Origin: Rhodococcus qingshengii JCM 15477
GTDB taxonomy: Bacteria > Actinomycetota > Actinomycetes > Mycobacteriales > Mycobacteriaceae
Assembly (NCBI RefSeq): GCF_023221595.1
Contig: NZ_CP096563.1
Coordinates: 1,470,501 to 1,534,500, forward strand
DNA length: 64,000 nt
Direction: 5' to 3'
Part shown: piece by piece, positions 1 through 64,000 of the stretch
Position numbering within the stretch: the stretch's first letter is position 1
How the letters are laid out: every line of letters begins with the position of its first letter
Notes under the pieces: model-generated
Database searches by the model: none
Told to the model about the DNA's origin: nothing
Seen by the model: the letters and a program-made list of their open reading frames with translations, nothing else
Made by a program: the position numbers and the translations under genes

Positions 1-1
1 G

Positions 2-331
2 AAGCGTTCGCTTCCCGCCGGTTCCATGTCGGGCGGTCAGCAGCAGATGCTCGCGATCGGCGCAGCGCTGATGGCGCAGCCTAGGTTGCTCCTTCTCGAC
101 GAACCTTCGGGCGGTCTCGCTCCCGTGATCGTCGGTGAGGTGATGGACCGCGTCCAACAACTCAAGGAAACCGGCCTGGCTGTTCTACTGGTCGAGCAGG
201 CAGTCGAGGCCGCGATGAGCGTCGCCGATCATGTGACGGTCCTCGACATCGGCAAGGTGGTTCTCGACGCCGACGCCAAGGACATCGACGACCTGGCAGT
301 GCTCAAGGATGCGTATTTCGGACGCGTCTGA
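2..331 (+). CDS. Branched-chain amino-acid-type ABC transporter ATP-binding protein (LivF-like), 5' truncated
   Basis: The reading frame is open from the left edge, so only the C-terminal 109 residues are present. The ABC signature (SGGQQQ, with M in place of the usual leading L) is followed by a Walker B segment ending LLLLDEP, the D-loop region SGGLAP, and a switch segment LLVEQ, which has Q where most ABC ATPases have the H-loop His region and is typical of LivF/LivG proteins. LivF energises import of branched-chain amino acids or other small carboxylates or amides. The Walker A part and the partner permeases lie outside the window, so the substrate cannot be named. A strong hairpin terminator follows directly, marking this as the last gene of its operon. 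Confidence 0.85.
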   Translation, partial: KRSLPAGSMSGGQQQMLAIGAALMAQPRLLLLDEPSGGLAPVIVGEVMDRVQQLKETGLAVLLVEQAVEAAMSVADHVTVLDIGKVVLDADAKDIDDLAVLKDAYFGRV

Positions 332-341
332 ACGGCAATGA

Positions 342-378
342 CGGCTTCAGCCCGGCCACCTCGGCCGGGCTGAAGCCG
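342..378 (+). terminator. Rho-independent terminator after the LivF-like gene
   Basis: A perfect 16-bp inverted repeat (342-357 with 363-378) with loop ACCTC is followed by TTT. It begins 11 bases after the stop codon of the ABC ATPase gene and separates it from the next oxidoreductase gene. Confidence 0.85.
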
Positions 379-463
379 TTTCCCGCTCCGTGGCACGGGC
401 CCTAGCCGGCTCGGGGCCATCGATCTACCGTCCTGCAAACAACTCCCGCGAGAGGCAAACTCG

Positions 464-1639
464 ATGACCACTGCTCCCGACGTGCTCGCCCCGGCGAAGC
501 TCGGCCCGGTGACCCTTCGAAATCGAATCATCAAGTCCGCGACATTCGAAGGCAAAACTCCCGACGCCCTGGTCACCGACGAGCTGATCGAGTTCCATCG
601 TCGCCCAGCCGCCGGCGGAGTCGGGATGTCCACCGTCGCGTATTGCGCCGTCGCACCGGAAGGGCGCACCGAATACGGCCAGCTCTGGATGCGGCCCGAT
701 GCCCTCCCCGGGCTTCGGCGGCTCACCGATGCCATTCACGCCGAAGGTGCTGCTGCGTCGGCGCAGCTCGGCCATGCCGGTCCCGTGGCGAATCAGAAGT
801 CGACCGGACTGCCCGCGCTGGCACCGTCGAGTTCGTTCAATCCGTTGAGCATGAGGATGATTCGCACTGCCACGACAGCGGACATCATCAGAATTGCGGC
901 CGCGCACGGGAGCGCTGCGCGACTTGCCGTCGAGGCAGGATTCGACGCCGTCGAGATCCACTTCGGTCACAACTATTTCGCGAGCTCGTTCCTGAGCCCG
1001 AAACTCAACCGTCGTAAGGACTCCTACGGCGGATCGCTGGAGAACCGGGCTCGCGTCGTACTCGAAACTGCACGCAGTGTGCGCGATGCCGTCGGTGACA
1101 AGATCGCGATCTTGGCCAAGCTGAACATGGACGACGGTGTGCCAGGCGGATTCTGGGTGGACGAAGCAATCCAGGTGGCGCAGTGGCTCGAAGCATCCGG
1201 AAGCGTCGACGCGCTCGAGTTGACGATGGGCAGTTCACTGCTCAACCCGATGTACCTGTTCAAGGGCGATGCGCCGATCCGCGAGTTCGCCGCCGCGATG
1301 CCGCAACCTGTTCGACTCGGTGTGCAATTGGTGGGTAAGAGCATGTTGCATACCTATCCGTACAAGCCGTTGTTCATGCTGGAAGAGGCTCGGCAGATTC
1401 GTGCTGCGGTGAAGTTGCCGCTCGTGCTGCTCGGGGGTGTCACGGACAAAGCGGGCATGGATACCGCAATGGCGGAAGGGTTCGAGTTCGTCGCCATGGC
1501 ACGGGCGCTGCTCAGAGAACCGGATCTGATCAATCGGATCGCGGCCGAATCCGATACCCAATCACTGTGCATCCACTGCAACAAGTGCATGCCCACGATC
1601 TTCAGTGGCGCCCGCTGCGTGTTGGTCGAACGCGTCTGA
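464..1639 (+). CDS. NADH:flavin oxidoreductase, Old Yellow Enzyme / 2,4-dienoyl-CoA reductase-type TIM barrel
   Basis: The 391-aa protein starts like the FMN-binding TIM-barrel family (LGPVTLRNRI, then IIKSATFEG) and carries the family segment FDAVEIHFGHNYFASSFLSP with a downstream NRR..YGGSLENRARVVLE motif and the phosphate-binding stretch LVLLGGVTD. The family reduces activated alkenes using FMN and NAD(P)H. The C-terminus has a Cys cluster, CIHCNKC then a Cys about ten residues later. This resembles the 4Fe-4S ligand set of 2,4-dienoyl-CoA reductases, but the protein stops just after it, so the extra flavodoxin/FAD domains of full-length DCR are missing. A GAGAGG ribosome site lies 8 bases upstream. 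The substrate is unknown. Nearby BVMO, SDR and KstD-like genes suggest alicyclic or steroid-like enones, which is inference. Confidence 0.85.
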   Translation: MTTAPDVLAPAKLGPVTLRNRIIKSATFEGKTPDALVTDELIEFHRRPAAGGVGMSTVAYCAVAPEGRTEYGQLWMRPDALPGLRRLTDAIHAEGAAASAQLGHAGPVANQKSTGLPALAPSSSFNPLSMRMIRTATTADIIRIAAAHGSAARLAVEAGFDAVEIHFGHNYFASSFLSPKLNRRKDSYGGSLENRARVVLETARSVRDAVGDKIAILAKLNMDDGVPGGFWVDEAIQVAQWLEASGSVDALELTMGSSLLNPMYLFKGDAPIREFAAAMPQPVRLGVQLVGKSMLHTYPYKPLFMLEEARQIRAAVKLPLVLLGGVTDKAGMDTAMAEGFEFVAMARALLREPDLINRIAAESDTQSLCIHCNKCMPTIFSGARCVLVERV

Positions 1640-1730
1640 GCTGGTCAGCGCACACCACGTCCCGACATCCATGCGGATACCGGGTCGTGGGCCGTAGCGG
1701 ATCAAGTTCGTGGTTGCATCAACGCTTGGT

Positions 1731-2192
1731 TCAGTTCTGCGTGAAGACGTCGTAGGAGGCGTTCATCGTGGGGTAGCCGGTGGCCATGTAGTCGGTGAGG
1801 ATGACGTGCGTCGGGTCGCCGATGATGCGAGTCCCGTCGAGGGTGGGGTTGCCGACGTAGTTGTTGGCAGCCATGACCGTCTGGACGCCGTCGGCGACGT
1901 TGTAGGTGACGTCGACACCGATACCGCGGGGATCGCTGCTGTAGGCGGTGACGATCTCGGTGGTGTGCGGGGCCAGGTAGGAGCGCGGGCCGTTGATCCA
2001 CTGTCCGTAGGGGTTGGACGCGCTGTCCAGCAGCATCGGGTTGTCGGTGTTGTTGGTGATGGTCATGGCAACCGTCGGGCCGTCGGTGGGCATGGTGCCG
2101 GCGTTGGCGATCGCTGCGGTTCCCAGTGCGGTTCCGCCGACAGCGAGGGCGATTGCGGTGACTGCTACGAAGCGAGTGGTGTTGGTACGCAT
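1731..2192 (-). CDS. Small secreted protein, paralog A of a pair flanking a response regulator
   Basis: The 153-aa protein starts at the ATG at 2192, chosen because AGGAG lies 8 bases upstream; the open frame runs further back but lacks a ribosome site. Residues 1-31 form a clear Sec signal peptide (RTNTTRF, hydrophobic VAVTAIALAVGG, cleavage-like ANA-G). The mature part has no recognised domain. It shares with the protein at 3036-3479 the motif D-ASNP-G-W (DSASNPYGQW against VDASNPNGDW), a YLAP/YILP segment, a V-V/L-TY strand and a C-terminal GYP-MN--Y motif, so the two are paralogs. Two operator-like repeats at 2270-2325 lie upstream. The function is unknown; an exported beta-rich protein is likely. 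Confidence 0.8.
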   Translation of the reverse strand: MRTNTTRFVAVTAIALAVGGTALGTAAIANAGTMPTDGPTVAMTITNNTDNPMLLDSASNPYGQWINGPRSYLAPHTTEIVTAYSSDPRGIGVDVTYNVADGVQTVMAANNYVGNPTLDGTRIIGDPTHVILTDYMATGYPTMNASYDVFTQN

Positions 2193-2269
2193 GATGTCTG
2201 CTCCTGGGATGGTGTGTGGTTGCCGTTCTCGGCGATGAATCAATCTTGTCGCGAATGAGTGCTGCAGTA

Positions 2270-2289
2270 TGTCCGCCGACGGGGCCGTG
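2270..2289. promoter_or_regulatory. Operator-like site O1 upstream of paralog A
   Basis: The sequence TGTCCGCCGACGGGGCCGTG matches 16 of 20 positions of the site at 3558-3577 upstream of paralog B. It lies 77 bp upstream of the paralog A start and exactly 36 bp (start to start) from the palindromic O2 site. The intervening DNA is not conserved, which makes the shared sites stand out. Confidence 0.6.
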
Positions 2290-2305
2290 GCGGGGTTGAA
2301 TCTCT

Positions 2306-2325
2306 TGTCCCCCGATCGGGGGAGA
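2306..2325. promoter_or_regulatory. Palindromic operator-like site O2 between paralog A and the NarL-type regulator
   Basis: It contains the perfect 16-bp palindrome TCCCCCGATCGGGGGA (2308-2323), preceded by TG. The same element, TGTCCCCCGATCGGTGGACA, recurs at 3594-3613 upstream of paralog B. It is about 43 bp from the ATG of the response-regulator gene, so it could serve both divergent promoters. Confidence 0.65.
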
Positions 2326-2368
2326 CGTAAGTGCTCGCATTGCTGGTACGGGCGTGAGAAAGTGAGCA

Positions 2369-3028
2369 ATGCGCGAAGGCACGAAGCCGCTGGCCGGCAA
2401 GGTTTCCGTGGTGGTCGGCGACGATCACCCACTGTTCCGTGAGGGCGTGGTTCGGGCTCTGACCGGCAGTGACAGCATCGACGTCCTGGGCGAGGCCGAC
2501 GACGGCGCAGCAGCGCTCGCAATGATCCGCGAACTACGCCCGCAGGTCGCGCTGCTCGACTTCCGGATGCCGCACCTGGATGGAACTCAGGTCGCCGCCG
2601 CAGTCGTTCGAGACGAGCTTCCGACGCGTGTGCTTCTGCTCAGCGCTCACGACGAATCGTCTGTCGTGTACCAGGCCCTGCAAGCCGGTGCTGCCGGATT
2701 CCTGCCGAAGGAATCCACTCGCGCCGAGATCGTGAGTGCCGTGCTCGACTGTGCTGCGGGACGAGATGTGTTGCCGCCCAGTATCGCCGCCGGATTGGTA
2801 GGAGAGGTTCGGCGTCGTAGTGAACCGTCCGGTCCGACGCTCAGCGCGCGCGAACGCGAGGTTCTCGGATTGATCGCGCAGGGCGCCAGCATCCCGGCCA
2901 TTGCCTCACAACTCTTTCTTGCGCCCTCCACCGTCAAAACCCACGTGCAGCGCCTCTACGAGAAACTCGGAGTCAACGATCGAGGCGCCGCCGTCGCCGC
3001 TGCAATGCGGCAGGGATTGTTGGAGTGA
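2369..3028 (+). CDS. NarL/FixJ (LuxR-type HTH) response regulator, orphan
   Basis: The 219-aa protein has an N-terminal receiver domain (residues 10-125) with the acidic pair DD near residue 18, phosphoacceptor Asp64 in ALLDFRMP, a switch Ser in LLLSAHD and Lys in FLPKES. A C-terminal LuxR-type helix-turn-helix (about residues 153-215, TLSAREREVLGLIAQG...STVKTHVQRLYEKLG) follows. No histidine kinase gene lies nearby, so its phosphodonor is encoded elsewhere. It is divergent from the secreted paralog A and 7 bp upstream of the convergent end of paralog B. Both paralogs have matching operator-like sites, so they are its likely targets (inference). Confidence 0.9.
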   Translation: MREGTKPLAGKVSVVVGDDHPLFREGVVRALTGSDSIDVLGEADDGAAALAMIRELRPQVALLDFRMPHLDGTQVAAAVVRDELPTRVLLLSAHDESSVVYQALQAGAAGFLPKESTRAEIVSAVLDCAAGRDVLPPSIAAGLVGEVRRRSEPSGPTLSAREREVLGLIAQGASIPAIASQLFLAPSTVKTHVQRLYEKLGVNDRGAAVAAAMRQGLLE

Positions 3029-3035
3029 GCAAGCG

Positions 3036-3479
3036 TCACCGAAGCACGTACGTGACGTTCATGGCCGGGTAACCCGAGGTCATCGTCACCGTGACGTCGT
3101 GGCTGTCGGGGGCGTACGTACCTCCGGCATCCGCCCTGGTCTTCGAGTTGGTAGCACTGAAGACAAACACCCCACCGTCGTCGGAGCGGTACGTGAGCAC
3201 GATGGGGAAGTCGTTCTGGTTCTTGCTCGTGGCCACAACGTTCACGTTCATGTTGGGGAGGATGTAGTCCGCCGGCGGGACGACCCAGTCGCCGTTCGGG
3301 TTGGATGCGTCGACCAGATACAGGGCCCCGCGACCCGAATTGCTGATCATCGCCGTCGTGACGGATGTGTCGGTCATCGACTTCACCGTGTTCGCACCGG
3401 CGGAGCGGGCAACCAGAGCTGCCATGCTGAGGCCGGAGAAGGAAAGTGCTTCAGGTCGAATTGTGTTGGTGCTCATCAT
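3036..3479 (-). CDS. Small probable exported protein, paralog B of the pair
   Basis: The protein is about 147 aa. GAGGAG lies just upstream of two consecutive ATG codons: 3479 leaves a 3-base spacer and 3476 a 6-base spacer, so 3476 may be the true start. It aligns with the secreted protein at 1731-2192 over the motifs VDASNPNGDW, YILP, a TY strand and SGYPAMNVTY near the C-terminus. The N-terminal hydrophobic stretch (FSGLSMAALVARSAGA) is weaker than in paralog A but could be a signal sequence. It has no recognised domain. Its 3' end converges on the response-regulator gene with a 7-bp gap. Matching operator-like sites lie upstream at 3558-3613. Confidence 0.75.
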   Translation of the reverse strand: MMSTNTIRPEALSFSGLSMAALVARSAGANTVKSMTDTSVTTAMISNSGRGALYLVDASNPNGDWVVPPADYILPNMNVNVVATSKNQNDFPIVLTYRSDDGGVFVFSATNSKTRADAGGTYAPDSHDVTVTMTSGYPAMNVTYVLR

Positions 3480-3557
3480 GTTCTCCTCGATTTGTCGGTC
3501 TCGGTGACCGAGTGTTTCTGTGATGAGACAACTATGGCCCCGAAATCCCTTCGGGTC

Positions 3558-3577
3558 TGTCCACCTACGGGTCCGAG
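3558..3577. promoter_or_regulatory. Operator-like site O1 upstream of paralog B
   Basis: TGTCCACCTACGGGTCCGAG corresponds to the O1 site at 2270-2289. It lies 78 bp from the paralog B start at 3479, against 77 bp for paralog A. Confidence 0.6.
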
Positions 3578-3593
3578 TGCTGGACGACATCGC

Positions 3594-3613
3594 TGTCCCC
3601 CGATCGGTGGACA
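3594..3613. promoter_or_regulatory. Palindromic operator-like site O2 upstream of paralog B
   Basis: TGTCCCCCGATCGGTGGACA is palindromic except at one position per half. It shares its first 14 bases with the site at 2306 and is again exactly 36 bp from O1. Confidence 0.65.
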
Positions 3614-3620
3614 CAGCGCT

Positions 3621-3754
3621 CTCCGCCCACCCAGTGTCATGGGGTGGAGGCTTCGCCCACCCAGTGTCATGGGGTGGAGGCTTCGCCCACCCAGCGTCAT
3701 GGGGTGGAGGCTCCGCCCACCCAGCGTCATGGGGTGGAGGCTCCGCCCACCCAG
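3621..3754. repeat. Four tandem copies of a 30-bp repeat plus partial flanks
   Basis: Units at 3631, 3661, 3691 and 3721 read CCAGYGTCATGGGGTGGAGG followed by CTYCGCCCAC. Units 1 and 2 are identical, and units 3 and 4 are identical with two changes. Partial copies flank the array. Each unit contains CCACCCA...TGGGGTGG arms that can pair. The unit length is a multiple of three and has no stops, which creates artificial long open frames on both strands. The array fills the gap (3480-3803, 324 bp) between the operator sites and the monooxygenase gene. Confidence 0.9.
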
Positions 3755-3803
3755 CGGGAGAACCTGTTCCTCTACCATTCAACCCACTCGTAGCGTGGCC
3801 ACC

Positions 3804-5429
3804 ATGACCGATCCTGACTTCTCCACCGCACCACTCGACGTCGTAGTCATCGGCGCCGGCGTCGCCGGCATGTACGCCATGCACCGACTTCGCGAGCAGG
3901 GGCTGCGTGTCCACGGCTTCGAGGCGGGCTCCGGAGTGGGCGGCACGTGGTACTTCAACCGCTACCCGGGCGCACGCTGCGATGTCGAGAGTTTCGACTA
4001 CTCCTACTCGTTCTCCGAAGAGTTGCAACAGGATTGGGACTGGAGCGAGAAGTACGCCGCGCAGCCGGAGATCCTGTCCTACCTCGATCACGTCGCCGAT
4101 CGCTTCGACCTACGCAGTGGGTTCACTTTCGATACCCGTGTCCTGAGCGCACAGTTCGACGAGGACTCGTCGACGTGGCGAGTGCACACCGACGGTGGTC
4201 ATGACGTCACCTCGCGGTTCGTGGTGTGCGCCACGGGCAGCCTCTCGACCGCGAACGTTCCGAACATTGCAGGTCGCGAGACTTTCGGCGGTGAGGTCTT
4301 CCACACCGGCTTCTGGCCGCACGAGGGCGTCGATTTCACCGGCAAGCGAGTGGGAGTGATCGGCACCGGATCGTCGGGCATCCAGTCCGTTCCGTTGATC
4401 GCCGAGCAGGCCGATCACCTCTTCGTGTTCCAGCGGTCCGCGAATTACAGTGTGCCGGCGGGAAACACGCCTCTCGATGACAAACGACGCGCAGAGATCA
4501 AGGCCGACTACGCCGAGCGTCGAGCGCTGTCCAAGCGCAGTGGCGGTGGATCTCCGTTCGTTTCGGATCCTCGCAGCGCGCTCGAGGTATCCGAGGCCGA
4601 GAGAAACGCGGCCTACGAGGAGCGGTGGAAGCTCGGCGGTGTCCTGTTCGCCAAAACCTTCGCCGACCAGACCAGCAACATCGACGCCAACGCGACGGCG
4701 GCCGCATTTGCCGAGGCCAAGATCAGATCGGTGGTCGAAGATCAGGCCATCGCCGACCTGCTGATCCCGAACGACCACCCCATCGGGACCAAGCGGATCG
4801 TGACGGACACCGACTACTACCAGAGCTACAACCGTGACAACGTGAGCCTGGTCGATCTCAAGAGCGCACCGATCGAGGCAATCGACGAGGCCGGGATCAA
4901 GACGACCGACTCGCACTACGAACTCGACGCATTGGTGTTCGCCACCGGTTTCGATGCGATGACCGGGGCACTCGATCGCATCGAGATCCGTGGCCGCAAC
5001 GGCGAGACCTTGCGAGAGAACTGGCATGCGGGTCCGAGAACCTATCTTGGTTTGGGAGTTCACGGCTTCCCGAACCTGTTCATCGTCACCGGCCCGGGCA
5101 GCCCGAGTGTGCTGTCCAACATGATTCTCGCTGCCGAACAGCACGTCGACTGGATCGCCGACGCGATCAACCACCTCGATTCGGCGGGCATCGACACCAT
5201 CGAGCCGAGTGCCGAAGCCGTGGACAACTGGCTCGAGGAGTGCTCACGCCGGGCGTCGGCAACATTGTTCCCATCCGCGAACTCCTGGTACATGGGAGCC
5301 AACATCCCGGGAAAGCCGAGGATATTCATGCCCTTCATCGGAGGCTTCGGTGTCTATTCCGACATCTGTGCAGACGTGGCAGCAGCGGGATACCGAGGCT
5401 TCGAGCTGAACAGCGCGGTGCACGCATGA
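3804..5429 (+). CDS. Baeyer-Villiger monooxygenase (flavin-containing, NADPH-dependent)
   Basis: The 541-aa protein starts at the ATG at 3804; the much longer upstream open frame only reads through the 30-bp repeats. It has an N-terminal FAD Rossmann motif GAGVAGM, the typical segment GGTWYFNRYPGARCDVES, the BVMO fingerprint FGGEVFHTGFWP (FxGxxxHxxxWP) near residue 165, and a second dinucleotide motif VIGTGSSG for NADPH. The length equals cyclohexanone or steroid monooxygenases. The enzyme inserts oxygen next to a ketone, giving an ester or lactone. It overlaps the next SDR gene by ATGA, implying translational coupling: the dehydrogenase probably supplies the ketone from an alcohol. No lactone hydrolase is adjacent. 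The natural ketone is unknown. Confidence 0.93.
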   Translation: MTDPDFSTAPLDVVVIGAGVAGMYAMHRLREQGLRVHGFEAGSGVGGTWYFNRYPGARCDVESFDYSYSFSEELQQDWDWSEKYAAQPEILSYLDHVADRFDLRSGFTFDTRVLSAQFDEDSSTWRVHTDGGHDVTSRFVVCATGSLSTANVPNIAGRETFGGEVFHTGFWPHEGVDFTGKRVGVIGTGSSGIQSVPLIAEQADHLFVFQRSANYSVPAGNTPLDDKRRAEIKADYAERRALSKRSGGGSPFVSDPRSALEVSEAERNAAYEERWKLGGVLFAKTFADQTSNIDANATAAAFAEAKIRSVVEDQAIADLLIPNDHPIGTKRIVTDTDYYQSYNRDNVSLVDLKSAPIEAIDEAGIKTTDSHYELDALVFATGFDAMTGALDRIEIRGRNGETLRENWHAGPRTYLGLGVHGFPNLFIVTGPGSPSVLSNMILAAEQHVDWIADAINHLDSAGIDTIEPSAEAVDNWLEECSRRASATLFPSANSWYMGANIPGKPRIFMPFIGGFGVYSDICADVAAAGYRGFELNSAVHA

Positions 5430-6223
5430 GCCGGCTGGAGGGCAAGCGGGTGCTCGTGACGGGTGCTGCCGGCGGAATGGGACGCTCACACTGTGAGCGG
5501 CTCGCCGAGGAAGGCGCGTCCGTGATCGCGTTGGATGTCGAACAGGCGCAATCGGGGTTGGCGGAAACCGCTCAGGCAGTGCGTGATCGAGGCGGTGTCG
5601 CGGTCACCGGTGTGGCGGATATTCGGGACTTCGACGGTCTGGCCGCCGTCGTGGCCGAGTGCGTTACCGAACTCGGCGGGTTGGACGTCGTGGTCGCGAA
5701 TGCAGGTGTGTACGACACGCCGGGACCGTCGTGGACCATCGATCCTGCAGTGTGGAACCGCTCGCTGGACGTCAATCTGACCGGGGCGTGGCACACCGTC
5801 AAGGCCTGCGTTCCGCACTTCGGTGACGGTGGATCCGTCGTTCTGGTCAGCTCGACAGCGGGAATCAAAGGTATTGCCGGAGCAAGTCATTACAGCGCAG
5901 CCAAGCACTCCGTGGTGGGCCTGGCCAGAACGCTGGCCAACGAGTTGGGGGCGCAGAGTATCCGCGTCAACTCCGTGCATCCGGGTTCGGTACGTACCCC
6001 GATGATCATCAACGAGCGAGTGTTCGCGAACCTGTGCCCGGACATCGAGAATCCCACCGAAGCAGACGCTGCTGCAGTGCTCAGCGCTCGCAACTTGCTG
6101 CCCGTTCCCTGGGTCGATCCGGTGGACGTCAGTAATGCGGTCCTGTTTCTCGCATCCGCGGAGTCCCGCTACATGACCGGCTGTCAGTTGGTTGTCGACG
6201 CCGGCCTGACCCAGAAAGTGTGA
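5426..6223 (+). CDS. SDR-family oxidoreductase (mycofactocin-coupled SDR-like), first of two
   Basis: This 265-aa classical short-chain dehydrogenase has the cofactor motif TGAAGGMG, NAG in VVANAGV, catalytic Ser in LVSSTAG and Tyr-x3-Lys in HYSAAKH. The C-terminal stretch NPTEADAAA...LPVPWVDPVDVSNAVLFLAS resembles the family annotated as mycofactocin-coupled SDRs, whose NAD is not exchangeable and is re-oxidised through the peptide redox cofactor mycofactocin. That assignment is from remembered family patterns. The ATG overlaps the stop of the monooxygenase gene (ATGA). Its likely job is oxidation of a secondary alcohol to the ketone used by the monooxygenase, or of a product alcohol. Confidence 0.85.
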   Translation: MSRLEGKRVLVTGAAGGMGRSHCERLAEEGASVIALDVEQAQSGLAETAQAVRDRGGVAVTGVADIRDFDGLAAVVAECVTELGGLDVVVANAGVYDTPGPSWTIDPAVWNRSLDVNLTGAWHTVKACVPHFGDGGSVVLVSSTAGIKGIAGASHYSAAKHSVVGLARTLANELGAQSIRVNSVHPGSVRTPMIINERVFANLCPDIENPTEADAAAVLSARNLLPVPWVDPVDVSNAVLFLASAESRYMTGCQLVVDAGLTQKV

Positions 6224-6227
6224 ATTG

Positions 6228-7058
6228 ATGACTTCTCGATTGGAAGGCAAGATCGCGCTGATCACGGGTGCGGCACGAGGAATCGGGCGGGCTCAGGCCG
6301 TGCGTTTTGCCGAAGAGGGCGCGGACATCATCGCGGTCGACGTGTGCACTTCGGTGGAAACCACAGTCACGCCGCCCGCGACGGAGGCCGATCTCGATGA
6401 GACAGTGGCGCAGATCCGGGCGCTGGGGCGAAAGGTCGAATCTGCGGTAGTGGACGTTCGGGATCTCGAGGCACTACGCAGTGCCGTGGACTCGGCCGTC
6501 GGAACGCTCGGTGGTCTCGACATCGTCTGCGCTACAGCTGGTATCACGTCCTCCGACGGGGCCCTGACCATGTCGGAAACGATGTGGCAGACCATGCTGG
6601 ACGTCAATCTGACCGGCGTGTGGCACACCACGACCGTCGCGGCTCCGCACTTGATCGCGCGGGGCGGGGGATCTATGACACTCACAAGCTCCATCGCCGG
6701 ACTTCGGGGGCTGGTCGGAGTCGCGCACTACACCGCAGCCAAGCATGGAGTCGTTGGTCTGATGCGTTCGCTGGCAAAGGAACTGGCTCCGCACAACGTA
6801 CGCGTCAATACGGTCCATCCCACCAACGTCGACACCCTCATGATTCAAAATTCGTTGGTGCGCGGCAAGTTCCGCCCCGATCTCGAGAACCCGACGCGCG
6901 AAGAATTTGCTGCCGCAGCGATGACGATGAACATGCTCGCCATTCCGTGGATCGAACCGGTGGACGTAGCGAACGCTGCTCTGTTCCTGTCTTCCGACGA
7001 GGCTCGCTACATCACGTCGGTCGCCCTGCCGGTGGATGCAGGAAGTTCGTCCCGCTGA
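6228..7058 (+). CDS. SDR-family oxidoreductase (mycofactocin-coupled SDR-like), second of two
   Basis: This 276-aa SDR lies 4 bp after the previous SDR gene. It has the motif TGAARGIG, Ser in LTSSIAG and Tyr-x3-Lys in HYTAAKH. After strand beta-2 (IIAVDVC) it carries an insertion of about 15 residues relative to its neighbour, a feature of mycofactocin-coupled SDRs, and its C-terminal IPWIEPVDVANAALFLSSDEARYIT fits the same family. The usual NAG motif reads TAG (CATAGI). The ATG at 6228 is preferred over TTG at 6225. The gene is probably co-transcribed with the Baeyer-Villiger monooxygenase. Two different dehydrogenases suggest sequential or stereospecific alcohol oxidations. Confidence 0.85.
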   Translation: MTSRLEGKIALITGAARGIGRAQAVRFAEEGADIIAVDVCTSVETTVTPPATEADLDETVAQIRALGRKVESAVVDVRDLEALRSAVDSAVGTLGGLDIVCATAGITSSDGALTMSETMWQTMLDVNLTGVWHTTTVAAPHLIARGGGSMTLTSSIAGLRGLVGVAHYTAAKHGVVGLMRSLAKELAPHNVRVNTVHPTNVDTLMIQNSLVRGKFRPDLENPTREEFAAAAMTMNMLAIPWIEPVDVANAALFLSSDEARYITSVALPVDAGSSSR

Positions 7059-7157
7059 GGTTTCGAACAGCTGAAATCTTGAACAGCTGAGGTTTTGACA
7101 CGCTGAGTTCCGCCACGGTGTGTAGCGTCGGTTTCACCTAACCGAAAGGCGTATACC

Positions 7158-7460
7158 GTGGCGGAACGGCGCTATCTGGAAGTCACCGTCGGGACCAACA
7201 TCGTGATGGTCCTCGACCACCGCACGGTGGAGGTCTTCGACCGCACCGCCGCGAGCACGAGCGAAGTGGCTCGTTGGCATGTCGAACACATTGCGGTGAA
7301 GGCGAAACCGTCGAAGTCGGGACTGAAACTCACCATCGGGAACAGGCTCGCCGACGACTCGATCGCGGTAGCGGGTCCACGGGCATCGCTGACTGTTCCG
7401 CCGGAGAACGAGGCAGCCGTCATCGCGTTCTTCGACGAGGTCAAGGCTGCTCGGGTGTGA
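7158..7460 (+). CDS. Conserved-type hypothetical protein, 100 aa
   Basis: The GTG start at 7158 has GAAAGG 8 bases upstream. The protein is small, soluble, Val/Ala-rich and has no signal peptide or membrane segment. It begins AERRYLEVTVGTNIVMVLDH and ends with a helix EAAVIAFFDEVKAARV. The alternation of hydrophobic residues suggests a compact beta-alpha fold, but no family is recognised. It sits 99 bp after the SDR pair on the same strand, possibly with its own promoter, and is followed by a convergent terminator. Confidence 0.6.
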   Translation: MAERRYLEVTVGTNIVMVLDHRTVEVFDRTAASTSEVARWHVEHIAVKAKPSKSGLKLTIGNRLADDSIAVAGPRASLTVPPENEAAVIAFFDEVKAARV

Positions 7461-7594
7461 ATCGGCAGAAGACCTTCGGCGCGGATGATTCGGGTTCTCT
7501 AGTCGAGCACGTCGTGCGCTGCCACGATAGCGTCCCGGTACGAATCCCGGTTTCATCCGGCGCAGAGGATTCATCTGCGTGACGATCGACCACA

Positions 7595-7630
7595 ACTGAC
7601 CAGCCACGTAATCGTGCGTGGCTAGTCAGT
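7595..7630. terminator. Convergent hairpin terminator
   Basis: A 14-bp inverted repeat (7595-7608 with 7617-7630, one mismatch) with an 8-base loop lies between the 100-aa protein gene (+) and the flavoprotein gene (-). It has no long T run, so efficiency is uncertain. Confidence 0.5.
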
Positions 7631-7646
7631 CGAAAGGCCGGCGATA

Positions 7647-9080
7647 TCAAGCTTTACGCGCGGCGGCATGGGCCCCGGCGACACGGCCGAATGCGAAGGC
7701 GTCGGCAATGTGGAATCCGCCGTCCTTCGCCGCGCTGTAGGTGGAACTGACCGCGCCCGCGGCGTAGAGGCCAGGAATTGGATTGCGGGCAGTATCGAGT
7801 ACGCGGGAATGACCGTCGCGGCGCGGCCCACCGCTACTCCATCCCAGCAGTGGCGACCCGGAGACGGCGTAGAACGGAGCGGTAGCCACCGGGGCCAAAG
7901 TTTCGGGATTGCGGCCGAACGAATGGTCGATGCCGTCCGCGCACGCCTCGTTGTAGCGTCGCACGCTCGTTTCCACGACTGTTGGGTCCAGTCCGAGTTT
8001 CTCGGCGAGTTCGGCGAGCGTGTCCGCCTTGAGGATCCATCCCTTGTCGATCTCGGCTTGATTGTCCGAGCTCCACTCGTACCCTTCGTCGAGAACCCTG
8101 TGGCCGACGGGCAGTGCGTCGCGGCCGGGGCTCAGCTGTCCGGCCAACCTCATCGTCTCGTCGAAGACGACGTTCATCGGTTGCACCGGAAAGTGTTGGT
8201 AGGAACCCTCTCTGAACACATGACCATGCCGCATTTCGGCTGACTCGTCGGTGAAGCGTCTACCTTCCCGGCTGAGGAACACATAGTTGTGCGCGTTCCA
8301 CAGTGCGAGGAAGAATCCAGTCGGATTTTCGAGGTCGCCGGGAATTCCCGTAATGGTCATCATGTTGTTCATGTGCCACAGATCGGCGCCCACGGCCTGT
8401 GCCATGCGGTGACCGTCGCCGGTTGCCGATGGTGAGCCCCAGATCTTCGGATTCTCCAGACGCAAGTAGTCGCGCACCATCGTCGGATTTGCTTCGAATC
8501 CTCCGGTGGCAAGGATGACGCCCCGGCGTGCCTGGATCTGCGAAGTCTTTTCACCCGAACGGATCTCGACTCCGGTCACCGCTCCGGATTCATCCGTCAG
8601 CAGTCCGGTGGCTTCGGTGTCGAATAGTGTTGTGACGCCGCGTTCAGCGAGAGCGGAGACGAGGAACCGGTAGAGAAGTTCATTGCCCATCTTCCCTTCG
8701 ACGGTGTCCATCCCTGCGTAACAAGAACTTCCGTCAAGTTCGGCGAACTCTGCCGCGGAATGGAAATCGCCGGTCATCGCTACAGTTGCACCCAGACTGC
8801 GGATCCAGTCGGACAGTCCGTGAGTGTTCTCGGCCCAGGCATCGATGACGTCCTCGGCAACGGGGAACTCCCCGTTCAACGAACGCAGGAAGGTTCGGGC
8901 GGCAGCGGGGTCCTGGTTGACGAACCATCCACTGCCGGACAGTCGAGTGTTGCCCCCCGCGGAATCAGGTCCGCTCTTTTCCAGAATCACGACCGATGCG
9001 CCGTCGGCGTGCGCTTGGAGCGCTGCGGCCGATCCGGCAGCGCCCGATCCGATGACGAGTACGTCGACAATGTTATCCAT
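7647..9080 (-). CDS. FAD-dependent oxidoreductase, fumarate reductase / 3-ketosteroid 1-dehydrogenase (KstD)-like
   Basis: The 477-aa protein opens with an FAD motif DVLVIGSGAAGSAAALQA and EKSGPDSAGGNTRLSGSG, typical of the fumarate reductase/KstD/tricarballylate dehydrogenase group. It has a mid-protein GVILATGGFEANP segment and a C-terminal IPGLYAAGAVSSTYSAAKDGGFHIADAFAFGRVAG that closes the FAD site. This group dehydrogenates or reduces carbon-carbon bonds next to carbonyls. A KstD-like role fits the steroid-type genes in the window, but the short length (KstD is usually 510-570 aa) also fits other flavoproteins of this family. It is convergent with the 100-aa gene and stands alone on this strand. 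Confidence 0.8.
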   Translation of the reverse strand: MDNIVDVLVIGSGAAGSAAALQAHADGASVVILEKSGPDSAGGNTRLSGSGWFVNQDPAAARTFLRSLNGEFPVAEDVIDAWAENTHGLSDWIRSLGATVAMTGDFHSAAEFAELDGSSCYAGMDTVEGKMGNELLYRFLVSALAERGVTTLFDTEATGLLTDESGAVTGVEIRSGEKTSQIQARRGVILATGGFEANPTMVRDYLRLENPKIWGSPSATGDGHRMAQAVGADLWHMNNMMTITGIPGDLENPTGFFLALWNAHNYVFLSREGRRFTDESAEMRHGHVFREGSYQHFPVQPMNVVFDETMRLAGQLSPGRDALPVGHRVLDEGYEWSSDNQAEIDKGWILKADTLAELAEKLGLDPTVVETSVRRYNEACADGIDHSFGRNPETLAPVATAPFYAVSGSPLLGWSSGGPRRDGHSRVLDTARNPIPGLYAAGAVSSTYSAAKDGGFHIADAFAFGRVAGAHAAARKA

Positions 9081-9413
9081 GTCACAGAAGGTATTGCGGA
9101 ATGGTGGTGCGGCGAACCCACCTTCCCGATGAGCGAGAAAGCCAGTGGTCGACGCCGCAGAGACGTCGCCCCGCAGGCACGTCGGGGGCCAGGCGAGGTA
9201 GCGGTTCAGTGCGTCGGGGGTGGCGCCAAAAGTGCGATATCGCGCTGTGACGTTTTCGAGACCCTAGCGTTATAGATGTGGTTGTGTCGGCGAAACCTGC
9301 CGGTGGCAGAGTTCGTCTGGAACGCAGTGACCGACACGGTTGGTTATCCGACGCACAGTGATTCATCGCTGATTCGAGCGGTGGGGCACGCCGAGTCCAG
9401 ACAAGAGGCTTTC
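9081..9413. other. 333-bp intergenic region between divergent genes
   Basis: The region separates the KstD-like gene (-) from the STAS gene (+). I see no credible gene. A TATAGA-like -10 candidate occurs near 9270, but no confident promoter or palindrome can be assigned by eye. Confidence 0.5.
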
Positions 9414-9815
9414 ATGACTACGATCAACGAACGTTCTTCAGCTGCAAATGTTCTCGATCTCTTTGACAGCGCCGGCCGAGAAGGGCATCGGTACAGTATC
9501 GACGTGGAAAGCTACACCCCTTCGTATGCGGTACTGAGACTTGCCGGAGAATTGGACATGGGTCAGCGGGTGGAATTGGTGCACGCGCTCGACCGACTTC
9601 TCCTGGTCGGAACCGATATTCACGTCGATCTCTCCGGCGTGACCTTCATGTCGTCCGGAGTGGCGAATGCCGTTGTCGATGCTGCGGGGCGTGGCAACAA
9701 CCGCATTCGCTTGTTTGCCCCGACGCGAGCGGTCTCCATGATCTTTCAGGCTCTCGGCGCCTCCGAACTCATTGCGGGCGATGCCACGTCGACTGCTGAT
9801 GCTCTCGGTGCTTGA
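9414..9815 (+). CDS. STAS-domain protein (anti-sigma factor antagonist-like)
   Basis: The 133-aa protein starts at the ATG at 9414 with AGAGG 5 bases upstream; the longer frame from 9276 lacks a ribosome site. A STAS domain spans about residues 30-125: VLRLAGELDMGQRVELVHAL, then the strand IHVDLSGVTFMSSGVANAVV, where anti-anti-sigma factors carry the regulatory Ser. Such proteins bind anti-sigma factors when dephosphorylated and so release stress sigma factors. No anti-sigma factor is encoded nearby. The next gene (degenerate EAL plus DICT) is on the same strand 236 bp later, suggesting a shared signalling context. Confidence 0.8.
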   Translation: MTTINERSSAANVLDLFDSAGREGHRYSIDVESYTPSYAVLRLAGELDMGQRVELVHALDRLLLVGTDIHVDLSGVTFMSSGVANAVVDAAGRGNNRIRLFAPTRAVSMIFQALGASELIAGDATSTADALGA

Positions 9816-10051
9816 GCCGGAAACAACTCCCACGAACGATGTGAAGTGAGCAGTGCTCGATACGCGTTGACTTGGTATCTGGTCTGATCTGCGTGTCGAT
9901 GTGCACTTTGCGGCGCGGGATCAGGTTGTCGTCACCGGGTTGCGCCGAGATTTGCGGTAGTCTCGTTCGGTGTCGAGCAGCCGGCGCTGCCATCGACGCG
10001 TCCGGCCGCATGAACGCTTGGTGGTCCCGACTCGTAGTGAAGAGCCACACC

Positions 10052-11323
10052 ATGGCGTATGACACCAGCAACGGTTCGACATCGTCGAATTCTCCGATCA
10101 CCCAGTTCTCCGATGTGATTGGTCTGGAAGTAAGCATGCAGTTCGCACCGATACGCCGCCTCGACGACCACGCACTTGCAGGCGCCGAGTTGCAATTGCG
10201 TGGGCCTGACAATTCCTCTCTGTGTTCGGCGCATGCCCTCCGTCGCGCCTCGCAATTGATGCAGCAACGCTCGGAATTCGACAGTCACAAACTGGCCATG
10301 TCCCGTACTGCACTCGCATGCACCGTCGCGGATCGCCTGCCGTTGCTGGTGGCAGTCGACTCGGCTTCCCGAGCAGCTCTGAACGCTCCTGGTATCGAAG
10401 GAGCGACGAGAAATCTGCAACGGATCGTCATCACGGTTGACAGCGCATCGGTGCTTACCGATCCCCACAACTCTCTGGCAGTGATCAGAGAAGCCCGCGC
10501 GGGCGGTCGTCTGATTGCACTCGACGGTGTCGGCATCGACAGGCACTCGGCGACACTTCTGTCTTTGGTCGAACCCGACATCATTATCACTTCCGCTGAA
10601 TTGCTTTCCAAGGCAGCATATTTCGAAGTGGGAACGACGGTGCACGCGCTCGGCGCCTACGTCGAGCGATCGAACGCGATTATCCTTGCCGAGGGTGTCG
10701 ACTCGGAATCGTCCCGTCTTGCCGCAATCACCATCGGAGCCACATACGGAACGGGTGAGTTGTATCCCGCAGTCGACGATCCGAGTTCACTGTTGTCCGA
10801 ACCGGTCGTCGCGATGCCCGACAGTCCGGTGTGGAGTGATCCAATCCCCGAGGTGGGCACTCCCTACTCGATCGTGTCTGCTCACAGCCGGATCCGGCGC
10901 GGTACCAAGCGTCTGTTGATCCAACTGAGTAAGTCTCTCGAAGCGCAAGCCGCCACATCGGGTTCCTCGATGCTTGTTCTGGGCACCTTTCAACAAGCCG
11001 AGCATTTCACCGCATCCACAACAGCACGGTGGCGTCACCTCGCCGATACCGTAGGGTTTGCCGGTGTGTACGGTGTCGGACTGTCCGTGATGCTCGACGG
11101 TAAAGTTCAACATGCACCGCTCGACCCGGGTGATGATCTCGTCAACGAGTGGACGGTCGTCACTCTGGGACCACACCATGCGGCGATGCTGTCGGCGCGA
11201 GATCTTCATGACAACGGTCCAGATCTCGAGCGGACCTTCGACTTCGTGCAAACCTACGATCGCACCACCGTCACCCAGGCAGCGCACTCTATTCTTCGTC
11301 GTTACCCCAAGACGAATTCGTGA
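10052..11323 (+). CDS. Degenerate EAL-type plus DICT sensory domain protein
   Basis: This protein is 423 aa from the ATG at 10052. The N-terminal half (about residues 25-245) follows the EAL fold pattern (FAPIRRLDDHALAGAELQLRG in place of the usual substrate loop EALLR; GGRLIALDGVG; LSLVEPDIIITS) but lacks the EAL signature and the metal-binding acidic residues, so it should not hydrolyse cyclic di-GMP. The C-terminal part (about 270-423: RRGTKRLLIQLSKSLEAQA ... SSMLVLGTFQQAEHF ... WRHLADTVGFAGVYGVG) resembles the DICT domain linked to diguanylate cyclases and two-component systems, with a final NEWTVVTLGPHHAAMLSARD. The assignment rests on remembered patterns. It is probably a sensor or second-messenger binding protein acting with the upstream STAS protein. 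Confidence 0.7.
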   Translation: MAYDTSNGSTSSNSPITQFSDVIGLEVSMQFAPIRRLDDHALAGAELQLRGPDNSSLCSAHALRRASQLMQQRSEFDSHKLAMSRTALACTVADRLPLLVAVDSASRAALNAPGIEGATRNLQRIVITVDSASVLTDPHNSLAVIREARAGGRLIALDGVGIDRHSATLLSLVEPDIIITSAELLSKAAYFEVGTTVHALGAYVERSNAIILAEGVDSESSRLAAITIGATYGTGELYPAVDDPSSLLSEPVVAMPDSPVWSDPIPEVGTPYSIVSAHSRIRRGTKRLLIQLSKSLEAQAATSGSSMLVLGTFQQAEHFTASTTARWRHLADTVGFAGVYGVGLSVMLDGKVQHAPLDPGDDLVNEWTVVTLGPHHAAMLSARDLHDNGPDLERTFDFVQTYDRTTVTQAAHSILRRYPKTNS

Positions 11324-11380
11324 ACCCCGTACCGATGTTCTCGACGTTCGCCGCGAGCGCTGCCCGACCGGCGATCGTGG

Positions 11381-11623
11381 CTAAGGAGTGGCCGGGCGCC
11401 GCGCAGCACGTCTCTTTGCTGCAGAGTTGAGTAGATACCTTTCGGCGACCGTGTAGTCCGTGACGGTTGCGCCATCCGGTGCTGTGGTGTGGGTGAGCAG
11501 TTCGAGATAGCGGCGACGGAAGACATGGGCGTCGGATTCTGCGAGTAGGAACTCCGCCGCTGAGACGACCTCTGGTTTCGGAGCAGCGCGTGCATGCCGG
11601 TTTCGGGCGGGCCGAGTGCTCAT
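11381..11623 (-). CDS. Small basic hypothetical protein, 80 aa, downstream of a P450
   Basis: The ATG at 11623 is preceded by AGAGGAAAAC, a good ribosome site. The protein is Arg/Ala-rich at both ends (STRPARNRHARAAPKP; SAAKRRAARRPATP), with a central helical segment containing AEFLLAESDAHVFRRRYLELL. It has no Cys, signal peptide or recognised domain. It lies 72 bp downstream of the cytochrome P450 gene on the same strand and is probably co-transcribed. It is not a ferredoxin, since it has no Cys ligands. Confidence 0.55.
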   Translation of the reverse strand: MSTRPARNRHARAAPKPEVVSAAEFLLAESDAHVFRRRYLELLTHTTAPDGATVTDYTVAERYLLNSAAKRRAARRPATP

Positions 11624-11695
11624 GTTTTCCTCTGGATTTCGAAAGCGTCTGTGCCGGTAGTCATGTGCGAGTTGATCTTGACGTCTGTTCGGTCG

Positions 11696-13066
11696 CTACC
11701 GGTCATGAGAAGTCGTGAGTGGTTTCAGATCGATCGGCTGTCCGTCGGAGGGGAACGGCAAGGACATGTAGTTGAGAGGGGCGGTGTAGCCGGGCGCGAC
11801 CTGCCAATCGAAGCGTGTGAGCAGGTGGTGCATGATCGCTTTGATTTCGACGCCGGCGAAGTGCATGCCGAGGCATTTGTGCACGCCTCCACCGAACGGT
11901 TCCCAGGCATACCGGTGCACCTTGTCTTCACGTCGGTGGTCCGCGAAACGTTCGGGATCGAAATGTTCGGGGTCGGGCCAGTACTGCGGCATGTGGTGAG
12001 TGAAATGTGGCACCACTGACACGTAGGTCCCAGCGGGTACGAAGTGGTCCTGTATCTGGGTGTCACACACCGCTCGGCGAGCCATGACCGGCACGGGAGC
12101 GACGAGTCGGAGGCATTCTTTCATCACCAGGTCCAAGCCGGCGAGTTGGTCGAGTTCGGCATAGCTCGGCGTCGACGTACTCAGTGCGAGTGATTCCGCC
12201 CGACATCTGTTCTGCCACTGAGGATTCTGGCCGAGATATTGCATCATTGTCGAGATGGTGATGGTGGAGGTGTCATGTGCGGCCATCAGCAGGAAGATCA
12301 TGTGATCGATCACCTCGCCGTCGCTGAAGCGCTGTCCGGTGTCTGATTCGATGTGACAGAGAACGGAAAACAGGTCGTCGGTTTCGCGTGAACGGCGCGC
12401 AGGTAGGTAGCGGCGGAAGAAGTTTTCGAGGGTTCGGCGCCCGTCGAGGCCGCGCTTCCATCTGGTGCCGGGAACTCGATAACGGATCACCGAGGTTGCA
12501 GCTTGCACGCAATCGACGAAAGCTTTTTTCACAGAGTCGATTTCGCTTTCAGTGGTCCCTTCCGCGCCGCCCATGAAGATGTCGGTCGCCAGGTTGAGTG
12601 TGAGAGCTTTGAGGGCGGTGTAGGCGCGGAACCCATCGGACGGAGTCCAGGCGTCGAGCGCGGAGGCGATCGCGGGATTCAGCACGTCCACGGTCTTTTC
12701 GAGACGCGATCTCGTGAATGCTTGTTGCATGATGCGTCGTTGTCGTAGGTGCTCTTCGGAGTCGAGAAGCATCAGACCCCCGTGAAAGAAGGGACCGATG
12801 AGCACTGACCACCCGTCGCTGTTGACAAAAGCGCGGTCTTTGTTCTGGAGAACTTCTTGGCATGCGTCGGGCCCGAGGGCTGCGACCCACCGTCTACCGG
12901 CCATCGAGAACCACGAGACTTCGCCATAACGATCCCAGCGTTTTTGCATCAGAGCGAGAGGGTCGCGGATGTATTCGAAAGTTTGCCCTATTCCGGGTAG
13001 TCCCGAGTTGCCTGAGATGGGACGCAACTGCGACCGGATGGGTGGAGCGGCCAGGATTTTCGACAT
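11696..13066 (-). CDS. Cytochrome P450 monooxygenase
   Basis: This 456-aa P450 has the I-helix oxygen-activation motif AAHDTST, the K-helix KECLR (ExxR), and the heme-ligand loop FGGGVHKCLG with the proximal Cys near residue 398. The ATG at 13066 (MSKILAAPP) is chosen because AGG lies 6 bases upstream; the frame extends 8 codons further. The overall pattern (RYGEVSWFSMAGRRWVAALGPDA, LLDSEEHLRQRRIMQQAF) resembles actinobacterial P450s related to the CYP51/eukaryote-like group rather than the typical short bacterial class. No ferredoxin or reductase gene is adjacent. A divergent TetR gene and a palindrome just upstream (13089-13112) indicate ligand-responsive repression. The substrate is unknown. 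Confidence 0.93.
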   Translation of the reverse strand: MSKILAAPPIRSQLRPISGNSGLPGIGQTFEYIRDPLALMQKRWDRYGEVSWFSMAGRRWVAALGPDACQEVLQNKDRAFVNSDGWSVLIGPFFHGGLMLLDSEEHLRQRRIMQQAFTRSRLEKTVDVLNPAIASALDAWTPSDGFRAYTALKALTLNLATDIFMGGAEGTTESEIDSVKKAFVDCVQAATSVIRYRVPGTRWKRGLDGRRTLENFFRRYLPARRSRETDDLFSVLCHIESDTGQRFSDGEVIDHMIFLLMAAHDTSTITISTMMQYLGQNPQWQNRCRAESLALSTSTPSYAELDQLAGLDLVMKECLRLVAPVPVMARRAVCDTQIQDHFVPAGTYVSVVPHFTHHMPQYWPDPEHFDPERFADHRREDKVHRYAWEPFGGGVHKCLGMHFAGVEIKAIMHHLLTRFDWQVAPGYTAPLNYMSLPFPSDGQPIDLKPLTTSHDR

Positions 13067-13088
13067 CACGTACCTGCCTTCCGTTTGC

Positions 13089-13112
13089 ATCTGACAGTGG
13101 CGCCTGTCAGAT
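13089..13112. promoter_or_regulatory. Palindromic operator between P450 and TetR genes
   Basis: ATCTGACAG-TGGCGC-CTGTCAGAT is a perfect 9-bp inverted repeat, 23 bp upstream of the P450 start and 45 bp from the TetR start. It is the likely binding site of the divergent TetR regulator for both genes. Confidence 0.75.
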
Positions 13113-13157
13113 GGGGGTAGTCTGCGTCACAGTCGCGTCGTCTGTCAAGATCGACTC

Positions 13158-13778
13158 ATGGCTTCTCCCACGCCCCGTCGATATGCCGGTCTGAGTGGTG
13201 AGCAGCGGGCCGCGCTTCGGCGTGAAAGCTTGCTTGCAGCAGGACTGGACGTGTTTGCGGCCGCGGGCAGGCAGGGTGCCACCATGACCGCCATCTGTGC
13301 GCATGCCAAGCTGACAGAGCGATATTTCTACGAGAGTTTCACCAGCAGGGACGAACTCCTCCAGCAGGTTTTCGACGGAATCGTCGACGAGGTGCGCGTG
13401 GCCGGAATGGCTGCACTCCGAACGACCGAGGGGACACGGGAGGAGCGCGTGCGGAGCGCCATTGCTTCGTTCGTCAACATCCTGACGGACGATCCTCGAA
13501 AAGGGCGTGTCGCGATGGTCGAGTCGGTGGCTTACGAGCCGCTGCGCACTCACCGGCGGGGGGCGCTGCGTGGGTTCGCGCAGATGGTGGCCGACGAGGC
13601 TGCGCTCTTGTACGGCGATCGAGCTTGGCCTCCCCATCAGGGTGAGATCAACGGATTACTGTTCGTGGGCGGCCTGGCCGAATTGGTGACGGCCTGGCTC
13701 AACGGCGAAATCGACATCACGCCCGCTGAGATCGTGGATGCCGCAACCTTCCAATTCACATCCACAGCGCACCGATGA
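13158..13778 (+). CDS. TetR-family transcriptional regulator
   Basis: The 206-aa protein has an N-terminal TetR helix-turn-helix: RRESLLAAGLDVFAAAGRQGATMTAICAHAKLTERYFYESF (about residues 16-56). The C-terminal helical ligand domain is unclassified. It is transcribed divergently from the cytochrome P450 gene with a perfect inverted repeat between them, so it most likely represses the P450 and itself until a P450 substrate or related hydrophobic ligand binds. Confidence 0.9.
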   Translation: MASPTPRRYAGLSGEQRAALRRESLLAAGLDVFAAAGRQGATMTAICAHAKLTERYFYESFTSRDELLQQVFDGIVDEVRVAGMAALRTTEGTREERVRSAIASFVNILTDDPRKGRVAMVESVAYEPLRTHRRGALRGFAQMVADEAALLYGDRAWPPHQGEINGLLFVGGLAELVTAWLNGEIDITPAEIVDAATFQFTSTAHR

Positions 13779-13809
13779 AACGCGGGGCCGGCGATGCGGA
13801 CTGCCAACT

Positions 13810-14433
13810 CTAGTGGGCGGCATGTGTCGTGATTCGAGGCAGTTTCGGGTCTGAATTGTCGATGACACTGTCCGCGCGGGTCCAGGGCTCTGCAGCCGCG
13901 AAGTACAGACGTTGGCCGCCGACATAACGGTTCATCGACGGGTGTTCCGGATCCGCCTTCGTTCCGTCGCGAAGGTTCATTCGCTCGGCGGTGATCTCGA
14001 AGGGCACGTCGAGAAAGATCGAATAGTCCCATCGGGAAGCAAATTCGTCCCGATGCAGAAAGAGTCCCTCGACGAGGACCACGGCTCCGTCGGCTGCATG
14101 CAAGTACGCGTCGCTGTCCCGTCGTGGTCGGTACTCGCGGTTACCTCCCGGTCTCAGAGGGGCGAGAACATGACGCTCGAGGGCGTCGTAGTCGTAGCTG
14201 TCGAGCCAGAAGCCTTCCGGTGACAGCCGACCTCTGCGATGGCGAATCTCCGGCGGATTGAGGAAGTCGTCGACGTGAATCACAATGGCGGGGCGTTCAT
14301 TCAGCTGTGCTGCAAGACTTTTCGTGAATGTCGTCTTGCCGCTCCCGTCGACGCCGTCGATCGCGACGACGGGAGAGCCGCGCAGCGCGTTTATTTCGGC
14401 GGCCAAGGTCTCGAAGACCGTCTTGGTGCTCAT
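13810..14433 (-). CDS. P-loop kinase, uridine kinase-like
   Basis: The 207-aa protein has Walker A GVDGSGKTTF near residues 27-36, a DD segment HVDDFLNPP that binds the nucleoside or metal, and a YDYDALERHVLAPL region typical of uridine kinase/phosphoribulokinase relatives. It ends with VIDNSDPKLPRI. It probably phosphorylates a nucleoside or small hydroxylated substrate with ATP. Its ATG overlaps the stop of the upstream nucleotidyltransferase gene (ATGA at 14433-14430), so the two are translationally coupled. Confidence 0.8.
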   Translation of the reverse strand: MSTKTVFETLAAEINALRGSPVVAIDGVDGSGKTTFTKSLAAQLNERPAIVIHVDDFLNPPEIRHRRGRLSPEGFWLDSYDYDALERHVLAPLRPGGNREYRPRRDSDAYLHAADGAVVLVEGLFLHRDEFASRWDYSIFLDVPFEITAERMNLRDGTKADPEHPSMNRYVGGQRLYFAAAEPWTRADSVIDNSDPKLPRITTHAAH

Positions 14434-14882
14434 CGAGCAGTTCTTCCCGCGCTCGTAGCGACGCGAAGAGGCCCGGTGTCGTACAGGATTCGGTGGCCGT
14501 CTTCGAGGACGCGTCGAGTGCCCGCGTCGAGCGGAAGGTCGGCCCAGCTCTCGCTCGCGAAATTCAGTTCGACGAGAAGACCGGACCGTAGGCGGAAGCG
14601 TCGTTCTCGGACTGGCCCCCAGTTGGCGGCTCTGATGAATCGCGCGTCGGGGCGGAGCCGGTCGAACCAGTCTTCATTTGCGAGCGCGTTCGCGTCGTCG
14701 GCCAGGATCATCAGATCAAGATCACTCGCCATACGCTCCGCGCCGCGCGCGTAGGACCCGACCAGCGCTACAGCTTTGACGTCATCGTGCTCAGCGGCCC
14801 ATCGTTCGACGTCGACGAGCAGCGCGTTCACCGCACGTCTTCGTCCCTTCAACCTTGCTGACATACCGGCATCATTCCCCAT
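14430..14882 (-). CDS. Nucleotidyltransferase-domain protein (MNT-like)
   Basis: The protein is 150 aa from the ATG at 14882, which follows GAAGGG at 5 bases. The pol-beta-type nucleotidyltransferase core is visible as VALVGSYARGAERMASDLDLMIL (GS-x-G and DxD), with a third acidic residue likely in LLVELNF. These minimal proteins transfer nucleotides to proteins or small molecules. Some act as antitoxins for HEPN toxins, but no HEPN gene is present here. Coupling to the downstream uridine-kinase-like gene is by a 4-bp overlap. The substrate is unknown. Confidence 0.8.
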   Translation of the reverse strand: MGNDAGMSARLKGRRRAVNALLVDVERWAAEHDDVKAVALVGSYARGAERMASDLDLMILADDANALANEDWFDRLRPDARFIRAANWGPVRERRFRLRSGLLVELNFASESWADLPLDAGTRRVLEDGHRILYDTGPLRVATSAGRTAR

Positions 14883-14983
14883 CGCCACCCTTCTCCGTAG
14901 CTTCGCCGGGGCCTCTATCCTGGAACTGTCAGTGACAAACCAGGCGGAGGGATGCGTATGTCCAAAATGAGAGAACTCAGCCG

Positions 14984-15469
14984 ATGAAAGCAATCATCGT
15001 GTGTACCTCTGTCTCCCATGGCAATACGAAGCTGATCGCCGATGTCATCGGAGAAGTTCTCGATGCTCGCGTGGTCGAGCCCGGTGACATCGACGCCGCG
15101 CAGCTCGCCGACTACGACCTGGTGGGGTTCGGCTCCGGCATCTACCTACGCTCGTACCACGCAGATTTACGCTCGTTCGTCGAGGCACTCCCCGAAGAAC
15201 GGCGATCCAAGGCTTTTGTCTTCGCCACCAGTGGATTTCCTGACAAGGGGATTCATCGCTTCTCGCGTCCACTGGTTCAGTTGCTCGAACAGAAGGGCTT
15301 CGATGTGGTCGCAGCCTTCTCGTCCCGTGCGTGGGATACCTATCTCCCGTTCAAGCCTTTCGGCGGTATCCGGAAGGGGCGGCCGAACGCCGACGACTTG
15401 GAATCGGCGCGCATGTTCGCCGAAATGCTACGCGGAAGCGTTCAGGACAGCTTGCCCGGCACCGGGTAG
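14984..15469 (+). CDS. Flavodoxin-family protein
   Basis: The 161-aa protein has the FMN phosphate loop TSVSHGNTKLIAD at residues 8-20 and a later GFGSGIYLRSYHADLRSFVEALP ring-binding region, typical of the flavodoxin/MioC group. It probably carries electrons for a reductase or oxygenase. Its 3' end overlaps by 28 bp the end of the convergent zinc-ribbon-like gene. It is divergent from the nucleotidyltransferase gene with about 100 bp between starts. Confidence 0.85.
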   Translation: MKAIIVCTSVSHGNTKLIADVIGEVLDARVVEPGDIDAAQLADYDLVGFGSGIYLRSYHADLRSFVEALPEERRSKAFVFATSGFPDKGIHRFSRPLVQLLEQKGFDVVAAFSSRAWDTYLPFKPFGGIRKGRPNADDLESARMFAEMLRGSVQDSLPGTG

Positions 15470-15687
15470 CTGCGCAGGCTCATCTCCAGCTCACCGGCGT
15501 CGGCAAGGTCGTTGATCGTCTGGCGCAGAGCGCCACACGTCCGCTGAGCGTTGGCACGGCTGTTCGCGCGACCCAACTCCGGGCACACTTCCTGCGACTC
15601 TTCGAGCCATTGGACGCTGGTGTGCGCTTCGCTGTACTTCTCGACGAGGACACGGTTTCCGCAGTTGCGGCAACTGACCTGACGCAT
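15442..15687 (-). CDS. Small Cys-containing (zinc-ribbon-like) protein, 81 aa
   Basis: The protein starts RQVSCRNCGNRVLVEKYS, a CxxC pair typical of a zinc knuckle, with further Cys in EVCPEL and QRTCGAL that may complete a metal site. Its ATG overlaps the stop codon of the upstream KSI-like gene (TGATG), so translation is coupled. The last 28 bp overlap the convergent flavodoxin gene. Pairing with a ketosteroid-isomerase-like protein suggests a role in the same pathway, but no function is known to me. Confidence 0.65.
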   Translation of the reverse strand: MRQVSCRNCGNRVLVEKYSEAHTSVQWLEESQEVCPELGRANSRANAQRTCGALRQTINDLADAGELEMSLRSYPVPGKLS

Positions 15688-16073
15688 CAGCGTGCAATCA
15701 GATCGGCCGGTGACCAGAAGGCGCGCATGCTCGTGATCTTGGCGTCCTCGTCGAAAGTCATGACGTCGATCGGTTCGACCTCGTACACCTGATCGCCCAC
15801 CGGTGTGACGACGCGGAAGTGGAAGGCCGCGCTGGATCCGCTCACCCGCAAGGTAAGCAGTTCCGTCTCTTGCGAACCGCCCTCGAGAGCGCCGTAGAAC
15901 TCGGTGATCGCGGCCTTGCCGACGCGGGGTTCGCTGCCGACCGGGTCTTCGAGCGTCGCGTTCTCGGCGTAGAGGGCGGCGATGTCCGCTGACGATCCGC
16001 GAGCCACGGCGTCGAGGTAGGTGGTAACCGTCGCCGTGATCGCGGCCGTGGTGTCTGGTTCGAGAGTGGTCAT
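15687..16073 (-). CDS. SnoaL/NTF2-like protein resembling ketosteroid isomerase
   Basis: The protein is 128 aa from the ATG at 16073. It has the NTF2-like cone fold pattern: ATVTTYLDAVARGSSADIAALYAENATLEDPVGSEPRVGKAAITEFYGAL, with DPVG in the position that carries Asp in bacterial steroid delta-isomerases, and a later VEPIDVMTFDEDAKITSMRAFW strand pair where KSI has its second catalytic Asp. It could isomerise a 5-ene-3-keto steroid, in keeping with nearby KshA/HsaABC-like genes. The same fold serves many functions, so catalysis is inference. It is coupled by TGATG to the small zinc-ribbon-like gene. Confidence 0.75.
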   Translation of the reverse strand: MTTLEPDTTAAITATVTTYLDAVARGSSADIAALYAENATLEDPVGSEPRVGKAAITEFYGALEGGSQETELLTLRVSGSSAAFHFRVVTPVGDQVYEVEPIDVMTFDEDAKITSMRAFWSPADLIAR

Positions 16074-16185
16074 CGAGTTAGTCCGATCAGTCGAGAAGTT
16101 CAGGGTCTGACAACTACTTCGGACGCTATCGGTGCGGGCTCGATTCGGCGCCGGCATCTCCCACGCAGCGGGACAGCCTGAGCAC

Positions 16186-16686
16186 TCAGGCGTCGAAGCG
16201 TCCGAACCCGCCGCGGTAGAACAGAAGCGGACCGTCGTGGCGCAGCACGTTCAGATCGGTGATGCGTGCGACGACGATGGTGTGATCACCGGCGTCGTGC
16301 TCCTGCTCGACCGTTGCTTCGATGCGGGCGAGCGCGCCGCTCAGCGCCGGAGCACCGTTGCCGGCGGCATCCCACTCGACGCCGAGGAACTTGTCCGTCC
16401 CGCCGCGAGCGAACGCCGAACACATGTCCTGCTGATCGTGGGCGAGAACATTGATGCAGAGAGTTCCCGTTTCGCGAAGCTTCGGCCAACTTGTCGACGT
16501 CTTCGCCGGGCAGAACGAGAGCAACGGGGGATCAAGCGATACCGAGACCAGGGACTGGCAGGTGAAACCGAGGGGTGAATTTCCGTCGTGAGCGGTGATT
16601 ACGGTGACGCCAGTGCAGAAATTGCTCATCACGTTGCGAAGTGTGCGTCCGTCCAGAACTGGTGGCTCGGCGTTTTCCACGGTCAT
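16186..16686 (-). CDS. Flavin reductase, HsaB-like component of a two-component monooxygenase
   Basis: The protein is 166 aa from the ATG at 16686, which has a near-ideal AAGGAG 5 bases upstream. The split-barrel flavin reductase fold is recognisable: LRNVMSNFCTGVTVITAHDG, PLGFTCQSLVSVSLDPPLLSFCPAKTSTSWPKLRETGTLCINVLA, and a C-terminal DGPLLFYRGGFGRFD. This matches HsaB-type reductases that provide reduced FMN/FAD to the 3-HSA monooxygenase HsaA. The HsaA-like gene is 3 kb away (19614-20795), in a separate transcript. It is divergent from a PadR gene; two direct repeats (16696-16717) lie just upstream of its start. Confidence 0.85.
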   Translation of the reverse strand: MTVENAEPPVLDGRTLRNVMSNFCTGVTVITAHDGNSPLGFTCQSLVSVSLDPPLLSFCPAKTSTSWPKLRETGTLCINVLAHDQQDMCSAFARGGTDKFLGVEWDAAGNGAPALSGALARIEATVEQEHDAGDHTIVVARITDLNVLRHDGPLLFYRGGFGRFDA

Positions 16687-16695
16687 GTCGTCTCC

Positions 16696-16717
16696 TTGTT
16701 CAAATCTTTTGTTCAAA
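16696..16717. promoter_or_regulatory. Direct repeat TTGTTCAAA x2 upstream of the HsaB-like gene
   Basis: TTGTTCAAA occurs at 16696-16704 and 16709-16717 (13-bp period), 10-31 bp upstream of the HsaB-like start and in the divergent region shared with the PadR gene. It is a candidate PadR operator; the assignment is inference. Confidence 0.45.
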
Positions 16718-16926
16718 ACTCTGCAAACAGCTTCAGAAGCAACGATGTGTGGCGCCGCGGCCGTAATCCAGCGGCAGTCCCACTCAATGGCAGCAATGGC
16801 TTCTCGGCACGGGTCAGGACCGACCGAGTGGCAGGTGGAGGGGTTTCGAGCAAATTTGATCCCGCTCAGCGGTCCGTTCGGATTCTACGAAACCAGCAAA
16901 TGACCAGTGATTGTTAGACTTCGGGC

Positions 16927-17628
16927 ATGTCCGAACCTGATGACGTGTCCCGAGGACTTCCCGCTACCAGCTGGGCAGTGCTCGGGATGCTGACGTTCGG
17001 GGAGGAGCTGACCGGAAACGATTTGAAGAAGTGGGCTGACTGGAGTGTCGGCTTCTTCTATTGGAGCCCGTCCATCAGCCAGGTGTACGCAGAACTGAAG
17101 AAGCTCGAAAGCATCGGGTTCGTGGAGTCCCGGGTCGTCTCCGAACCAGGGGTGCGAGGCAAGCGCCTTTACTCCATTACTCAGTCAGGAACCGACGCCG
17201 TCCGGACGTGGTCACGGGAGGCACCGGTGGAAGTTCCGGTGCTCAAGCACGGTGTGATGTTGCGTCTGTGGATGGGACACCTCAACGAGCCCGAGCGACT
17301 GAAGGCGCTGGTGGAAGCCCACATCGCCAATGTCGAAGAGCAGATTCGACGCGCGAAACTCCACGCAGATCATGCCGAGAACGAGCCGGCCTGGTCGTTC
17401 CCGGTCATGACGTTGCGATGGTCGGAACGGTACTTCCGAGCCGAGATCGAACTTGCTCGCGAACTGCTCGACGACATCGATCGTGCGACCGCCGAGTTCG
17501 CGAACGTCGCCGAGCACGACCGACTGGGATCACCGTTGCCCTCGACGCCTGGCAAATGGAAGAACGTCGAGGAGTACGTGTTGGCGCTCGAGCAAGCCGG
17601 GCTCACCGGCAACGGTTCGAGTATCTGA
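16927..17628 (+). CDS. PadR-family transcriptional regulator
   Basis: The 233-aa protein has an N-terminal winged helix typical of PadR: SWAVLGMLTFGEELTGNDLKKW, SPSISQVYAELKKLESIGFVESR, GKRLYSITQSGTDAVRTW. A long C-terminal helical dimerisation part (Vir_C-like, residues 115-205) follows. PadR proteins repress aromatic-compound genes and respond to phenolic ligands. It is divergent from the HsaB-like flavin reductase gene, its probable target. Its 3' end nearly abuts the convergent IclR gene (1-bp gap). Confidence 0.88.
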   Translation: MSEPDDVSRGLPATSWAVLGMLTFGEELTGNDLKKWADWSVGFFYWSPSISQVYAELKKLESIGFVESRVVSEPGVRGKRLYSITQSGTDAVRTWSREAPVEVPVLKHGVMLRLWMGHLNEPERLKALVEAHIANVEEQIRRAKLHADHAENEPAWSFPVMTLRWSERYFRAEIELARELLDDIDRATAEFANVAEHDRLGSPLPSTPGKWKNVEEYVLALEQAGLTGNGSSI

Positions 17629-17629
17629 G

Positions 17630-18412
17630 TCAGGCCCCGGCTGCGGTCGGCATGTTGCGCAGCAGATGACGACGTTGCAAAGTCGGAGTGACGCTCAGCG
17701 ATCCGCCGTCGATGCCTCGCCAAATTGCAGCGGCCGCCATACGGACCGGCGCTGCGCTGACGTGGTCGAGGCGGAGGGCCTTCGACGGCGCGCAGATGGA
17801 TACCGCGGCGACGGCGCGGCCGATGGGGCCGATCGGTGCCGCAAGACAGCTGAATCCCGGTAGGCCGTTTCCGGATTCGAAGGCCACCCCGGACTCGCGG
17901 ATTCTGGCGAGGTGGGGCAGTGCGTAGCCCGGGGACTTCGGCGAACCGAACGCGAGCAGTGCCTGACCGATCGCAGTGGTCTCGGCGCGGCGTCGACCAC
18001 CGACACGCGTCGGCACTGCGGCGGCGAGGCGTCCGCCGATCTTCTCCATGTAGACCACATCGGGCCCGTCGAGGATGCCGAGGTGAACCACGAATCCGGT
18101 GACTCGGTAGAGCTCGTGGAGAAGCGGCATGGCTGCAGCGTGGAGGCGGTCCTGATGAACCGCGAGCGATCCCAGTTCGACGAGGCGCATACCGAGTTCG
18201 TAGTCACGGCCGTCGCGACGCAGCCAACGCATCGAGACGAGACGTTCGAGCATGCGGTGGGCAGACGAGCGGGGAAGGCCTGTGCTCCGAACGACTTGAG
18301 CGAGCGTCAACCTGCCGGGACCGTCGAAGGCGTCGAGAACCAGCGAGACGCGATCGAGAATTGCTGTCGGGGCCGAATCGGCGCCTAAAGCATCCACAGC
18401 CTGCAGTGTCAT
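17630..18412 (-). CDS. IclR-family transcriptional regulator
   Basis: The protein is 260 aa from the ATG at 18412 (GTGAGG 6 bases upstream); a GTG at 18424 is an alternative. The N-terminal winged helix reads AILDRVSLVLDAFDGPGRLTLAQVVRSTGLPRSSAHRMLERLVSMRWLRR. The effector domain follows (VTGFVVHLGILDGPDVVYMEKIGG ... TTAIGQALLAFGS), with the shortened C-terminus SCLAAPIGPIGRAVAAVSI. IclR proteins often control aromatic or steroid catabolic operons. The kshA-hsaA-hsaC-type operon downstream on the same strand-side cluster is the likely target. A perfect inverted repeat upstream (18456-18474) may be its autoregulatory site. Confidence 0.9.
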   Translation of the reverse strand: MTLQAVDALGADSAPTAILDRVSLVLDAFDGPGRLTLAQVVRSTGLPRSSAHRMLERLVSMRWLRRDGRDYELGMRLVELGSLAVHQDRLHAAAMPLLHELYRVTGFVVHLGILDGPDVVYMEKIGGRLAAAVPTRVGGRRRAETTAIGQALLAFGSPKSPGYALPHLARIRESGVAFESGNGLPGFSCLAAPIGPIGRAVAAVSICAPSKALRLDHVSAAPVRMAAAAIWRGIDGGSLSVTPTLQRRHLLRNMPTAAGA

Positions 18413-18455
18413 CGTGTACCTCACTTCTCTTAGAGCTCCACAACCAGTGAACTGG

Positions 18456-18474
18456 CTATTTCAATTAGAAATAG
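18456..18474. promoter_or_regulatory. Inverted repeat upstream of the IclR gene
   Basis: CTATTTC-AATTA-GAAATAG is a perfect 7-bp inverted repeat in an AT-rich stretch 44 bp upstream of the IclR start. It is a candidate autoregulatory operator. Confidence 0.5.
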
Positions 18475-18538
18475 TGTCATAGAGTTACGGATTTGTGAAG
18501 TGGATCACCGGTCTGTTTTCGGGCGCGTCGCGGTGGAA

Positions 18539-18584
18539 ACGACGAGGGGGTTTGCGCGAATGCTCGCGCAAACCCCCTCGTCGT
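18539..18584. terminator. Strong hairpin terminator downstream of the hsaC-like gene
   Basis: A perfect 21-bp stem (18539-18559 with 18564-18584) with loop ATGC lies about 80 bp past the hsaC-like stop codon. Minus-strand transcripts leaving the ring-cleavage operon run into it and then into TTTCC. It also insulates the operon from the IclR promoter. Confidence 0.8.
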
Positions 18585-18593
18585 TTAACTACT

Positions 18594-18675
18594 GGCAGGT
18601 ATTACATCGCCACCGGCAGGTATTACATCGCCACCGGCAGGTATTAATCGCCACCGGCGGTACTACATAGCTGCC
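18594..18675. repeat. 21-bp tandem repeat spanning the hsaC-like stop codon
   Basis: Units GGCAGGTATTACATCGCCACC at 18594 and 18615 are identical and a 20-bp copy at 18636 lacks one base. A diverged fourth copy at 18656-18675 covers the last codons and TAG stop of the hsaC-like gene. It looks like repeated duplication of the gene's 3' end. Confidence 0.8.
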
Positions 18676-19574
18676 AGTGGTTCGCTTCCGGACCAGTCGT
18701 GGCCCCAGTAGCTGTCAGCGGTGATCTCCTCGGAGGAGTACGAGTCCTGATCCACCCTCGCGCCCTCGGTGCCGAACTCGATGTCCCAGCCGCCGGGTGC
18801 GCGGACGTAGAAGGAGATCATCTTGTCGTTGGTGTGACGACCCAGGGTCGACGACACGGAGAATCCGTCCTTCATCACGCGGTCGAGTGCCTGGCCGACG
18901 GCGTCGAGGGTGTCCACCTCGACCATGATGTGAATCAGGCCGGGTGCGCCGCCGTGCGGTGCCGGGCACAGGGCCAAGCTGTGGTGACGCTCGTTGACGC
19001 CCATGAAACGGATTCGCAGCGGCCCGAATTCAGGCGGGGCCGGCAGGCGGAAGGCGCCGCGCGGGTAGAAGCCGAGCACCTCGGTGTAGAAGTCGAAGCT
19101 CGCAGCACTGTCCATGACGGGGAGTACGACGTGGCCGAGACCCTGTGAGCCGGTGACGAATCGAGCGCCGAAGGGCGTCACCACGGGGCTGTGGTCGAGG
19201 ATCGCTCCGTGGAAGACCTCGATGGCTGCTCCGCCGGGATCGGTGAAGGCGATGACCTCTTCGACCCGTCGAGCATCTGCTTCGGCGAGCGAAAGCTGCT
19301 CGACCTCGGTGCCGTTCTTTTCGAGTGCTTCTTGAACGCGGCGCAGTGCGGCGTGGTCGGCGACCTCCCAACCGATGTTGACGATCTCGTCGCGCTCACC
19401 CTCGACGACGACGATGCGAGCAGCACGCTCGTCGAGTCGTAGGTAGAGCGCGTTCTCGTCCGGCCCACTGCCCTTGGCGAAGCCGAGGACGTCGAAAGCG
19501 AAAGTGCGCCAACGTGCCATGTCGTTGGTCGAGATCTTGACGTAGCCAAGTCCCTTGATGTCGGTGCGTGTCAT
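18663..19574 (-). CDS. Extradiol (meta-cleavage) ring dioxygenase, HsaC/BphC-like
   Basis: This 303-aa type I extradiol dioxygenase has two vicinal-oxygen-chelate domains. The Fe(II) ligands expected in HsaC/BphC are visible as His in GLGHVVLPV (about residue 146), His in GLIHIMVEV and Glu in GGWDIEFGTEG. LYLRLDERAARIVVVEGE in the N-terminal domain matches the HsaC/BphC family. These enzymes cleave catechols beside the hydroxyl pair; HsaC cleaves the steroid-derived catechol DHSA. It is the last gene of the kshA-hsaA-hsaC-like operon, 39 bp after the HsaA-like gene, with AGGAAAA upstream. The matching C-C hydrolase HsaD is absent here. Confidence 0.88.
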   Translation of the reverse strand: MTRTDIKGLGYVKISTNDMARWRTFAFDVLGFAKGSGPDENALYLRLDERAARIVVVEGERDEIVNIGWEVADHAALRRVQEALEKNGTEVEQLSLAEADARRVEEVIAFTDPGGAAIEVFHGAILDHSPVVTPFGARFVTGSQGLGHVVLPVMDSAASFDFYTEVLGFYPRGAFRLPAPPEFGPLRIRFMGVNERHHSLALCPAPHGGAPGLIHIMVEVDTLDAVGQALDRVMKDGFSVSSTLGRHTNDKMISFYVRAPGGWDIEFGTEGARVDQDSYSSEEITADSYWGHDWSGSEPLAAM

Positions 19575-19613
19575 CGTGTCTTTTTCCTGTCGATTTCTTG
19601 TGTCGAAGTCTGA

Positions 19614-20795
19614 TCAGATCATCGCCCGCAGCGGACCCTGCGGGTCTGCGCCGAGACGGCTCAGTGATGCGGCGTGGAAAACGGTGCTCGGCACGTGAAT
19701 TGCGTGATGCTGTCCAGCATGAGCATCGCGCCAGAATCGCTGAAGCGGCTTGTCCATCCGCAATGCGTTGCCACCGCAGCGTGGGTAGACCTGATCGATT
19801 GCGTTGACGGCGCGCCAGGCGGCCTGTACCTGAGTCTGACGTCCCTCCGCGCGCTGCTCGAAGGTCACTTCCTTGCCAGCGTCCACTCGATCCCACATGC
19901 GGTCGACGTTGGCAAGCAGGGTGTCGCGCGCAGCCCGGATGTCGGCGGTTGCCTGACCGATGGCGAACAAGGTGTACGGGTCGTCCTTGATCGCCGTGCC
20001 CTGCGCGTTGATGCGATCGGCTTGGTACTCGTTGGCGTGGAAGAGCATTCCCTCGCAGATGCCGATCGTGGCGGCGGTGATTCCGAGGGGGAAAATGTTC
20101 GACCACGGCATGAGGTACAGCGTCTCGGTGCGCCCGTACTTGCGCACTGCCGTGCCGTCGATGACCTCGTCGCAGTCCATGACGCGGTAATCGGGGACAT
20201 ACGCATCCTTGACTACGAGATCCTTGGAGCCGGTGCCGCGAAGTCCCATGACATCCCACGAGTCTTCGATGATCTCGTAGTCGGTGCGCGGAATGATCAC
20301 ATGGAGCATGCGCGGCGGCATCTCCATGTTGCCGTCCTTGTCGCACGCCATCGCGCCGAGGAATGCCCAGTCGCAATGGTCGGTACCGGAGGAGAACTGC
20401 CAGCGACCGGAGAACTTGTAGCCGCCGTCGGTGGGGATACACATTCCGCCGGGCATGTACGGCGATGCCATCCAGGTGTCGGGATCGGATCCCCAGATCT
20501 CCTGCTGCACCTTGGGATCCGCGAACGCGAGTTGCCACGGGTGAACTCCGACGATCCCGTGGACCCAGCCGGCCGACGGGTTCAGTGAAGCCATGCGCAT
20601 GACGGTTTCGGCGAATTCGCGCGGATGCGCCTCCATGCCGCCATGCTCCTTGGGCTGCAGCATGCGGATGGAACCGATTGCCTTCATCTTCTTGGCGGTG
20701 TCGTCGGCCACCCGGCCGATCCGCTCGGCCTCGATGCCTTCGGCGAAGATGTCGTCGGCCATCGCGTTGATCTGTTCGAGCACTTCGTACGTCAT
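19614..20795 (-). CDS. Flavin-dependent monooxygenase, acyl-CoA dehydrogenase fold (HsaA-like)
   Basis: The 393-aa protein has the length of HsaA (about 394) and its family segments: RMLQPKEHGGMEAHPREFAETVMRMASLNPSAGWVHGIVGVHPW, a long hydrophobic middle with WDVMGLRGTGSKDLVV, and the C-terminal RCGGNALRMDKPLQRFWRDAHAGQHHAIH. These group-D monooxygenases use reduced flavin from a separate reductase to ortho-hydroxylate phenols; HsaA makes the catechol from 3-HSA. The HsaB-like reductase is encoded at 16186-16686. AAGGA lies 5 bases upstream of the ATG. The gene lies 51 bp after the kshA-like gene and 39 bp before the hsaC-like gene. Confidence 0.88.
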   Translation of the reverse strand: MTYEVLEQINAMADDIFAEGIEAERIGRVADDTAKKMKAIGSIRMLQPKEHGGMEAHPREFAETVMRMASLNPSAGWVHGIVGVHPWQLAFADPKVQQEIWGSDPDTWMASPYMPGGMCIPTDGGYKFSGRWQFSSGTDHCDWAFLGAMACDKDGNMEMPPRMLHVIIPRTDYEIIEDSWDVMGLRGTGSKDLVVKDAYVPDYRVMDCDEVIDGTAVRKYGRTETLYLMPWSNIFPLGITAATIGICEGMLFHANEYQADRINAQGTAIKDDPYTLFAIGQATADIRAARDTLLANVDRMWDRVDAGKEVTFEQRAEGRQTQVQAAWRAVNAIDQVYPRCGGNALRMDKPLQRFWRDAHAGQHHAIHVPSTVFHAASLSRLGADPQGPLRAMI

Positions 20796-20846
20796 GTTGT
20801 TCCTTGCATCCAGTCTGGTTGTCTCAGCAGTGTTTTCGACTGCGGA

Positions 20847-22043
20847 TCAGGAGGTTGTCTCGAGTGCCTGGGCGTCGCGTGCGGCAACGTTTTCGGCGAC
20901 TTCCCGCTTCCAGCTCTCCACTGCGCGGGTGGTGTCGATCTCGAATTCGAAGCGCTTCGTCATGTCTTCCGTGACATTCTCGACGTCGGTGTAGAACTGG
21001 TTGTACCAGCGACGCAACTGGTAAACCGGGCCGTCCTCCTCGGAGAGCAGGGGGTTGTCGATCGGAGCTTTGTTCTTCCAGATCTCCACGTCCTGAAGGA
21101 ATCCCATCTCGACGCCCTCGGTGAACTGCGCGGCCATCGCGGCAGTGGACTCGTCGTCCATACCGGGTAGCTTCTTGACCATCGCGCCGTACTGCAGGAC
21201 GAACGCATTGTTCGAGATCGGGTAGTGGCAGTTGATCAGGACGGTCTCGATGATCTGCCCGTTGGCTTCGCTCTTGATCCAGTCGATCATGTACGACGGT
21301 CCGAAATATGAAGCATCCGAACGGAGCACAGCGTTGGGATCGCCGTAGTTGGTGCCGCTGATGACGTCCTCACGTCCCACCGATTCCATGTACTGGCTCG
21401 CGACATGACCTTCGAAGATGTTCTTGAAGTACTTGGGGAACGAGTAGTGAACGTAGAAGAAGTGGGCCATGTCCACGACGTTGTCCACGATTTCGCGGCA
21501 ATGAGAGCCTTCGATGGTGAGCGTGTTCCAGCTCCAGGCGCTCCACTCATCGCTTCCGAAGCCCTCGATGTCGGGGATCGTGACCTCGGCGGGCGGGGGA
21601 TTTCCCTGGGGATCGTGCCAGACGAACAGCTGACCGTTCTTCTCGAGAGTGATCCATGCCCGCGTCTTGGCCAGCGGCGGAACGCGTCGTGCGTAGGGGA
21701 TCGCCGTACATTTTCCGTTACCGCCCCAACGCCAGTCGTGGAACGGGCAGGCGATCGAATCGCCCTTGACGGTTCCGTGAGCAAGGTTGCCACCCATGTG
21801 GCGGCAGTAGGCGTCGAGAATCTTGATGTCGCCCTTGCTGTCGGCGAAGACGACAAGGCTGGTGCCGAATGCCTCGATCTGGTGGGGCTGACCGTCGCGA
21901 TAGGTATTGCTCAGTCCGAGGCAGTGCCATCCACGTGCGAACCGTGCGGGAGGCGCTGCCGCTTCGATTTCTCGAATTTCCTCGCCGGCGCCCGTCTGCG
22001 TCGGGGTGTCCGTAGTGGTGAGTGGGCCGGTTCCGAGTGCCAT
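20847..22043 (-). CDS. Rieske oxygenase, 3-ketosteroid 9alpha-hydroxylase oxygenase (KshA)-like
   Basis: This 398-aa protein has a Rieske 2Fe-2S site at Cys80-x-His82 and Cys99-x2-His102 (CRHMGGNLAHG...CPFHDWRW), and the mononuclear iron region DNVVDMAHFFYVH with His194 and His199. It follows KshA closely throughout (FARGWHCLGLSNTYRDG, FGPSYMIDW, FLQDVEIWKNK, VYQLRRWYNQFY). KshA with reductase KshB hydroxylates C9 of 3-ketosteroids, which with KstD opens ring B. KshB is not adjacent. GGAGGA lies 5 bases before the ATG. It is first in an operon with HsaA- and HsaC-like genes; Rhodococcus strains often carry several kshA copies, so this may be a paralog with its own steroid or terpenoid range. 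Confidence 0.9.
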   Translation of the reverse strand: MALGTGPLTTTDTPTQTGAGEEIREIEAAAPPARFARGWHCLGLSNTYRDGQPHQIEAFGTSLVVFADSKGDIKILDAYCRHMGGNLAHGTVKGDSIACPFHDWRWGGNGKCTAIPYARRVPPLAKTRAWITLEKNGQLFVWHDPQGNPPPAEVTIPDIEGFGSDEWSAWSWNTLTIEGSHCREIVDNVVDMAHFFYVHYSFPKYFKNIFEGHVASQYMESVGREDVISGTNYGDPNAVLRSDASYFGPSYMIDWIKSEANGQIIETVLINCHYPISNNAFVLQYGAMVKKLPGMDDESTAAMAAQFTEGVEMGFLQDVEIWKNKAPIDNPLLSEEDGPVYQLRRWYNQFYTDVENVTEDMTKRFEFEIDTTRAVESWKREVAENVAARDAQALETTS

Positions 22044-22127
22044 GTCTTCCTCCGAGCCGCGTCTTGCGACGCTCCAGTGATGTGATCCGTCTCATACAAC
22101 GACGAAGCGTCCGCTGGAGATACGGCA

Positions 22128-22145
22128 GTTCCCGCTGGATGGAAC
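22128..22145. promoter_or_regulatory. Inverted repeat upstream of the kshA-like operon
   Basis: GTTCC-CGCTGGAT-GGAAC is a 5-bp inverted repeat 84 bp upstream of the kshA-like start. Its TTCCCGCTG core recurs at 22802-22810 between the unknown 181-aa gene and fadD-like gene, and CCGCTGGA also occurs at 22111. It is a candidate IclR operator. Confidence 0.4.
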
Positions 22146-22169
22146 GCCTACTCGGTGACCTGCAGAGAT

Positions 22170-22715
22170 TCAGCTCGCGAGTGTCGCCACATCGTCGATC
22201 GCGTAAGTCGCCCAGGCCCGGGCAGTGACGACCCCAGCGGGATCGGTGGCGACCAGAGCTACGTCGGCCACGCTCTCGTGGTCCTTCTCGTACGTCGCGA
22301 GCACTGTCACGGAGCAGTGCAGATCTGTTCCCGTGGAAGTCGCGGTGGAACGTCCGCGGAAGCGTCGTAGTGACGCCGAGCCGTAACGACGAGCAGCGAA
22401 ATCAGCAAGGGCGGCAACGGAATCGGTTCCGGTGCCCGCTGTCGGGACTTCCCGGACGAAGACCTCGGCCACCAGATGTCCGGTCTGGTCGTGGTATTCG
22501 GTGATCCGCTCGAGTGTCGAACTCAACGCCCTCACGGATCCGGTGAGCAGTGCGCCGGGATCGGGGCGTCCGAAGAACACGACGTCCTGCTCGACGACGG
22601 CCCCGTCGGGTGCCGAGCGCACGGTGCCGTACAACGAGTCGAAATCGGAGAGGAGCGTGGTGGCAGTACGCGGAGCAGTTGCCGTGAAGTGGGCGGTACC
22701 GAGGTTGGTAGTCAT
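22170..22715 (-). CDS. Hypothetical protein, 181 aa, in the steroid-type cluster
   Basis: The ATG start at 22715 gives TTNLGTAHFTATAPRTATTLLSDFDSLYGTV. It is rich in Ala, Thr and Val, with no Cys cluster, signal peptide or membrane helix. Hydrophobic strands (VVEQDVVFFG, LVAEVFVREV, HCSVTVLATYEK, VADVALVATDPAGVVTARAWATYAI) suggest an alpha/beta-barrel or NTF2/hotdog-like fold, but I do not recognise the family. It lies 126 bp upstream of the kshA-like gene on the same strand and is divergent from the acyl-CoA ligase gene, so it is probably part of the same regulon. Confidence 0.65.
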   Translation of the reverse strand: MTTNLGTAHFTATAPRTATTLLSDFDSLYGTVRSAPDGAVVEQDVVFFGRPDPGALLTGSVRALSSTLERITEYHDQTGHLVAEVFVREVPTAGTGTDSVAALADFAARRYGSASLRRFRGRSTATSTGTDLHCSVTVLATYEKDHESVADVALVATDPAGVVTARAWATYAIDDVATLAS

Positions 22716-22799
22716 GACACTCTCCGTTGGACGCGACCGAGACGCTGTCGTCTCGGTGGGTACATCGACGCTAACCACCGCTCTCGCGGGTGACGACGG

Positions 22800-22819
22800 G
22801 CTTCCCGCTGATCGGGAGC
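22800..22819. promoter_or_regulatory. Imperfect palindrome between divergent promoters
   Basis: GCTTCCCGCTGATCGGGAGC pairs GCTTCCCG with CGGGAGC apart from one base, and shares TTCCCGCTG with the site at 22129. It lies between the starts of the 181-aa gene (22715) and the acyl-CoA ligase gene (22938). Confidence 0.4.
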
Positions 22820-22937
22820 ATTCTCGGATTCGATCGAAGAGGTGGAACCTGTTCCAGTTTTGTGCAATTCTGGATATCGTATCCGTGACCGGGAGCACAT
22901 CTCGATGACTGCACGCGCCGAGCAGAAGGAAGACCAG

Positions 22938-24512
22938 ATGACAGACGAGTTCGCTGACCTGCACCGACCGGTATACGGTCCGGACCTGCTCATCACCGCT
23001 CTGGAACGCAATCACGACAAGCCCGCGCTGTACCTCGGCGACGTGATCCTCACCGGCGGTCAGATGCGCGATCAGATCAGCTGCTTCGCCCAGGCGCTCG
23101 CGTCTTTGGGAATCACTCAGGGCACCAGCACCGCGATGCTGTCGAAGAATCGCCCCGAGGTTCTGATCAGTATGGGCGCGACCATGATCACCGGCTGCCG
23201 GGCGAGCGCCTTGAACCCGATGGGATCGCTCGACGACCACAAGTACATCGTCGACGACGCCGAGATCGAGACGCTGATCTTCGATCCCAATGCCTTCGAA
23301 GAGCGTGCCGCCGAGTTGAAGGCGTCGTCACCCTCGTTGACCAACGTGCTCTCGATGGGGCCGTCCGAGGTGGGAATCGACATCCTCGCGCTGGCTGCCA
23401 CGTTCGAGCCCGCGCCGCTGAAGGCAGCGCACGTCGACGCCGAAGACGCCAGCAGCATGGTTTACACCGGTGGAACGACCGGCAAGCCCAAAGGTGTTGT
23501 CGGATCCTTCCGTTCGGGTGCTGCGCTCAATCAGATCCAGATGTCGGAGTGGCAGTGGCCCGAGGACAACCGCTTCCTCATCTGCACGCCACTCTCACAC
23601 GCAGGTGCAGCGTTCTTCATCCCGACCTTGCTGCGCGGCGGTGCGTTGATCGTCCTGCCTGCCTTCGAGCCAGGTGCTGTGCTCGAAGCGATCGAGAAGC
23701 ACAAGATCACGGCAACCATGTTGGTGCCCACCATGATCTACATGCTCATGGACCACCCCGATCTGCCCAAGCGGGACGTCTCGAGTTTGCAGACGCTGTT
23801 TTACGGAGCGTCCGCGATGTCTCCCGCCAGACTGCAGGAGGGCATCAAGAAGTTCGGTCAGATCTTCTTCCAGTTCTACGGTCAGACCGAGTGCGGCATG
23901 ACTATCTCGGTGCTGCGCAAGGAAGAACACCTCGCCGACGATCCGGCCCGCCTCGCCACGTGTGGGCGTCCGGTGCCGTGGCTCGACGTCCGGTTGCTCG
24001 ACGACGACCTCAACGAGGTGCCGCAGGGAGAACTCGGTGAGATCTGCGTCCGTGGCCCGCTGATCATGAAGGGCTACTGGAAGAAGCCGGCCGAAACCGC
24101 CGAGGCGTTCCGGGGTGGTTGGCTGCACACCGGCGACATCGCGCGCAAGGACAAGGACGGGTTCATGTCCATCGTCGATCGCAAGAAGGACATGATCGTG
24201 ACCGGTGGTTTCAACGTGTTCCCCCGCGAAATCGAAGACGTGATCTCGGCGCATCCGTCCGTCGCGTCGGTGGCGGTAGTCGGTGTGCCGGACGACAAGT
24301 GGGGCGAAGCCGTCAAGGCCTGTGTCGTACTTCGTGCCGGACTGACCGTCGACACCGAGGAACTGGTCGACAAGGTGAAGGCAGCCAAGGGTTCGGTTCA
24401 CGCTCCCAAGAGCATCGACTTCGTGGAATCACTCCCGCTGACACCGCTGGGCAAGCTGGACAAGAAGGCGCTGCGCGCGCGGTACTGGGAGACCAGCGCC
24501 CGCGCGGTCTAG
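22938..24512 (+). CDS. Acyl-CoA synthetase (AMP-forming, FadD-like)
   Basis: The protein is 524 aa from the ATG at 22938, which has AAGGA 8 bases upstream; an ATG at 22905 with GGGAG is also possible. It carries the adenylate-forming core MVYTGGTTGKPKGVVG near residue 175, the motif FYGQTECGM, and LHTGDIARKDKDGFMSIVDRKKD, plus the C-terminal catalytic Lys segment PLTPLGKLDKKALR. It activates a carboxylic acid with ATP and CoA. In the context of KshA/HsaA/HsaC-like genes it may activate a steroid side chain, ring remnant or terpenoid acid; the substrate is not readable from sequence. It is divergent from the 181-aa gene. Confidence 0.9.
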   Translation: MTDEFADLHRPVYGPDLLITALERNHDKPALYLGDVILTGGQMRDQISCFAQALASLGITQGTSTAMLSKNRPEVLISMGATMITGCRASALNPMGSLDDHKYIVDDAEIETLIFDPNAFEERAAELKASSPSLTNVLSMGPSEVGIDILALAATFEPAPLKAAHVDAEDASSMVYTGGTTGKPKGVVGSFRSGAALNQIQMSEWQWPEDNRFLICTPLSHAGAAFFIPTLLRGGALIVLPAFEPGAVLEAIEKHKITATMLVPTMIYMLMDHPDLPKRDVSSLQTLFYGASAMSPARLQEGIKKFGQIFFQFYGQTECGMTISVLRKEEHLADDPARLATCGRPVPWLDVRLLDDDLNEVPQGELGEICVRGPLIMKGYWKKPAETAEAFRGGWLHTGDIARKDKDGFMSIVDRKKDMIVTGGFNVFPREIEDVISAHPSVASVAVVGVPDDKWGEAVKACVVLRAGLTVDTEELVDKVKAAKGSVHAPKSIDFVESLPLTPLGKLDKKALRARYWETSARAV

Positions 24513-24536
24513 GAACCAGCGTCGTATAGCGAAGGG

Positions 24537-25220
24537 TCAGCGTTTCCAGACGTAACGACGTTCCGGGCGGCCCACCACTCCGTATTTCAGCGAAGTGGTG
24601 GACCGCCCGGTTTCGTAGAGGTATTCGAGGTAGCGCCTCGCGCTCGCGCGTGAGATGCCGACCCTCTCGGAAATGTCTGTGGCCGAGGCGGGTTCGGTTT
24701 CGTCTCGTAGTGCTGCCTCGACCAGCTGAAGGGTCTCAGGACTGAGTCCTTTCGGTAGACCCTTGAGGGACGACGCCGTTGTCGCGCCACCTGCCACGCC
24801 GAAAGCCTCGTCCACCGCCTCCTGTTCTGCTTCGCCGGAGCTGTCGAGATTCGCATATGTCGATCGGTAACGCTCGAGACGCTCACGGAGAACCTCGAAC
24901 GTGAAGGGCTTCATCAGGTAATGCACGACGCCGCTGCGCAGCGCTTTCTTGACCGAGCCGGCCTCGCGCTCACTAGTGATGACAAGAACATCCAGCTCCG
25001 GTGCCAGCGCGCGAAACGGGGCGATCAGATCGAGTCCGGTGGTGCCGGGCAGGTGGACGTCGAGAAGCACCAGGTCGGGTTGCAACTCACCGACTGCGGC
25101 CAGCGCGGTCTCGGCCGAATGGGCAACGCCGCACACTTCGAAACCGTCTATCCGTGAGACGAATCCGCTGTGCACCTTCGCCACCATGAAGTCGTCGTCG
25201 ACCACCAGTACCCGGATCAT
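24537..25220 (-). CDS. CitB/DpiA-type response regulator
   Basis: The protein is 227 aa from the ATG at 25220; its start overlaps the stop of the kinase gene (ATGA). The receiver domain has VVDDD, phosphoacceptor Asp54 in LVLLDVHLPG, a switch Thr/Ser in VITSERE and Lys in YLMKPF. The C-terminal HTH (TATDISERVGISRASARRYLEYLYETG region, about 180-205) is typical of the CitB family. It pairs with the CitA-like kinase at 25217-26869 and probably activates the divergent TctC and CitMHS genes in response to citrate or another carboxylate. A GC-rich hairpin lies within its 3' coding end. Confidence 0.92.
   Translation of the reverse strand: MIRVLVVDDDFMVAKVHSGFVSRIDGFEVCGVAHSAETALAAVGELQPDLVLLDVHLPGTTGLDLIAPFRALAPELDVLVITSEREAGSVKKALRSGVVHYLMKPFTFEVLRERLERYRSTYANLDSSGEAEQEAVDEAFGVAGGATTASSLKGLPKGLSPETLQLVEAALRDETEPASATDISERVGISRASARRYLEYLYETGRSTTSLKYGVVGRPERRYVWKR
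24564..24609 (+). terminator. Hairpin inside the 3' end of the CitB-like gene, possible terminator for the acyl-CoA ligase gene
   Basis: A 16-bp stem (24564-24579 with 24594-24609, one wobble) with a 14-base loop lies 52 bp after the fadD-like stop codon, followed by GTTTCG. The T run is short, so it may instead be a coincidence of the Gly/Arg-rich coding sequence. Confidence 0.35.
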
Positions 25221-26869
25221 GCGCCCTCTCCGTCGTGTAGGACTGCGCTGAAGACAGTCCACTCGATGTCCTCTGCCGAACGAGTGCTCACGGTGACGTC
25301 GCCGCCCCGCCGACGACACGTCAGGCGCACCAGCGCCAAACCGAAACCGTGTCCGTCACTCGATTGTCCCTTGGTGCTCCAACCCTGGCCGAACACCCTG
25401 TCGCGATTCTCCGGCGCGATACCGGGGCCGGCGTCCTCGACCCGCACTTCGACCGCGGTGCCACGGCCCCGAATCGACAACCGAACCTTGCGGCGCGCGG
25501 CTTCCGGCATCTCACCGACGGCGTCGACGGCATTGTCGACGAGGTTTCCGACCACTGTCACGAGATCTCGTCCGAGTCTGCGGTCCACCGGTTCCAGATG
25601 CGTGTCCGCCGCCAGCTCGACCGTGACCAACCCCTGTGCAGCAGCACCTATCTTGGCGATCACGAGTGCGGCGGTGCCGACGTCGGCGATCTTCTCGGTC
25701 ACGGTCGCGCTGACCTGCGCGCGCTCCATGGTCAGACCCTCGACGTAGCCGACCACCTCGTCGTATTCGCCGAGCTGGATGAGGCCGGAGATGGTGTGCA
25801 GTTGATTGTCGAACTCGTGGATGTGGGCGCGTAGTGCGTCGGTGCTGGTTTTGGTCACGTCGAGTTCTTCTTCCACGGAGCGCAATTCGGTGCGGTCGCG
25901 GAAAGTGGTGACCGACCCGATGGTGCGGCCTTTCGATTCGATCAAGACGGTGTTGAGGACGAGCAGGCGATCGCCGACAAGAACCAACTGATCGGATTCG
26001 GTTGTGCCGGAGGTCAGTACACTCTGGAGGCGGTCGTCGAGACCGAGGTCCCGCACCGATCTACCGGCGCTGCCGCGTGGGATGTCGAGGAGTTGGTGGG
26101 CACTGTCGCTCATCAGCACCACCTTTCCCTGCGCGTCGAATGCGATGACGCCTTCCTTGAGACCGCGCAGCATTGCTTCACGTTGGCGAACCAGGTCCAG
26201 GATCTCGCCGGCTTCCATGCCGAGGGTTTGCCGTTTTACCCTGCGGGCCAACAGGATCGACCCGACGCCGCCGAGAAGGGATGCCACCGCGAGGTATACC
26301 AGGAGATTCGGTGCAGACTGCAGCAGCCGTGTCCAGATCGAGGGGTACTCGATGCCGACCATCGCGGTTCCGGTAATCGCTCCTTCGCTGCCGAGAATCG
26401 GAACGTGCGCCTCCACGGCCTTGCCGGAGGGCGTGTCGACCAAACCCGTCCACGACCGATCCTCCGTCTGACGTGCGTCGATGCCGACATCACCGGGACG
26501 CGTCGAAATGACGACACTGCCGTCGGCGTCGGCAAGCGAGACGTAGGTGACGCCCGAGATGGCGCGTACCGAGTCGACCGAACCTTGTAGTCCGGAGCGG
26601 AGACGGGTCTGCGCCTGGGGGAGTAGCTCGCGTACTGCCGGATTGGCTGCGAGCGATTCCGCTGCCGAGAGTGCGCGACGTCCCTCCTCGCGTTGGAAAC
26701 TCGCGGACGACTGCGCGAGGGAGAGGGCGGTGACGCACACGAGAACTGCAACGACGATCAGAAGTTGCAGTTCGAGAAGTTGTGTCGCCAGAGTGTGCCG
26801 GCGGCGAAACAGCCGGGCAAACAGAGACGACTTGCTCTCTCGCTCCGCCTGCTCGTTTCCTGAGGACAC
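25217..26869 (-). CDS. CitA/DcuS-type sensor histidine kinase
   Basis: The protein is about 550 aa from the GTG at 26869; the frame runs to 26932, so the start is uncertain. Order of parts: cytoplasmic basic N-terminus, TM1 (about 33-52), extracytoplasmic PAS-like sensor (53-185), TM2 (188-208), cytoplasmic PAS (about 225-325), phosphoacceptor His351 in HEFDNQLHTISGLIQLGEYDE, N-box GNLVDNAVDAV, G1 DAGPGIAP and G2 GHGFGLALV. The HEF-N-LH form of the H-box is specific to the CitA/DcuS family, which senses citrate or C4-dicarboxylates. It forms an operon with the response regulator through a 4-bp overlap and is divergent from the TctC lipoprotein gene. Confidence 0.92.
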   Translation of the reverse strand: MSSGNEQAERESKSSLFARLFRRRHTLATQLLELQLLIVVAVLVCVTALSLAQSSASFQREEGRRALSAAESLAANPAVRELLPQAQTRLRSGLQGSVDSVRAISGVTYVSLADADGSVVISTRPGDVGIDARQTEDRSWTGLVDTPSGKAVEAHVPILGSEGAITGTAMVGIEYPSIWTRLLQSAPNLLVYLAVASLLGGVGSILLARRVKRQTLGMEAGEILDLVRQREAMLRGLKEGVIAFDAQGKVVLMSDSAHQLLDIPRGSAGRSVRDLGLDDRLQSVLTSGTTESDQLVLVGDRLLVLNTVLIESKGRTIGSVTTFRDRTELRSVEEELDVTKTSTDALRAHIHEFDNQLHTISGLIQLGEYDEVVGYVEGLTMERAQVSATVTEKIADVGTAALVIAKIGAAAQGLVTVELAADTHLEPVDRRLGRDLVTVVGNLVDNAVDAVGEMPEAARRKVRLSIRGRGTAVEVRVEDAGPGIAPENRDRVFGQGWSTKGQSSDGHGFGLALVRLTCRRRGGDVTVSTRSAEDIEWTVFSAVLHDGEGA

Positions 26870-26931
26870 CAGCCAGACCCTAGCCTTCAGTTCGATGCCG
26901 GGAAAGCGGCCGTTCGTGAGCACAATGAGCA

Positions 26932-26968
26932 CAAATCAATTTGCTTTCCCAATGGTGACCCCAGTCAC
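26932..26968. promoter_or_regulatory. Two inverted repeats in the divergent citA-tctC promoter region
   Basis: CAAAT-CA-ATTTG (26932-26943) and GTGAC-CCCA-GTCAC (26955-26968) are perfect small inverted repeats between the divergent kinase and lipoprotein genes. Either could bind the CitB-like regulator or a global carbon regulator. Confidence 0.4.
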
Positions 26969-27026
26969 AAAGTGCGTAAGTATGAAACCTGTTCACACAT
27001 CGGTACCGGCAGACAAGGACGAAGCC

Positions 27027-28034
27027 ATGAGCACATCGAAGCGGCTGAGCAGGCATATCGCCCTGCTCGGTGCCTGCGCGATGACTCTCGTGCTCTCGAC
27101 CGGATGCACTCCGGTCGAGTCCTTCTTCGCCGGTGGCCGAGCGGGTGAGAGTTCCGAAGAACTGCGCGTACTGGTGCCCTCGGTGGCCGGTGGTGGTTAC
27201 GACCTGACCGCCCGGACCATGGTGCAAGCACTGGCCGACGAAGGGACCGTCGACGCCGACGTCGTTGTGCTGCCCGGATCGGGCGGCATCGTCGGACTCA
27301 ACCGGTTGGCTCTCGAAAGCGGGAATCCCGACCTACTCATGGTCATGGGGCTCGGAGTTCTCGGTTCGCTCGAGATACTGCCGTCCGAGCACACACTTGC
27401 CGACGTGACACCGATTGCGAGACTCGTCGAAGAACCGGAAGCGCTACTGGTTCCAGCAGATTCACCGTACAAAACTCTCGCCGATCTGACGCAGGCCTGG
27501 GTGGCGGATCCGTCGTCGATCTCGATCGGCGGTGGTTCGAGTGAAGGTGGACCGGACGGGTTGTTCCGCCTTCTGTTCGCACGGGCGGTCGGCGTCGATC
27601 CGTCGCGCTCCCCGTACCGCATCTACGACGGCGGCGGCGAACTGCTTCCCGCACTGCTCACGAGGCAGGTCGACGTAGCCGCCACCGGTATCGGTGAGTA
27701 CCTCGATCAGATTGCGGCAGGCACGGTTCGGGTCCTTGCGGTCAGCTCGCCGGCCCGTACCCCGGCGGTGGATGCGCCCACGATGGCGGAGTCTGGCGTC
27801 GACGTCACGTTCACCAATTGGCGCGGCCTCATGGCGCCGCCGGGCCTGACGGACGATCAGCGTCAGCACTTGCAGAATTTGGTGCGGGATCTGGCGGCAA
27901 GCCCGCGCTGGAACGAGCTGTCTCGCCGAAACGGTTGGAACAGTGCAGTTCTCACCGAACCCGAGTTCTCCGCATTCCTCACCGATCAATCCCGGTTCGT
28001 CGACGCAACACTCGATCCGCCCGGCATCAACTGA
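27027..28034 (+). CDS. TctC-family tricarboxylate-binding lipoprotein
   Basis: The protein is 335 aa from the ATG at 27027 (AAGGA upstream). A lipoprotein signal ends in LSTGC (Cys27), so the protein is anchored outside the membrane. The mature part follows TctC/Bug binding proteins: LRVLVPSVAGGGYDLTARTMVQAL, VVVLPGSGGIVGLNRLA, ADVTPIARLVEEPEALLVPADSPYKTLADL, ISIGGGSSEGGPDG, VDVAATGIGEYLDQIAAGTVRVLAV. No TctA or TctB membrane genes are present; instead a CitMHS carrier follows 93 bp later. The protein may present citrate to the sensor kinase, as reported for BctC with BctDE in Bordetella (from memory), or help the carrier. Confidence 0.88.
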   Translation: MSTSKRLSRHIALLGACAMTLVLSTGCTPVESFFAGGRAGESSEELRVLVPSVAGGGYDLTARTMVQALADEGTVDADVVVLPGSGGIVGLNRLALESGNPDLLMVMGLGVLGSLEILPSEHTLADVTPIARLVEEPEALLVPADSPYKTLADLTQAWVADPSSISIGGGSSEGGPDGLFRLLFARAVGVDPSRSPYRIYDGGGELLPALLTRQVDVAATGIGEYLDQIAAGTVRVLAVSSPARTPAVDAPTMAESGVDVTFTNWRGLMAPPGLTDDQRQHLQNLVRDLAASPRWNELSRRNGWNSAVLTEPEFSAFLTDQSRFVDATLDPPGIN

Positions 28035-28127
28035 GCACTACCGAAGTTTCGTTTCACCTCCACGAAGGTCACCGGCTCGATTTGCCGTGCCGTTTTTCTC
28101 GGCAATTCAGCACTAAAGGAGTTCATC

Positions 28128-29513
28128 ATGCTCGTCACACTCGGCTTCCTCATGGTTGCGGTGTTCATGTTCCTGATTCTCACCAAACGCGCGACCCCGG
28201 TGGTGGGACTGACTCTGGTTCCGGTGGCCTTCGGACTACTTGCCGGGGCGGGCCTCGGAATCGGCGACATGATCACCGACGGCATCAAGTCGCTCGCACC
28301 CACCGCGGCGCTGTTGTTCTTCGCGATCATCTTCTTCGGAATCATGATCGACGTCGGCCTCTTCGATCCGCTGGTCAAGCTCATCTTGCGGATGGTGCGA
28401 GACGATCCGATGAGGCTCGTGGTCGGAACCGCAGTGCTCGCGATGGTGGTCTCGCTGGACGGAGACGGTTCGACGACCTTCATCATCGTGACCTCGGCGC
28501 TGCTTCCGCTCTACCTCAAACTCGGTGTCAGTCCCGTCGTTCTGACGGTGATCGCCGGCCTGTCCAACGCGACCATGAACATCATTCCGTGGGGCGGCCC
28601 GACCGTCCGGGCCGCGAGCGCGCTGGGACTCTCACCCTCCGACGTGTTCGTGCCGATGGTGCCGTCGTTGATCGTCGGCCTGATCATGGTGCTCGGATTC
28701 GCGATTCACCTCGGGATCATGGAGCGCCGCAGGATCGGGACTTTGGTCCTGACTTCTGAGCGCATCCTTGAAAAGGTCGGAAACGGTGGAAGTTCCAGCA
28801 CCGGTAGCGCCGGCACCGGCGGCTCGAACGACTCCGAGGACGACGGCGGCGACACCGGACGATTCATCGACGGCCTCGACCCCAAGCGGGACACCTTGCG
28901 GCCGAAATTGCTCTGGTTCAACGCTGCGCTGACGACGATCCTTCTCGTCGTACTCGTGATGGACATCCTGCCCATCCCGGTGCTGTTCATGATCGCGTCG
29001 TCGATCGCCCTCGCGGTGAACTTCCCGGCGGTCAAGGATCAGGGTGAAGCAATCGCACGCCATTCGTCGAGCATCGTCTCGGTGGTCGCGATGGTGCTGG
29101 CAGCAGCGGTGCTGACCGGCGTTTTCCAGGGAACCGGCATGGTCGAGGCGATGGCAGAGTGGCTGCTTCAGGTCATCCCCGACGCGATGGGCCCGCACCT
29201 CGCCGTCATCACGGGCGTCCTGAGTATCCCGCTCACGTTCTTCATGACCAACGACGCGTTCTACTTCGGTGTGCTGCCGGTGCTGTCCGAGACTGCAGCG
29301 CAGTACGGCATCGAGCCGGTGGAGATGGCGCGCGCCTCGATCACCGGGCAGGCCGTGCACATGCAGAGCCCGCTGGTCCCGGCGATCCTGCTACTGGTCA
29401 CACTCGCCGGTGTTTCTCTGGCGGATCACCACAAGAAGGTTCTGTGGCGAGCGGGCCTGATCTCGATCACGATGCTCGTGGTCGGCGTCGGATTGGGGCA
29501 GATCCCCTTCTGA
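28128..29513 (+). CDS. CitMHS-family citrate-metal transporter
   Basis: The 461-aa polytopic membrane protein has a strong AAAGGAG ribosome site. The family pattern is clear: SLDGDGSTTFIIVTSALLPLY, LSNATMNIIPWGGPTVRAASALG, and a C-terminal repeat FFMTNDAFYFGVLPVLSE ... HMQSPLVPAILLLV, with about 11-12 hydrophobic segments. A Gly/Ser/Asp-rich cytoplasmic linker (about residues 223-250) separates the two halves. CitMHS proteins import citrate complexed with Mg or Ca. It is downstream of tctC on the same strand and divergent from the CitAB-like system, which presumably controls it. Its transcript meets a hairpin with a T-rich tail inside the end of the convergent NOS gene. Confidence 0.92.
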   Translation: MLVTLGFLMVAVFMFLILTKRATPVVGLTLVPVAFGLLAGAGLGIGDMITDGIKSLAPTAALLFFAIIFFGIMIDVGLFDPLVKLILRMVRDDPMRLVVGTAVLAMVVSLDGDGSTTFIIVTSALLPLYLKLGVSPVVLTVIAGLSNATMNIIPWGGPTVRAASALGLSPSDVFVPMVPSLIVGLIMVLGFAIHLGIMERRRIGTLVLTSERILEKVGNGGSSSTGSAGTGGSNDSEDDGGDTGRFIDGLDPKRDTLRPKLLWFNAALTTILLVVLVMDILPIPVLFMIASSIALAVNFPAVKDQGEAIARHSSSIVSVVAMVLAAAVLTGVFQGTGMVEAMAEWLLQVIPDAMGPHLAVITGVLSIPLTFFMTNDAFYFGVLPVLSETAAQYGIEPVEMARASITGQAVHMQSPLVPAILLLVTLAGVSLADHHKKVLWRAGLISITMLVVGVGLGQIPF

Positions 29514-29519
29514 GCGCGA

Positions 29520-30707
29520 TCAGTTGTGGAAGGGGCACCGGCCTTGGTCGGTGCCCTTCTTCTTTTTTGTCACGAAATTGGGCCGGATGTCGAGATCGGG
29601 CTCGTCGTACAGGCGGTGGAACGTCGGCGTGAGCGAGCTGGACATGGGCGGGTTCACCCATGACCAGTCGGTCGGGCACTTGCGCCCGGCCTTGTCCTCA
29701 CGCGCGATGTGATCGATGAATTGCTTTGCGACAGTGTGATGGTCGACCATGATGACGCCGGCCTTGCGGTAGCTGTGGATAACTGCACGGTTCAGTTCGA
29801 CCAGTGCGCGGTCCTTCCAGAGCGTGCGGTCGTGGCTCATGTCGAGCTCCATCATCGCTCCGATGGTGGGCAATATGTTGTAGCGATCGGTGTCGCTGAA
29901 GTTGCGTGCGCCTACCTCGGTGCTGACGTACCAACCGCTGAACGGCGTGCAGGGATAAACGATTCCGCCGATGTCGAGGTTCATGTCCGAGACCGCAGGG
30001 ACGGCATGCCATTTAAGCCCCAGATCAGCGAACCAGCTGTATTCGGGGTGCTCGATCTCGACCTCGAGAACCAGGTCGGTCGGGACGTCGAAGTACTGCA
30101 GGGGTTCGTCGGGAACCGAAATCAGTACGGGGAGAACGTCGAACGGCGTACCGGCGCCCTTCCACCCCATCGCGGTGACCTGAGCAGTCAGATCGACGTG
30201 CCACGGGTCGCCCAGGATGGTGCCGTCAGGCTGCCGGTAGCCGGCGTAGCGGATCAGTTGCGGGCTGAGGATTCGGTACTCCTGACCGTCCTCGCGGGGG
30301 AGTGGCCCGACCGTCACGACCGACTGCAGAGCGCCGCCGTTGGTCGACAGTCGCAGGTGCTCCCAGCATGCTTCGGCGAGAGCGGAAGCCGTGACGGCAT
30401 CGCGCGCGTCGATGAGTTTGAGGGTCCGCCAATGCGCGCGACCGACGCACCTGGCGTGGTTTCGCCACGCGAGTTTGGCGCCGACGAGCAATTCCTCCGC
30501 TGTGTGCGTGTAGGTGCCGGTCCGATGGAGTTCACGCAAGGCCTCACGCCGCCGAGACGTCGGGAGGTGGCCCAGTTCCGGAGAGTCGAAAAATTCGACG
30601 CACTCGAGTTCCCGACGCTGAAGCTCGGTCAGCGTCGGGGTAGTGGAGGCGATCTGGGACGTAAGCCCGCTATCGGTGGGCAATTCGTCCTGTCGAACAA
30701 AATCCAC
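29520..30707 (-). CDS. nos: Nitric oxide synthase oxygenase domain protein (bacterial NOS)
   Basis: The protein is 395 aa from the GTG at 30707, which has CAGGAG 7 bases upstream; the frame extends 46 codons further without a ribosome site. Heme ligand Cys87 lies in AWRNHARCVGR. The arginine-binding Glu is in GWYVSTEVGARNFSD, and the pterin-stacking Trp region is WSWVNPPMSSSLTPTFH. DHHTVAKQF precedes it. Like other bacterial NOS it has no reductase domain, so electrons must come from another protein; the stand-alone FAD/NAD reductase at 32107-32853 is a candidate. The enzyme makes NO and citrulline from L-arginine. The neighbouring flavohemoglobins would consume NO. The last codons include four Lys codons that form a terminator on the other strand. 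Confidence 0.95.
   Translation of the reverse strand: MDFVRQDELPTDSGLTSQIASTTPTLTELQRRELECVEFFDSPELGHLPTSRRREALRELHRTGTYTHTAEELLVGAKLAWRNHARCVGRAHWRTLKLIDARDAVTASALAEACWEHLRLSTNGGALQSVVTVGPLPREDGQEYRILSPQLIRYAGYRQPDGTILGDPWHVDLTAQVTAMGWKGAGTPFDVLPVLISVPDEPLQYFDVPTDLVLEVEIEHPEYSWFADLGLKWHAVPAVSDMNLDIGGIVYPCTPFSGWYVSTEVGARNFSDTDRYNILPTIGAMMELDMSHDRTLWKDRALVELNRAVIHSYRKAGVIMVDHHTVAKQFIDHIAREDKAGRKCPTDWSWVNPPMSSSLTPTFHRLYDEPDLDIRPNFVTKKKKGTDQGRCPFHN
29533..29568 (+). terminator. Terminator of the citrate transporter transcript embedded in the NOS gene
   Basis: GGGCACCG (29533-29540) pairs with CGGTGCCC (29549-29556) and is followed on the plus strand by TTCTTCTTTTTT. It lies 20 bp past the CitMHS stop codon. 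On the other strand the same bases encode the Lys-rich C-terminus of NOS. Confidence 0.75.
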
Positions 30708-30784
30708 GGCACGACTCCTGTTTGGCTGGTTGAGATTTCGCTGAACGTTAGCTCGGCGATCGAGAGTGTCGAAGCTCTTGTTTA

Positions 30785-30882
30785 TCTTGCACGCAAGAAT
30801 AAGAAAGGGACGGTCACACCGCGAAATGGGGTCGCATTGTGACACTTGTCCAGAATGATTTACGAGTCAGACATTTGTGACA
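30785..30882. promoter_or_regulatory. Divergent promoter region of NOS and flavohemoglobin with repeated motifs
   Basis: It holds the inverted repeat TCTTGC-AC-GCAAGA (30785-30798), two direct copies of TTGTGACA (30837-30844 and 30875-30882, 38 bp apart), and an inverted TGTGACC at 30812-30818. TGTGA half-sites are typical of CRP/FNR-family regulators. The regulator here is unknown. Confidence 0.5.
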
Positions 30883-30942
30883 TAAGCTGCAGACGAAATT
30901 CCGCGGCGGGTCTTGCCGCGTCTAGTCGGGACGAGGATGAGC

Positions 30943-32103
30943 GTGGATTCGCAAGCAATCTCTCTGGTCCGGTCGAGCTTCAAATCCGTCGCTGCGGTAG
31001 AAGATGGTCCGGAACGGCTCGCCCGTACCTTCTATTCGATCCTGTTCGCTCGATCGCCCGAAACCCGGGAGTTCTTTCCGGCAGCGATGGATGTGCAGCG
31101 TGACCGGCTTGTCAGCGCTATCGCTCACGTCGTCGAACGCCTCGACGAGTCCGACGCGATACTCGAGTACCTCGCACAGCTCGGCCGCGATCACCGTAAG
31201 TACGGCGTCACCGACGGGCACTACACGGCAGTCGGCAATGCCTTGATCGAAGCACTCGAGACCTTCGGTGGCGCCGAAATGTGGACCGACGAGGTCGACA
31301 GCGCGTGGCGTAACGCGCTCGCGATCATCTCGGCGGCGATGATGGATGCCGCCAACGCGGAAGACGGTCCGCCCGCGTGGTGTGCCACGGTCATCGAATG
31401 CCGCCCGGTCATCAAGGGCGTCGCCGTCGTGCGGCTGCAACTCGACCAGACGATGGAGTACCGCGCCGGTCAGTACGTCAGCGTGCAGGTCGCCGCGAGG
31501 CCACGGATGTGGCGCTACCTCTCTCCGGCCACGCCGTACGACGGGACCGGAATCCTCGAGTTCCACATCCGCCAGGTCACCGGCGGGTGGGTCAGCCCGG
31601 TCATGGTGAACCAGACCGCTGTCGGTGACACCTGGGTGGTCGGTTCGCCCATCGGCGCCTTGGGGATTCCGGAGAACTCCAAGGACCTTTTGATGATCGC
31701 GTCGGGAACAGGTGTCGCGCCTCTTCGCGCTCAGATCCTCGAACTGATCCGACGCGGCAACACTCGCAAGGTCCAACTGTTCTACTCCGGACAGCATCCG
31801 TGCGATCTCTACGACCTTCCGCATCTGTGGAAGCTGGCCGAGAAGTACCCGTGGCTCACGATCATCCCGGTCTCCGAAGAAGACGAGAATCCGTGGTGGC
31901 ACACCGAAGCGGAGCCACTGCCGCCGATCGGCATGAAGCGGCGCATCGTCGGCAAGGTCGGTAAGGTCGTGACCTCGTTCGGGGACTGGGCGGGCTACGA
32001 CATTCAGGTCGTCGGCAGCGAATCCATGGTCAACAGCACCAAATTCAGGCTTCGCGCAGTGGGCATCGACGTCGATACCGTTCGCAACGACCCGACGTAC
32101 TGA
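30943..32103 (+). CDS. Flavohemoglobin (globin plus FAD/NAD reductase), divergent from NOS
   Basis: The protein is 386 aa from the GTG at 30943, chosen because GAGG lies 6 bases upstream; it directly abuts the ATG at 30937, which is too close. The globin domain (residues 1-140) shows Tyr31 at the B10 position (RTFYSILF) and a proximal His84 in LGRDHRKYG. An FAD domain (about 150-250, YRAGQYVSVQV) and an NAD domain (ASGTGVAPLRA) follow. The usual FAD motif RxYS reads RYLS, so the flavin-stacking Tyr is replaced. Flavohemoglobins convert NO and oxygen to nitrate, or act as peroxide or D-lactate-linked enzymes in type II forms. Placement opposite NOS suggests control of NO levels. Confidence 0.88.
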   Translation: MDSQAISLVRSSFKSVAAVEDGPERLARTFYSILFARSPETREFFPAAMDVQRDRLVSAIAHVVERLDESDAILEYLAQLGRDHRKYGVTDGHYTAVGNALIEALETFGGAEMWTDEVDSAWRNALAIISAAMMDAANAEDGPPAWCATVIECRPVIKGVAVVRLQLDQTMEYRAGQYVSVQVAARPRMWRYLSPATPYDGTGILEFHIRQVTGGWVSPVMVNQTAVGDTWVVGSPIGALGIPENSKDLLMIASGTGVAPLRAQILELIRRGNTRKVQLFYSGQHPCDLYDLPHLWKLAEKYPWLTIIPVSEEDENPWWHTEAEPLPPIGMKRRIVGKVGKVVTSFGDWAGYDIQVVGSESMVNSTKFRLRAVGIDVDTVRNDPTY

Positions 32104-32106
32104 CCG

Positions 32107-32853
32107 TCAGTACGGATCGAACTGAATGACCTCGGCCGGCGTTCCGGCCTCGATCAATCGATCACGCGTCGACCGAACCATGGCCGCCGATCCGCACACC
32201 AGGACCTGATGTTCGGTGAACGCACCGTACGACGCGACGACGTCGGCGAGCGTGCCTTCGATGAGATGATCGTCGCCGAATCCGATGTCGACGTTCAACC
32301 GGTCGAACCATCCGTCGGGCGGGCCGCCGTCGGAGAGATCTTCGACGACAGGAATGGGCTGCAACCACGGAAACTGGTCGGCGAGCAGCCACAGCATGTC
32401 CGCAGCGTAGAGATCACGAAGCGTTCGGCCACCGAAGAAGAGGTACACCTGCGGCGGGTTCGGGGTCTGAGCCAGATCGAGAATGATCGACCGGAGTGGG
32501 GCCAAACCGGTTCCGCCCGCGACCATGATGACGGTGGGGCCGTTCTCGTCGACGGACAGGTTGCCGCGCGGGTCGAGGATCTGCCAGACGTCACCAGGCT
32601 GGGTGTCCTTGACTATCGAACCGCTGACCCAACCACCGGGAACCGTCTTGACGTGAAACTCCAACTTCCCGTCGTGTGAGGGAGGCAGTGCGGGGGAGAG
32701 TCGACGGAGCAACCGCGAATTCTGCGGGACGCTGACGTCGACGTACTGGCCCGGTCGGAACGGGACGACGTCGCCGACAAGACGAACAACCGCCAGATCC
32801 TCACGGAGACGGTGATGTTCGACGACTGTGCTCGACCAGGTTCGCTGGGCCAT
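32107..32853 (-). CDS. Stand-alone FAD/NAD(P)-binding reductase resembling a flavohemoglobin reductase half
   Basis: The protein is 248 aa from the ATG at 32853 with an ideal AGGAG 7 bases upstream. It contains only the ferredoxin-NADP reductase-type module: FRPGQYVDVSV, RRLSPALP in place of RxYS, GGWVSGSIV, AGGTGLAPLRS for NAD, and a C-terminal QVLVCGSAAMVRSTRDRL. It aligns in layout with the reductase halves of both neighbouring flavohemoglobins but has no globin and no iron-sulphur Cys motif. It lies 16 bp after the flavohemoglobin gene at 32870-34048 and is probably co-transcribed. It may reduce NOS, which lacks its own reductase (inference). Confidence 0.85.
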   Translation of the reverse strand: MAQRTWSSTVVEHHRLREDLAVVRLVGDVVPFRPGQYVDVSVPQNSRLLRRLSPALPPSHDGKLEFHVKTVPGGWVSGSIVKDTQPGDVWQILDPRGNLSVDENGPTVIMVAGGTGLAPLRSIILDLAQTPNPPQVYLFFGGRTLRDLYAADMLWLLADQFPWLQPIPVVEDLSDGGPPDGWFDRLNVDIGFGDDHLIEGTLADVVASYGAFTEHQVLVCGSAAMVRSTRDRLIEAGTPAEVIQFDPY

Positions 32854-32869
32854 GAAAGTTCTCCTGTAG

Positions 32870-34048
32870 TCAGTAGAGCGGGTCGTGCCGGATCTGGTCG
32901 AGCGGAGTTCCGCCGGCACGCAAGGCGTAGACGGTTGTCTTGATCATCGACGGTGACCCCGAGATCTGCACCTGACGGTCGGCCCACGAACCGAACTGCG
33001 CGACCACTTTTCCGATCGGTCCGATCAGCCGGCTGTGCATTCCGAACGGTGGTTCGAGCACCGGTCCGTTGTGCCACCAAGGGTTTTCGGGTTCTTCGGA
33101 AACCGGCACGACGGTCAACCACGGGTTGCTGAGCGAGATGTGCCAGAGGGTTTCGAGGTCGTACAGATCGCAGGGATAGCGGCCGCCGACGAACAGGTGC
33201 ACGCGCGGGTTGTGCGCGCGTTGAGACATTTCCATCACCTGTGCCCGCAGTGGAGCGATACCGGTGCCGGACCCGATCATGAGAACGTCACGGTCGCTGG
33301 TGAAGTCGACCTCGAGGCCGCCGAGGGGAGTGGACATGACCCAGCGGTCACCGACGTTGGTTTCGCTGACGATCGCGGGGCTGACCCATCCTCCCGACAC
33401 CTTGCGGATGTGGAACTCGAGCTGACCGAAAGGGTTGGTCGGAATCGCCGGTGAGTAATACCGCCACATTTTCGGGCGCTGGGGAATCTGAACACCTACG
33501 TATTGCCCCGCCCCGTACGGAATGGGTGGGTCGGCTTCGAGGCGAACAATCGCCAGATCGTCGAGGACTCGTTCGTGGCTGACCACGGTTGCGCCCCAGA
33601 GCGCCGGGGTCGTATCGGATTCGGCGCCGTCGGCCATCGTGCCGACGACGAGGTCGGTGAACTGAGACCAGGCCTCGTCCAGCTCCGGCGTCCACTTGTA
33701 GCGGCTGTGCGCGCTCGTGCCGTACATCGACCGAACCGCGCGCTTCAGAGCGACGCCGGCGGCCTCGTAGTGCTCACGCTCGACGCCGTAGCGACGGTGG
33801 TCGCGGCCGAGTTGGGTGAGGAACTTCCGGATTCGGCGATGCTGGGGCAGATTCTTCACGACGAACTCGATGGCTCTGAAGAAACGGTGGCCCTGCGATT
33901 CCATCCCGGCGGGGAACAATGAGCGGTACAGAGGATGTTCCGCAAAGAGGCCGGTGTAGAACACTGCCGAGAAGTGCGCACGGCTCTCTTCGTCGTCGGT
34001 CAGAGAATCGAGGCTGGATTGCAGACGGGCGATCACTGTCGGATCCAA
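32870..34048 (-). CDS. Flavohemoglobin, probable type II (Rv0385-like), next to clpB
   Basis: The protein is about 392 aa from the TTG at 34048, which follows AAAGGGGG at 5 bases; the frame continues to a TTG at 34087. Globin features: Tyr at B10 in HFSAVFYTGLF and the proximal His in LGRDHRRYG. The reductase part has YGAGQYVGVQI, an intact RYYSPAIP (RxYS), GSGTGIAPLRA and a C-terminal VQISGSPSMIKTT. The order flavohemoglobin then divergent clpB matches what I remember of Rv0385-Rv0384c in M. tuberculosis, which suggests this is the ancestral, conserved copy and the one at 30943 the accessory copy. It is in one operon with the stand-alone reductase. Confidence 0.85.
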   Translation of the reverse strand: MDPTVIARLQSSLDSLTDDEESRAHFSAVFYTGLFAEHPLYRSLFPAGMESQGHRFFRAIEFVVKNLPQHRRIRKFLTQLGRDHRRYGVEREHYEAAGVALKRAVRSMYGTSAHSRYKWTPELDEAWSQFTDLVVGTMADGAESDTTPALWGATVVSHERVLDDLAIVRLEADPPIPYGAGQYVGVQIPQRPKMWRYYSPAIPTNPFGQLEFHIRKVSGGWVSPAIVSETNVGDRWVMSTPLGGLEVDFTSDRDVLMIGSGTGIAPLRAQVMEMSQRAHNPRVHLFVGGRYPCDLYDLETLWHISLSNPWLTVVPVSEEPENPWWHNGPVLEPPFGMHSRLIGPIGKVVAQFGSWADRQVQISGSPSMIKTTVYALRAGGTPLDQIRHDPLY

Positions 34049-34143
34049 TCCATCCCCCTTTCGCACCAGCTGCAACTCTCGCCACAATTCTAGTACGGCT
34101 GAAAATGTGACCTACGAAACCAACTCGGCCTGGCGAAAACAAA

Positions 34144-34164
34144 CTTGAGCGGAATAGACTCAAG
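34144..34164. promoter_or_regulatory. HAIR operator (HspR-binding inverted repeat) upstream of clpB
   Basis: CTTGAGC-GGAATAG-ACTCAAG matches the HspR consensus CTTGAGT-N7-ACTCAAG except for one base. Flanking AAA/TTT extends the arms to 9 bp (34141-34149 with 34159-34167). It is 84 bp upstream of the clpB GTG and also 96 bp from the flavohemoglobin start. Confidence 0.88.
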
Positions 34165-34248
34165 TTTGTCCGCGTTGAGCATATTGACACAGTCGCAATA
34201 CCAACCGGTCGCGGCTCTTCCCGTTCGACTTCGCCAGAAAGGTGACAA

Positions 34249-36801
34249 GTGGACTCGTTCACACCAACAACCAAGACCCAGGCTGCGATGACGGCTGCAC
34301 TGCAGTCGGCGTCGTCGGCGGGTAACCCCGATATCCGGCCTGCCCATCTGCTGGTCGCATTGCTCGACCAGACCGACGGCATCGCTGCCCCACTACTCAA
34401 AGCTGTAGGCGTCGACCCCACGGGCGTACACCGTGAAGCACAGGCAATCGTCGATCGCCTGCCCAAGACAACCGGCGCAAGCTCCACCCCGCAACTCGGG
34501 CGTGAGGCACTCGCGGCACTCACTGCTGCTCAGCACCTCGCCACCGAGATGGACGACGAATACGTCTCCACCGAGCACGTCCTCTACGGACTGGCCGGCG
34601 GGGACTCCGACGTCGCACAGTTGCTCGTACGTCATGGCGCTACCCAGGACGCATTGCGTGAAGCCTTCACCACCGTCCGCGGCAGCGCTCGCGTCACCAG
34701 CCCGGAGCCCGAAGGCACCTACCAAGCGCTGGAAAAGTACTCCACCGACCTCACCGAAGCTGCACGTAGCGGCAAGCTCGACCCGGTGATCGGTCGCGAC
34801 ACCGAGATTCGCCGTGTCGTGCAGGTGCTCTCGCGTCGTACCAAGAACAACCCGGTACTCATCGGTGAGCCCGGCGTCGGCAAGACCGCGATCGTGGAGG
34901 GCCTTGCCCAACGCATCGTCGCGGGTGACGTCCCGGAATCGCTGCGAGGCAAGACCGTCGTGTCCCTGGATCTCGGGTCCATGGTCGCCGGTGCCAAGTT
35001 CCGCGGTGAATTCGAAGAACGCCTCAAGGCTGTCCTCGACGACATCAAGAACAGTGCCGGACAGGTCATCACCTTCATCGACGAGTTGCACACCATCGTC
35101 GGCGCCGGAGCCACCGGTGAATCCGCGATGGACGCAGGCAACATGATCAAGCCGATGCTCGCCCGTGGTGAGCTGCGGCTGGTCGGTGCGACCACACTCG
35201 AGGAGTACCGCAAGTACATCGAGAAGGACGCAGCACTCGAGCGTCGTTTCCAGCAGGTGCTCGTCGGTGAGCCCTCGGTCGAGGACACCATCGGTATCCT
35301 GCGCGGCCTCAAGGAGCGCTACGAGGTGCACCACGGCGTGCGCATCACCGACTCCGCGTTGGTGGCGGCTGCCGCGCTGTCGGACCGCTACATCACGTCG
35401 CGGTTCCTGCCGGACAAGGCCATCGACCTCGTGGACGAAGCCGCATCGCGACTTCGTATGGAGATCGACTCGCGTCCCGTCGAGATCGACGAGGTGGAAC
35501 GCACGGTTCGCCGACTCGAAATCGAAGAAGTGGCACTCGAGAAGGAAACCGACGACGCGTCCAAGGCTCGGCTCGAGAAGCTGCGTCAGGAACTCGCGGA
35601 CGACCGCGAAAAGCTCAATCAGCTCAGCACCCGCTGGCAGAACGAAAAGCAGGCCATCGACTCGGTGCGCGTGCTGAAGGAACAGCTCGAAACCCTGCGA
35701 GGAGAGTCCGAACGCGCTGAGCGTGACGGCGATCTGGGCAAGGCAGCCGAGTTGCGCTACGGCCGTATCCCGGCGCTCGAGAAGGAACTGGAAGAGGCAG
35801 CAGCCGCTTCCGGAGCTGCCTCCGACGGTGACGTGATGCTCAAGGAAGAGGTCGGGCCCGACGACGTCGCAGACGTGGTCGCAGCCTGGACCGGAATCCC
35901 CGCCGGCCGGATGATGGAAGGCGAAACCGAGAAGCTGCTCCGCATGGAGTCCGAACTCGGCAAGCGTGTCGTCGGCCAGACCGACGCCGTCGTCGCCGTC
36001 TCGGATGCGGTTCGCCGCGCCCGAGCAGGTGTCGCCGACCCCAATCGGCCCACCGGTTCGTTCCTGTTCCTCGGCCCGACCGGCGTCGGCAAGACGGAGC
36101 TCGCCAAAGCCTTGGCGGACTTTCTCTTCGACGACGAGCGCGCGATGATCCGCATCGACATGAGCGAATACGGTGAGAAGCACTCGGTGGCCCGACTCGT
36201 CGGTGCTCCTCCGGGATACGTCGGCTACGAAGCCGGTGGCCAGCTCACCGAAGCAGTTCGGCGACGCCCGTACTCGGTGGTCCTCTTCGACGAGGTCGAG
36301 AAGGCACACCCCGACGTGTTCGACGTCTTGCTCGCAGTGCTCGACGAAGGCCGACTGACCGACGGTCAAGGCCGCACGGTGGACTTCCGCAACACCATCC
36401 TGATCCTGACCTCCAACCTGGGATCCGGTGGCACGCGGGAGCAGGTCATGGATGCGGTACGCCACGCGTTCAAGCCGGAGTTCATCAACCGTCTCGACGA
36501 CGTGGTCATCTTCGACTCGCTCTCCGAGGAGCAGTTGGAGCACATCGTGGACATCCAACTGGAGCAGTTGCAGAAGCGTCTGGCTGCGCGTCGTCTCACC
36601 CTCGAGGTGAACGGTGCGGCTCGGATGTGGCTCGCAGTGCGCGGCTACGACCCGCTGTACGGCGCTCGGCCATTGCGTCGACTCGTTCAGCAGTCGATCG
36701 GCGACCAGCTCGCCAAGCTGCTCCTGGCCGGCAAGGTCCAGGACGGCGACACCGTGCACGTCGGTGTCAGCGAGGACGCGGATCAGTTGGTTCTCTCCTG
36801 A
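34249..36801 (+). CDS. clpB: ATP-dependent chaperone ClpB
   Basis: The protein is 850 aa from the GTG at 34249 (AAAGGTG upstream). An N-terminal Clp repeat domain (residues 1-150) is followed by AAA-1 with Walker A GEPGVGKT (206-213), a coiled-coil M-domain (about 405-525, Glu/Lys/Arg-rich, [18 protein letters not shown]) and AAA-2 with GPTGVGKT (609-616). The C-terminal small domain ends [19 protein letters not shown]. The M-domain identifies ClpB rather than ClpA/C. With DnaK it disaggregates heat-damaged proteins in the cytoplasm. A HAIR element upstream indicates repression by HspR and induction by heat. A hairpin terminator follows. Confidence 0.97.
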
Positions 36802-36813
36802 TTCGGTAAGCGG

Positions 36814-36849
36814 AATGCCCCGTCGATCCACTTGGATCGGCGGGGCATT
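36814..36849 (+). terminator. Terminator after clpB
   Basis: A 17-bp stem (36814-36830 with 36833-36849, one G-T pair) starts 12 bases after the clpB stop and is followed by CGCATTTTGTT. Confidence 0.8.
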
Positions 36850-36959
36850 CGCATTTTGTTCTACCCTGGATGGCTGGATGCTCGAACCGGGGACGAGTGC
36901 ACCCGCGCCTCTCCGAACGACTTCGACGCTCTTTCGTCCCAACCGAAGGTGAGCCAGGC

Positions 36960-37931
36960 ATGACCGATCAGAACGATCCGCGTAACTCGGGTGGGCCGCG
37001 CCGTGAGGATCCCGAGGCCACCGAGGTGTGGGGGCGTACGCCCGACCAGCCGACGGAGCAGTACGGGACGGTGTCCGGCCAGAATCCGAACCAGCCGACG
37101 GAGTATTTCGGTCAGCAGCCGGGGGCACAGCAGTATCCGGGGGCACAGCAGTATCCCTACGGCGGACCGGATCAGAACACGGAGTACTTGGGGCAGCAGG
37201 GGCAGCAGCCGAATCCCACTCAGGCGTTCCCTGCCTACAACCCGCAGTTCGATCCGCAGGCGCCGCCGCCTGGTGCGACGCAGGCCTATCCGCCGTACAC
37301 CGCTCAGCAGTACGGGAACCCGGATCAGTACGGGAACACGCAGCAGTACGGAAATACACAGCAGTATCCGGTTGCCGGTGGTGGCGGTGGAGTTCCGCCG
37401 GAACAGCCGTTCATCGACGATGGATCGTCGGGCGGCGGTAAGAAGCGCAAGCTCGCGACGTGGGTGGCCGCCGGTGTGGTCGGGATCCTGGTCGCCGTGA
37501 TCGCGATCATCGCGTTCTCGGCGTTCGGCTCGAACGACAAGGGCACCCAGACCGCTTTCGTTCCCCCGACCACCACGACGCAGGCGCCGACCACGACACC
37601 GCCGAAGGCCAGCACCACGGCGCCGACTCCGACGACGGATTCTCCGCTCAGCCAGCTTCCAGGCGGGCTCGGCGAAGTCATCGGTGACGCCGGGGGAGCC
37701 GTCGGCACCGTGAAGTCGAACGACGGCGGCACGTTGGTCATCGATTCGATCGGGGGTTCGCAGGTGACGATTCTGACCACAGCGGACACCACGCTCATCG
37801 CGCTCAACCGCGCCACCATCGCCGATCTGCAACCGGGAGACAACATCGTCGTCGACGGCACGCCGGTGGAGAACGGCACGATGACCGCCAACACGATTCT
37901 GAGTACGTCGCTGCCGAAGTTCGGCAACTGA
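36960..37931 (+). CDS. Membrane-anchored protein with Gln/Pro-rich cytoplasmic arm and DUF5666-like extracellular domain
   Basis: The protein is 323 aa from the ATG at 36960. Residues 1-155 are low-complexity, with repeated QQY/PTE/QPT motifs (TEQYG, TEYFG, TEYLG, NTQQYG), a style common in actinobacterial membrane and kinase-regulated proteins. KKRK precedes one transmembrane helix (about 162-187, LATWVAAGVVGILVAVIAIIAF). A Thr/Pro linker and a C-terminal small beta domain (GTVKSNDGGTLVIDS ... TIADLQPGDNIVVDGTPV) resemble DUF5666/OB-type modules. It lies between clpB and the Rv0383c-like gene. No function is known; the Thr-rich TE repeats might be phosphorylation or FHA-binding sites. Confidence 0.75.
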   Translation: MTDQNDPRNSGGPRREDPEATEVWGRTPDQPTEQYGTVSGQNPNQPTEYFGQQPGAQQYPGAQQYPYGGPDQNTEYLGQQGQQPNPTQAFPAYNPQFDPQAPPPGATQAYPPYTAQQYGNPDQYGNTQQYGNTQQYPVAGGGGGVPPEQPFIDDGSSGGGKKRKLATWVAAGVVGILVAVIAIIAFSAFGSNDKGTQTAFVPPTTTTQAPTTTPPKASTTAPTPTTDSPLSQLPGGLGEVIGDAGGAVGTVKSNDGGTLVIDSIGGSQVTILTTADTTLIALNRATIADLQPGDNIVVDGTPVENGTMTANTILSTSLPKFGN

Positions 37932-38008
37932 GTCGTTCACGACACATCGGGCGAGTCCACCAGGGTGTCGCGGGAGGTTGAGGCCGCGAGTCGCTACCCT
38001 GGAGGGTG

Positions 38009-38905
38009 ATGACTGGAATGTGGTTCGGACTGGCAGCAATTGCACTCGCAGGCGCGGGTGCGCTTCTGTACGTCGACAGGACGAGGCGAGATCAATCCGG
38101 GCGAGTGCGTCAGATCTGGGCCAAGGCGCAGGGTTACACGTACACGGCCACTGACGATCAGCTGGCAGGCGAATGGCACCGCGCGGTCATGGCCAAGCAG
38201 GACTACCTCACTGCTACCGACGTCGTCCGCGGCCGCCGTCGCGGAGAGCAGTTCGTGCTGTTCGACCTGGAGGAGACCGCAACCATCGTGGCTGTTCGCC
38301 GCGAGATCGGGTCGGACGTCGACATCGATCTTCGGTTGAAGTCGACGGCTCCGCCCAAGGACGGCGACCTGAACCTGTTGGGTGCGATCGGTTCACGAGT
38401 CGTCTTCGCGACCGATCTCGAGATCGCACGTCGTGTCTGTGATCAGCGCATGGTGGCGTTCACCGAATCGGTTCCGCCGTCGATCAGCATGCTGTGGAGC
38501 GAAGGGCAGTGGACGCTCGGTTCGCTTCCGGTGACCAGTAACGGCCGGGACTGGGACGCGGCAATCGAGTCGGTTGCGCGCCTGTCCGGCATTCTGCATG
38601 TCCTGCCTCCCGTCACCGATCCCAACGAACTCGAGGTCGATCACGATCCGAGCCGCCCGCGGCCGGGCGCCGAGAAGTCTCGCCCAACTCCGGATCCGGT
38701 AGAACAGCCCCGTTCGCGTCAAGAGCAGCCGCCCCGTGACGCTCCGCCGCGTGAATTTGCCCCGCGTGAGTCCGCACCGCGTGAGCCCGCACCGCGGGAA
38801 TCTGCGCCACGTCCGGATCAATCGCTGCGCAAGCCCGAGGCGGCTGACAAGCCGGCTCAGCGCCCGGCGTCGCAGCGCTCGGGCACAATTCGCCCGGTCG
38901 ACTGA
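38009..38905 (+). CDS. Conserved membrane-anchored hypothetical protein (Rv0383c-like position)
   Basis: The protein is about 298 aa from the ATG at 38009; GGAGG is close upstream and a later ATG at 38018 is possible. Residues 4-21 form one N-terminal membrane helix (MWFGLAAIALAGAGALLYVD). A folded domain of about 170 residues follows (GYTYTATDDQLAGEWHRAV, RGEQFVLFDLEETATIVAV, SISMLWSEGQWTLGSLPV). The C-terminal tail from about 210 is Pro/Arg/Glu-rich with tandem PPRE/APRESAPRE repeats. The position between clpB and pyrE corresponds to Rv0383c of M. tuberculosis as I recall it. The function is unknown; the domain probably lies outside the membrane or at the inner face. Confidence 0.7.
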   Translation: MTGMWFGLAAIALAGAGALLYVDRTRRDQSGRVRQIWAKAQGYTYTATDDQLAGEWHRAVMAKQDYLTATDVVRGRRRGEQFVLFDLEETATIVAVRREIGSDVDIDLRLKSTAPPKDGDLNLLGAIGSRVVFATDLEIARRVCDQRMVAFTESVPPSISMLWSEGQWTLGSLPVTSNGRDWDAAIESVARLSGILHVLPPVTDPNELEVDHDPSRPRPGAEKSRPTPDPVEQPRSRQEQPPRDAPPREFAPRESAPREPAPRESAPRPDQSLRKPEAADKPAQRPASQRSGTIRPVD

Positions 38906-38951
38906 CCTTTAAGGTTCCCGTCCAGGCGCGATAACCACTAGCGTGGCCGGT

Positions 38952-39752
38952 ATGTCGACTTCCCACTCGGATCGCCCTGTGCGTCCCGTTGCCCTGGTGA
39001 CCGGACCCACCTCTGGTCTCGGCGCCGGTTTCGCCAAGAAATACGCCTCCCTCGGATACGACCTGGTTCTCGTCGCACGTGACGAGGTCAGATTGCACGA
39101 CCTCGCGTCCGAGTTGAAGACGATGTTCGGCACCGAGTCGGAGATTCTGGTTGCCGATCTCGCATCGGAGGCCGGACGCGACACGGTCGCGCTTCGTTTG
39201 GAGAAGGGCGTCGAGGTGTTGGTGAACAACGCCGGATTCGGTACCTCCGGCGAGTTCTGGACCGCCGATCCGGCGCTCCTTCAGTCTCAACTCGACGTCA
39301 ACGTCACCGCCGTGATGCGGCTGACCCGTGCGGCGCTGCCCAGCATGATCGCGTCGGCGCACGGAACGATTGTCAACGTGGCGAGCGTCGCGGGCCTGCT
39401 GTCCGGGCGGGGTTCGACGTATTCGGCAAGCAAGGCCTATGTCATCTCGTTCACCGAAGGGCTGTCCGGCGGGTTGGCCGGGACGGGAGTGCGCGTGCAG
39501 GCGCTGTGCCCGGGCTTCATTCGCACCGAGTTCCACGAGCGCGCGGGCATCGAGATGTCCACGATCCCCAAGCCGATGTGGCTGAGCGTCGACCAGGTGG
39601 TTGCGGCGTCGATGAAGGATCTCGGTGACGACAAGGTCATCAGTATTCCGGGATTCCAGTACAAGGTCCTCACGACGGCCGGGCGTCTCGTTCCCAAGGG
39701 GCTGGTTCGCCGGCTGACCAACATCGTCGGACGAGGCCGCGGGCGGACGTAG
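38952..39752 (+). CDS. SDR-family oxidoreductase (YqjQ/DltE-like)
   Basis: The protein is 266 aa from the ATG at 38952; a GTG at 38943 is possible. It is a classical SDR with TGPTSGLG for the cofactor, NNAG, Ser in NVASVAG and Tyr-x3-Lys in YSASKAY. The substrate is unknown. NADP preference is suggested by VLVARDEVRL (Arg after the acidic-loop position). It lies between the Rv0383c-like and pyrE genes. A 24-bp tandem duplication covers its stop codon. Confidence 0.85.
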   Translation: MSTSHSDRPVRPVALVTGPTSGLGAGFAKKYASLGYDLVLVARDEVRLHDLASELKTMFGTESEILVADLASEAGRDTVALRLEKGVEVLVNNAGFGTSGEFWTADPALLQSQLDVNVTAVMRLTRAALPSMIASAHGTIVNVASVAGLLSGRGSTYSASKAYVISFTEGLSGGLAGTGVRVQALCPGFIRTEFHERAGIEMSTIPKPMWLSVDQVVAASMKDLGDDKVISIPGFQYKVLTTAGRLVPKGLVRRLTNIVGRGRGRT

Positions 39753-39794
39753 CCCAGAGGCGGAAGCCGGACGTGGCCCAGAGGCAGAAGCCGA
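39747..39794. repeat. 24-bp tandem duplication across the SDR stop codon
   Basis: Two copies (39747-39770 and 39771-39794) differ at 3 of 24 positions. The TAG stop (39750-39752) lies in the first copy and is TGG in the second. The second copy ends 32 bp upstream of pyrE. Confidence 0.75.
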
Positions 39795-39826
39795 ACACAA
39801 GGCAGTGGTCGGTAGGCTGAGCACTC

Positions 39827-40360
39827 ATGAGCGATCGTGAGGATTTGGCTGCGCTGGTGCGCGAATTGGCTGTTGTACACGGAAAGGTGACGTTGTCCTC
39901 GGGCAAGGAAGCCGATTACTACGTCGACCTTCGCCGCGCGACACTTCACCACAAGGCAGCGCCGCTGATCGGCTCGCTGCTGCGTGAACTGGTCGCGGAC
40001 TGGGATTTCGACGCCGTCGGCGGTTTGACGATGGGCGCCGATCCGGTTGCCATGGCGGTGATGCACGCTCCCGGCCGACCGATCGATGCGTTTGTCGTCC
40101 GCAAGGCTGCGAAGGCCCACGGGATGCAGCGCCAGATCGAGGGCCCGGACATCGTCGGCAAGCGTGTCCTGGTTGTCGAGGACACGACCACGACGGGCAA
40201 TTCGCCGTTGACAGCAGTGAAGGCCCTGCGCGAGGCAGGGGCCACCGTGGTCGGAGTCGCTACGGTCGTAGATCGCGCCACGGGTGCGGATGCGGTGATC
40301 GGTGCCGAGGGCGTCGAGTACCGCTCGCTGCTGGGCCTGGAAGATCTGAACCTGAGCTGA
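39827..40360 (+). CDS. pyrE: Orotate phosphoribosyltransferase
   Basis: The 177-aa protein has the orotate-binding segment GKVTLSSGKEADYYVDLR and the PRPP-binding motif VLVVEDTTTTGNSPLTAV (residues about 116-133), which are diagnostic of PyrE. It transfers ribose-5-phosphate from PRPP to orotate in pyrimidine synthesis, giving OMP. It is monocistronic or the last gene of its unit: a convergent terminator follows. Its position after the clpB and Rv0383c-like genes matches the mycobacterial arrangement. Confidence 0.95.
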   Translation: MSDREDLAALVRELAVVHGKVTLSSGKEADYYVDLRRATLHHKAAPLIGSLLRELVADWDFDAVGGLTMGADPVAMAVMHAPGRPIDAFVVRKAAKAHGMQRQIEGPDIVGKRVLVVEDTTTTGNSPLTAVKALREAGATVVGVATVVDRATGADAVIGAEGVEYRSLLGLEDLNLS

Positions 40361-40365
40361 CGCCC

Positions 40366-40405
40366 GTGAGTGGTTAAGGAGTCCCTGCACTCCTCAACCA
40401 CTCAC
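40366..40405. terminator. Bidirectional terminator between pyrE and the MFS gene
   Basis: GTGAGTGGTTAAGGAGT (40366-40382) pairs with the complement at 40389-40405 except for one mismatch, with loop CCCTGC. It lies between convergent genes. Confidence 0.75.
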
Positions 40406-40410
40406 AGGGG

Positions 40411-41661
40411 TCAGTCGCCTACGGTGACGGCGAGTGCTTCGTCGACGCTGTGCGGCGCGGGATCGTGGTCGTCGACGTGAGCGAGAACCTTACGTCCGCT
40501 CGACAGGACGAATACGGCGGCGAGGGTGAGCACCGCGCCGACCCAGAACGGCATGTGGACGTTGGATTCGCCGAGCTTGCCGGCTACCCACGGAGCAGCG
40601 GCGCCGCCGACGAATCGAACGAAGCTGTAAGCAGCCGAGGCGGTCGACCGCTCCACGGGAGCTGAGATCATGACGGTTTCGGTGATGAGTGTGTTGTTCA
40701 CGCCGAGGAACAAACCGGCGAGGACGACACCGACGATCAATACGATCTTGTTCTCGGTGAACAGCGCCATCATGCCCAGGTCGAGTGCGAACAGGGTCAG
40801 TGCCAGCATCATCATCGGCAGGGTGCCGAAGCGTCGTTGCAGGCGAGGGGCGAGGAAAACCGACGAGATCGCCAGCATCAGGCCCCAACCGAAGAAGATG
40901 AATCCGATCGGGTACGCCCCCATGTCGAGGGGGAACGGCGTGTACGCGAGCAGCGTGAAGAATCCGTAGTTGTAGAGCAGCGCGGTGATGGCAACGGTGA
41001 GTAGCCCGCGGTGCCGCAACGCCTGGAAGGGCGCAGCGATGGATGTGTGGTGTTCGGGCTTGGGTGCGCTCGGAAGCATCACGACGATGAGAATGAAGGC
41101 GACCGCCATCAGGGCTGCGACGCCGAAGAACGGTGCGCGCCAGCTGATGTCACCGAGAACTCCGCCGACCAGCGGTCCGACTGCGATACCGATTCCCAGT
41201 GCAGCCTCGTACAGGATGATCGCCCGTGCCACGCCGCCGCTGGCCGCGCCGACGATTGCCGCGAGCGCCGTTGCGATGAACAGTGCATTGCCGAGTCCCC
41301 AGCCCGCACGGAATCCGACGATCTGGCCGATGGTGCTGGAAGCGCCTGCCAGAGAAGCGAACACGATGATGATGGCAAGGCCTGCAAGAAGTGTTTTCTT
41401 GGCGCCGATGCGGCTGGACACCACACCGGTGATGAGCATGGCCACGCCGGTGACGAGCATGTAGCTGGTGAACAGCAGCGAAACCTGCGACGGTGTGGCG
41501 TCGAGTTGTTCGCCGATCGGTTTGAGGATCGGATCGACCAATCCGATGCCCATGAAGGCGATGACGCTGGCAAAGGCTACCGCCCACACCGCTTTCGGTT
41601 GTTTCAGGAGGCTCGGCGGAGCCTCGTTCTGGTGCGTTGATGTCGCGGTCGTGTTGCTCAC
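40411..41661 (-). CDS. Major facilitator superfamily transporter (multidrug-efflux type)
   Basis: The protein is 416 aa from the GTG at 41661, which has AAAGGAGG 5 bases upstream; the frame extends far upstream over the MarR gene but that is an artefact. It is a typical 12-TM DHA1-like exporter: FASVIAFMGIGLVDPILKPIG in TM1, VSSRIGAKKTLLAGL in loop 2-3, and RAIILYEAALGIGIAVGPLVGGVLG (motif C, antiporter) in TM5. It lies 29 bp downstream of a MarR gene and is probably in one operon with it. It likely exports a toxic compound that inactivates MarR. Confidence 0.9.
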   Translation of the reverse strand: MSNTTATSTHQNEAPPSLLKQPKAVWAVAFASVIAFMGIGLVDPILKPIGEQLDATPSQVSLLFTSYMLVTGVAMLITGVVSSRIGAKKTLLAGLAIIIVFASLAGASSTIGQIVGFRAGWGLGNALFIATALAAIVGAASGGVARAIILYEAALGIGIAVGPLVGGVLGDISWRAPFFGVAALMAVAFILIVVMLPSAPKPEHHTSIAAPFQALRHRGLLTVAITALLYNYGFFTLLAYTPFPLDMGAYPIGFIFFGWGLMLAISSVFLAPRLQRRFGTLPMMMLALTLFALDLGMMALFTENKIVLIVGVVLAGLFLGVNNTLITETVMISAPVERSTASAAYSFVRFVGGAAAPWVAGKLGESNVHMPFWVGAVLTLAAVFVLSSGRKVLAHVDDHDPAPHSVDEALAVTVGD

Positions 41662-41690
41662 GGCCACCTCCTTTTTCAGTGGTGGGTGTT

Positions 41691-42134
41691 TCAGCTGGGA
41701 TCGGAAGTCTTGATGATGGAACGCAATTCGGCCAATCCGTCGGCCAGTTTCTTGATCTGCTCGGGCCCGAGTTCGACGAAGTGGGGGACTAGAGCGTCGG
41801 CGATCTCGTTTCGGCCGTCGTTCAAGATCTTTCGTCCCTTGTCCGTCATGGCCACTCGAACTGCCCGGGCGTCCTCGGGGTCGGCGCGGCGTTCGACGTA
41901 ACCGTTCTCGCCGAGTTTGCGCAGTAGTGCAGTGGCAGAGGGCTGCGAGCTTCTGTCGAGTCGAGCGAAGTCGCTGATCCGCATTTCGCCGTATTCCTCG
42001 AGTAGCGAGAGTGCGCGCAGCCAGGCGCGTGGGTACTGATCGGACGCGAAGGAGCCTGCCAGCTTCGCGAAGCGGTGCGTATTGCTCACGAGGTCGACGA
42101 GTAGTTCGTGCAGTTGCTGTTCTTCGTCTGTCAC
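41691..42134 (-). CDS. MarR-family transcriptional regulator
   Basis: The protein is 147 aa from the GTG at 42134. The winged helix spans RALSLLEEYGEMRISDFARLDRSSQPSATALLRKLGENGYVERRADPEDARAVRVAMTDKGRKIL. It lies upstream of and probably co-transcribed with the MFS efflux gene. An inverted repeat (CATAG-N5-CTATG, 42149-42163) lies 15 bp upstream of the start, covering the likely promoter, so it probably represses its own operon. Confidence 0.88.
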   Translation of the reverse strand: MTDEEQQLHELLVDLVSNTHRFAKLAGSFASDQYPRAWLRALSLLEEYGEMRISDFARLDRSSQPSATALLRKLGENGYVERRADPEDARAVRVAMTDKGRKILNDGRNEIADALVPHFVELGPEQIKKLADGLAELRSIIKTSDPS

Positions 42135-42148
42135 GAAGAATATTATTG

Positions 42149-42163
42149 CATAGGTTAACTATG
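42149..42163. promoter_or_regulatory. Inverted repeat operator upstream of the MarR-MFS operon
   Basis: CATAG-GTTAA-CTATG lies in an AT-rich stretch just upstream of the MarR start. With one mismatch the arms extend to TTGCATAG...CTATGTAA. Confidence 0.6.
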
Positions 42164-42167
42164 TAAA

Positions 42168-42731
42168 TCAACGAGTCCGTGGAAGGTGGTCCGTCACGGC
42201 GGTGGCTACCAGCGACGGCACATCGAGGTCGGGTGCGACGAGTGCGAGGCTTCGATTTGCCGCCAGCACTGCGATGCCGTGGGTTCCGGTCCAGATGTTC
42301 AACGCAGATGTGGTGGGATCGGAGGCGTCGGCCTCTTCGGTCAGGGATTGCAGGGCGGCGAAGAGCGGGAGTGAAGACTCTCGGAGGTTGCTGCCTGCGC
42401 CCTCGAGGAGGTCGTGGCGAAACATCAACTCGAACATCGCCGGTCGCTCCTGGGCGAATGACACGTATTCGATTGCTGCCGAGATCAATCGGCTACGAGC
42501 GGGTTGTTTGCCGGCGAGGACGGGATCGAGTCTGTCGGCGAGATCGCGCAGGCCGTATGAGGCAATTGCGGCTAGCAGGCTGTTGTGGGTCGGAAAGTAT
42601 CTCCGCGGGGCGCCGTGCGACACGCCCGCCCGACGCGCTATCTCCCGTAGCGTCAGTTCTGTGGCGCCGTCGGCATCGAGAATCTCGACGCCGGTGGCGA
42701 CGAGTGTTTCGCGAAGGCTGCTGACAGTCAT
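42168..42731 (-). CDS. TetR-family transcriptional regulator
   Basis: The 187-aa protein has its TetR HTH in LVATGVEILDADGATELTLREIARRAGVSHGAPRRYFPTHNSLLAAIA. The C-terminal domain (FELMFRHDLLEG, WTGTHGIAVLAAN) resembles the TetR_C_33/WHG type. It is divergent from the acyltransferase gene. A 13-bp perfect inverted repeat (42735-42770) lies immediately upstream and overlaps the place of a ribosome site, with no clear Shine-Dalgarno, so the mRNA may be leaderless or nearly so. Confidence 0.9.
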   Translation of the reverse strand: MTVSSLRETLVATGVEILDADGATELTLREIARRAGVSHGAPRRYFPTHNSLLAAIASYGLRDLADRLDPVLAGKQPARSRLISAAIEYVSFAQERPAMFELMFRHDLLEGAGSNLRESSLPLFAALQSLTEEADASDPTTSALNIWTGTHGIAVLAANRSLALVAPDLDVPSLVATAVTDHLPRTR

Positions 42732-42734
42732 GGA

Positions 42735-42770
42735 AGACAGTGTCTACTATTCTCGTCGTAGACACTGTCT
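42735..42770. promoter_or_regulatory. Long perfect palindrome between TetR and acyltransferase genes
   Basis: AGACAGTGTCTAC (42735-42747) and its exact complement (42758-42770) are separated by TATTCTCGTC. It lies 4 bp from the TetR start and 24 bp from the acyltransferase start, so one bound site could shut both promoters. Confidence 0.8.
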
Positions 42771-42794
42771 ACTAGACGGAAAAGGTGATGCCCT

Positions 42795-43475
42795 GTGCTC
42801 TATTGGCTGTTCAAATACGTCCTGATCGGCCCGGTCCTCTGGCTGTTCGGGCGGCCGACGATCGAGGGTCAGCACCACATCCCCAAGAAAGGGCCGGTGA
42901 TTCTCGCCGGCAACCATCGGGCAGTCGTCGACTCGTTCTTCCTGGTTCTCATGGTGCGCCGACGCATCACCTTCGTCGCGAAGAGTGAATATTTCACCGG
43001 GACCGGTGTGAAGGGCGCGATGCAGCGCTGGTTCTTCGGTGGGGCCGGTCAGGTGCCGATCGACCGTAGCGGCGCCGACGCCTCCCGTGCGGCGTTGGAC
43101 ACGGCCATCGGGATTCTCGACAAGGGTGGTGTCTGGGGGATCTACCCCGAGGGAACACGATCACCCGACGGTTGCCTGTACAAGGGAAAGACCGGAGCGA
43201 TTCGAGTTGCATTGGAAACCGGGGCGCCGGTCATTCCCGTCGTCGTACACGGCGGCGACGCAGTCAACCCGCCGGGTACGCGGATGTGGCGCTTCAGCAA
43301 GGTCCGGATCACGGTAGGGGAGCCGATCGACTTCTCTCGGTACCGCGAACTTCGTGGCTACCAGGCCGTCGTGCGTGCGGCGACGGACGAATTGATGGCA
43401 GTGCTCTGTGACCAGTCGGGGCAGGAATACGTCGATGTCTACGGCGCGGACGTCAAATCCGGCGATGCCGCCTGA
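42795..43475 (+). CDS. Lysophospholipid (1-acylglycerol-3-phosphate) acyltransferase, PlsC-like
   Basis: The protein is 226 aa from the GTG at 42795 (AAAGGTGA 6 bases upstream). It carries the PlsC motifs: N-H-x4-D in AGNHRAVVDSFF, the block around GGAGQVPIDRSG, EGTRS in GIYPEGTRSPDG, and VIPVVVHG. It acylates a glycerol-phosphate or related acceptor at the membrane. It is divergent from a TetR gene whose operator is between them, and followed 49 bp later by a lysoplasmalogenase-like gene, suggesting a lipid-remodelling unit. Confidence 0.9.
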   Translation: MLYWLFKYVLIGPVLWLFGRPTIEGQHHIPKKGPVILAGNHRAVVDSFFLVLMVRRRITFVAKSEYFTGTGVKGAMQRWFFGGAGQVPIDRSGADASRAALDTAIGILDKGGVWGIYPEGTRSPDGCLYKGKTGAIRVALETGAPVIPVVVHGGDAVNPPGTRMWRFSKVRITVGEPIDFSRYRELRGYQAVVRAATDELMAVLCDQSGQEYVDVYGADVKSGDAA

Positions 43476-43524
43476 GTGACCCAGTACGGTCGCTGTTGGA
43501 CGTGTAACCAACAGGAGGATTGTG

Positions 43525-44238
43525 ATGGCGGGCAAGTGGGGCATCGAGCTCGCAGTTTTTGCGGCGGCGACGGCAGCGACAGTGTTCGGGGCAGTAGTCG
43601 GTAACGAGCGGGTTCAGCAGATCGCGAAGCCGTTGATCGCACCCGCTCTGGCCGCCCGAGTGCTGCGCAAGCGCTCGGAGACGGAAACTGCCGATACCGC
43701 ACTGCTTCTGGCCGGTCTCGCCGCTGCAACTGTCGGCGACGTGTTCATGATCGACCCGGACAACGATGCTCGTCTGATCAAGGGCGCGTCCTCGTTCGCG
43801 GTGATGCAGGCCAGTTACTCGGCGCTCCTGCTGCGGCGCGGCGCTCGGCCGACCCGCGCTGCCCTGCGGCCCCGCATCAGCGGTTGGTCGACGGCGTCCG
43901 GACTGCTCCGTGCCAAGGCCCCGAGCGTGTCGACGCCGCTCACCGGATACGGATTGATGTTGGGAACCACCTCGACGTTGTCGGCGGACCCCGCTCTGGC
44001 ACCGCAGTCCAAGGCCGTGCTCGACGTGGTCGTCCCGAACAAGGATCGACGCTCCTGGCTCGGATTGGGCGGAGTGCTCTTCACCGCATCCGACGGACTG
44101 ATCGTGGTGCGTCGTCTGTTCATCCGCGGGACCGCCGGCCGCGCTGCTGCCGAGGGTGTGATCCTGGCGTCGTACGCGGGAGCGCAGCTGATGCTGGTGG
44201 AGGGCATGTTGGCGCTGGGGCGCAAGAAGAGCGTCTAG
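43525..44238 (+). CDS. Lysoplasmalogenase-like membrane protein (YhhN/TMEM86 family)
   Basis: The protein is 237 aa from the ATG at 43525 (AGGAGG 6 bases upstream). It is a polytopic membrane protein with the YhhN features AKPLIAPALAARVL and AATVGDVFMI, followed by LIKGASSFAVMQASYSALLL. Family members cleave the vinyl-ether bond of lysoplasmalogens or related lipids. It follows the PlsC-like gene on the same strand. Its stop is 4 bp from the convergent hypothetical gene. Confidence 0.75.
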   Translation: MAGKWGIELAVFAAATAATVFGAVVGNERVQQIAKPLIAPALAARVLRKRSETETADTALLLAGLAAATVGDVFMIDPDNDARLIKGASSFAVMQASYSALLLRRGARPTRAALRPRISGWSTASGLLRAKAPSVSTPLTGYGLMLGTTSTLSADPALAPQSKAVLDVVVPNKDRRSWLGLGGVLFTASDGLIVVRRLFIRGTAGRAAAEGVILASYAGAQLMLVEGMLALGRKKSV

Positions 44239-44242
44239 TCTT

Positions 44243-44686
44243 TCACGGGCACAGCATGATTCGGTCTCGGTTCTTCGGGTCCACCATGACGGTGACCGTG
44301 GATCCGGGAGTGATCTTGTCTTTGTACTCGGGTCGGATCTCGTACTCGATCCGGCCCGAGTACGAATCGGAACCTGGAACCGTGAGGTGGAGTGCGAGCT
44401 TGGCCAATTCGCCGTCGACGGTTCGGCGCAGGGGTGTGACGGTGTCGATTCGTGCCCACCCTTCGAGGCCGTGCTTTTCGAGTTTGCGCTCGGCGCGGGT
44501 CGGGCGGTTGGCCCATGCCATTCCGAATCCGAGAATCGAGCCGAAAGCGGCGAGCAGCCCGCCGATCTGATAGGGCAGCGTGCCAGGCGGAGTGTGCTCG
44601 ACCAGCCATCCGAGCCACACGGCGAGCACGATCAGATACCCCACCGCGATGAAACACACGGTGTGTACGACGCGACGGTGATTCAT
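44243..44686 (-). CDS. Hypothetical two-TM membrane protein with DUF3592-like domain
   Basis: The protein is 147 aa from the ATG at 44686, preceded by GGAGGAAATCTG. Two membrane helices (about 7-28 and 40-58) are followed by a soluble domain: GWARIDTVTPLRRTVDGELAKLALHLTV ... YSGRIEYEIRPEYKDKITPGSTVTVMVDPKNRDRIML. The VTVMVDPKN..I pattern is common in DUF3592-like proteins of membrane biology with no known activity. Its divergent neighbour is an SDR gene 34 bp away. Confidence 0.7.
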   Translation of the reverse strand: MNHRRVVHTVCFIAVGYLIVLAVWLGWLVEHTPPGTLPYQIGGLLAAFGSILGFGMAWANRPTRAERKLEKHGLEGWARIDTVTPLRRTVDGELAKLALHLTVPGSDSYSGRIEYEIRPEYKDKITPGSTVTVMVDPKNRDRIMLCP

Positions 44687-44720
44687 CAGATTTCCTCCAC
44701 ATCCAGGATAGCCTGACCGG

Positions 44721-45503
44721 ATGAGCGAACCGAACGTCTTCATCACCGGTGCTGCGGCTGGAATCGGGCGGGAGACGTCGCTGTTGTTCGCGCGCAACGG
44801 ATACCGCGTCGGCGCGTTCGACATCGACGACGACGGCCTTGCCTCCTTGAAGGCCGAGATCGACGGTTTCGGCGGCAGTGTCGCGACGGGTGTCCTGGAT
44901 GTCACCGATCCGGCGGGATGGGCGCAGTGTCTGGCCGATTTTGCCGGGGAGTCCGGGCGTCTGGACATCCTGATCAACAATGCGGGCGTGCTCTCGTCGG
45001 GACGGTTCGAGGATATTTCTCTTGCGGCGCATCGCCGGATGGTCGACATCAACATCACCGGCACCCTCAACGGCACGCACACGGCTTTCCCGTACCTCCG
45101 CGATACCGTCGGCGCTCAGGTGGTCAATCTGTGCTCCGCTTCGGCGATCTACGGCCAGCCCGAACTGGCGACGTACGGTGCAACCAAGTTCGCGATCCGC
45201 GGCCTGACCGAGGCGCTCGATCTGGAATGGGCACAGCACGACATCCGTGTTCTCGCGCTCTGGCCGTTGTTCGTCCAGACCGCGATGGTCACTGGAATGG
45301 ACACCGGAGCCACCAGATCGTTGGGTATCAAGCTGACTGCAACCGACGTCGCGCAGGAACTGTGGGCGGCCACACGCGGCGCCGGACGGATGCACAAGGT
45401 TCACTACCCGGTCGGAACTCAGGCGAAGCTCTTCCTCAGCGCGTCGCGGTTCTCGCCCGCGTGGCTCTCACGGCTGATGAACAAGCGCGTCACCAGCACT
45501 TAG
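44721..45503 (+). CDS. SDR-family oxidoreductase
   Basis: The 260-aa classical SDR has ITGAAAGIG for the cofactor, an NAD-type Asp in GAFDIDDDG, NNAG, Ser in LCSASAIYG and Tyr-x3-Lys in YGATKFA. The C-terminal part (TQAKLFLSASRFSPAWLSRLMNKRV) carries a membrane-proximal amphipathic helix seen in SDRs that act on lipids. The substrate is unknown. Confidence 0.85.
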   Translation: MSEPNVFITGAAAGIGRETSLLFARNGYRVGAFDIDDDGLASLKAEIDGFGGSVATGVLDVTDPAGWAQCLADFAGESGRLDILINNAGVLSSGRFEDISLAAHRRMVDINITGTLNGTHTAFPYLRDTVGAQVVNLCSASAIYGQPELATYGATKFAIRGLTEALDLEWAQHDIRVLALWPLFVQTAMVTGMDTGATRSLGIKLTATDVAQELWAATRGAGRMHKVHYPVGTQAKLFLSASRFSPAWLSRLMNKRVTST

Positions 45504-45570
45504 TCGACCGCACGATAGAGTGCACTGTCGGCTGTTGCTGGGCCAAGATGACGTGTGTGGAGGTAGTCGG

Positions 45571-46170
45571 GTGGTTCGTGTTCGGGTGGGGTTCGTCTTG
45601 TTGGGCGTCGGGTCGGCGCTCGTGCTCGCAGGGTGCGGCGGGGAGGCGGATTCAGCGCCGACCGTAGCGGCGCAGCCCAGTTCGTCCACCACTACCGCAG
45701 TGCCGACGACAACCACCACCGTCGCGCCCGTCGTCCCCACGACCACCGAACCACCGACCACGACGCTGCCACCGACGACGACACTCACGGACGTGCAGTT
45801 CGAGCGCAACGAGTCGTACTACTTCACCACTCCAGACGGAAACTTCCAGTGCGGCATCATCAAGTTGCCCACCAGAATCGAAGCCGGGTGCGAGGGAACG
45901 ACCACTCCCGTTCCGCCGCGGCCGGAGAGCTGCATGGTCAACTGGGGCAACGGTATTCGCGTCACCGACGAGGGTGAGGGTGCTTTCATGTGTTCGGGCG
46001 GAGAGGTGTACACCTCTGGCGGCCCCGACGCCGATCCGGTGTTGGCGGCCGGTCAACCGCTGAGCAAACTGGGTTTCACCTGTACGACCACCGCGACAGA
46101 CGTCTCGTGTGTCAACGATCAGACCACGCACGGCTTCACCGTGGCTGCAGATTCCAACGAGGTGTTCTGA
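45571..46170 (+). CDS. Putative lipoprotein with Thr/Pro-rich stalk
   Basis: The protein is 199 aa from the GTG at 45571 (GGAGG 7 bases upstream). The signal peptide ends in a lipobox LAGC. A Thr/Pro/Val stalk (about 30-75) leads to a C-terminal domain of about 115 residues with six Cys (e.g. GNFQCGI, EAGCEG, ESCMV, FMCSGG, FTCTTT, VSCVN), probably three disulphides, typical of secreted actinobacterial proteins. The function is unknown. Its stop overlaps the start of the TrmH-family gene (TGATG), so both are translated together. Confidence 0.8.
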   Translation: MVRVRVGFVLLGVGSALVLAGCGGEADSAPTVAAQPSSSTTTAVPTTTTTVAPVVPTTTEPPTTTLPPTTTLTDVQFERNESYYFTTPDGNFQCGIIKLPTRIEAGCEGTTTPVPPRPESCMVNWGNGIRVTDEGEGAFMCSGGEVYTSGGPDADPVLAAGQPLSKLGFTCTTTATDVSCVNDQTTHGFTVAADSNEVF

Positions 46171-46862
46171 TGTCCGAAGTCGCAGCCGACGACGTGTCCG
46201 GCGGAGCCGGTGAACCGGGACCCACCGAGTGGGGCGAGAATCCCAACGGCGTCGGACCCTGGGCCGAGGAGAACGACACGGAACCGCCGACCGACGAGCG
46301 CTACGACCCGGTACTTCTGGCCGAGGGTGATCGTCGAAACGTCTTGGACGAGTATCGGTACTGGACGCGGGAAGCGATAGTCGCGGATATCGACTCGCGC
46401 CGTCACACGATGCATGTCGCCATCGAGAACTTCGCGCACGACGCCAACATCGGCACGGTGGTCCGCACGGCCAACGCGTTTGCCGCGGCCGCGGTCCACA
46501 TCGTGGGGCGTCGGCGCTGGAATCGGCGGGGCGCCATGGTGACCGATCGATACCAGCACATCGTTCACCATGCAGACATCGGCGAACTCGTCGAGTACGC
46601 CCGTGAGAATTCACTCACGATCGTGGCCGTCGACAACACTCCGGGGTCGGTGCCGCTGGAAACGGCAAGCCTGCCGCGGGAGTGCATCCTGCTGTTCGGT
46701 CAAGAAGGCCCCGGAGTGACCGATCATGCGAAAGAGGTTGCGTCCATGACGGTCTCGATCGCACAATTCGGTTCGACTCGCAGCATCAACGCCGGTGTCG
46801 CGGCCGGCATCGCGATGCACGCGTGGGTACGTGAGCATGCCGATCTCGCCGATTCCCGCTGA
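46170..46862 (+). CDS. TrmH/SpoU-family RNA 2'-O-methyltransferase
   Basis: The protein is 230 aa from the ATG at 46170. An N-terminal extension of about 70 residues is acidic. The SPOUT core follows: motif 1 ENFAHDANIGTVVRTANAF, motif 2 ILLFGQEGPGV, motif 3 SIAQFGSTRSINAGVAAGIAMHAW. The family methylates ribose in rRNA or tRNA using SAM and forms a knotted dimer. M. tuberculosis has a TrmH-type gene (Rv0380c, from memory) near pyrE. The upstream lipoprotein gene overlaps by 1 bp. Confidence 0.9.
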   Translation: MSEVAADDVSGGAGEPGPTEWGENPNGVGPWAEENDTEPPTDERYDPVLLAEGDRRNVLDEYRYWTREAIVADIDSRRHTMHVAIENFAHDANIGTVVRTANAFAAAAVHIVGRRRWNRRGAMVTDRYQHIVHHADIGELVEYARENSLTIVAVDNTPGSVPLETASLPRECILLFGQEGPGVTDHAKEVASMTVSIAQFGSTRSINAGVAAGIAMHAWVREHADLADSR

Positions 46863-46919
46863 TCTCGCTCGCGAATTCCGGCTAGCGTGTAGCGCCTCGA
46901 CCAGACAGGATAGGTAGTT

Positions 46920-48041
46920 ATGCAGGAAGTGTGGGCAGAGCGGGCCGATGCGGCTGAGGGCGCGATAGTCAGTCGTCACCTTCGGCGCCTGTGGGGAATG
47001 CCCCGGACAGCACTCGGCGTGGTTGCCTGGCCTGCTGTTCGACGCGAGCGGATGTTCAAGCCGTGGCACTACTGGTGGCAAGCACACCTGCTCGATACTG
47101 CGATCGACGCACTCGAACGTGACCCGACCCCCAAGCGTCGTCGCCGGGTCGCGAAGGTTGCCCGCAGTGTGCGGGTCCGCAACGTCTCGGCGTGGACCAA
47201 CAACTACTACGACGACATGGCGTGGCTGGGCCTCTCGCTCGAACGTGCGCAACGCATGTTCTCGGTCGATCACCGAACCGCGGTTCAGGCGCTCGAATCG
47301 CAACTCTTCGATTCGTGGTCCCCGGCCGACGGCGGCGGTATTCCGTGGTGCAAAGGCTCCGATTTCTACAACACGCCGGCAAACGGACCCGCCGGAATCA
47401 TGCTGGCGCGCACCGGAAAACTCTGGCGTGCGCAGGCAACGGCCGACTGGATCGACGAGACGCTGCGGGATCCGGACTCCGGACTGATCTTCGACGGTAT
47501 CCGCCGCGACGGCACCCTCGAGCGCGCGATCTATTCGTACTGTCAGGGCGTCACGCTGGGGTTGGAAACCGAGTTGTCGACGCGATTGGGCGAACCGCGC
47601 CACCGCGAGCGAGTCCACAAACTCGTCGACGCGGTCTACGACGGCATGACCGAGTACGGAGTTATCACGGGCGGTGGCGGAGGCGACGGCGGACTGTTCA
47701 ACGCAATCCTGGCTCGCTACCTCGCGTTCGTGGTGGTGAACCTGTCCTGGGAGACTCACGAGGACCTGCGAGCGCGCGAACTCGCAGCGCAGATCGTTCT
47801 CTCCTCCGCGGAAGCTGCCTGGAACAACAGACTGCAGATCGAAGGCCTGCCTCTGTTCGGGCACGACTGGACCAAGGATGCTCAGTTGCCGAGTCTGTCC
47901 GGCGACATCGCCACCTTCGCCGCCGGAACGGTGCGCTCGTCGAGCGTGCCCGAGCGAGACCTCTCGGTGCAGGTAGGTGGGTGGATGCTCATGGAGGCAG
48001 CCTTTGTCGTCTCGGCGGCTGGATACCCGCGTAAGCGTTAG
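46920..48041 (+). CDS. Glycoside hydrolase family 76-like protein
   Basis: The 373-aa protein has the alpha-alpha barrel pattern of GH76 alpha-1,6-mannanases, including the double acidic active-site signature NNYYDDMAWLGL (near residue 97) and WCKGSDFYNTPANGPAGIMLAR. It has no signal peptide, so it would act in the cytoplasm or use another route. It could trim mannan-type glycolipid backbones (lipomannan) in this mycolate-containing group, which is inference. It lies 57 bp after the TrmH gene and 11 bp before the alpha/beta hydrolase gene. Confidence 0.82.
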   Translation: MQEVWAERADAAEGAIVSRHLRRLWGMPRTALGVVAWPAVRRERMFKPWHYWWQAHLLDTAIDALERDPTPKRRRRVAKVARSVRVRNVSAWTNNYYDDMAWLGLSLERAQRMFSVDHRTAVQALESQLFDSWSPADGGGIPWCKGSDFYNTPANGPAGIMLARTGKLWRAQATADWIDETLRDPDSGLIFDGIRRDGTLERAIYSYCQGVTLGLETELSTRLGEPRHRERVHKLVDAVYDGMTEYGVITGGGGGDGGLFNAILARYLAFVVVNLSWETHEDLRARELAAQIVLSSAEAAWNNRLQIEGLPLFGHDWTKDAQLPSLSGDIATFAAGTVRSSSVPERDLSVQVGGWMLMEAAFVVSAAGYPRKR

Positions 48042-48052
48042 GCTTTTTCCTC

Positions 48053-48760
48053 ATGGAATCCCGGCACGTGGTCGACACGGACGGCGTACGTCTTCACATC
48101 GATGTCGGTGGGGCAGGGGCGGACGTTCTGGTTCTCTCCGGCGGCCCGGGATGCGTTCACTATCTTGCTCACGACGAGCTGGTTCCGGAAGGAATGCGCG
48201 CGTGGTGCCCTGAGCCACGCGGAGTCGGCCGGTCCGGTGGCGGCGCTCATACGATGGCGCAGGCCGTTGCGGACCTCGAACTCGTCCGACGCACGTTCGA
48301 GGTCGACAGCTGGGTCGTGCTGGGGCACTCGTGGGGATCCGACTTGGCGGTGCGGTACGCACTCGACTGTCCGGAATCGGTGTCCGGCGTCGTCGGCATC
48401 GCGGGGCACGGCCTCCACAAGGACCGGACATGGTCGAAGCAGTACGAAGCGGGAATCGAGCCGGACCCGCAGATACCTTGGGAACCTGTTGTCTGGCAAT
48501 CGCTTCAAGAATCGTTCATCGAATGGATCCATGAACCACAGCTGTTTCGGCAGTTGGCCGACTCACCAGTGCCCATGACATTTCTCGCGGCGGCCGACGA
48601 CATTCGCCCGTCGTGGCCGTTGCAGCAACTGGCCGAGCTCGTGCCTAACGGTAGTTTCGAGGTCGTCGACGGTGTCGCGCACAACTTCTGGCAGTCTCAC
48701 CCGCTCCTGTGGAGGAAGATCGTCACCGAGGCTTGTGCTGCGCACTCTCGGCTCTCCTGA
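48053..48760 (+). CDS. Alpha/beta-hydrolase, prolyl aminopeptidase-like
   Basis: The 235-aa protein has LSGGPG as the oxyanion region near residue 28, as in prolyl iminopeptidases (SGGPG), the nucleophile elbow GHSWGS, Asp in AADDIRPSW and the catalytic His in VDGVAHNFWQ. Its length is short for prolyl aminopeptidase (about 310), so the cap domain is reduced. The substrate is unknown. No Shine-Dalgarno is seen, and the start lies 11 bp after the GH76 stop. Its last 38 bp overlap the convergent acetyltransferase gene. Confidence 0.85.
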   Translation: MESRHVVDTDGVRLHIDVGGAGADVLVLSGGPGCVHYLAHDELVPEGMRAWCPEPRGVGRSGGGAHTMAQAVADLELVRRTFEVDSWVVLGHSWGSDLAVRYALDCPESVSGVVGIAGHGLHKDRTWSKQYEAGIEPDPQIPWEPVVWQSLQESFIEWIHEPQLFRQLADSPVPMTFLAAADDIRPSWPLQQLAELVPNGSFEVVDGVAHNFWQSHPLLWRKIVTEACAAHSRLS

Positions 48761-49763
48761 TTTCCACCAGGATCCGCTCCGCGACGGTCTGGTATCCCAG
48801 GCTCCGATTGACGGTCAGCATCGGGTGATTCTCCGCGTTCACCGTTGTGTAAATCTTTCGCACGGAGGGAAATTCAGCTGCCAACACAGACGCTTGTTGC
48901 TCCTTGACCCACTGAGCGAGACCGTGTCCGCGGTGCTGGGGAAGTACCACGGTGTCGTGCTGCGATGCGTGGGTGCTGTCATGTTCGTCCACCGTCACCA
49001 CTGTCGCTGCGGCTACTTCGCCGACGCTGTCGTCGACCGCGCAGCACACCAGGAGTACTTGAGAGCCACCCGTCATCTTCTGTTCCCACGATCTGACCTC
49101 GTCGGCTCCCCAATTACGTTCGGGCACCTGCAGTTCAGCGCCCGGCGCGTCGAGGAGTCGGTTCAATGCCTCCGAGAAGGAGTGGATCAGCTCGTCCGGG
49201 GTTCGGTTGCGCCAACTGACGATTCGATAGCCGGGGCGGGTGCTGTGTGCGGTGGGAGGGCTGAGGTGCTGAACCTGGTTGGCCAACCGAAGCAACACGC
49301 GGTGACCGTCGAACGATCGCAGGAAATGCTCGGCTGCGCTTCCGACGAGCGCCGTCACTCTGATTCTTCGCACGCCGAACCCGGCGATGTCGACTTCGAC
49401 GAGTTCGGCAAGCGCTCGTCCTACCCCTCGTCGCTGCGCGTGGGGTGTCACGTACATCCGAAACTCTGCGAGATCGGCTTCGGCCGAGTTGCGTCGTGCC
49501 TGGGCGATGCCGAGGACCTCGTCGGTGCCGGCGTCGCGTGCAATCCAACGCCGTACATCGGCCGAATTGTCCTCGGCCTCGATCATTTCCATCAGCGCAG
49601 TCGCTGTCGGCGCAGTCCCGGACAGGTGACGCTGGCCTTCGGCGAACACCTCACACCACTGATGAAGAACAGTTGCTGTCGCTCCGGACGGTACGAACTC
49701 GGCTACAACTACGCGGCTCACCCATGTGACGATACCGACCTGCCCACCCTGAGTTGGAATCAC
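48723..49763 (-). CDS. Tandem GNAT acetyltransferase
   Basis: The protein is about 346 aa from the GTG at 49763, chosen for AGGG 5 bases upstream; the frame runs to 49853, across the start of the divergent monooxygenase gene, so the start is uncertain. It has two GNAT domains: the first with the acetyl-CoA loop QRRGVGRALAELV near residue 110, and the second with HRGHGLAQWVKEQ near residue 290 and NAENHPMLTVNRSLGYQ. Tandem GNATs of this layout resemble mycothiol synthase-like or resistance-type acetyltransferases, but no MshD assignment is justified. The acceptor is unknown. Confidence 0.78.
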   Translation of the reverse strand: MIPTQGGQVGIVTWVSRVVVAEFVPSGATATVLHQWCEVFAEGQRHLSGTAPTATALMEMIEAEDNSADVRRWIARDAGTDEVLGIAQARRNSAEADLAEFRMYVTPHAQRRGVGRALAELVEVDIAGFGVRRIRVTALVGSAAEHFLRSFDGHRVLLRLANQVQHLSPPTAHSTRPGYRIVSWRNRTPDELIHSFSEALNRLLDAPGAELQVPERNWGADEVRSWEQKMTGGSQVLLVCCAVDDSVGEVAAATVVTVDEHDSTHASQHDTVVLPQHRGHGLAQWVKEQQASVLAAEFPSVRKIYTTVNAENHPMLTVNRSLGYQTVAERILVEIRRAESAQHKPR

Positions 49764-49812
49764 GCGAACCCTAACCCTGTCGGACTGCGGCGGCAGTTGC
49801 CAGCATTCAGGC

Positions 49813-51165
49813 ATGTCTGATTCTCCGCGCCAACTGAGCCTCAACGCGTTCATCCACCCCGCCGGTCATCACGAAGCGGCGTGGCGTCATCCGTGGACAA
49901 CCCCGGAACGTCTGTTCGACGTCACGTATTTCCAGGAGATCGCTCGCACTGCTGAGGCGGCGAAGTTCGACGGAATCTTCTTCGCCGACGGTCCCGCGTT
50001 GCGCAGCGACGTCGAGCACGGTCCCGCAGGGACATTGGAGCCGATCACCTTGTTGACGGCCATTGCAGTGGTGACCGAGCGAATCGGATTGATCGCGACG
50101 GCGTCGACCACGTACTACGAGCCGTACAACCTGGCTCGGCTGTTCGCCTCGCTCGACCACATCTCGAACGGACGCGCGGGGTGGAACATCGTCACCACGG
50201 GTACGGATCTGGCGGCAGCCAACTTCGGGCTGGCCAAGCACCCGGATCACGGGGACCGGTATTCGCGTGCAAGGGAATTCGTCGACGCGGTGGTGCGGTT
50301 GTGGGACAGCTGGGAGGACGACGCGATCAGTCTGGACCGGGAGAACGGAATCTACGCGGACAGAAACAAGATTCACGAGATCAACTACGTCGGGCGGCAT
50401 CTTCGGGTGCGGGGACCGTTCAACGCACCGCGAACGCCGCAGGGATACCCGGTGCTGGTGCAGGCCGGTGCGTCCAACGACGGTCGCGCGTTTGCCGGTC
50501 AGTATGCGGAGGCGATTTTCACAGCGCACCAGAGACTTTCCGATGCGCAGGCGTTCTACACCGACATCAAGTCGAGGGCTGCGCAGTTCGGGCGCAACCC
50601 CGATCATGTCAAGATTCTGCCGGGAATCAGCCCGTTCATCGGTGACACCGAGGAACAAGCCAAGGCGCTCGAGCGAGAATTCAACGAGTTGACCTCGCCG
50701 GAGTACGGGCTCGCGCAACTCGGTGCACTCACCGGGACCGATGTTCGGAATCTGGAACTGGATGCACCGGTTCCCGTCGAATTGTTCGCGGCGGCAGGTG
50801 ATGTCACCGACAACAAGCAAAGTAGATTGCAGGTGATCGCCGGCATCGTCGAGCGTGAGCGTCCGACGGTTCGGGGACTGCTTCATCGTTTGGCGGGTGC
50901 GCGCGGACACCGGGTGTTTGCCGGAACCGCCGAGCAGGTGGCTGACACGATCGAGGAATGGTTCACCAGCGGTGCTGCTGACGGCTTCAACGTCATGCCG
51001 CCGTACTACCCGGGTGGGCTCGAGATCTTCACCGAGCGTGTGGTCCCGATCCTGCAGGATCGCGGTCTTTTCCGGACTGAATACACGGGTACGACCCTTC
51101 GTGATCATTTCGGTTTGCCGAGGCCCGAGAGCCAGTTCTCGGGTAGTGCCTCTGCAGCGCAGTAG
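49813..51165 (+). CDS. LLM-class flavin-dependent monooxygenase (NtaA/SnaA/DszA/SsuD-like)
   Basis: The 450-aa protein is a bacterial-luciferase-like TIM barrel: LNAFIHPAGHHEAAWRHP, FDGIFFADGPAL, VTERIGLIATASTTYYEPYNLARLFASLDHISNGRAGWNIVTT and GYPVLVQAGASNDGRAFAGQYAEAIFT match the NtaA/DszA group that oxidises chelators, sulphur or terpenoid substrates with reduced FMN from a partner reductase. The reductase is not adjacent. The gene is divergent from the GNAT gene (starts about 50 bp apart) and 44 bp upstream of the CobW-like gene. Confidence 0.9.
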   Translation: MSDSPRQLSLNAFIHPAGHHEAAWRHPWTTPERLFDVTYFQEIARTAEAAKFDGIFFADGPALRSDVEHGPAGTLEPITLLTAIAVVTERIGLIATASTTYYEPYNLARLFASLDHISNGRAGWNIVTTGTDLAAANFGLAKHPDHGDRYSRAREFVDAVVRLWDSWEDDAISLDRENGIYADRNKIHEINYVGRHLRVRGPFNAPRTPQGYPVLVQAGASNDGRAFAGQYAEAIFTAHQRLSDAQAFYTDIKSRAAQFGRNPDHVKILPGISPFIGDTEEQAKALEREFNELTSPEYGLAQLGALTGTDVRNLELDAPVPVELFAAAGDVTDNKQSRLQVIAGIVERERPTVRGLLHRLAGARGHRVFAGTAEQVADTIEEWFTSGAADGFNVMPPYYPGGLEIFTERVVPILQDRGLFRTEYTGTTLRDHFGLPRPESQFSGSASAAQ

Positions 51166-51184
51166 GCCCGCCTGCTGTTGTCGA

Positions 51185-51205
51185 TAATGACAATGGTTAC
51201 CATTA
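51185..51205. promoter_or_regulatory. Zur-box-like inverted repeat upstream of the CobW-like gene
   Basis: TAATG-ACAATGGTTAC-CATTA resembles the actinobacterial zinc-uptake regulator site (TAATGANAATNATTNTCATTA-type, from memory). It overlaps a GATAAT -10 candidate (51183-51188) and ends 4 bp before the start codon. Confidence 0.65.
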
Positions 51206-51209
51206 AGGA

Positions 51210-52337
51210 ATGAAGCAGCTACCGGTAACCGTGCTGTCCGGATTTCTGGGCGCAGGCAAGACCACACTCCTCAACCACATTCTCGCCAATCGCGATGGCC
51301 GTAGGGTCGCCGTCATCGTCAACGACATGAGCGAGATCAACATCGACGCGGCCCTCGTCGCGGGCCAGGGTCATCTCGACCGCACGGAAGAGAAGTTGGT
51401 CGAGCTGACCAACGGATGCATCTGCTGCACGCTGCGTGAGGATCTGATCGACGCCGTCGGCGCCCTGGCCCGAGAGGGGCGATTCGATCAGTTGGTGATC
51501 GAGTCCACCGGCATCTCCGAACCGATGCCGGTGGCGGCCACCTTCGACTGGGAATTCGAGGACGGTTTCAGCCTCGGCTCGCTCGCGAAGCTCGACACCA
51601 TGGTGACCGTGGTGGACGCGTCGACCTTCCTCGGCGAGCTGGCAAAAGGCGAACGACTGGACGAGCGCAACCTCGAAGCCGGGGAGGGGGACGGACGCAG
51701 CATCTCCGATCTCCTGGTCGATCAGGTGGAGTTCGCCGACGTCATCTTGCTGAACAAAACCGACCTGGTGAGCCCGCGGGCGGCAGGAACCGTCGAGGCG
51801 ACGCTTCGTAGGCTCAACCCCACCGCTCAACTGATTCGAACAGATCACGGCAACGTCACCCTCGACCGTGTCCTCGAAACCGGTCTCTACAACCCGGAAC
51901 TTGCTGCGCAGGTACCCGGTTGGGACGAGGAACTGGCCGGTGGGCACACCCCGGAAACCGAGGAATACGGAATACGCAGCGTCACATACCGCGCCTCGCG
52001 ACCCTTTCATCCGGCGCGACTCGAGGCCGCGCTCGGTCAGTTCGCCGGACTCCTGCGGAGCAAGGGATTCTGCTGGATCGCCAGTCGGCCCGAGTTCGCC
52101 GCGATCTGGTCGCAGGCAGGCCCCAACCTCGTCATCGAACCGGCTCAACTGTGGGCGTCGGCGGCGGAGGTGCCAGGGCAGGAGATCGTGTTCATCGGAG
52201 TGAAACTGGACCCGGCGGAGCCGTCACGAATCCTCGATCCGGCTCTGCTGACCGATGACGAACTACGTGAAGGACCGCGGGCATGGACTCGCTACGAAGA
52301 CCCGCTGCCGGCGTGGGACCAGAGCCACCTGCACTGA
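51210..52337 (+). CDS. CobW/COG0523-family GTPase, probable zinc metallochaperone
   Basis: The 375-aa protein has G1 (Walker A) [13 protein letters not shown] at residues 11-23, the COG0523 metal motif [10 protein letters not shown], Walker B ESTGISEP, and NKTD in [10 protein letters not shown]-terminal CobW_C domain ([19 protein letters not shown]) ends in Asp/His residues (DQSHLH). The subgroup under a Zur box delivers zinc under zinc starvation. The ATG directly follows AAGGA with no spacer, so the mRNA may have a very short leader. No zinc uptake genes are adjacent. Confidence 0.9.
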
Positions 52338-52348
52338 GCAGTCAGCTT

Positions 52349-53011
52349 CTAGTCGAGGACTTCTTCGACCTCGACGTCTTCGGCCGGTCGGGCCATCTCC
52401 TTGCGGTACTGCCAGATTCCCAGCGCAGTACCGATGACCAAGCTGACCATCATCACGATCAGCACGGCGGGCAGCAACCACGGCACGCGATCGAGGAACG
52501 AGCCACCGTAGAAACCGAGTAGCAGGAGCACGGGCGCCCAGATGATCGCGCCGATGGTGCTCGCGATGGTGTAGCGCGTGTGGTTCATCTTGGCTGCGCC
52601 CGCGACCATCGGGCACAGGGTGCGCACCCACGGAACCCAGCGAGCAATCAGGACCGCCCAGAACCCGTGTTTTTCCAACAGGATGTTCACGCGGTGCAGG
52701 TTCTTCTCGGTGAAGTACTTGCCGCCCTTACGGGCTTTGATGTGATTGCCGGTCCGGTGGCCGATGACGTACCCGACCTGGTTGCCGGCAATGGCCGCGA
52801 TCATCGCACCGACAGACAACGCCCACACGTGGCCCGCGCCGGATTCGTGGCCGGCAAGAACGATTCCGGCTGTGATCAGAAGCGAATCACCGGGGAGAAA
52901 CAACCCGAGGATGATCGCGCACTCGATGAAGACGAACGTGACGACGATGATCCAGACCAACAGAGGCCCGGCAGTCTCGAGCGGGGAGAAACTGCCGGAT
53001 GCGAGCGTCAT
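52349..53011 (-). CDS. DedA-family membrane protein
   Basis: The 220-aa protein has about five membrane segments with the DedA pattern: FIECAIILGLFLPGDSLLITAGIVL, GNQVGYVIGHRTGNHIKAR, FWAVLIARWVPWVRTLCPMVAGAAKMNHTRY. DedA proteins are flippases for undecaprenyl phosphate or phospholipids. It lies 29 bp downstream of a second DedA gene on the same strand; they are probably one operon. Confidence 0.9.
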   Translation of the reverse strand: MTLASGSFSPLETAGPLLVWIIVVTFVFIECAIILGLFLPGDSLLITAGIVLAGHESGAGHVWALSVGAMIAAIAGNQVGYVIGHRTGNHIKARKGGKYFTEKNLHRVNILLEKHGFWAVLIARWVPWVRTLCPMVAGAAKMNHTRYTIASTIGAIIWAPVLLLLGFYGGSFLDRVPWLLPAVLIVMMVSLVIGTALGIWQYRKEMARPAEDVEVEEVLD

Positions 53012-53040
53012 CGTCGTCAGTTCTTCGCCTCGTTCTGCAA

Positions 53041-53778
53041 TCAGGGGGTGGGGTCTTCGGGGACTGTCACCGTCGAATTGTCCGTAGTGGAAGTATTCGC
53101 CGTTTCACCACGTCTCGACGCCAGAATTCGTTTCCCGATTTCGAAGACGATCGGCAGAACCGACACCAGGACGATCAAGATGAAGATGTAGTCGACATTG
53201 TCGCGGATGAATTCGATCTGCCCCAGGAGGTAGCCGAGCAAAGTCACGCCGGCACCCCACAGGATGCCGCCGACGATGTTGTACGTCAGGAACAGTGAGT
53301 ACTTCATCTTCGAAGCGCCGGCGACAACCGGAGCAAAAGTACGCACGATCGGCACGAACCGAGCCAGGATAATGGTGATCGGGCCGTGCTTTTCGAAGAA
53401 GGCGTGTGACTCGTCGATGTACTTCTTCTTGAAGAACCGCGCGTCGTCCGTCTTGAACAGGGCAGTTCCGCCCTTGGCGCCGATGTAGAACCCGACTTGG
53501 TCACCCAGAATCGCGGCGATCGGAATGGTCACCAGGAGCACCCACAGCGGCGCGAACGGTTCGATCTCGGTGGACTTGGACGCCGCGATCAGCCCTGCGG
53601 TGAAGAGGAGCGAATCGCCGGGCAAGAGCGGAAACAGCAGGCCTGATTCGATGAAGACCACCAGAAGCAATCCCACCAGAACCCACGTTCCGAAGGAATT
53701 CAAGAGGTTCACGGGATCGAGGAAGCCGGGCAGCAAGGCCAGGTTCGTCACGGATTCAGTTGCTGCCTGCACATTCAC
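53041..53778 (-). CDS. DedA-family membrane protein
   Basis: The protein is about 245 aa from the GTG at 53778; the frame continues to 53886, so the start is uncertain. The same family pattern as its downstream partner is seen: FIESGLLFPLLPGDSLLFTAGLI, GDQVGFYIGAKGGTALF, HGPITIILARFVPIVRTFAPVVAGASKMKY. The tail is Thr/Asp-rich. The two proteins share layout and are tandem paralogs, possibly a two-subunit lipid flippase or two specificities. Confidence 0.88.
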   Translation of the reverse strand: MNVQAATESVTNLALLPGFLDPVNLLNSFGTWVLVGLLLVVFIESGLLFPLLPGDSLLFTAGLIAASKSTEIEPFAPLWVLLVTIPIAAILGDQVGFYIGAKGGTALFKTDDARFFKKKYIDESHAFFEKHGPITIILARFVPIVRTFAPVVAGASKMKYSLFLTYNIVGGILWGAGVTLLGYLLGQIEFIRDNVDYIFILIVLVSVLPIVFEIGKRILASRRGETANTSTTDNSTVTVPEDPTP

Positions 53779-53959
53779 GGTGGCCAGAGTACCGGCCGAA
53801 TCTGAGTGTTTCCCACCACCGCAGGTCATCGCGTCGGTGGCGGCGGGCCGAGACCGCAAAGAGACGTGACGAGTCGGACTTGCCATACTGCTAGGACCAC
53901 ACGAAGCGCTTTCACATCGCCGAGCGCTCCGAACGACACGTATATGGAGGACTCCCGCC

Positions 53960-54997
53960 GTGCCTATCGCAACTCCCGAGGTCTATGCCGAGATGCTTGG
54001 TCGGGCCAAGGAGCATTCCTTTGCCTTCCCCGCCATCAACTGTGTCGGCTCCGAATCCATCAACGCAGCCATCAAGGGCTTCGCGGACGCCGGCAGTGAC
54101 GGCATCATCCAGTTCTCGACGGGCGGCGCCGAGTTCGGTTCCGGTTTGGGCGTCAAGGACATGGTCACCGGCGCTGTTGCGCTCGCCGAGTTCGCACACG
54201 TGATCGCGGCAAAGTACGACGTCACCATCGCGCTGCACACCGATCACTGCCCGAAGGACAAGCTGGACACCTACGTGCGTCCGCTGCTCGCGATCTCGCA
54301 GGAGCGCGTCGACGCCGGTCGCAACCCGCTGTTCCAGTCGCACATGTGGGACGGCTCGGCTATCCCGATCGACGAGAACCTGGCCATCGCCAAGGAACTG
54401 CTCGCCCTCTCGAAGGCTGCACGCATCATCCTCGAGGTCGAGATCGGTGTCGTCGGCGGCGAAGAAGACGGCGTCGAAGCCGAGATCAACGACAAGCTCT
54501 ACACCTCGAGCGAAGACTTCGAGAAGACGGTCGATGCTCTGGGCATCGGCGAACAGGGCAAGTACCTCCTTGCCGCCACCTTCGGCAACGTCCACGGCGT
54601 CTACAAGCCGGGCAACGTCAAGCTCAAGCCCGAGGTTCTCGAAGAGGGCCAGAAGGTCGCCGCCGCCAAGCTCGGCCTGGCTTCCGGTTCGCAGCCCTTC
54701 GACTTCGTCTTCCACGGTGGATCGGGATCGTTGAAGTCGGAGATCGAGGACTCGCTGAACTTCGGCGTCGTCAAGATGAACGTCGACACCGACACCCAGT
54801 ACGCGTTCTCCCGTCCGATCGCCGGACACTTCTTCACCAACTACGACGGCGTCCTCAAGGTCGACGGCGAGGTCGGAAACAAGAAGGCATACGACCCGCG
54901 CAGCTACCTCAAGAAGGCCGAAGCCGGCATGACGGCTCGCGTCGTCGAGGCGTGCAACGACCTGAAGTCGGCCGGACGCTCGGTGTCGGCAGGCTGA
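53960..54997 (+). CDS. fba: Class II fructose-bisphosphate aldolase
   Basis: The protein is 345 aa from the GTG at 53960 (GGAGG 9 bases upstream). Zinc and catalytic residues are visible: TDHCPK with catalytic Asp and zinc His, EVEIGVVGGEEDGVE, GNVHGVYKPGNVKLKP with zinc His, and FVFHGGSGS with zinc His. FGVVKMNVDTDTQYAFSRP binds the phosphate. It splits fructose-1,6-bisphosphate in glycolysis and rebuilds it in gluconeogenesis. The length and motifs match the long actinobacterial type (Rv0363c). A strong terminator follows. Confidence 0.97.
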   Translation: MPIATPEVYAEMLGRAKEHSFAFPAINCVGSESINAAIKGFADAGSDGIIQFSTGGAEFGSGLGVKDMVTGAVALAEFAHVIAAKYDVTIALHTDHCPKDKLDTYVRPLLAISQERVDAGRNPLFQSHMWDGSAIPIDENLAIAKELLALSKAARIILEVEIGVVGGEEDGVEAEINDKLYTSSEDFEKTVDALGIGEQGKYLLAATFGNVHGVYKPGNVKLKPEVLEEGQKVAAAKLGLASGSQPFDFVFHGGSGSLKSEIEDSLNFGVVKMNVDTDTQYAFSRPIAGHFFTNYDGVLKVDGEVGNKKAYDPRSYLKKAEAGMTARVVEACNDLKSAGRSVSAG

Positions 54998-55025
54998 TCG
55001 GTTTCACAACTGCGCTTCACAGAAC

Positions 55026-55064
55026 AAAATGCGCGCCGGCGAAATTCTCGCCGGCGCGCATTTT
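55026..55064. terminator. Terminator between fba and the convergent membrane-protein gene
   Basis: A perfect 17-bp stem (55026-55042 with 55048-55064), whose outer ends are AAAA/TTTT, with a 5-base loop makes a symmetrical, bidirectional terminator. Confidence 0.88.
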
Positions 55065-55076
55065 CTGTTCAGGTAC

Positions 55077-55931
55077 CTACTTGCTGGGATCGCAGACCTT
55101 CCACGTGCCGTCCTGGCGCTCGAGGTCGAACGTGCGCCACGACTGCTCGCCCGTGCTCGGCAAACTCGCCTGGACCTGAGCGATCGCGGTGTCGTCGGTG
55201 ATGCGCACCGCGTCGACGGCTCCGACCTGCGGGATCGTCTTCTGAGCGACGGCATTGTCGTGGACCTGAGCGAACGCTGCGTCGGGAATGGTGCGGTAGT
55301 ACTCGCCCAACGCCCCACAGGTCGACGTTCGCAGCGTTGCCAGATCGCCGGTCTGCAGAGCGTCGACATACGTCGAGATGGCGGTCTGGACCTGAGCTTC
55401 GGGTGAGCTTTCACCGCTACCGCTGTTGGACGAGACGAATACGGCGACGCCGATCGCCGCGAGGACGGCGACGCCGGCCGCTGCTGCCGCGATGTACCAG
55501 CCCTTGCCGCTGCGCTTGGTCTTCTCCGGCGCGGCGGGCTCGATGCGAGTCGGCATCGGCTGAGCCGGCGGTGGGGTCGCTGCGACACCCACACGTTGAG
55601 GCGCGGCGCGCTGCGGTGGTTGAGGCGCGGCGCGCTGCGGTGGTGGTGGGGTCGGAGCCTGCCGGGGTGGTGGTGTCGGCTGCGTGGCTTTCGGAATCGC
55701 GACGGTGGCAGGCTCCGGCTTGGGCCGGGGTGTCGGTGCTGCTGTGGTTGCCTGAGTTGCCTTGGGGATCGCGACGGTTGGTGCGCTGGCAGTTTTGGCG
55801 TCGCCGTCCGCTTTCGAGGCCTTGTCTGTCTTCTGGATCGCCACAGTCGCAGGTTCGGTCGGGGCCGACTTCTCGGGCGCACCCTTCGGTGCTGCGCTCT
55901 TTTTCGAGTTGTCGTCTTTCGAGTCCGGCAC
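55077..55931 (-). CDS. Single-pass membrane protein with Pro-rich arm and TVAI repeats (Rv0361-like)
   Basis: The protein is 284 aa from the GTG at 55931 (AAGGG 6 bases upstream). Residues 1-150 are Lys/Pro/Ala-rich and contain three spaced copies of (P)ATVAIPKATQ/PTVAIPKATQ/PATVAIQK. One membrane helix (about 157-178, WYIAAAAAGVAVLAAIGVAVFV) leads to an external domain of about 100 residues (VQTAISTYVDALQTGDLATLRTSTCG ... SWRTFDLERQDGTWKVCD) that resembles DUF4878/NTF2-like lipoprotein domains. The position beside fba and the DUF3151 gene corresponds to Rv0361. The TVAI repeats may be Thr-phosphorylation or docking sites (inference). Confidence 0.78.
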   Translation of the reverse strand: MPDSKDDNSKKSAAPKGAPEKSAPTEPATVAIQKTDKASKADGDAKTASAPTVAIPKATQATTAAPTPRPKPEPATVAIPKATQPTPPPRQAPTPPPPQRAAPQPPQRAAPQRVGVAATPPPAQPMPTRIEPAAPEKTKRSGKGWYIAAAAAGVAVLAAIGVAVFVSSNSGSGESSPEAQVQTAISTYVDALQTGDLATLRTSTCGALGEYYRTIPDAAFAQVHDNAVAQKTIPQVGAVDAVRITDDTAIAQVQASLPSTGEQSWRTFDLERQDGTWKVCDPSK

Positions 55932-56056
55932 GGGTAACCCTTCGGTCTTATGCAGCAATGACCATGTCAGGGTAACGACCGGTATGTAGCCTGCATAACT
56001 CCGACCGTCGGCGAGGCGGTCCTGTGGCAGAAAGGCGTAGCGGGCACAATGAGCGC

Positions 56057-56473
56057 ATGACCCAATTCGGTGACCTGCTCGGACCCAAGCCCACTCTGCT
56101 TCCCGGCGACGACGACGCGGAATCGGCACTGCTCAACCACGCTGAACCGGCCCAGGTAGCGGCCGACCACCCCACTGCCTCCATTGCGTGGGCCTACCTG
56201 GCCGAGGCTGCCCTGGACAAGGGCGAAACCATCACGGCCTACGCCTACGCGCGTACCGGATACCACCGCGGACTCGACCAACTGCGTCGCAACGGTTGGA
56301 AGGGTTTCGGTCCCGTGCCCTACAGCCATGAACCGAACCGTGGTTTCCTGCGTTGCGTCGCAGTCCTGGCCAAGGCCGCGAAGACGATCGGTGAAGCCGA
56401 CGAGTACGCGCGTTGCCTCGATCTGCTCGAAGACTGCGATCCCAACGCCGCCGAAGCGCTTGGCCTCGGTTAG
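56057..56473 (+). CDS. DUF3151-family protein (Rv0360c-like)
   Basis: The protein is 138 aa from the ATG at 56057. It is soluble and helical: FGDLLGPKPTLLPGDDDAESALLN, HPTASIAWAYLAEAALDKGETITAYAYARTGYHRGLDQLRRNGWKGFGPVPYSHEPNRGFLRCVAVLAKAAKTIGE. This is the DUF3151 pattern conserved beside fba in mycobacteria, resembling a TPR-like repeat. The function is unknown. It is divergent from the Rv0361-like gene and overlaps the following membrane-protein gene by about 14 bp. Confidence 0.85.
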   Translation: MTQFGDLLGPKPTLLPGDDDAESALLNHAEPAQVAADHPTASIAWAYLAEAALDKGETITAYAYARTGYHRGLDQLRRNGWKGFGPVPYSHEPNRGFLRCVAVLAKAAKTIGEADEYARCLDLLEDCDPNAAEALGLG

Positions 56474-57605
56474 CAGTTTCCGTCCGAGCCGGGCCGGCAT
56501 CAAGGACCGGGCTCGCAAATCGGTGCGTCGGCTTCAGACGTCGGCGCTACCGATCATTCAATGTGCCTTGGCGGCCGGATTGGCGTGGTGGGTTGCCACC
56601 ACGGTGATCGGGCACCACGCGCCGTTCTTCGCGCCGATTGCCGCTGTGGTCTCGCTCGGTCTGTCGTTGGGTGCACGACTACGACGCTCGTTCGAGTTGG
56701 TTGCGGGAGTCACGGTCGGTATCGGAATCGGTGATCTGATCATCTCCGGTATCGGGAGCGGACCGTGGCAGATCAGTTTGGTTGTCGTGCTGGCGATGTC
56801 CGTCGCGGTGCTTCTCAACAGCGGGCCGATCTTCTCCATGCAGGCGGGAAACTCGGCTGTGCTGGTGGCGACGCTGATCCCGCCGGGCGGCAGCGGCGGT
56901 CCCGATCGCATGATCGATGCCCTTGTCGGTGGTCTGGTGGGTATCGCGGTGGTCGCGATCATCCCCACCCACCCGGTACGACGCGCGCGCAAGGATGCTG
57001 CATCGATCCTCGGAACAGCTTCCGAGGTACTGCAATTGGTGGCAGACGGCCTCGTCGCGAATGACCCGGACCCGATCGTCAAGGCACTGCAGAAGGCGCG
57101 CGCAACTCAGGGTGCCATCGACGGGTTGCGCAGTAACCTTCTCGGCGGTCGCGAGATCAGTCGAATCTCCCCGCTGTACTGGAACAGTCGGCCTCGCCTC
57201 GAAAGGCTCATGGCGACAGCCGATCCCATCGACAACGCGATGCGCAACATTCGAGTGCTCGCGCGTCGTTCGTTGACGTTGGTCAGGGACGACGAGATCC
57301 TCGATCCGCGTCTGGTGGCTCAGGTCGAGCGCTTGTCGAAAGCCGTCGAAGTTCTCAAGGACATGATCCTGGCGGAGCCGGGGGAGCAGCCTGATCAGGC
57401 CGAAGCAGCGCGCGTCCTGCGCTCGGTCGCGAAGGAACTGAAACCGGCGATAGTGGAGAACGCGGGCTTGTCCTCGACGGTGGTGTTCGCCCAGATTCGA
57501 TCGCTGGTCGTCGACCTGTTGCAGGTCGCGGGCATGAAGCGAATCTCGTCGATCGCCACTCTGCCGCCCACCGTGCCTCATCCCGCCTACGAGCCGGATC
57601 ACTGA
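56460..57605 (+). CDS. FUSC/aromatic acid exporter-like membrane protein
   Basis: The protein is about 381 aa; a TTG at 56460 is proposed, but no ribosome site is clear, so the start is uncertain. The N-terminal half has about six membrane segments: QCALAAGLAWWVATTVIGHHAPFFAPIAAVVSLGLSLGARLRRSFELVAGVTVGIGIGDLII fits the FUSC/ArAE exporter pattern. The C-terminal half is a cytoplasmic helical domain (LQKARATQGAIDGLRSNL, VERLSKAVEVLKDMI). These proteins export aromatic acids or similar compounds. It overlaps the DUF3151 gene. Confidence 0.78.
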   Translation: MASVSSFRPSRAGIKDRARKSVRRLQTSALPIIQCALAAGLAWWVATTVIGHHAPFFAPIAAVVSLGLSLGARLRRSFELVAGVTVGIGIGDLIISGIGSGPWQISLVVVLAMSVAVLLNSGPIFSMQAGNSAVLVATLIPPGGSGGPDRMIDALVGGLVGIAVVAIIPTHPVRRARKDAASILGTASEVLQLVADGLVANDPDPIVKALQKARATQGAIDGLRSNLLGGREISRISPLYWNSRPRLERLMATADPIDNAMRNIRVLARRSLTLVRDDEILDPRLVAQVERLSKAVEVLKDMILAEPGEQPDQAEAARVLRSVAKELKPAIVENAGLSSTVVFAQIRSLVVDLLQVAGMKRISSIATLPPTVPHPAYEPDH

Positions 57606-57638
57606 CCTCTGCCGTTTCCCGCTCACTGAGCAACTCAT

Positions 57639-57667
57639 TGTATGTATGCGAATGTATGCATATGCTC
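57639..57667. promoter_or_regulatory. AT-rich repeat region upstream of the CDF transporter gene
   Basis: Overlapping TGTATG(T)ATGC/ATGTATGCAT/ATGCATATGC repeats form short palindromes in an otherwise GC-rich context, 30 bp upstream of the ATG. It is a candidate promoter with an ArsR/SmtB-type metal-sensor operator, but no sensor gene is nearby. Confidence 0.4.
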
Positions 57668-57696
57668 TGAGAAGGACTTGGGAGGGAACAGGACAA

Positions 57697-58626
57697 ATGG
57701 GAGCAGGGCACGGTCATTCACATGGCCACTCGGCAGCAGATTCGGTCGGCGTAGGACCGTCACCGCAACGCATCAGAAAAATGGCGATCGCGCTTGCGAT
57801 CCTCGTTGCGTTCCTCGTACTCGAGGCCACGGTCGGTATCCTGATCAACTCGTTGGCTCTGCTTGCCGACGCCGGTCACATGCTCACAGACGTGGTGGGT
57901 ATGGCCATGGGACTGACGGCGCTGCTGCTCGCGAAGAGGGGCAGCACCACCGCGGCCAGGACCTTCGGTTGGCACCGCGCCGAAGTGCTGACCGCCATGG
58001 CCAATGCGGTGATGCTGCTGGCCGTCGCCGCCTGGGTCTTCTACGAGGCAATCGGCCGCATCGGTAACGAACCCGAGATCCCGGGCGGCGCCCTGATCAT
58101 CACGGCGGCTGCCGGATTGGCCGCGAACATCGTCGTGATGCTGATGCTGCGCGGCGATTCCAAGGACAGCCTGGCCGTGCGTGGCGCCTACCTCGAGGTG
58201 CTTGCCGACGCCGTCGGTAGCGTCGGCGTTCTGATCGCCGGTGGCCTTGTCCTGCTGTTCAACTGGACGTGGGCAGACGTCGTCGTCGGTGTTCTCATCT
58301 CGCTGTGGGTGGTGCCGCGTGCGATCAAACTGGCCGCAGCATCGCTGCGCATTCTGACGCAGGCTTCGCCGGCCGACGTCGACGTCGAAGCGGTCGAGGC
58401 CGACCTGGCGGCGCTGCCGAGCGTGATGGGTGTTCACGACCTACACGTCTGGACGCTCACCACCGGCATGGATGTCGCGACAGTCCACCTGACCAGTGAC
58501 GCGAATTCGTCGAACGTTCTGGAATCCGCGCGCACCGTCCTCGAGAGTCACGGTCTTTCCCACGCCACCGTTCAGGTGGAATCGTGTGCCAACGGCGAGC
58601 ACTGCGAGAAGAACGTCACTTGGTGA
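57697..58626 (+). CDS. Cation diffusion facilitator (CDF) metal exporter
   Basis: The protein is 309 aa from the ATG at 57697; the frame begins at 57646, but this would place the promoter-like repeats inside the gene. A His-rich N-terminus (GHGHSHGHS) is followed by six membrane helices, with the metal site HxxxD/ADAGHML in TM2 and the second in TM5 (LEVLADAVGSV). The C-terminal cytoplasmic domain has LPSVMGVHDLHVWTLTTG. CDF proteins export Zn, Co or Cd by proton exchange. The last 11 bp overlap the convergent PPOX-type gene. Confidence 0.92.
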   Translation: MGAGHGHSHGHSAADSVGVGPSPQRIRKMAIALAILVAFLVLEATVGILINSLALLADAGHMLTDVVGMAMGLTALLLAKRGSTTAARTFGWHRAEVLTAMANAVMLLAVAAWVFYEAIGRIGNEPEIPGGALIITAAAGLAANIVVMLMLRGDSKDSLAVRGAYLEVLADAVGSVGVLIAGGLVLLFNWTWADVVVGVLISLWVVPRAIKLAAASLRILTQASPADVDVEAVEADLAALPSVMGVHDLHVWTLTTGMDVATVHLTSDANSSNVLESARTVLESHGLSHATVQVESCANGEHCEKNVTW

Positions 58627-59089
58627 AGCGGGTGATCTCCTTGCCCGGCTTCCAGAGATCGACATACATGTGTTCGTCGTCGACGGTCGTGTGCACCACC
58701 TCGTCGATGTCGAGGACAAAGAGGTGCAGAGGCTTCGGAACTTCGTAGGTGTAGCTTGCGAGCACGGCTTCGAACTCGTCGCCGGTCACCTCGCGTGCGA
58801 GTCCGGCGATCTTCGCGTCACCGCCCTCCATGGTGTGCTCGCCGGGATTGCTGTGGAGGGCGTAGCGCCCGTCACGGATGAGATCCTTCGCCTTGAGTGC
58901 GCCGAACATCGAACCGAGCACCAGACGCCCGTCGAGGATTTCGACTTCGGTGCCGCTGACCCGTGGTGAGCCGTCCTTGCGCAGCGTTGCGAGGACGTGA
59001 TGCTTGTGGGCTTTGAACCGCGCTAGGACCGCGTCGGCAAGAGCGGGTACTTCTTCGGAGAACTGCTTCCAGGTGACCATGACGGTCAT
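58616..59089 (-). CDS. PPOX-class (F420/FMN split-barrel) pyridoxamine oxidase-like protein
   Basis: The protein is 157 aa from the ATG at 59089 (AGGGGTG upstream). The split-barrel pattern HHVLATLRKDGSPRVSGTEVEILDGRLVLGSMFGALKAKDLIRDGRYALHSNP is typical of the PPOX/F420-binding family abundant in actinobacteria. Its role may be reduction with F420 or FMN, or heme binding; the substrate is unknown. It is divergent from a WYL regulator with a perfect inverted repeat between them. Confidence 0.85.
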   Translation of the reverse strand: MTVMVTWKQFSEEVPALADAVLARFKAHKHHVLATLRKDGSPRVSGTEVEILDGRLVLGSMFGALKAKDLIRDGRYALHSNPGEHTMEGGDAKIAGLAREVTGDEFEAVLASYTYEVPKPLHLFVLDIDEVVHTTVDDEHMYVDLWKPGKEITRFTK

Positions 59090-59104
59090 TGTGCACCCCT
59101 ATTC

Positions 59105-59121
59105 CTGACAACTTCTGTCAG
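59105..59121. promoter_or_regulatory. Inverted repeat between PPOX and WYL genes
   Basis: CTGACA-ACTTC-TGTCAG is a perfect 6-bp inverted repeat located 16 bp from the PPOX start and 24 bp from the WYL start. It is the likely operator of the WYL regulator. Confidence 0.65.
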
Positions 59122-59144
59122 TGATTCTCGGTAATGTTCGGTCC

Positions 59145-60098
59145 ATGAGATCCGCGCGGTTACTCCAACTCATGCTGCGTTTGCAGGGGAGTCGCGGCGT
59201 CGTCGCCGAGCAGTTGGCCGACGAGTTCGGTGTGTCAGTGCGGACGATCTACCGCGACGTGGCCTCGTTGTCGGCTGCCGGTGTGCCGATCTGGACCGAG
59301 AGCGGCCCCGGTGGTGGCATCCGTCTGCTCGACGGTTGGCAATCCAAGTTGTCCGGCATGACGGACGACGAGACGTCCGCACTCATGCTGTTGGGTGTGC
59401 CGTCCATCGCTGCAGATCTCGGACGATCAGACGCCGTCGGTTCGGCGGGCGCCAAACTGCTCCGCTCCCTGCCCGGTCCGCTGCGCGAGAGCGCACGGTT
59501 GTGGCAGGACCGCATTCTCGTGGACGTTCCGGGTTGGTTCGGCGGCGTCGACGACATCTCTGCGCTTCCGATCGTCACATCCGCTGTGCTGGACTCGCGT
59601 CGACTGCGCTTCGCCTATCGCGATCGCGAGCGGACGGTCGATCCGCTGGGTCTGGTCATCAAAGCCGGTGTTTGGTATCTGGTGGCGGGGATGAACGGTC
59701 GAACGCTGTCGTTTCGAGTCGGGCGCATCAAAAATGCCGTGGTAGAAGATGATTCGTTCACTCGGCCGGTGGATTTCGACCTGCCGTCGTGGTGGGCGGC
59801 GTCGATGGCCGAGTTCGACCGGTCGCTGCTTCGCTTCGAGTGTCGCGTGCGATTGACACCAGAGGGCAGGCGCCGGCTCCCCGATGTGGTGGGCGAGCTT
59901 GCCGCTGCAGTCGAAGTGGGGCCAGAGGACAACGACGGATGGGTCAGTGCCGAGCTGAAACTCGAGAGCGAAGCTGTCGCGCTCTCGCAGCTGATCGGGC
60001 TGGGAGCCGACGTCGAGGTGCTCGAACCCTCGTCTTTGCGTGACGGGATACGCACCGTGGCGGAGCAGATGGTGCTCCGCCACGGGCACGACAGCTAA
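59145..60098 (+). CDS. HTH-WYL (YafY-type) transcriptional regulator
   Basis: The protein is 317 aa from the ATG at 59145. The N-terminal winged helix reads SARLLQLMLRLQGSRGVVAEQLADEFGVSVRTIYRDVASLSAAGVPIWTESGPGGGIRLL. A WYL domain (around residues 150-230: LRFAYRDRERTVDPLGLVIKAGVWYLVAGMNG, with WYL) is followed by the C-terminal WCX extension. The WYL domain senses nucleic acid or small ligands. The divergent PPOX gene is its probable target. Its 3' end overlaps the DUF808 gene by 4 bp. Confidence 0.9.
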   Translation: MRSARLLQLMLRLQGSRGVVAEQLADEFGVSVRTIYRDVASLSAAGVPIWTESGPGGGIRLLDGWQSKLSGMTDDETSALMLLGVPSIAADLGRSDAVGSAGAKLLRSLPGPLRESARLWQDRILVDVPGWFGGVDDISALPIVTSAVLDSRRLRFAYRDRERTVDPLGLVIKAGVWYLVAGMNGRTLSFRVGRIKNAVVEDDSFTRPVDFDLPSWWAASMAEFDRSLLRFECRVRLTPEGRRRLPDVVGELAAAVEVGPEDNDGWVSAELKLESEAVALSQLIGLGADVEVLEPSSLRDGIRTVAEQMVLRHGHDS

Positions 60099-61036
60099 GC
60101 CGTCGCAGAACGCTTTGCGAGCATGCGGGTGATACCCAGTTGAGCGGCGACGATAACGGCGCCAACCACCAGGCCCAGTGCTGCCGAGGCAAGTGTGTTG
60201 ACGATCCACGCCAGCACGCCACCGACTCCGGCGATGTCACTGACTGCTTCTTCGCCGTGATGAACGGCGTCGTAGAGCGGGTGGAAGCCCAGTTCGTCGA
60301 TGCCGACCAACAGGATGTGGCCACCGACCCACAACATCGCGGCGGTTCCCACGACCGAGAGCACTGACATCACGTGAGGCATGCCGCGAACGAGGCCTCG
60401 GCCGACCTTGTGGGTGAAGCCAGACGACGTCTCGGCGATCTTCAATCCGATGTCGTCCATCTTCACGATCAGTCCGACGACGCCGTAGACGACCACGGTG
60501 ATGACGACCGCCACGACGGCAAGGATCACCAATCGGCTCCAGAAGCCTTCGCCTGCGATGGTGTTGAGTGCGATCACCATGATCTCGGCGGACAGGATCA
60601 GGTCGGTGCGGACGGCGCCCGAAACCACTGCTTCTTCGTCGCGAGGATGCTCGTCAGCGGCCTCGTGGTGGTCACCGTGGCCGAAGATTGCACCCCAGAT
60701 CTTGTGAACCGCTTCGTAGCTGAGGTAACAGCCGCCGACCATCAACAGTGGCGTCAGCAGCCAGGGGAGGAACTGACTCAGCAGCAGAGCGATCGGAAGG
60801 ATGATCAGCAGCTTGTTGCGCAACGATCCGATGGCGATGCGCTTGATGATGGGCAACTCGCGTTCGGCTGCGAGCCCACGGACGTACTGCGGCGTGACGG
60901 CTGCGTCGTCGATGACGACGCCGGCCGCTTTGGCGGTCGCCTTACCGGTTGCGGCGGCAACGTCGTCGATCGAGGCGGCAGCCATACGAGCCAGGGCTGC
61001 GACGTCGTCGAGCAGGGCGAAGAGTCCGCCGGCCAT
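60095..61036 (-). CDS. DUF808 (YedI-like) inner-membrane protein
   Basis: The protein is 313 aa from the ATG at 61036 (GGAGG 6 bases upstream). The N-terminal GLFALLDDVAALARMAAASIDDVAAATGKATAKAAGVVIDDAAVTPQYVRG is the DUF808 signature. About seven membrane helices follow, with a His-rich loop GHGDHHEAADEHPRDEE. The function is unknown in the family. It is convergent with the WYL gene. Confidence 0.88.
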   Translation of the reverse strand: MAGGLFALLDDVAALARMAAASIDDVAAATGKATAKAAGVVIDDAAVTPQYVRGLAAERELPIIKRIAIGSLRNKLLIILPIALLLSQFLPWLLTPLLMVGGCYLSYEAVHKIWGAIFGHGDHHEAADEHPRDEEAVVSGAVRTDLILSAEIMVIALNTIAGEGFWSRLVILAVVAVVITVVVYGVVGLIVKMDDIGLKIAETSSGFTHKVGRGLVRGMPHVMSVLSVVGTAAMLWVGGHILLVGIDELGFHPLYDAVHHGEEAVSDIAGVGGVLAWIVNTLASAALGLVVGAVIVAAQLGITRMLAKRSATA

Positions 61037-61276
61037 CACAGACCTCCAGTGGAATCAGTGGAAAAAGGTGGCCGGACCGAACCGGTGACGCAGTTACTTG
61101 ATCGCACGAGGTCTCTATCCATGATCGTCGTAGGTGAGGTCAGGTCACCTGGAACGATACCGGGGGCATCCGTCAGGGACGACCTCGCGAGGTCGGTTGC
61201 CCTTCGTCACGAAAGGTCTTCCCGACCCGGTGCCCGCGTGTAAGACTGCACAGAAGATCGATCGAAACGGGGCACT

Positions 61277-61933
61277 ATGCGTGAACCAGACACTGCACAG
61301 GTCGCCAAGACTTTCGACGCAATGGCGGCGCACTACGACCGACAGATCGGGCGCTTCGAACGCTTTGTGCTCGGTGACGCCCGGAAATGGGCCGTGGACC
61401 AGGCGCATGGCCGCGTGGTCGAGATCGCCGTGGGTACCGGACTGAACCTGCCTCTCTACGGAGACGACGTCGATTACGTCATCGGCGTGGACATCTCGAC
61501 TGCGATGCTCGATCAGGCCAGGCTCAAGGTCTCCGAGGGAGTGAAGACCGAAGTCGACCTACGACTCGGAGACGTGCAAGCACTCGATGTTCCCGACGAG
61601 TGCGTGGACACGTTGGTCTCGACCTACGCCTTTTGCACGATCCCCGATCCGGACCGAGTTGCGAACGAAGCATTTCGAGTCCTGGTACCCGGTGGTCGAT
61701 TCGTCCTCGCCGAGCACGGACCGAGCAAGAACGTTGTTGCTCGAACGTTGATGAAGGTCGTCGAACCGCTTTTTGTTCGGTTCGGTGCCGATCATCTCAC
61801 CCGTGAACCGGTTGAATACCTCGAAAACGCCGGTTTCCTGATCGACGAGGTGCAGCGCAGCGGCCGGGGCGGAATCGTGTTTCGGGTCGTTGCGCGCAAG
61901 CCGGATCCCGAATGGACGGCACTCGGTCACTGA
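61277..61933 (+). CDS. Class I SAM-dependent methyltransferase
   Basis: The 218-aa protein starts with EPDTAQVAKTFDAMAAHYDR, similar to the UbiE/COQ5 group. SAM motif I VVEIAVGTGLNLPLY, Asp in VIGVDISTAMLDQA, motif II GDVQALDVPDECVDTLVS and motif III VLVPGGRFVLAEHG follow. The substrate is unknown; C-methylation of quinones or phospholipids is common among relatives. It stands alone, convergent with the thiolase gene. Confidence 0.88.
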   Translation: MREPDTAQVAKTFDAMAAHYDRQIGRFERFVLGDARKWAVDQAHGRVVEIAVGTGLNLPLYGDDVDYVIGVDISTAMLDQARLKVSEGVKTEVDLRLGDVQALDVPDECVDTLVSTYAFCTIPDPDRVANEAFRVLVPGGRFVLAEHGPSKNVVARTLMKVVEPLFVRFGADHLTREPVEYLENAGFLIDEVQRSGRGGIVFRVVARKPDPEWTALGH

Positions 61934-61961
61934 TGTCGGAATGCCGTCCATCGGGGATTGC

Positions 61962-63131
61962 TCAGCCCAGGCGCTCCAGGATGGTCGCGTTGGCCAACCC
62001 ACCTGCCTCACACATGGTCTGGAGTCCGTAGCGCGCGCCGCGCTGCTCCATCGCGTTGACCAGGGTGGTCATGATCCGCGTTCCGCTGCCGCCCAGTGGG
62101 TGGCCGAGCGCGATGGCGCCGCCGTGGACGTTGACCTTGGACAGGTCGACGCCGGTGTCCGCTGCCCACGAGAGGACGACGGGGGCAAAGGCCTCGTTGA
62201 CCTCGAACAGATCTATGTCCGAGACCGTCAATCCCGCACGGGCCAGGACCTTCTGCGTAGCCGGGATGACCGCGGTGAGCATGTAGAGTGGATCGTCGCC
62301 GGCAACTGCGAAGCTGTGCAATCGTGCCTTCGGGGTGAGGCCGAGTTTCGCGGCGATCTCACTGGTCGTGATCATCACCGCCGAACTGCCGTCCGAAAGC
62401 GGGCTGCTGTTGCCCGCGGTGATGGACCAGTCGATCTGTGGGAATCGCTGTGCGTAGTAGTCGGATTCGAAGGCGGTCCGTAGGCCGGCCAGGGTCTCGA
62501 CCGTGGTGCCGGGGCGGATGGCCTCGTCGACCGACAGCTGCGGGAGCGTGGCGAGTTCCTTGGTGAAGTAACCACTCTCGGTTGCCAGCGCGGCTTTCCG
62601 ATGGCTCGACGCCGAGAACTCGTCGAGTTGGGTGCGGCTCAGTCCCCACTTGGCAGCGATCAATTCGGCGCTGATGCCCTGCGGTACCAGACCGTCCGGA
62701 TAGCGCTCTTCGAAACCCACGCCGAGTGATTCGCGCCCGATGCTGCTCGAGCCCATAGGGACTCGGCTCATCGACTCGACTCCGGCAGCGACAACGATGT
62801 CGTACGCACCGGCAATGACGCCCTGAGCGGCAAAATGAACTGCTTGTTGGCTACTTCCACACTGTCGGTCGACGGTGGTTCCCGGTACCGACTCAGGGTA
62901 GCCTGCGGCGAGAAGGGCAGTGCGAGTGACATTCTGGCTCTGTTCACCGACTTGGCTTACCGCTCCACCGATGACGTCGTCGATCAGAGCTGCATCGATT
63001 CCAGTGCGTTCGACTACCGCCTTGAGGCTGTGGGCGAGGAGGTCGACGGCGTTGATGCCGTGCAGGGCGCCGTTCGCCTTTCCCTTGCCGATCGGAGTGC
63101 GAACGGCTTCGACGATAACTGCGTCTCTCAT
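61962..63131 (-). CDS. Thiolase / acetyl-CoA acetyltransferase, FadA5-like
   Basis: The 389-aa protein has the acyl-enzyme Cys in VDRQCGSSQQA, the catalytic His in GHPLGGSG and the second Cys in CEAGGLANA. Segments VIVEAVRTPIGK...GINAVDLLAHSLKAVV and GAVSQVGEQSQNVTR resemble FadA5-type thiolases that shorten the cholesterol side chain. It cleaves a 3-ketoacyl-CoA to acetyl- or propionyl-CoA. Its ATG overlaps the stop of the upstream MFS gene (ATGA), an unusual pairing of efflux or uptake with thiolysis. Confidence 0.9.
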   Translation of the reverse strand: MRDAVIVEAVRTPIGKGKANGALHGINAVDLLAHSLKAVVERTGIDAALIDDVIGGAVSQVGEQSQNVTRTALLAAGYPESVPGTTVDRQCGSSQQAVHFAAQGVIAGAYDIVVAAGVESMSRVPMGSSSIGRESLGVGFEERYPDGLVPQGISAELIAAKWGLSRTQLDEFSASSHRKAALATESGYFTKELATLPQLSVDEAIRPGTTVETLAGLRTAFESDYYAQRFPQIDWSITAGNSSPLSDGSSAVMITTSEIAAKLGLTPKARLHSFAVAGDDPLYMLTAVIPATQKVLARAGLTVSDIDLFEVNEAFAPVVLSWAADTGVDLSKVNVHGGAIALGHPLGGSGTRIMTTLVNAMEQRGARYGLQTMCEAGGLANATILERLG

Positions 63132-64000
63132 GACAAATTCCTTTCAGGGATGGCGGATTCAACAGGGACAACCGGGGTGGGTGTGGTCGCAGGTGTCATT
63201 CCCAGTGATGTCAGGGCAGACACAAGCGCGACGGCAAAGATCACCCACCAGGCCTGGCGGAAGGTGTCGTAGTCGACAGCAGAGCCGAGAACCGCGATCA
63301 GAACGCTCACGCCGAGAACGGTTCCGATCTGTCGGCTCATGCTGACGATTGCGCTACCGGTGGCCGATCTGGCAGGTGCCAGATCCGCCGTGGCCTGCGA
63401 CAGAATGGTCGGCAGGGCAAGACCGACACCGATCCCGGCGATGATCCAGCCTGGTAGGAGTCCGGTCGCGTAGTTGGGCGTCGTATCAACCGAGACGAGA
63501 ACGAGTACGGTTCCGACTGCCCACAGAAGGCTGCCGAGTGCGGCGACGCGTCCCGCCGAGTACCTGCGCGTCAGCGATCCGCCGGCGATGGCGAACAGCG
63601 GAACGAGAAGCGGACCCGGTGAGACGGCGAAACCGGTTCGCAGAGCGGAGTATCCCCAGGCTTCCTGGAGCCACAGGATGTTCGAGAGAAGACCCGCGGC
63701 GAATGCTGCGCTGAACAGGATGGCGGTGACGTTGGACCAGGCAAACGAGCGGATCTTCAGAAGATCCGGAGCAATCAACGGAGTCCGGTGACGAGAGTTG
63801 CTCCACCAGAACGAGAGTAGTGTCACGGCAGCCACGGCGAAGGCGATCAGAACGCGATTGTCGGTCCATCCCCAGTCCGGACCCTGGACGAGTGCCAGGG
63901 CGAGAGAGCCGATTCCGACGGTGAGGAGGGCAGCGCCGACGAAGTCGATACCGGCATCGGGATCCTTGTGTGTTGTATCCGGTACGAGTCGGACTGCGAA
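63128..64000 (-). CDS. MFS transporter, DHA2 (EmrB/QacA) type, 5' end beyond the window
   Basis: The frame stays open to the right edge: upstream of residue M of the shorter open frame it continues with RLVPDTTHKDPDAGIDFVG and then LLTVGIGSLALALVQGPDWGW, which is typical of the TM6-TM7 region of 14-TM exporters, so the gene is truncated by the window. The visible C-terminal half has about seven membrane helices (FSAAFAAGLLSNILWLQEAWGYSALRTGFAVSPGPLLVPLFAIAGG; GSAIVSMSRQIGTVLGVSVLIAVLG). It is coupled by a 4-bp overlap to the thiolase gene downstream. Confidence 0.9.
   Translation of the reverse strand, partial: FAVRLVPDTTHKDPDAGIDFVGAALLTVGIGSLALALVQGPDWGWTDNRVLIAFAVAAVTLLSFWWSNSRHRTPLIAPDLLKIRSFAWSNVTAILFSAAFAAGLLSNILWLQEAWGYSALRTGFAVSPGPLLVPLFAIAGGSLTRRYSAGRVAALGSLLWAVGTVLVLVSVDTTPNYATGLLPGWIIAGIGVGLALPTILSQATADLAPARSATGSAIVSMSRQIGTVLGVSVLIAVLGSAVDYDTFRQAWWVIFAVALVSALTSLGMTPATTPTPVVPVESAIPERNLS

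What the first reader, a model, noticed from the sequence alone, without database searches (positions are those of the whole stretch)
1731..3613. Two paralogous small exported-type proteins flank an orphan NarL regulator and share a duplicated two-site operator
Paralogs A (1731-2192) and B (3036-3479) share DASNP-G-W and GYP-MN--Y motifs. Upstream of each lie O1 (TGTCC-CC-ACGGG-CCG-G) and O2 (TGTCCCCCGATCGG-GGA), exactly 36 bp apart and 77-78 bp from the start codon (3479 for paralog B), although the DNA in between is not conserved. O2 of paralog A is a perfect 16-bp palindrome also near the regulator's own start. This looks like a compact response-regulator-controlled secreted-protein system that I do not recognise from the literature.
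Basis: partly seen in the sequence, partly recalled or inferred. Interest (0 to 1): 0.82.

Follow-up and report, generated by a model that had tools for sequence, protein, structure and literature searches.

The report
NarL-type regulon of aegerolysin-fold proteins
In a soil bacterium of the Rhodococcus group, a DNA-binding switch protein appears to turn on a small family of proteins with a membrane-binding fold through a pair of DNA sites kept at an exact spacing across many related bacteria, and in this lineage the switch has lost its own sensor, whose place in the genome is now held by one of its targets.

The parts
1731..2192 (-). Paralog A, 153 aa: signal-peptide-like N-terminus (about residues 1-31) plus aegerolysin-fold domain
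2241..2248 (-). -10-like element of A (CAAGATTG)
   Evidence: fixed distance from O1 in the promoter model; promoter function inferred
2270..2289 (-). O1 of A (degenerate palindrome, CACGGCCCCGTCGGCGGACA), at the expected -35 region
2306..2325 (.). O2 of A (palindrome; ends 43 bp before R's start codon, divergent intergenic region)
2369..3028 (+). R, NarL/FixJ response regulator, 219 aa, orthologue of mycobacterial NarL; orphan in this genome
   Evidence: Pfam Response_reg and GerE; 101 of 143 identical to PDB 3eul; dedicated kinase of relatives not found in the genome
3036..3479 (-). Paralog B, 147 aa, aegerolysin-fold domain, probably without a working signal peptide; sits where 12 genus genomes have the kinase
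3529..3536 (-). -10-like element of B (CATAGTTG)
   Evidence: promoter function inferred
3558..3577 (-). O1 of B (CTCGGACCCGTAGGTGGACA)
3594..3613 (.). O2 of B (TGTCCACCGATCGGGGGACA), 0 mismatches to the consensus

Best explanation
R is a NarL-type activator. As a dimer, presumably phosphorylated, it binds the near-perfect palindrome O2 and, 36 bp downstream, the weaker palindrome O1, which takes the place of the -35 element, and recruits RNA polymerase to the CATAGT-type -10 (class II layout; O1 centred near -44 and O2 near -80 if transcription starts about 7 bp after the -10). Its targets here are three paralogs with the aegerolysin/Cry34 beta-sandwich: A and C exported, B probably cytosolic. 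In most relatives looked at, R is followed by a multi-span HisKA_3 kinase without an obvious extracellular domain, so the likely input is a membrane or cell-envelope condition and the likely output exported, membrane-binding-type protein. In the R. erythropolis group that kinase is gone and B stands in its place, so R must be driven by another kinase, by a small phosphodonor, or by its own amount. Shown by computation: operator layout, co-occurrence, orthology, kinase absence, fold prediction. Inferred: binding, activation, signal, lipid binding.
For: Three O2 sites with at most 1 mismatch in 7.5 Mb, all upstream of the three paralogs. The same 20 of 28 genus genomes hold R (E<=1e-70) and an A-family gene; O2 (<=1 mismatch) is in these 20 and one 74% complete genome; reversed-pattern controls are 0 in all 28. 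In 251 family genomes O2 occurs in 41 of 51 with R >=300 bits and in 17 of 200 others (Fisher 4.7e-24); outside the genus 22 of 32 against 17 of 195 (6.7e-13); the bit cut was set by me after seeing the list, and related genomes are not independent. O1 half-site at +36 in 35 of 237 windows, 16 hits in all over the 59 other offsets. The stretch APSTVKTHVQRLY[ED]KLGV in the HTH is the same in 34 of 39 orthologues aligned; the 5 from g9 and g7 (Gordonia type) differ in part, as does their O1; the 6 paralogs shown differ more. O2-like sites (1-3 mismatches) lie just upstream of R in 9 of 14 loci from other genera. Genus g26 has A-family genes in 12 genomes but no R above 151 bits, and the 4 of 12 upstream regions scored lack the promoter. 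Kinase directly after R in 12 of 20 genus genomes, absent in the 8 that carry B. Asp64 and Ser92 kept in 39 of 39 orthologues. Folds.
Against: No binding or expression data. 10 of 51 genomes with R at >=300 bits lack an O2 with at most 1 mismatch; 14 of 251 have such an O2 with no R at E<=1e-65 (one of the 14, G062, has R just below that cut, one, G156, has none above 142 bits, the rest were not looked at further). In three genomes (G015, G021, G023) A lacks O1/O2 although R and B's sites remain. B lacks a convincing signal peptide, and an aldehyde dehydrogenase and a small BRCT-like ORF carry the same promoter in other Rhodococcus, so 'exported' does not describe the whole regulon. A-family genes exist without R (14 of 66 genomes). 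The kinase is also not found next to R in two genomes without B (G070; G105), so its loss is not tied to B alone. A review says mycobacterial NarL activates nitrate genes (passage of PMC8139620). The aegerolysin fold rests on prediction, and no member matches a Pfam aegerolysin model.
Confidence: 0.72

Rival explanations
1. O1/O2 are bound by a different regulator that merely co-occurs with R, and R's adjacency to A is incidental.
For: 17 of 200 genomes below the R >=300-bit cut still have an O2; no binding data; genomes of this group carry further NarL-type paralogs.
Against: Same 20 of 28 genomes for R and A-family; O2-like sites just upstream of R in 9 of 14 loci from other genera; HTH stretch identical in 34 of 39 orthologues; no promoter in 4 of 4 g26 loci scored, a genus without R; palindrome symmetry as expected of a NarL-type dimer (general knowledge).
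Confidence: 0.13
2. R represses rather than activates: O1 covers the -35 region and bound R blocks the promoters until a signal releases it.
For: O1 overlaps the expected -35 position; direction cannot be read from sequence.
Against: By eye no good independent -35; the -10 letters keep a fixed distance from O1 (first A and second-last T of the element in 95% of 42 promoters), and O2-O1 spacing is 36 in 82 of 89 promoters, which fits contact with polymerase.
Confidence: 0.13
3. The A-family proteins are weapons: one half of a binary pore-forming system against predators or competitors, like Cry34/Cry35 or AfIP-1A/1B, rather than proteins acting on the cell's own envelope.
For: Closest solved fold is Cry34Ab1, then actinoporins, ostreolysin and RahU.
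Against: By eye no large partner gene beside A, B or C; B lacks a signal peptide; in mycobacteria the same promoter stands before other small exported, often His-rich proteins; RahU is listed without a partner in a review (passages of PMC9505663). The genome was not searched for partner families.
Confidence: 0.25

Closest known systems
Mycobacterial NarL (PDB 3eul) response regulator
   Same: 71% identity over 143 receiver residues; the R orthologue of a genome that is probably a Mycobacterium (G105) matches it nearly throughout (288 bits over 144 residues); same domain layout
   Different: Named for nitrate control, and a review passage says it activates the nar operon and aids DevR at narK2 (PMC8139620); no nitrate gene was seen among the first ORFs behind this promoter
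DevR/DosR-type promoters of mycobacteria (recalled, not tested)
   Same: NarL-family activator, paired palindromes near -35
   Different: Other operator sequence, fixed 36-bp spacing, other targets
Aegerolysins: Cry34Ab1 (Gpp34) and RahU
   Different: 15 and 13% identity to Cry34Ab1; no Pfam aegerolysin match in 51 members; A and C have signal-peptide-like starts; no partner gene seen nearby
Actinoporins (FraC, sticholysin)
   Different: No helix in the models and little room for an N-terminal pore helix before strand 1 if the signal peptide is cut where expected

Membership tests
NarL/FixJ response regulators | Receiver plus LuxR-type (GerE) HTH | tested here: met
   PF00072 84.6 bits and PF00196 61 bits, both above cut-off
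NarL/FixJ response regulators | Acidic pair, phosphoacceptor Asp and switch Ser/Thr | tested here: met
   D18/D19, D64, S92; D64 and S92 in 39 of 39 orthologues aligned, the acidic pair in 38 with one not covered by the alignment
NarL/FixJ response regulators | Dedicated kinase partner | tested here: not met
   Not found in this genome: best hit 34% identity, at another place; present after R in 12 of 20 genus genomes. Orphan members are known (general knowledge), so this does not exclude membership
Orthologue of mycobacterial NarL | High identity and a clear gap to paralogs | tested here: met
   Receiver 101 of 143 identical; orthologues 50-100%, paralogs at most 47%; an orthologue matches 3eul nearly throughout. 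No reciprocal search of the M. tuberculosis genome
Orthologue of mycobacterial NarL | Control of nitrate metabolism | not testable with these tools
   Needs expression data
Aegerolysin family | Aegerolysin beta-sandwich fold | tested here: met
   Predicted models only:
Aegerolysin family | Match to the Pfam aegerolysin profile | tested here: not met
   None of 51 members at E<=0.01; the only matches were WS_DGAT_C (2 members) and FHBP_N (1 member), both weak. So 'aegerolysin-fold', not filed as a member
Aegerolysin family | Binding of specific membrane lipids | not testable with these tools
   Needs liposome assays
Binary pore-forming systems (Cry34/35, PlyA/B) | Large partner protein encoded nearby | tested here: inconclusive
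   By eye no partner-like ORF beside A, B or C; neighbours were not scanned and the genome was not searched for MACPF or Toxin_10
Actinoporins | N-terminal amphipathic helix before the sandwich | tested here: inconclusive
   No helix in either model, but residues 1-31 (A) and 1-34 (B) are low confidence

The most novel reading that the evidence does not exclude
A sensor swap: in the R. erythropolis group a leaderless, cytosolic copy of the regulator's own target (B) took the kinase's place in the genome and now supplies the regulator's input, for example by sensing membrane lipid and controlling R directly, turning a two-component system into a short feedback loop. A milder and likelier form: mycobacterial-type NarL is, over the whole family, mainly a regulator of small exported proteins through this operator rather than a nitrate regulator.
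Probability: 0.05. Interest if true: 0.88.

Novelty: new variant of a known kind. Interest (0 to 1): 0.68.

Why it matters
It gives a testable operator for the NarL orthologue of this bacterial family; a full-text search for five forms of the operator letters found no paper in the held library, and the listings on that regulator, seen as titles and abstracts only, showed none either. It adds an aegerolysin-fold family in Rhodococcus, Gordonia and relatives that Pfam does not name, places it under a defined promoter, and offers a natural experiment: loss of a dedicated kinase, its position taken by a target paralog, while the phospho-site stays conserved.

Tried and rejected
O2 as a general genomic signal: rejected, 0-5 sites per genus genome and none in 7 of 28. 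O2 at C5:340162 (2 mismatches): no O1 in either direction, treated as chance. Export of B: not supported. Kinase merely missed: the genus-wide search gave 505 bits or more in 12 genomes and at most 152 bits in the 8. Anti-phage defence: PADLOC gave no match for A, B or the BRCT-like ORF, and only weak HTH overlaps for R. Pfam and NCBIfam: nothing above cut-off for A or B. PDB by sequence: no match with a profile of 15 members. Thaumatin-like and lectin folds score lower.

Limits. Loci behind the counts were partly fetched because they hold the palindrome or an A-family gene. So 49 of 66 with signal-peptide-like starts is descriptive; it uses a crude test and start choice, has no background control, and leaves out 3 of 69 promoters without an ORF; several low-scoring rows there look like chance. 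In one search the printed value for C without O2 used a wrong index and is not used; C's full score is 60.3. A-family loci scored by the model: g9 9 of 10 at 11.9-42.6 (the tenth, L320, is cut by a contig end, -31.1); g7 14.6 and 26.2; G028 9 of 11 at 7.4-32.1 (L349 cut by a contig end, -41.4; L353 -10.3); g14 64.1, 3.4 and -12.8; g11 -20.7 and -25.5, with a site shifted by one base; g26 4 of 12 examined, -38 to -48. Named organisms for G handles rest on equal contig lengths (against 32); that g28 is Mycobacterium is inferred from its NarL and peptide sequences.

Full report
What is there. The window opens with an intact divergent pair, A (1731-2192, minus) and the response regulator R (2369-3028, plus), and a third gene B (3036-3479, minus) whose end lies 7 bp after R's. 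A and B are paralogs (31% identity; score 151 against at most 59 in 500 shuffles). Between close relatives dN/dS is well below 1 for A, B and R in the comparisons made (three genomes for all three genes, a fourth for A and R). Upstream of A and of B lie O2, then 16 bp, then O1, then 21 bp, then a -10-like CAAGAT or CATAGT.

A third copy. The own genome holds one more paralog, C, 48% identical to A and 3.4 Mb away on the same contig. It has the same promoter (60.3 bits with a model trained on mycobacterial promoters only). In 7.5 Mb, three places match TGTCCNCCGATCGGNGGACA with at most one mismatch: those of A, B and C. Of 13 places with up to three mismatches the next best (2 mismatches) has no O1; the nine with 3 mismatches were not examined.

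Co-occurrence. In 28 genus genomes an A-family gene was found in 20, R (E<=1e-70) in 20 and O2 (<=1 mismatch) in 21. The first two sets are identical and the third adds only a 74% complete genome. In 251 genomes of the family, 41 of 51 with R at >=300 bits have O2, against 17 of 200 others (Fisher 4.7e-24). Without the own genus it is 22 of 32 against 17 of 195. Genomes are related, so these are not independent events, and the bit cut was chosen on the list. Of 66 genomes with an A-family gene, 52 have an R orthologue at >=200 bits. Of the 14 without, 12 are one genus (g26); the 4 of those 12 whose A-family upstream was scored have no such promoter (-38 to -48 bits).

The promoter grammar. In these, 120 sites gave 237 oriented windows. 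The O1 half-site GGACANAC (<=1 mismatch) stands at +36 in 35 and at 0-3 for each of the other 59 offsets tested, 16 in all. Of 89 distinct composite promoters found when spacings of 35-37 were allowed, 82 have 36 bp; many are from related genomes. A model of 42 less redundant promoters carries 72 bits, including a TTCAtCC core in the spacer and the -10. Trained on 16 mycobacterial promoters alone, it places A and B first and second in the window; with O2 left out, no position scores above A and one above B, of 127,832. Among A-family promoters that the larger model was not trained on, 9 of 10 g9 (Gordonia) loci score 11.9-42.6, both g7 loci 14.6 and 26.2, and 9 of 11 G028 loci 7.4-32.1, against -27 or less for unrelated window positions. 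Exceptions are told under Tried and rejected.

The regulator. R has canonical receiver and GerE domains; Asp64 and Ser92 are kept in all 39 orthologues aligned. Its best solved relative is mycobacterial NarL (3eul, 101 of 143 identical). The orthologue of G105, probably a Mycobacterium, matches that chain nearly throughout, so I take R as the NarL orthologue; the locus name Rv0844c is recalled. Orthologues (50-100%) are well separated from paralogs (at most 47%). The DNA-recognition stretch is the same in 34 of the 39; the five from g9 and g7 differ in part, and their O1 differs too.

The lost kinase. Outside the genus, at least 12 of the 14 R loci looked at have a ~400-residue kinase directly after R, 7 of them confirmed by alignment. 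One such kinase has HisKA_3 and HATPase_c and several membrane spans by hydropathy. In the genus this kinase (505-545 bits) follows R in 12 of the 20 R-bearing genomes. The other 8 have only a 34-36% relative elsewhere, of a kind also present in 8 of the 12. Exactly these 8 carry B. Upstream neighbours of A and R, several kb away, are shared with the kinase-bearing genomes. So R here is an orphan by loss, and B sits where the kinase was. Against a tight link of B and kinase loss: the kinase is also not beside R in G070 (L237) and G105, which have no B. In three of the 8, A has lost O1/O2 (53 bp between A and R against 176 here) while B keeps them.

Other targets elsewhere. The same promoter stands before an aldehyde dehydrogenase and a small BRCT-like ORF in other Rhodococcus (BRCT-like is my reading; Pfam gave nothing above cut-off), a solute-binding protein in Antrihabitans, a CDP-diacylglycerol-pyrophosphatase-type protein in Mycolicibacterium, and 70-90-residue exported, often His-rich peptides in mycobacteria. 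By a crude test, 49 of 66 first ORFs look exported.

Reading. The most economical account is a NarL-type activator with a class II, two-palindrome promoter whose outputs are mainly exported, envelope-facing proteins, in this lineage an aegerolysin-fold set, with the kinase lost. Literature: three papers were seen as passages only. PMC8139620 says mycobacterial NarL activates nitrate genes with a kinase, NarS, unlike NarX; this speaks against a purely envelope role. PMC9505663 reviews aegerolysins. PMC6080646 reports NarL-family regulators rising in the cold in a Rhodococcus, not specifically this one. Searches for the operator letters and for aegerolysin with Rhodococcus returned no paper. The primary paper on mycobacterial NarL and DevR was not held.

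Noticed in passing
window 3621-3756: Array of 4.5 nearly perfect 30-bp tandem repeats just upstream of O2 of B, between B's promoter and the next gene, a flavin-monooxygenase-like ORF (gene name by eye); a relative (L044) shows similar units at the same place.
   Followed up: no
G028 (loci L348-L358) and G057: A genus (g2) with 13 and 10 A-family matches per genome; 9 of 11 G028 loci examined score above 0 with the two-site promoter model.
   Followed up: partly
L152, L165, L172, L177, L194, L196, L304: Mycobacterial 70-90-residue exported-type peptides ending in HHHHQ-like histidine runs, under the same two-site promoter.
   Followed up: partly
L090, L092, L099, L102, L104: Small ORF resembling a single BRCT domain (my reading) behind an O2 site in several Rhodococcus; no Pfam match above cut-off for the two scanned.
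   Followed up: partly
L236, L242, L244, L245, L247: In mycobacterium-type genomes the gene divergent from the R orthologue, in A's slot, is a different small exported-type protein with a similar leader and the same promoter.
   Followed up: no
L021-L023 and L040-L042 (G015, G021, G023): Natural loss of O1/O2 from the A-R intergenic region, 53 bp against 176 bp here, while B keeps its sites.
   Followed up: partly
L237 (G070) and L399 (G105): R orthologues without the kinase next to them in genomes that have no B.
   Followed up: no
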